A DNA stretch of 5,374 nt from Acidobacteriota bacterium (GTDB taxonomy: Bacteria; Acidobacteriota; Aminicenantia; Aminicenantales; Saccharicenantaceae): NCBI GenBank assembly GCA_003476685.1, contig DMVN01000143.1:1-5374 (forward strand), in the 5' to 3' direction. This document shows, one piece after another, positions 1-5,374 of the stretch. The stretch's first letter is position 1, and each line of letters begins with the position of its first letter. The translations under genes and the position numbers were made by a program. The notes under the pieces were generated by a model. It worked only from the letters and a program-made list of their open reading frames with translations. It was not told the DNA's origin and ran no database searches.

Positions 1-92
1 CCTTCTCCCCTGCCCTCCTCGGGAGGATTTCCTAACCTTTTAGTCGGTAGTTTTTGGAAAAAGTTGAAAAATAATTTCTGTATTTTTTCCGG

Positions 93-121
93 TTGACTGA
101 TTTAAAATCACTCCCTGGAAT
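93..121 (+). promoter_or_regulatory. Possible sigma70-type promoter before the amidohydrolase gene
   Basis: TTGACT at 93-98 matches five of six bases of the -35 consensus. With a 17-bp spacer it is followed by TGGAAT at 116-121, which matches four of six bases of the -10 consensus. The run upstream (about 45-90) is strongly A+T-rich compared with the coding DNA, as promoter regions often are. A start near 128 would give a very short leader before the ribosome binding site. TAAAAT at 103-108 is a better -10 hexamer, but I see no -35 at a suitable distance from it. This is a consensus match by eye only. Confidence 0.25.
98..110. promoter_or_regulatory. 13-bp perfect dyad, operator-like
   Basis: TGATTT-A-AAATCA is a perfect inverted repeat with 6-bp arms around one central base. 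It lies 34 bp before the amidohydrolase start and inside the spacer of the possible promoter at 93-121, a usual place for a regulator site. The TGAT-N5-ATCA outline recalls CRP/FNR-family half sites, but the spacing differs by one base from the standard FNR box. A+T-rich dyads of this size also arise by chance, so the role is inferred only from position and symmetry. Confidence 0.3.
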
Positions 122-130
122 CTACCCGTT

Positions 131-138
131 AAAGGAGA
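131..138 (+). promoter_or_regulatory. Strong ribosome binding site fixing the amidohydrolase start
   Basis: AAAGGAGA is a near-ideal Shine-Dalgarno, with GGAG ending six bases before the ATG at 144. It settles the start: the reading frame is open further upstream to a TTG at 93, but that codon has no such site and would put 17 extra, non-hydrophobic residues in front of the signal peptide. Confidence 0.8.
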
Positions 139-143
139 AACCC

Positions 144-1493
144 ATGACCATATCGGCCCGGTCTGACTTCCATTTCCCCTTATTTATGTTACTGCTGCTT
201 TTCAGCCTGGTGGTCAGCGGTCCACTTCTGGCCGACGGCCAGGCCAAGCAACCTCCCTACTACCAGAAAATCTCCGAGCTGACGACCGCCGTAGAAGCCG
301 AGATCATCGCCATCAGGAGGGATATCCACGCCCATCCGGAGCTGGCCTTCCAGGAACACCGGACAGCCACCCTGGTGGCTGACTATTTCCGGAAACTGGG
401 CCTGGAGGTCCGGACCGGTATAGGCGGCACCGGAGTCCTGGGCGTGCTCAAAGGTGGCCTGCCCGGGCCTGTCCTGGCCATGCGCGGCGACATGGATGCC
501 CTGGCCATTACCGAGGAAACCGACCTGCCCTTTGCCTCCCGGGAAAAGGTGCTGGTGGGCGGCCGGGAAACCGGGCTGATGCATGCCTGCGGCCACGATA
601 TGCACACGGCCATGCTGCTGGGGGTGGCCTCGGTCCTGAGCCGGATGAAAAACCAGGTCCCCGGGACTATACTGTTCGTGGCCCAGCCAGCCGAAGAATG
701 GGGAGACGGAGCCCAGAAGATGCTCCAGGATGGAGTCTTCCGTGATTATAAACCCGAAGCCATTTTTGCCTTTCACGTGGACGACACCCTCAAGGCCGGT
801 TATGCCCATTATGTGCCTGGGTATGCCGGAGCTAACTGCGACACCTTCTTTCTGACCATTAAGTCTGAGGGTTGCCACGGGGCTGACCCCGACCAGTGTG
901 TTGACCCCATCGTGGTCGGCAGCCACGTGGTCCTGGCCCTGCAGGCCATGATCAGCCGGGAAATCGATGTCCATGACCATACGGTCATCACCGTCGGCTA
1001 TTTTCAGGCCGGAACCGCCACCAACATCATCCCGGAAAAGGCCGAGCTCCGGGCCACCGTTAGAAGTTACGGAGACGAGCAGAGAACCCGGCTCAAAGAA
1101 AAAATCACCCGGACGATAAGCGGAATCTGCCAGTCTCACGGAGCACCCTTCGAGCTGGACTACCAGTTTGGCACCCCGGCCCTCTATAACCACCCGGAAC
1201 TGCTGACAGCCATCCTGCCCACGGCCGAGCTGGTCCTGGGCGGAAAGGACCGCCTTATCCAGGACCGGCCGGAGATGGGCGGCGAGGATTTCAGCTATTT
1301 TGCCCGGGAAATTCCCGGAGTGATGCTGTCGCTCGGAGTGGTGCCGCCACACCTGGAAAGGACCTCGGTCCACTCCCCCACTTTCATCGCCGACGAGAAA
1401 GCCATCGGCATAGGTATCAGGCTGATGTCTTGCATCCTGATGGATTACGCCCGCAGGCCGGCCGGGCAAAGAGTCCGCGGCTTGAAGAAATAA
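144..1493 (+). CDS. Secreted M20D-family metallo-amidohydrolase / peptidase
   Basis: The 449-residue product is a dinuclear-metal amidohydrolase of the M20D (HipO / IAA-amino acid hydrolase / N-acyl-amino acid amidohydrolase) family, which cleaves amide bonds of N-acylated amino acids or similar small substrates. The ATG at 144 is chosen for its strong ribosome binding site. Residues 11-30 form a hydrophobic signal segment, with likely cleavage after A30, so the enzyme is probably exported. Family landmarks follow in order: RRDIHAHPELAFQE (58-71), RGDMDAL (114-120), HACGHDMH (147-154; metal ligands C149 and H151), QPAEE (181-185; catalytic and metal glutamates), FHV (H211), the lid-domain start near GCHGA (243-247; H245 kept), NIIPEKAELRATVRS (294-308), MGGEDFS (378-384) and HSPTF (410-414; last ligand H410). 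The usual GAxPH of the lid reads GADPD here, so that histidine is aspartate. Length is slightly above cytosolic members because of the signal peptide. The family is secure; the substrate is unknown. A hairpin after the stop suggests a separate transcription unit. Confidence 0.92.
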   Translation: MTISARSDFHFPLFMLLLLFSLVVSGPLLADGQAKQPPYYQKISELTTAVEAEIIAIRRDIHAHPELAFQEHRTATLVADYFRKLGLEVRTGIGGTGVLGVLKGGLPGPVLAMRGDMDALAITEETDLPFASREKVLVGGRETGLMHACGHDMHTAMLLGVASVLSRMKNQVPGTILFVAQPAEEWGDGAQKMLQDGVFRDYKPEAIFAFHVDDTLKAGYAHYVPGYAGANCDTFFLTIKSEGCHGADPDQCVDPIVVGSHVVLALQAMISREIDVHDHTVITVGYFQAGTATNIIPEKAELRATVRSYGDEQRTRLKEKITRTISGICQSHGAPFELDYQFGTPALYNHPELLTAILPTAELVLGGKDRLIQDRPEMGGEDFSYFAREIPGVMLSLGVVPPHLERTSVHSPTFIADEKAIGIGIRLMSCILMDYARRPAGQRVRGLKK

Positions 1494-1509
1494 CAAACAA
1501 AGAGAGTTT

Positions 1510-1526
1510 CCGGGAATAATTCCCGG
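1510..1526 (+). terminator. Short hairpin, possible weak terminator
   Basis: CCGGGAAT-A-ATTCCCGG is a perfect inverted repeat that can form a 6-bp G+C-rich stem (CCGGGA/TCCCGG) with a five-base loop. It begins 17 bases after the amidohydrolase stop, where a terminator would be expected. Only a short, delayed T run follows (TTTT at about 1534), so intrinsic termination would be weak. It could instead be an mRNA-stabilising 3' hairpin or a binding-site dyad. Confidence 0.4.
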
Positions 1527-1761
1527 TCAAGGATTTTGCGCTTTCACATCTCGCAAATCTACTGCCACTTCATTAAATAGTCTGTAATTTGCCGGCAAGC
1601 CAGTCACTCACCCGCCATTAAATCTTCACCCGGTTTTCTGATGAACCTGTGGTGCGAAGGCAGCGGCGTCGGCTCGGCCTGTAATACTGTTTTAATATAA
1701 ATATAACCGGCCGAAAAACCCTTGGCCAGAAAAGCGACCCCTGCTCCGGGTGATATATAAA

Positions 1762-1790
1762 TTGATAAAAAACGGGGCTGATGGTAAATT
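1762..1790 (+). promoter_or_regulatory. Possible promoter for the tandem mutase genes
   Basis: TTGATA at 1762-1767 matches five of six -35 bases. After a 17-bp spacer, TAAATT at 1785-1790 matches four of six -10 bases. Transcription would start near 1797, only a few bases before the ATG at 1805, giving an almost leaderless message. That would fit the lack of a recognisable Shine-Dalgarno there. Other A+T-rich words upstream (TATAAA at 1696-1701) could serve instead, so the exact site is uncertain. Confidence 0.3.
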
Positions 1791-1804
1791 GATTTAGATC
1801 GGCG

Positions 1805-3154
1805 ATGAAACTGCTTAAACTCAACATTTCTGGTGTCCGGGGGCTGGTGGGCCAGACTATAACCCCGGAGCTGGTCATCGATTTTGCCTCGGCTTTTGGC
1901 ACGATGCTGCCAGCCGGTCCGGTCCTGGTGGGCCGCGACAGCCGCAGGTCGGGACCGATGGTCCAGGAAGCAGTGATGTCGGCCCTTCTTTCTACCGGCC
2001 ACGAGGTCATAAATCTCGGGATTTGCCCCACCCCGGTTATCCAGTTCCTGGTCAGGCAGCACCGGGCAGTCGGGGCGGTGTCCATCACTGCCGGCCACAA
2101 CCCGGCCGAGTGGAACGCTCTGAATTTTATCAACAGCCAGGGCACCTACCTCAATGAATTTCAGGGGTCGGAGCTTCTTGACATTTACCACCTGGGTCGC
2201 TTTGCCCACCAGAAATTGAAAAAGTCCCCGGCGGTGGTGTCAGAGCTCAACCCGGAAGAAGTCTATTTTTCCTGGCTCAAGACCAGGCTACGAACCGCCG
2301 AAATCAGCCGGACCCGGTTCAAGGTGGTGGTTGACCCCTGTAACGGGGCCGGGGCCAGGCTGGTCAATAAATTCTTCGCCGCCCTCGGCTGTGAGCTGGT
2401 GGCTGTCAATAACGAACCAAACGGCTATTTCCCGCATGACCCAGAACCGCGACCGAGAAATGCGGGTGAAGTGGCTTCCCTGGTCCGGGCCACGGGGGCT
2501 AACTCAGGCTTCTTACTTAACAGCGACGTCAGCCGGGTGTCGCTGGTAACCGAGACCGGGGAAACCCTGTCGGAAGAATACACCCTGCCGGTGGTGGCCG
2601 GATATTATCTGGAGCGCCAGCCCGGGGCCGTGGTTACCAGCCTGTCTACTTCCAGGATGATAGAAGAAGTCGCCAGCCGCTTCCAGGTCCCCGTCCTTAG
2701 AACCAGGGTCGGCCAGTCGGCCCTGGTTCAGACGATGCTTCAGGAAGGGGCAGCCCTGGCCGGAGAAGGCAGCGGCGGACTGGCCCTGGCCGATTTCCAG
2801 CCGGCTTTTGACGGCTTTGTGGTCATGGGACTCATCCTGGAAATGATGGCCGTCAGGCAGAAAAAACTATCGGAACTGGTAAAAGCTCTGCCCCGCTATC
2901 ATATCGTCAAGGATAAAATTATCTGCCCGCCGCACCGGCTGCACTCTCTGGTGGCCGAAACCAGGAAGCTCTACCCGCGGGCTGAAATCAATTCGCTGGA
3001 CGGATTACACTTCACTTTGAAGGATACCTGGGTTCACGTCCGGGCTTCCAGCACCGAGCCTCTCATCCGCATCATTGCTGAGAGTGCTTCGGCCGCCAGG
3101 GCCCAGCTGGAAGTAGACAAGGTGGTAACGTTCTTAAACCGTCTCCTCGGGTAA
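1805..3154 (+). CDS. Phosphohexomutase-family protein lacking the catalytic serine and Mg loop (predicted pseudoenzyme)
   Basis: The 449-residue product spans all four domains of an alpha-D-phosphohexomutase (phosphoglucomutase / phosphomannomutase / GlmM superfamily) and is presumably cytosolic. The ATG is the first possible start after an in-frame stop at 1790-1792. The N-terminus (SGVRG, 9-13) matches the next gene, although no clear ribosome binding site precedes it. The active-site serine motif TASHNP is TAGHNP (95-100), with glycine at 97. The magnesium loop DxDxDR is NSDVSR (239-244), losing two of three aspartates. In contrast, the sugar-binding GEGSGG (320-325) and the phosphate-binding RASSTEP (413-419) with R422 are intact. 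Without the serine that carries the phosphate and the metal that activates it, normal mutase chemistry is not expected, yet the frame is intact and full length. It ends three bases before its active paralogue, so a regulatory or structural partner role is inferred. An altered activity cannot be excluded. Confidence 0.88.
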   Translation: MKLLKLNISGVRGLVGQTITPELVIDFASAFGTMLPAGPVLVGRDSRRSGPMVQEAVMSALLSTGHEVINLGICPTPVIQFLVRQHRAVGAVSITAGHNPAEWNALNFINSQGTYLNEFQGSELLDIYHLGRFAHQKLKKSPAVVSELNPEEVYFSWLKTRLRTAEISRTRFKVVVDPCNGAGARLVNKFFAALGCELVAVNNEPNGYFPHDPEPRPRNAGEVASLVRATGANSGFLLNSDVSRVSLVTETGETLSEEYTLPVVAGYYLERQPGAVVTSLSTSRMIEEVASRFQVPVLRTRVGQSALVQTMLQEGAALAGEGSGGLALADFQPAFDGFVVMGLILEMMAVRQKKLSELVKALPRYHIVKDKIICPPHRLHSLVAETRKLYPRAEINSLDGLHFTLKDTWVHVRASSTEPLIRIIAESASAARAQLEVDKVVTFLNRLLG

Positions 3155-3157
3155 AAA

Positions 3158-4525
3158 ATGAGAAAGAGATTTCCCTTAAAAGTCAGCATCTCCGGAGTCA
3201 GGGGAATAATCGGGGAAAGCCTGACCCCGCAGATTGCGGCCCGGTTCGCCTCGGCCTTTGGCACCTACATAGGCCAGGGGCCGGTGCTGGTCGGTCAGGA
3301 CACCCGGCCCTCGGGAACCATGCTGAAAAAGGCCGCTCTGAGCGGTCTGCTGGCTACCGGCTGCCAGCCGGTCGAAGTGGGTGTTCTGCCCATCCCCACC
3401 ATTCTTTTTCTGACCCGCGAGAAACAGGCCCGGGGAGCGGTGGTCATAACTGCCAGTCACAACCCGCCTGAATGGAACGGCCTTAAGTTTATCGGGCCGG
3501 AAGGACTTTACCTGCGCAGTTCTCAGGTGGAAGAATTCCTGGACATTTTCCACCAGGGCGAGTTCACCTTCATCCCAGCAGAAAGAATCAAGCCGGTCAT
3601 CCAGGAAAAAAATGCCGGCCAGCTCCACTTGAAAAAAATTCTGGCCCACGTTAAGGTCAATTCCATCCGCCGCCGTAAATTCCGGGTGGTGGCTGACTGC
3701 GCCAACGAGGCCGGGGCCACCCTGCTCCCGCAGCTGCTGCAGGAGCTGGGTTGCGACAGCCTGCTGCTAAATACCAACCTGAGTGGTCAGTTTGCTCACC
3801 AGTCGGAGCCAGTGCCGGAAAACCTGGGAGAGCTCTGCCGCCGGGTCAAAGAATTCGGGGCTGACCTGGGCCTGGCCCAGGATGCCGATGCCGACCGGCT
3901 GGCCCTGGTTGATGAAAAAGGACGGGCCCTGGGAGAAGACCTGACCCTGGCTCTGGCCGTGCAGCACGGGCTGAAGAAAAAAAGAGGCCCGGTGGTGGTC
4001 AACCTGTCGGCTTCCATGGCCATTGAGGAGCTGGCTGCCAGGTTCCGGGTTCCCGTCATCAGGACCAAAATTGGCGAAATTAACGTGGTTGAAGCCATGC
4101 TGGAACACGGGGCGGTCATCGGGGGTGAGGGCAACGGCGGGGTTATCTGGCCGGAAATTCACCCCTGCCGCGATTCTCTGACAGCTACCGCTCTGATGCT
4201 GGAAATGCTGGCTGAAAGCCAGGAGCCGCTTTCAGCCCTGGCTGCCGCCTTCAGGACCTACCATCTGGTCAAGGACAAAATGGACTGCCCGGCCGAGCTG
4301 GCCTTCAGGGCGGTGGTGGAATTGAGGCATCGCTACCAGGGAGAGAACATCTCCACTCTGGACGGGCTCAAGATCAGCTGGCCCGACTCCTGGGTGCACC
4401 TCAGGCCTTCTAACACTGAGCCCATAATCCGGCTGTTAGCCGAATCCCCCTCGGCCGCCCGCAGCCGCCGGCTGATTGAAAATTTCAAAAAAGAAATAAA
4501 AAAGATCATCCGCCAGCTTGCCTGA
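3158..4525 (+). CDS. glmM: Alpha-D-phosphohexomutase, archaeal-type GlmM / phosphomannomutase-like
   Basis: This 455-residue cytosolic enzyme is predicted to move phosphate between C6 and C1 of a hexose phosphate through a phosphoserine and a bisphosphate intermediate. All key elements are present: SGVRG (12-16), GQDTRPSG (46-53), TASHNP (98-103) with catalytic S100, DADADR (242-247) for Mg2+, GEGNGG (323-328) for sugar recognition and RPSNTEP (416-422) for phosphate binding. The GEGNGG loop and the compact length point to the archaeal-type GlmM/phosphomannomutase branch rather than the GEQSGH bacterial GlmM branch. The substrate could be glucosamine-, mannose- or glucose-phosphate, so the symbol is provisional. 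In domain 2 it reads CANEAGA (181-187) where family members usually have a NGAG motif, which the upstream paralogue keeps. It starts three bases after that paralogue, with no obvious Shine-Dalgarno, which suggests translational coupling and balanced amounts of the two proteins. Confidence 0.93.
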   Translation: MRKRFPLKVSISGVRGIIGESLTPQIAARFASAFGTYIGQGPVLVGQDTRPSGTMLKKAALSGLLATGCQPVEVGVLPIPTILFLTREKQARGAVVITASHNPPEWNGLKFIGPEGLYLRSSQVEEFLDIFHQGEFTFIPAERIKPVIQEKNAGQLHLKKILAHVKVNSIRRRKFRVVADCANEAGATLLPQLLQELGCDSLLLNTNLSGQFAHQSEPVPENLGELCRRVKEFGADLGLAQDADADRLALVDEKGRALGEDLTLALAVQHGLKKKRGPVVVNLSASMAIEELAARFRVPVIRTKIGEINVVEAMLEHGAVIGGEGNGGVIWPEIHPCRDSLTATALMLEMLAESQEPLSALAAAFRTYHLVKDKMDCPAELAFRAVVELRHRYQGENISTLDGLKISWPDSWVHLRPSNTEPIIRLLAESPSAARSRRLIENFKKEIKKIIRQLA

Positions 4526-4565
4526 AATTGAAAGTTAAAGGCCGGTTCAGGGCCATAAAAACAAA

Positions 4566-4573
4566 AAGGAAAG
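4566..4573 (+). promoter_or_regulatory. Ribosome binding site, start choice ambiguous
   Basis: AAGGAAAG precedes the last gene. The GGA core lies 13 bases before the ATG at 4584, which is long, and four bases before an in-frame GTG at 4575, which is short. The ATG is preferred because MKTRK gives a typical basic signal-peptide N-terminus, but the GTG would add only three residues and cannot be excluded. Confidence 0.45.
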
Positions 4574-4583
4574 AGTGTCCGCT

Positions 4584-5374
4584 ATGAAGACGAGAAAGAT
4601 TTGCCTGACCAGAAAGAGATGGGTTATAGCAGCCGGAATTCTGATTACTTTCCTGGCGGCAGCGACGTTGCTTCAGCCGCAGGAACGTCCGCGTCCCTGG
4701 TTTAACGGTTATAAAGAAACCGTTGAGAGTCAGAAACTTTACTACCATTCGCCCTACCCGGGTCAGCTCCCGGCCCTGCTGGTCCGGGCCAGCGACGGCA
4801 GCATGAAGGCTGTCTGGAAGACGGACAGCCTTCCGCAGGATTTCGGAGCGGAGGAAGCCGTTTTCGTATTCATGGGCGGACTGGCCACGGCCAAAGGCAG
4901 CCACCGTTTCTACCTCGCGGTCAACGGAGCTGGCCCCCTGGAATTTTCCACTTCTGAAAGCTCGGCCCGGAAAGAATGGGCAGTGCGCCACCCGCAGGGC
5001 CTGGAACTTTCTTTCCGTACCGCCCTGGTGGACCAGTTTGACGAGCTGTTTGGCTATTTCTTCCTCAAGGTGCCGCGGCGCTTCCTGCAACCAGGACAGC
5101 CCCTGACCCTGGAACTTACGGCCGAGAAGGGCGGAAGTTCCGACTGGGTCATGGTCTTTGAGCAGCCGCTGAGTTCCTGGGCCCGGCTGAAAGCCCTCCC
5201 GGCTTTGCTCAACACTCGCCCGCCGCGCCAGCCGTTGCTCCTGGAAATAAGCAATTTCGGCCCGCCTCTGGCCGTCCGGGTTAAAGCCGGGCCGAAGGTT
5301 GAGGTCAGAAAAATCCTGGAAACAGGCTACAACCAGATTTATCTGGAAGTGGAGCCGGTCAGCCAGCCGCAAGA
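4584..5374 (+). CDS. Exported protein, N-terminal part (possible leader domain of a GH38-like glycoside hydrolase)
   Basis: The frame is open from the ATG for 263 codons and runs off the right edge, so the C-terminal part is missing. Residues 1-13 are basic (six K/R), 14-30 are a hydrophobic helix (VIAAGILITFLAAATLL), and a polar, proline-rich stretch follows: a signal peptide or membrane anchor. The remainder looks like beta-sandwich sequence with alternating hydrophobic residues and no catalytic motif I recognise. Segments such as YYHSPYP (53-59), LLVRASDG (65-72), HRFYLAVNG (107-115), FGYFFLKVP (156-164) and WVMVFEQ (188-194) recall the N-terminal region of large GH38/alpha-mannosidase-like proteins of other bacteria. 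That is a memory-based likeness, not a search result. The gene lies 58 bp after the mutase with no terminator seen between, so co-transcription is plausible. Reverse-strand open frames across this stretch are shadows: this frame has a ribosome binding site, an export signal and the same codon style as its neighbours. Confidence 0.8.
   Translation, partial: MKTRKICLTRKRWVIAAGILITFLAAATLLQPQERPRPWFNGYKETVESQKLYYHSPYPGQLPALLVRASDGSMKAVWKTDSLPQDFGAEEAVFVFMGGLATAKGSHRFYLAVNGAGPLEFSTSESSARKEWAVRHPQGLELSFRTALVDQFDELFGYFFLKVPRRFLQPGQPLTLELTAEKGGSSDWVMVFEQPLSSWARLKALPALLNTRPPRQPLLLEISNFGPPLAVRVKAGPKVEVRKILETGYNQIYLEVEPVSQPQ
4805..4833 (+). other. 12-bp hairpin inside the exported-protein gene
   Basis: GAAGGCTGTCTG and CGGACAGCCTTC are inverted repeats that pair over 12 positions (11 Watson-Crick and one G-U) around a five-base loop, GAAGA. 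The structure lies about 220 bases into the coding sequence and is not followed by a T run, so it is not an intrinsic terminator. It may be a chance result of the codons used, or an mRNA structure affecting translation or decay. Confidence 0.5.

Follow-up and report, generated by a model that had tools for sequence, protein, structure and literature searches.

Why should a bacterium keep, beside an apparently intact phosphohexomutase, a second copy that seems to have lost the means of catalysis? The question is raised by two adjacent genes in a 5,374-nucleotide stretch of Acidobacteriota DNA, the whole of which is called the window below. The upstream gene (1805..3154; this and all other features described here are on the + strand) encodes a phosphohexomutase-fold protein of 449 aa, predicted to be catalytically dead and referred to as U. 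The downstream gene (3158..4525), separated from the stop codon of U by 3 bases, encodes D, a phosphohexomutase of 455 aa with intact catalytic motifs.

A tandem pair with one altered catalytic site

The open reading frame check of the window found both frames full length at these coordinates. BLASTP aligns residues 4-434 of U with 7-437 of D at 186 identities in 431 positions (43%) and 0 gaps, and the constant three-residue offset noticed in a sequence-only reading of this DNA is thus exact. Recounting the first 130 positions of the alignment again gave 69 identities, and it reproduced the key pairs G97/S100, N239/D242, S243/D246, E321/E324 and R413/R416, to which D241/D244 can be added. PF02878, PF02879, PF02880 and PF00408 occur in this order in both proteins, all above cut-off, placing them in the alpha-D-phosphohexomutase superfamily; the predicted models match solved members of the superfamily along their length, that of U being confident (pLDDT 93). 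The nearest solved relatives of both, by sequence and structure, are archaeal-type phosphohexomutases (TIGR03990; 9du5 from T. kodakarensis and 1wqa from P. horikoshii), which share fold, length and motifs with the pair. Among the matches listed, these enzymes have the serine and the metal loop intact, whereas U lacks both. No RNA family, riboswitches included, was found in the window at Rfam gathering scores, and scans for promoters and terminators were uninformative, with 3 sites of the first kind where 1.3 would be expected and 7 of the second where 7.3 would be.

In U the codon for Gly97 (2093..2095) stands at the phosphoserine position, giving TAGHNP in place of the S/T-x-S-H-N-P motif of active phosphohexomutases, and the loop N239-S-D-V-S243-R244 (2519..2536) replaces the metal loop D-x-D-x-D-R. 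The loss of the phosphoserine and of two of the three magnesium-binding aspartates, the latter to Asn and Ser, was borne out by a residue recount. Three further changes at conserved positions, absent from the earlier reading, are N107 for the conserved Lys (K110 in D), Q304 for E307 and F335 for R338. Both ligand loops had been described as kept; this holds for the phosphate-binding loop R413-A-S-S-T417 (3041..3055) and mostly for the sugar loop, GEGSG (residues 320-324, 2762..2776), which has Ser for Asn. D carries the predicted phosphoserine Ser100 (TASHNP, codon at 3455..3457), the metal loop D242-A-D-A-D-R247 (3881..3898), the sugar loop GEGNG (residues 323-327, 4124..4138) and the phosphate-binding loop R416-P-S-N-T420 (4403..4417). 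With 509.6 bits D passes the cut-off of 439 for the TIGR03990 Arch_GlmM equivalog, and U, with 422.2 bits, falls under it, yet a U protein from another locus (L133) scores 452.0 bits despite its Gly. D is predicted to be a working mutase.

Catalytic residues among the relatives

We compared 306 distinct relatives, 159 of U and 147 of D. Members of two-gene loci were labelled by gene order, the first being U, and one-ORF loci by profile score; two singletons that the profile score assigned to D (L126 and L178) were counted as U after residue inspection, one locus (L157) was labelled by hand, and ORFs of less than 360 aa were excluded from the counts. The serine together with all three metal aspartates was found in 147 of 147 distinct D, as in D of the window, versus 0 of 159 distinct U. 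Since 80 loci (retained from 156) had been found with U motifs, so that their Gly is partly selected for, the sets gathered otherwise are reported separately; the same test gives 0/114 for U and 107/107 for D. One of the findings that the sequence-only reading had named as refuting it, an upstream copy in which serine and metal loop are both normal, is thus absent among the 159. Some form of the inactivated pattern recurs in all of them and is therefore not due to chance.

The exact form of this pattern varies. Loss of part of the catalytic set is general, but the particular combination of Gly with N-D-S at the metal positions is found in 87 of 159 distinct U (54 of the 57 from the class sets), and other branches have D-D-E, S-D-G, N-D-D or D-D-D. 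The idea that every U carries an NSDxS signature was rejected: the D profile, which makes no selection for U motifs, also brought up U proteins with TGSHN and NIDGDR, and with HDADGER. Gly is present in 150 of 159 distinct U, the serine is kept in seven and D-D-D in three. These exceptions include deep-branching U in which the serine is kept and the first Asp is changed to Asn (6 proteins) or Gly is combined with all three Asp (3 proteins); such partial retention of the serine or of the full metal site counts against the explanation that we favor below. The conserved Lys remains in just 42 of 159 U, and H98 in all 159. For R12, D336, R413, T417 and R422 conservation is 95% or higher in U and D alike, and U has conserved residues of its own, Y154 (128/159) and Q304 (135/159). 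U is a conserved paralogue and very probably mutase-dead.

Co-occurrence, descent and gene neighborhood

Of 142 genomes searched in the class, 62 gave a match, and both copies are present in all of these. Two or more copies were judged there by search matches, with residues read in all but a few genomes (e.g., G079 and G093); in G013, G054, G055, G069 and G071 the locus shows the second copy just as a weaker or partial ORF. The same is true of 36 of 37 matching genomes in a sample of the phylum (396 searched). In the phylum to which a Kiritimatiellae genome belongs, 288 genomes were searched and 50 of the 53 that matched have both copies, two of the 53 (G491 and G493) having first been reached by motif scan. 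As far as draft assemblies show, G499, G581 and G707 have D without U, which counts against the favored explanation, and in the draft assembly G102 an N-terminally cut D was seen and no U; in some species, therefore, D may function by itself.

In 122 of 135 distinct two-gene loci U comes first with a gap of at most 100 bases, and 38 of these 122 have an exact 4-base overlap. The expectation that U always adjoins an active copy thus stands as near-constant co-occurrence with an intact D, but obligate adjacency was rejected: the genes lie on separate contigs in G401 and five other genomes (well inside different contigs in G497, G504, G506, G565 and G642), are separated by gaps of 1.0-1.4 kb in L149, L152 and L155, and in L157 have their order reversed, with 4 kb between them.

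Decaying frames in relatives had been named as a possible objection. Damaged frames are indeed seen in a few draft genomes, in either copy: U of G041 contains a TAA, G071 has two, and D is split in G007 and in G331. They are probably assembly noise. Among nine Saccharicenans genomes, of the 16 members of the genus having U, the median dN/dS of U is 0.079 and that of D 0.082, each from the 34 pairs of 36 that could be computed, and purifying selection on U is as strong as on D. On sequence evidence, U and D are an ancient conserved pair with no decay, and the idea that U is a pseudogene or artefact was rejected on its conservation and dN/dS. Such a decaying duplicate or assembly artefact, to which the few broken frames might point, has next to no probability, given that in most genomes, across several phyla, the frame of U is open and normal in length, and given the confident predicted fold.

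In a tree of 127 chosen pair members a single branch sets U apart as one clade of 64 rows with an SH-aLRT of 99.7, a value from a quick search and not a bootstrap. No branch sets D apart in this way, the archaeal outgroup being placed among its members; the tree therefore does not fix where the duplication lies. With two distant outgroups from the pair's own genomes, U forms two groups at an unresolved root, and the 63 D form one group with support of 90. U and D probably arose by a single ancient duplication.

Neighbors were counted in the longest locus per distinct U, that is in 107 loci of 4.5 kb or more, including those that supplied probes. A GHMP kinase lies near the pair in 25 loci, a NagA-like protein in 18, NagB in 15, and any of the three in 46; 61 loci have no NagA, NagB or GHMP probe match and 49 no probe match at all; this varied neighborhood counts against the favored explanation. 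A smaller count covered 74 loci and left out most of those of Saccharicenans and f2. Also against the explanation, the NagA-like proteins of f6 score 160.5 and 152.1 bits, under the NCBIfam cut-off of 225.65. On the same side, nagA lies about 18 kb from the pair in eight Saccharicenans genomes; neither nagA nor nagB was found above cut-off in the 80%-complete genome of the window. TatC or LpxI stands beside the pair in some Kiritimatiellae/Lentisphaerae loci, a further part of the varied neighborhood. The neighboring genes are pointing to sugar-1-phosphate or amino-sugar metabolism for the pair.

Possible roles of the upstream protein

Phosphoryl transfer in this superfamily requires the phosphoserine and the magnesium site. 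U is accordingly predicted to be incapable of it, while its retained phosphate and sugar loops could still hold a sugar phosphate or bisphosphate. Such retention has a parallel in vertebrate PGM5 (aciculin), an inactive paralogue of this fold that is reported still to bind Glc-1-P (PMC7761743). PGM5 differs from U in being eukaryotic and PGM1-like, herring PGM5 keeps the serine and the metal site, and U does not belong to that group (27.9 bits to PGM5 versus 253.4 bits to the archaeal enzyme).

We regard it as probable, by a modest measure, that D is the catalyst and U a dead, sugar-phosphate-binding partner subunit that modulates it, as GlgD does GlgC. The two would form a heteromer, in which ligand at the dead site may raise or gate the activity of D or alter its choice of substrate; by converting sugar 1-phosphates and sugar 6-phosphates into each other the pair would link a GHMP sugar-1-kinase to NagA/NagB, and amino-sugar use may be its role in at least part of its range. 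Like U and D, of which the apparently dead paralogue stands beside the intact one and is co-retained with it, GlgC/GlgD, the ADP-glucose pyrophosphorylase of Firmicutes, is a gene pair of sugar-phosphate metabolism; GlgD is described as inactive and modulating GlgC (PMC9093745). Similarly, the trypanosome prozymes of AdoMetDC and deoxyhypusine synthase are described as dead paralogues, each of which hetero-oligomerises with the live enzyme and activates it (PMC5201418; PMC3663545). Both precedents concern unrelated enzymes, the prozymes being also eukaryotic, and the heterotetramer and the activation are shown there, whereas for U and D a heteromer is a proposal. Another family member that serves a phosphohexomutase is the Glc-1,6-bisphosphate synthase Slr1334 (cd05800; PMC9426568). 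Slr1334 is an active enzyme, and this function was set aside for U because residues presumably required for the transfer chemistry are missing from it.

Alternatively, U may be a different enzyme, its N-S-D-x-S-R loop and GEGSG forming a new metal-independent site for a related sugar phosphate. The residue set of Gly and N-D-S is fixed rather than drifting where it occurs, above all in the class sets, and Y154 and Q304 are conserved in U. We nevertheless think this unlikely: a loop that differs between branches would be strange in a single new active site, several of the residues common to U and D hold the substrate in this family, and we know of no neofunctional precedent in the superfamily. 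Slightly less likely again is a stand-alone sugar-phosphate sensor or scaffold with a partner other than D. The fold can partner other proteins, the relative GlmM binding the cyclase CdaA (complexes 7olh, 7ojs and 9g69), and the five genomes with unlinked genes would suit this; but U nearly always occurs with D, mostly abutting or overlapping it, while other neighbors change across lineages.

That U is still an active mutase, another residue accepting the phosphate, appears quite improbable. The P. aeruginosa S108A mutant kept some activity, which favors such a possibility and counts against the explanation that we prefer; the three U with all Asp and the seven with Ser also favor the former. 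On the other side, activity was not detectable in fungal S69A (AGM1) and was absent in human S64A/T (all reported in PMC6096347). The prevalence of Gly, its coupling in 87 U to the same loss of two metal Asp, and the rarity of the Lys also speak against activity.

Returning to the partner-subunit explanation, we would extend it with less confidence, at somewhat under an even chance, to a two-subunit phosphohexomutase of several bacterial phyla, derived from one ancient duplication, in which the dead subunit reads sugar phosphates in its former active site and gates the live one where the use of sugar 1-phosphates and amino sugars begins; catalysis would have been lost by more than one route, at the serine or at the metal site, as if inactivity itself had been selected. 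No description of a bacterial dead/live phosphohexomutase pair was found among the open-licence papers searched. Among those listed, the public names of these proteins are mostly phosphoglucosamine mutase or phosphomannomutase, and therefore predictions of sugar metabolism may credit a dead protein with activity in genomes of Acidobacteriota, Armatimonadetes and Kiritimatiellae/Lentisphaerae/Verrucomicrobia. Should U indeed control D, a textbook enzyme family would gain a heteromeric member, and uncultured bacteria would provide a system of the prozyme kind, ancient enough for different stages of catalytic loss to be found in living lineages.

Gene content of the window and residues distinguishing the two mutase copies

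The window of 5374 bases, which is the entire contig C70 of a draft genome (1.93 Mb, 80% complete), contains four genes: an M20 family amidohydrolase (144-1493), the upstream phosphohexomutase-fold protein U (1805-3154), its downstream paralogue D (3158-4525), and, 3' of D, the start of a fourth protein with 75% identity to a 1126-aa relative at locus L035. A protein of that relative's group, from locus L036, has glycoside hydrolase 38 domains. Both U and D possess all four phosphohexomutase domains. D is not the sole mutase of the cell, since the genome also encodes a standard GlmM on contig C233 (510.1 bits against the NCBIfam cut-off of 447.55) and, on contig C211, a family member above no NCBIfam cut-off. 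The latter (L003:517-1911), the fourth member in this genome, has the motif TASFNP, in which Phe replaces His after the serine.

The alignment of U with D spans 431 residues, has 43% identity, and is free of gaps. The 69 identities that the sequence-only reading had counted across the first 130 aligned residues were confirmed by recount, all residue pairs named there are correct, and U has indeed lost the phosphoserine and two of the three Mg-binding aspartates (Gly97, Asn239, and Ser243 in U versus Ser100, Asp242, and Asp246 in D). Additional changes are Asn107/Lys110, Gln304/Glu307, and Phe335/Arg338; studies of the P. aeruginosa enzyme make the Lys an acid/base candidate. Over the full set of distinct sequences, 14 positions have a residue that at least 90% of D share and fewer than 35% of U have; Ser97, both Asp, and the sites of Lys, Glu, and Arg belong to these 14. 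Residue 154 of U (window 2264-2266) is Tyr in 128 of 159 U and His in 31, and His in 99% of D.

Conservation and co-occurrence of U and D

Relatives were collected from a class sample (142 genomes, searched with the U protein), a phylum sample (396 genomes, searched with a D profile), 288 genomes from the phylum of one Kiritimatiellae genome (same profile), and named genomes scanned by motif, which gave 156 relatives, of which the best 80 were kept. After removal of duplicates and ORFs shorter than 360 aa, and reassignment of two mislabelled singletons, the final set comprised 306 proteins (159 U and 147 D).

The serine together with all three aspartates is present in 147/147 distinct D and in none of the 159 distinct U, so that none of these U combines a normal serine with a normal metal loop; in the sets not selected by the U motif the counts are 107/107 and 0/114. 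The Gly-for-Ser change holds in 150 U, but seven retain Ser, and Ala and Thr occur once each. Likewise, the metal loop is not uniformly altered: the Ser-keeping U have N-D-D (six) or T-D-G (one) at the three Asp positions, and three U combine Gly with complete D-D-D. His98 is invariant (159/159). Two D copies have other motifs damaged (L165:1093-2451, ASDHP and GSGGNGG; L218:1665-3032, TASQHP and DPDGDS), and thus D may be degenerating in these lineages.

Both copies were found in all 62 class-sample genomes with a match, the second being partial or weak in five; the other 80 of the 142 had no match to the U protein at the search threshold. The same holds for 36 of 37 matching genomes in the phylum sample (in the exception, G102, D is cut at the N-terminus) and for 50 of 53 in the Kiritimatiellae phylum, only D being seen in G499, G581, and G707. 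One Aminicenantia genome, G098, has two U-D pairs (L075 and L076). In 122 of 135 distinct two-gene loci U precedes D with a gap of at most 100 bases, including an exact 4-base overlap in 38, these small gaps being approximate because D starts were set to the first in-frame start codon. Adjacency to an active copy is not universal: gaps of 101-500 bases (nine loci) and 1.0-1.4 kb (three) also occur, L157 has the reversed order with D 4 kb before U, and in five genomes U and D lie intact on separate contigs, well inside them. Because of these five genomes, co-retention of the two copies is not just linkage.

A quick maximum-likelihood analysis covered 127 pair members together with two archaeal outgroups; in the resulting tree, all 64 U fall on one side of a branch (SH-aLRT 99.7), and the outgroup is placed among D. 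When two distant outgroups from the window's own genome were added, 63 D formed one group (support 90), and U was split in two at an unresolved root. By eye, branching within U parallels that within D, as would be expected if the two genes had been inherited or transferred together. The median dN/dS is 0.079 for U and 0.082 for D; purifying constraint on U is equal in strength to that on D. A pair titled Armatimonadetes (L107) is placed inside Aminicenantia, and a protein named Heimdallarchaeota (P0055) is 57% identical to U; these are probably misbinned contigs or recent transfers.

Genomic context of the pair

The gene order in Aminicenantia family f6 is nagA-like, U, D, nagB; in f2, nagA follows D in two loci, and in f8 and f11 a NagB-GHMP kinase fusion, possibly a kinase-deaminase for amino sugars, stands after D (directly so at L072:7784-9634 and L077:11490-13337). 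In Saccharicenans, the pair shares its contig with nagA in eight genomes, at a distance of about 18 kb, and nagB is on other contigs. The pair is preceded by a GHMP kinase-GlmU-like nucleotidyltransferase fusion and an MFS transporter in Blastocatellia-type genomes, and by a galactokinase-like gene in others. The fusion at L136 (1910-4459), with a GHMP sugar kinase part and the MFS transporter gene after it, resembles FKP-type fusions. TatC is encoded upstream of the pair at Kiritimatiellae/Lentisphaerae loci L120, L125, L138, and L162.

A BLAST comparison of a few reference proteins with the 107 loci measuring 4.5 kb or more found GHMP kinase in 25, NagA in 18, NagB in 15, and a GH2 enzyme in 17; 46 loci have one or more of the first three, and 49 had no match to these probes. 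These neighbours suggest that the pair stands between a maker of sugar 1-phosphate and users of sugar 6-phosphate, the substrate being putative.

A possible heteromeric mutase

Lacking the serine and a complete metal site, U very likely has no mutase activity. In one report, activity of the fungal AGM1 S69A variant was undetectable, its structure with Glc-1,6-bisphosphate contained no metal, and P. aeruginosa S108A had residual activity (PMC6096347). Inactive PGM5 still holds Glc-1-P (PMC7761743), and the dead partner GlgD can boost the efficiency of its active partner, also with GlcN-1-P (PMC9093745). Given these precedents and the predicted inactivity of U, the best model would be a heteromeric mutase with D as the catalytic subunit and U as a dead, ligand-binding one.

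Among the best 120 of 1966 proteins (E 1e-60; 7998 candidates scored), the named ones are mostly phosphoglucosamine mutase or phosphomannomutase, and a few are called hypothetical protein. No description of a bacterial dead phosphohexomutase/phosphoglucosamine mutase pair was found in open-licence literature. A dead paralogue beside a live enzyme is an already known kind of arrangement; such a pair within the phosphohexomutase superfamily and across bacterial phyla appears to be new.
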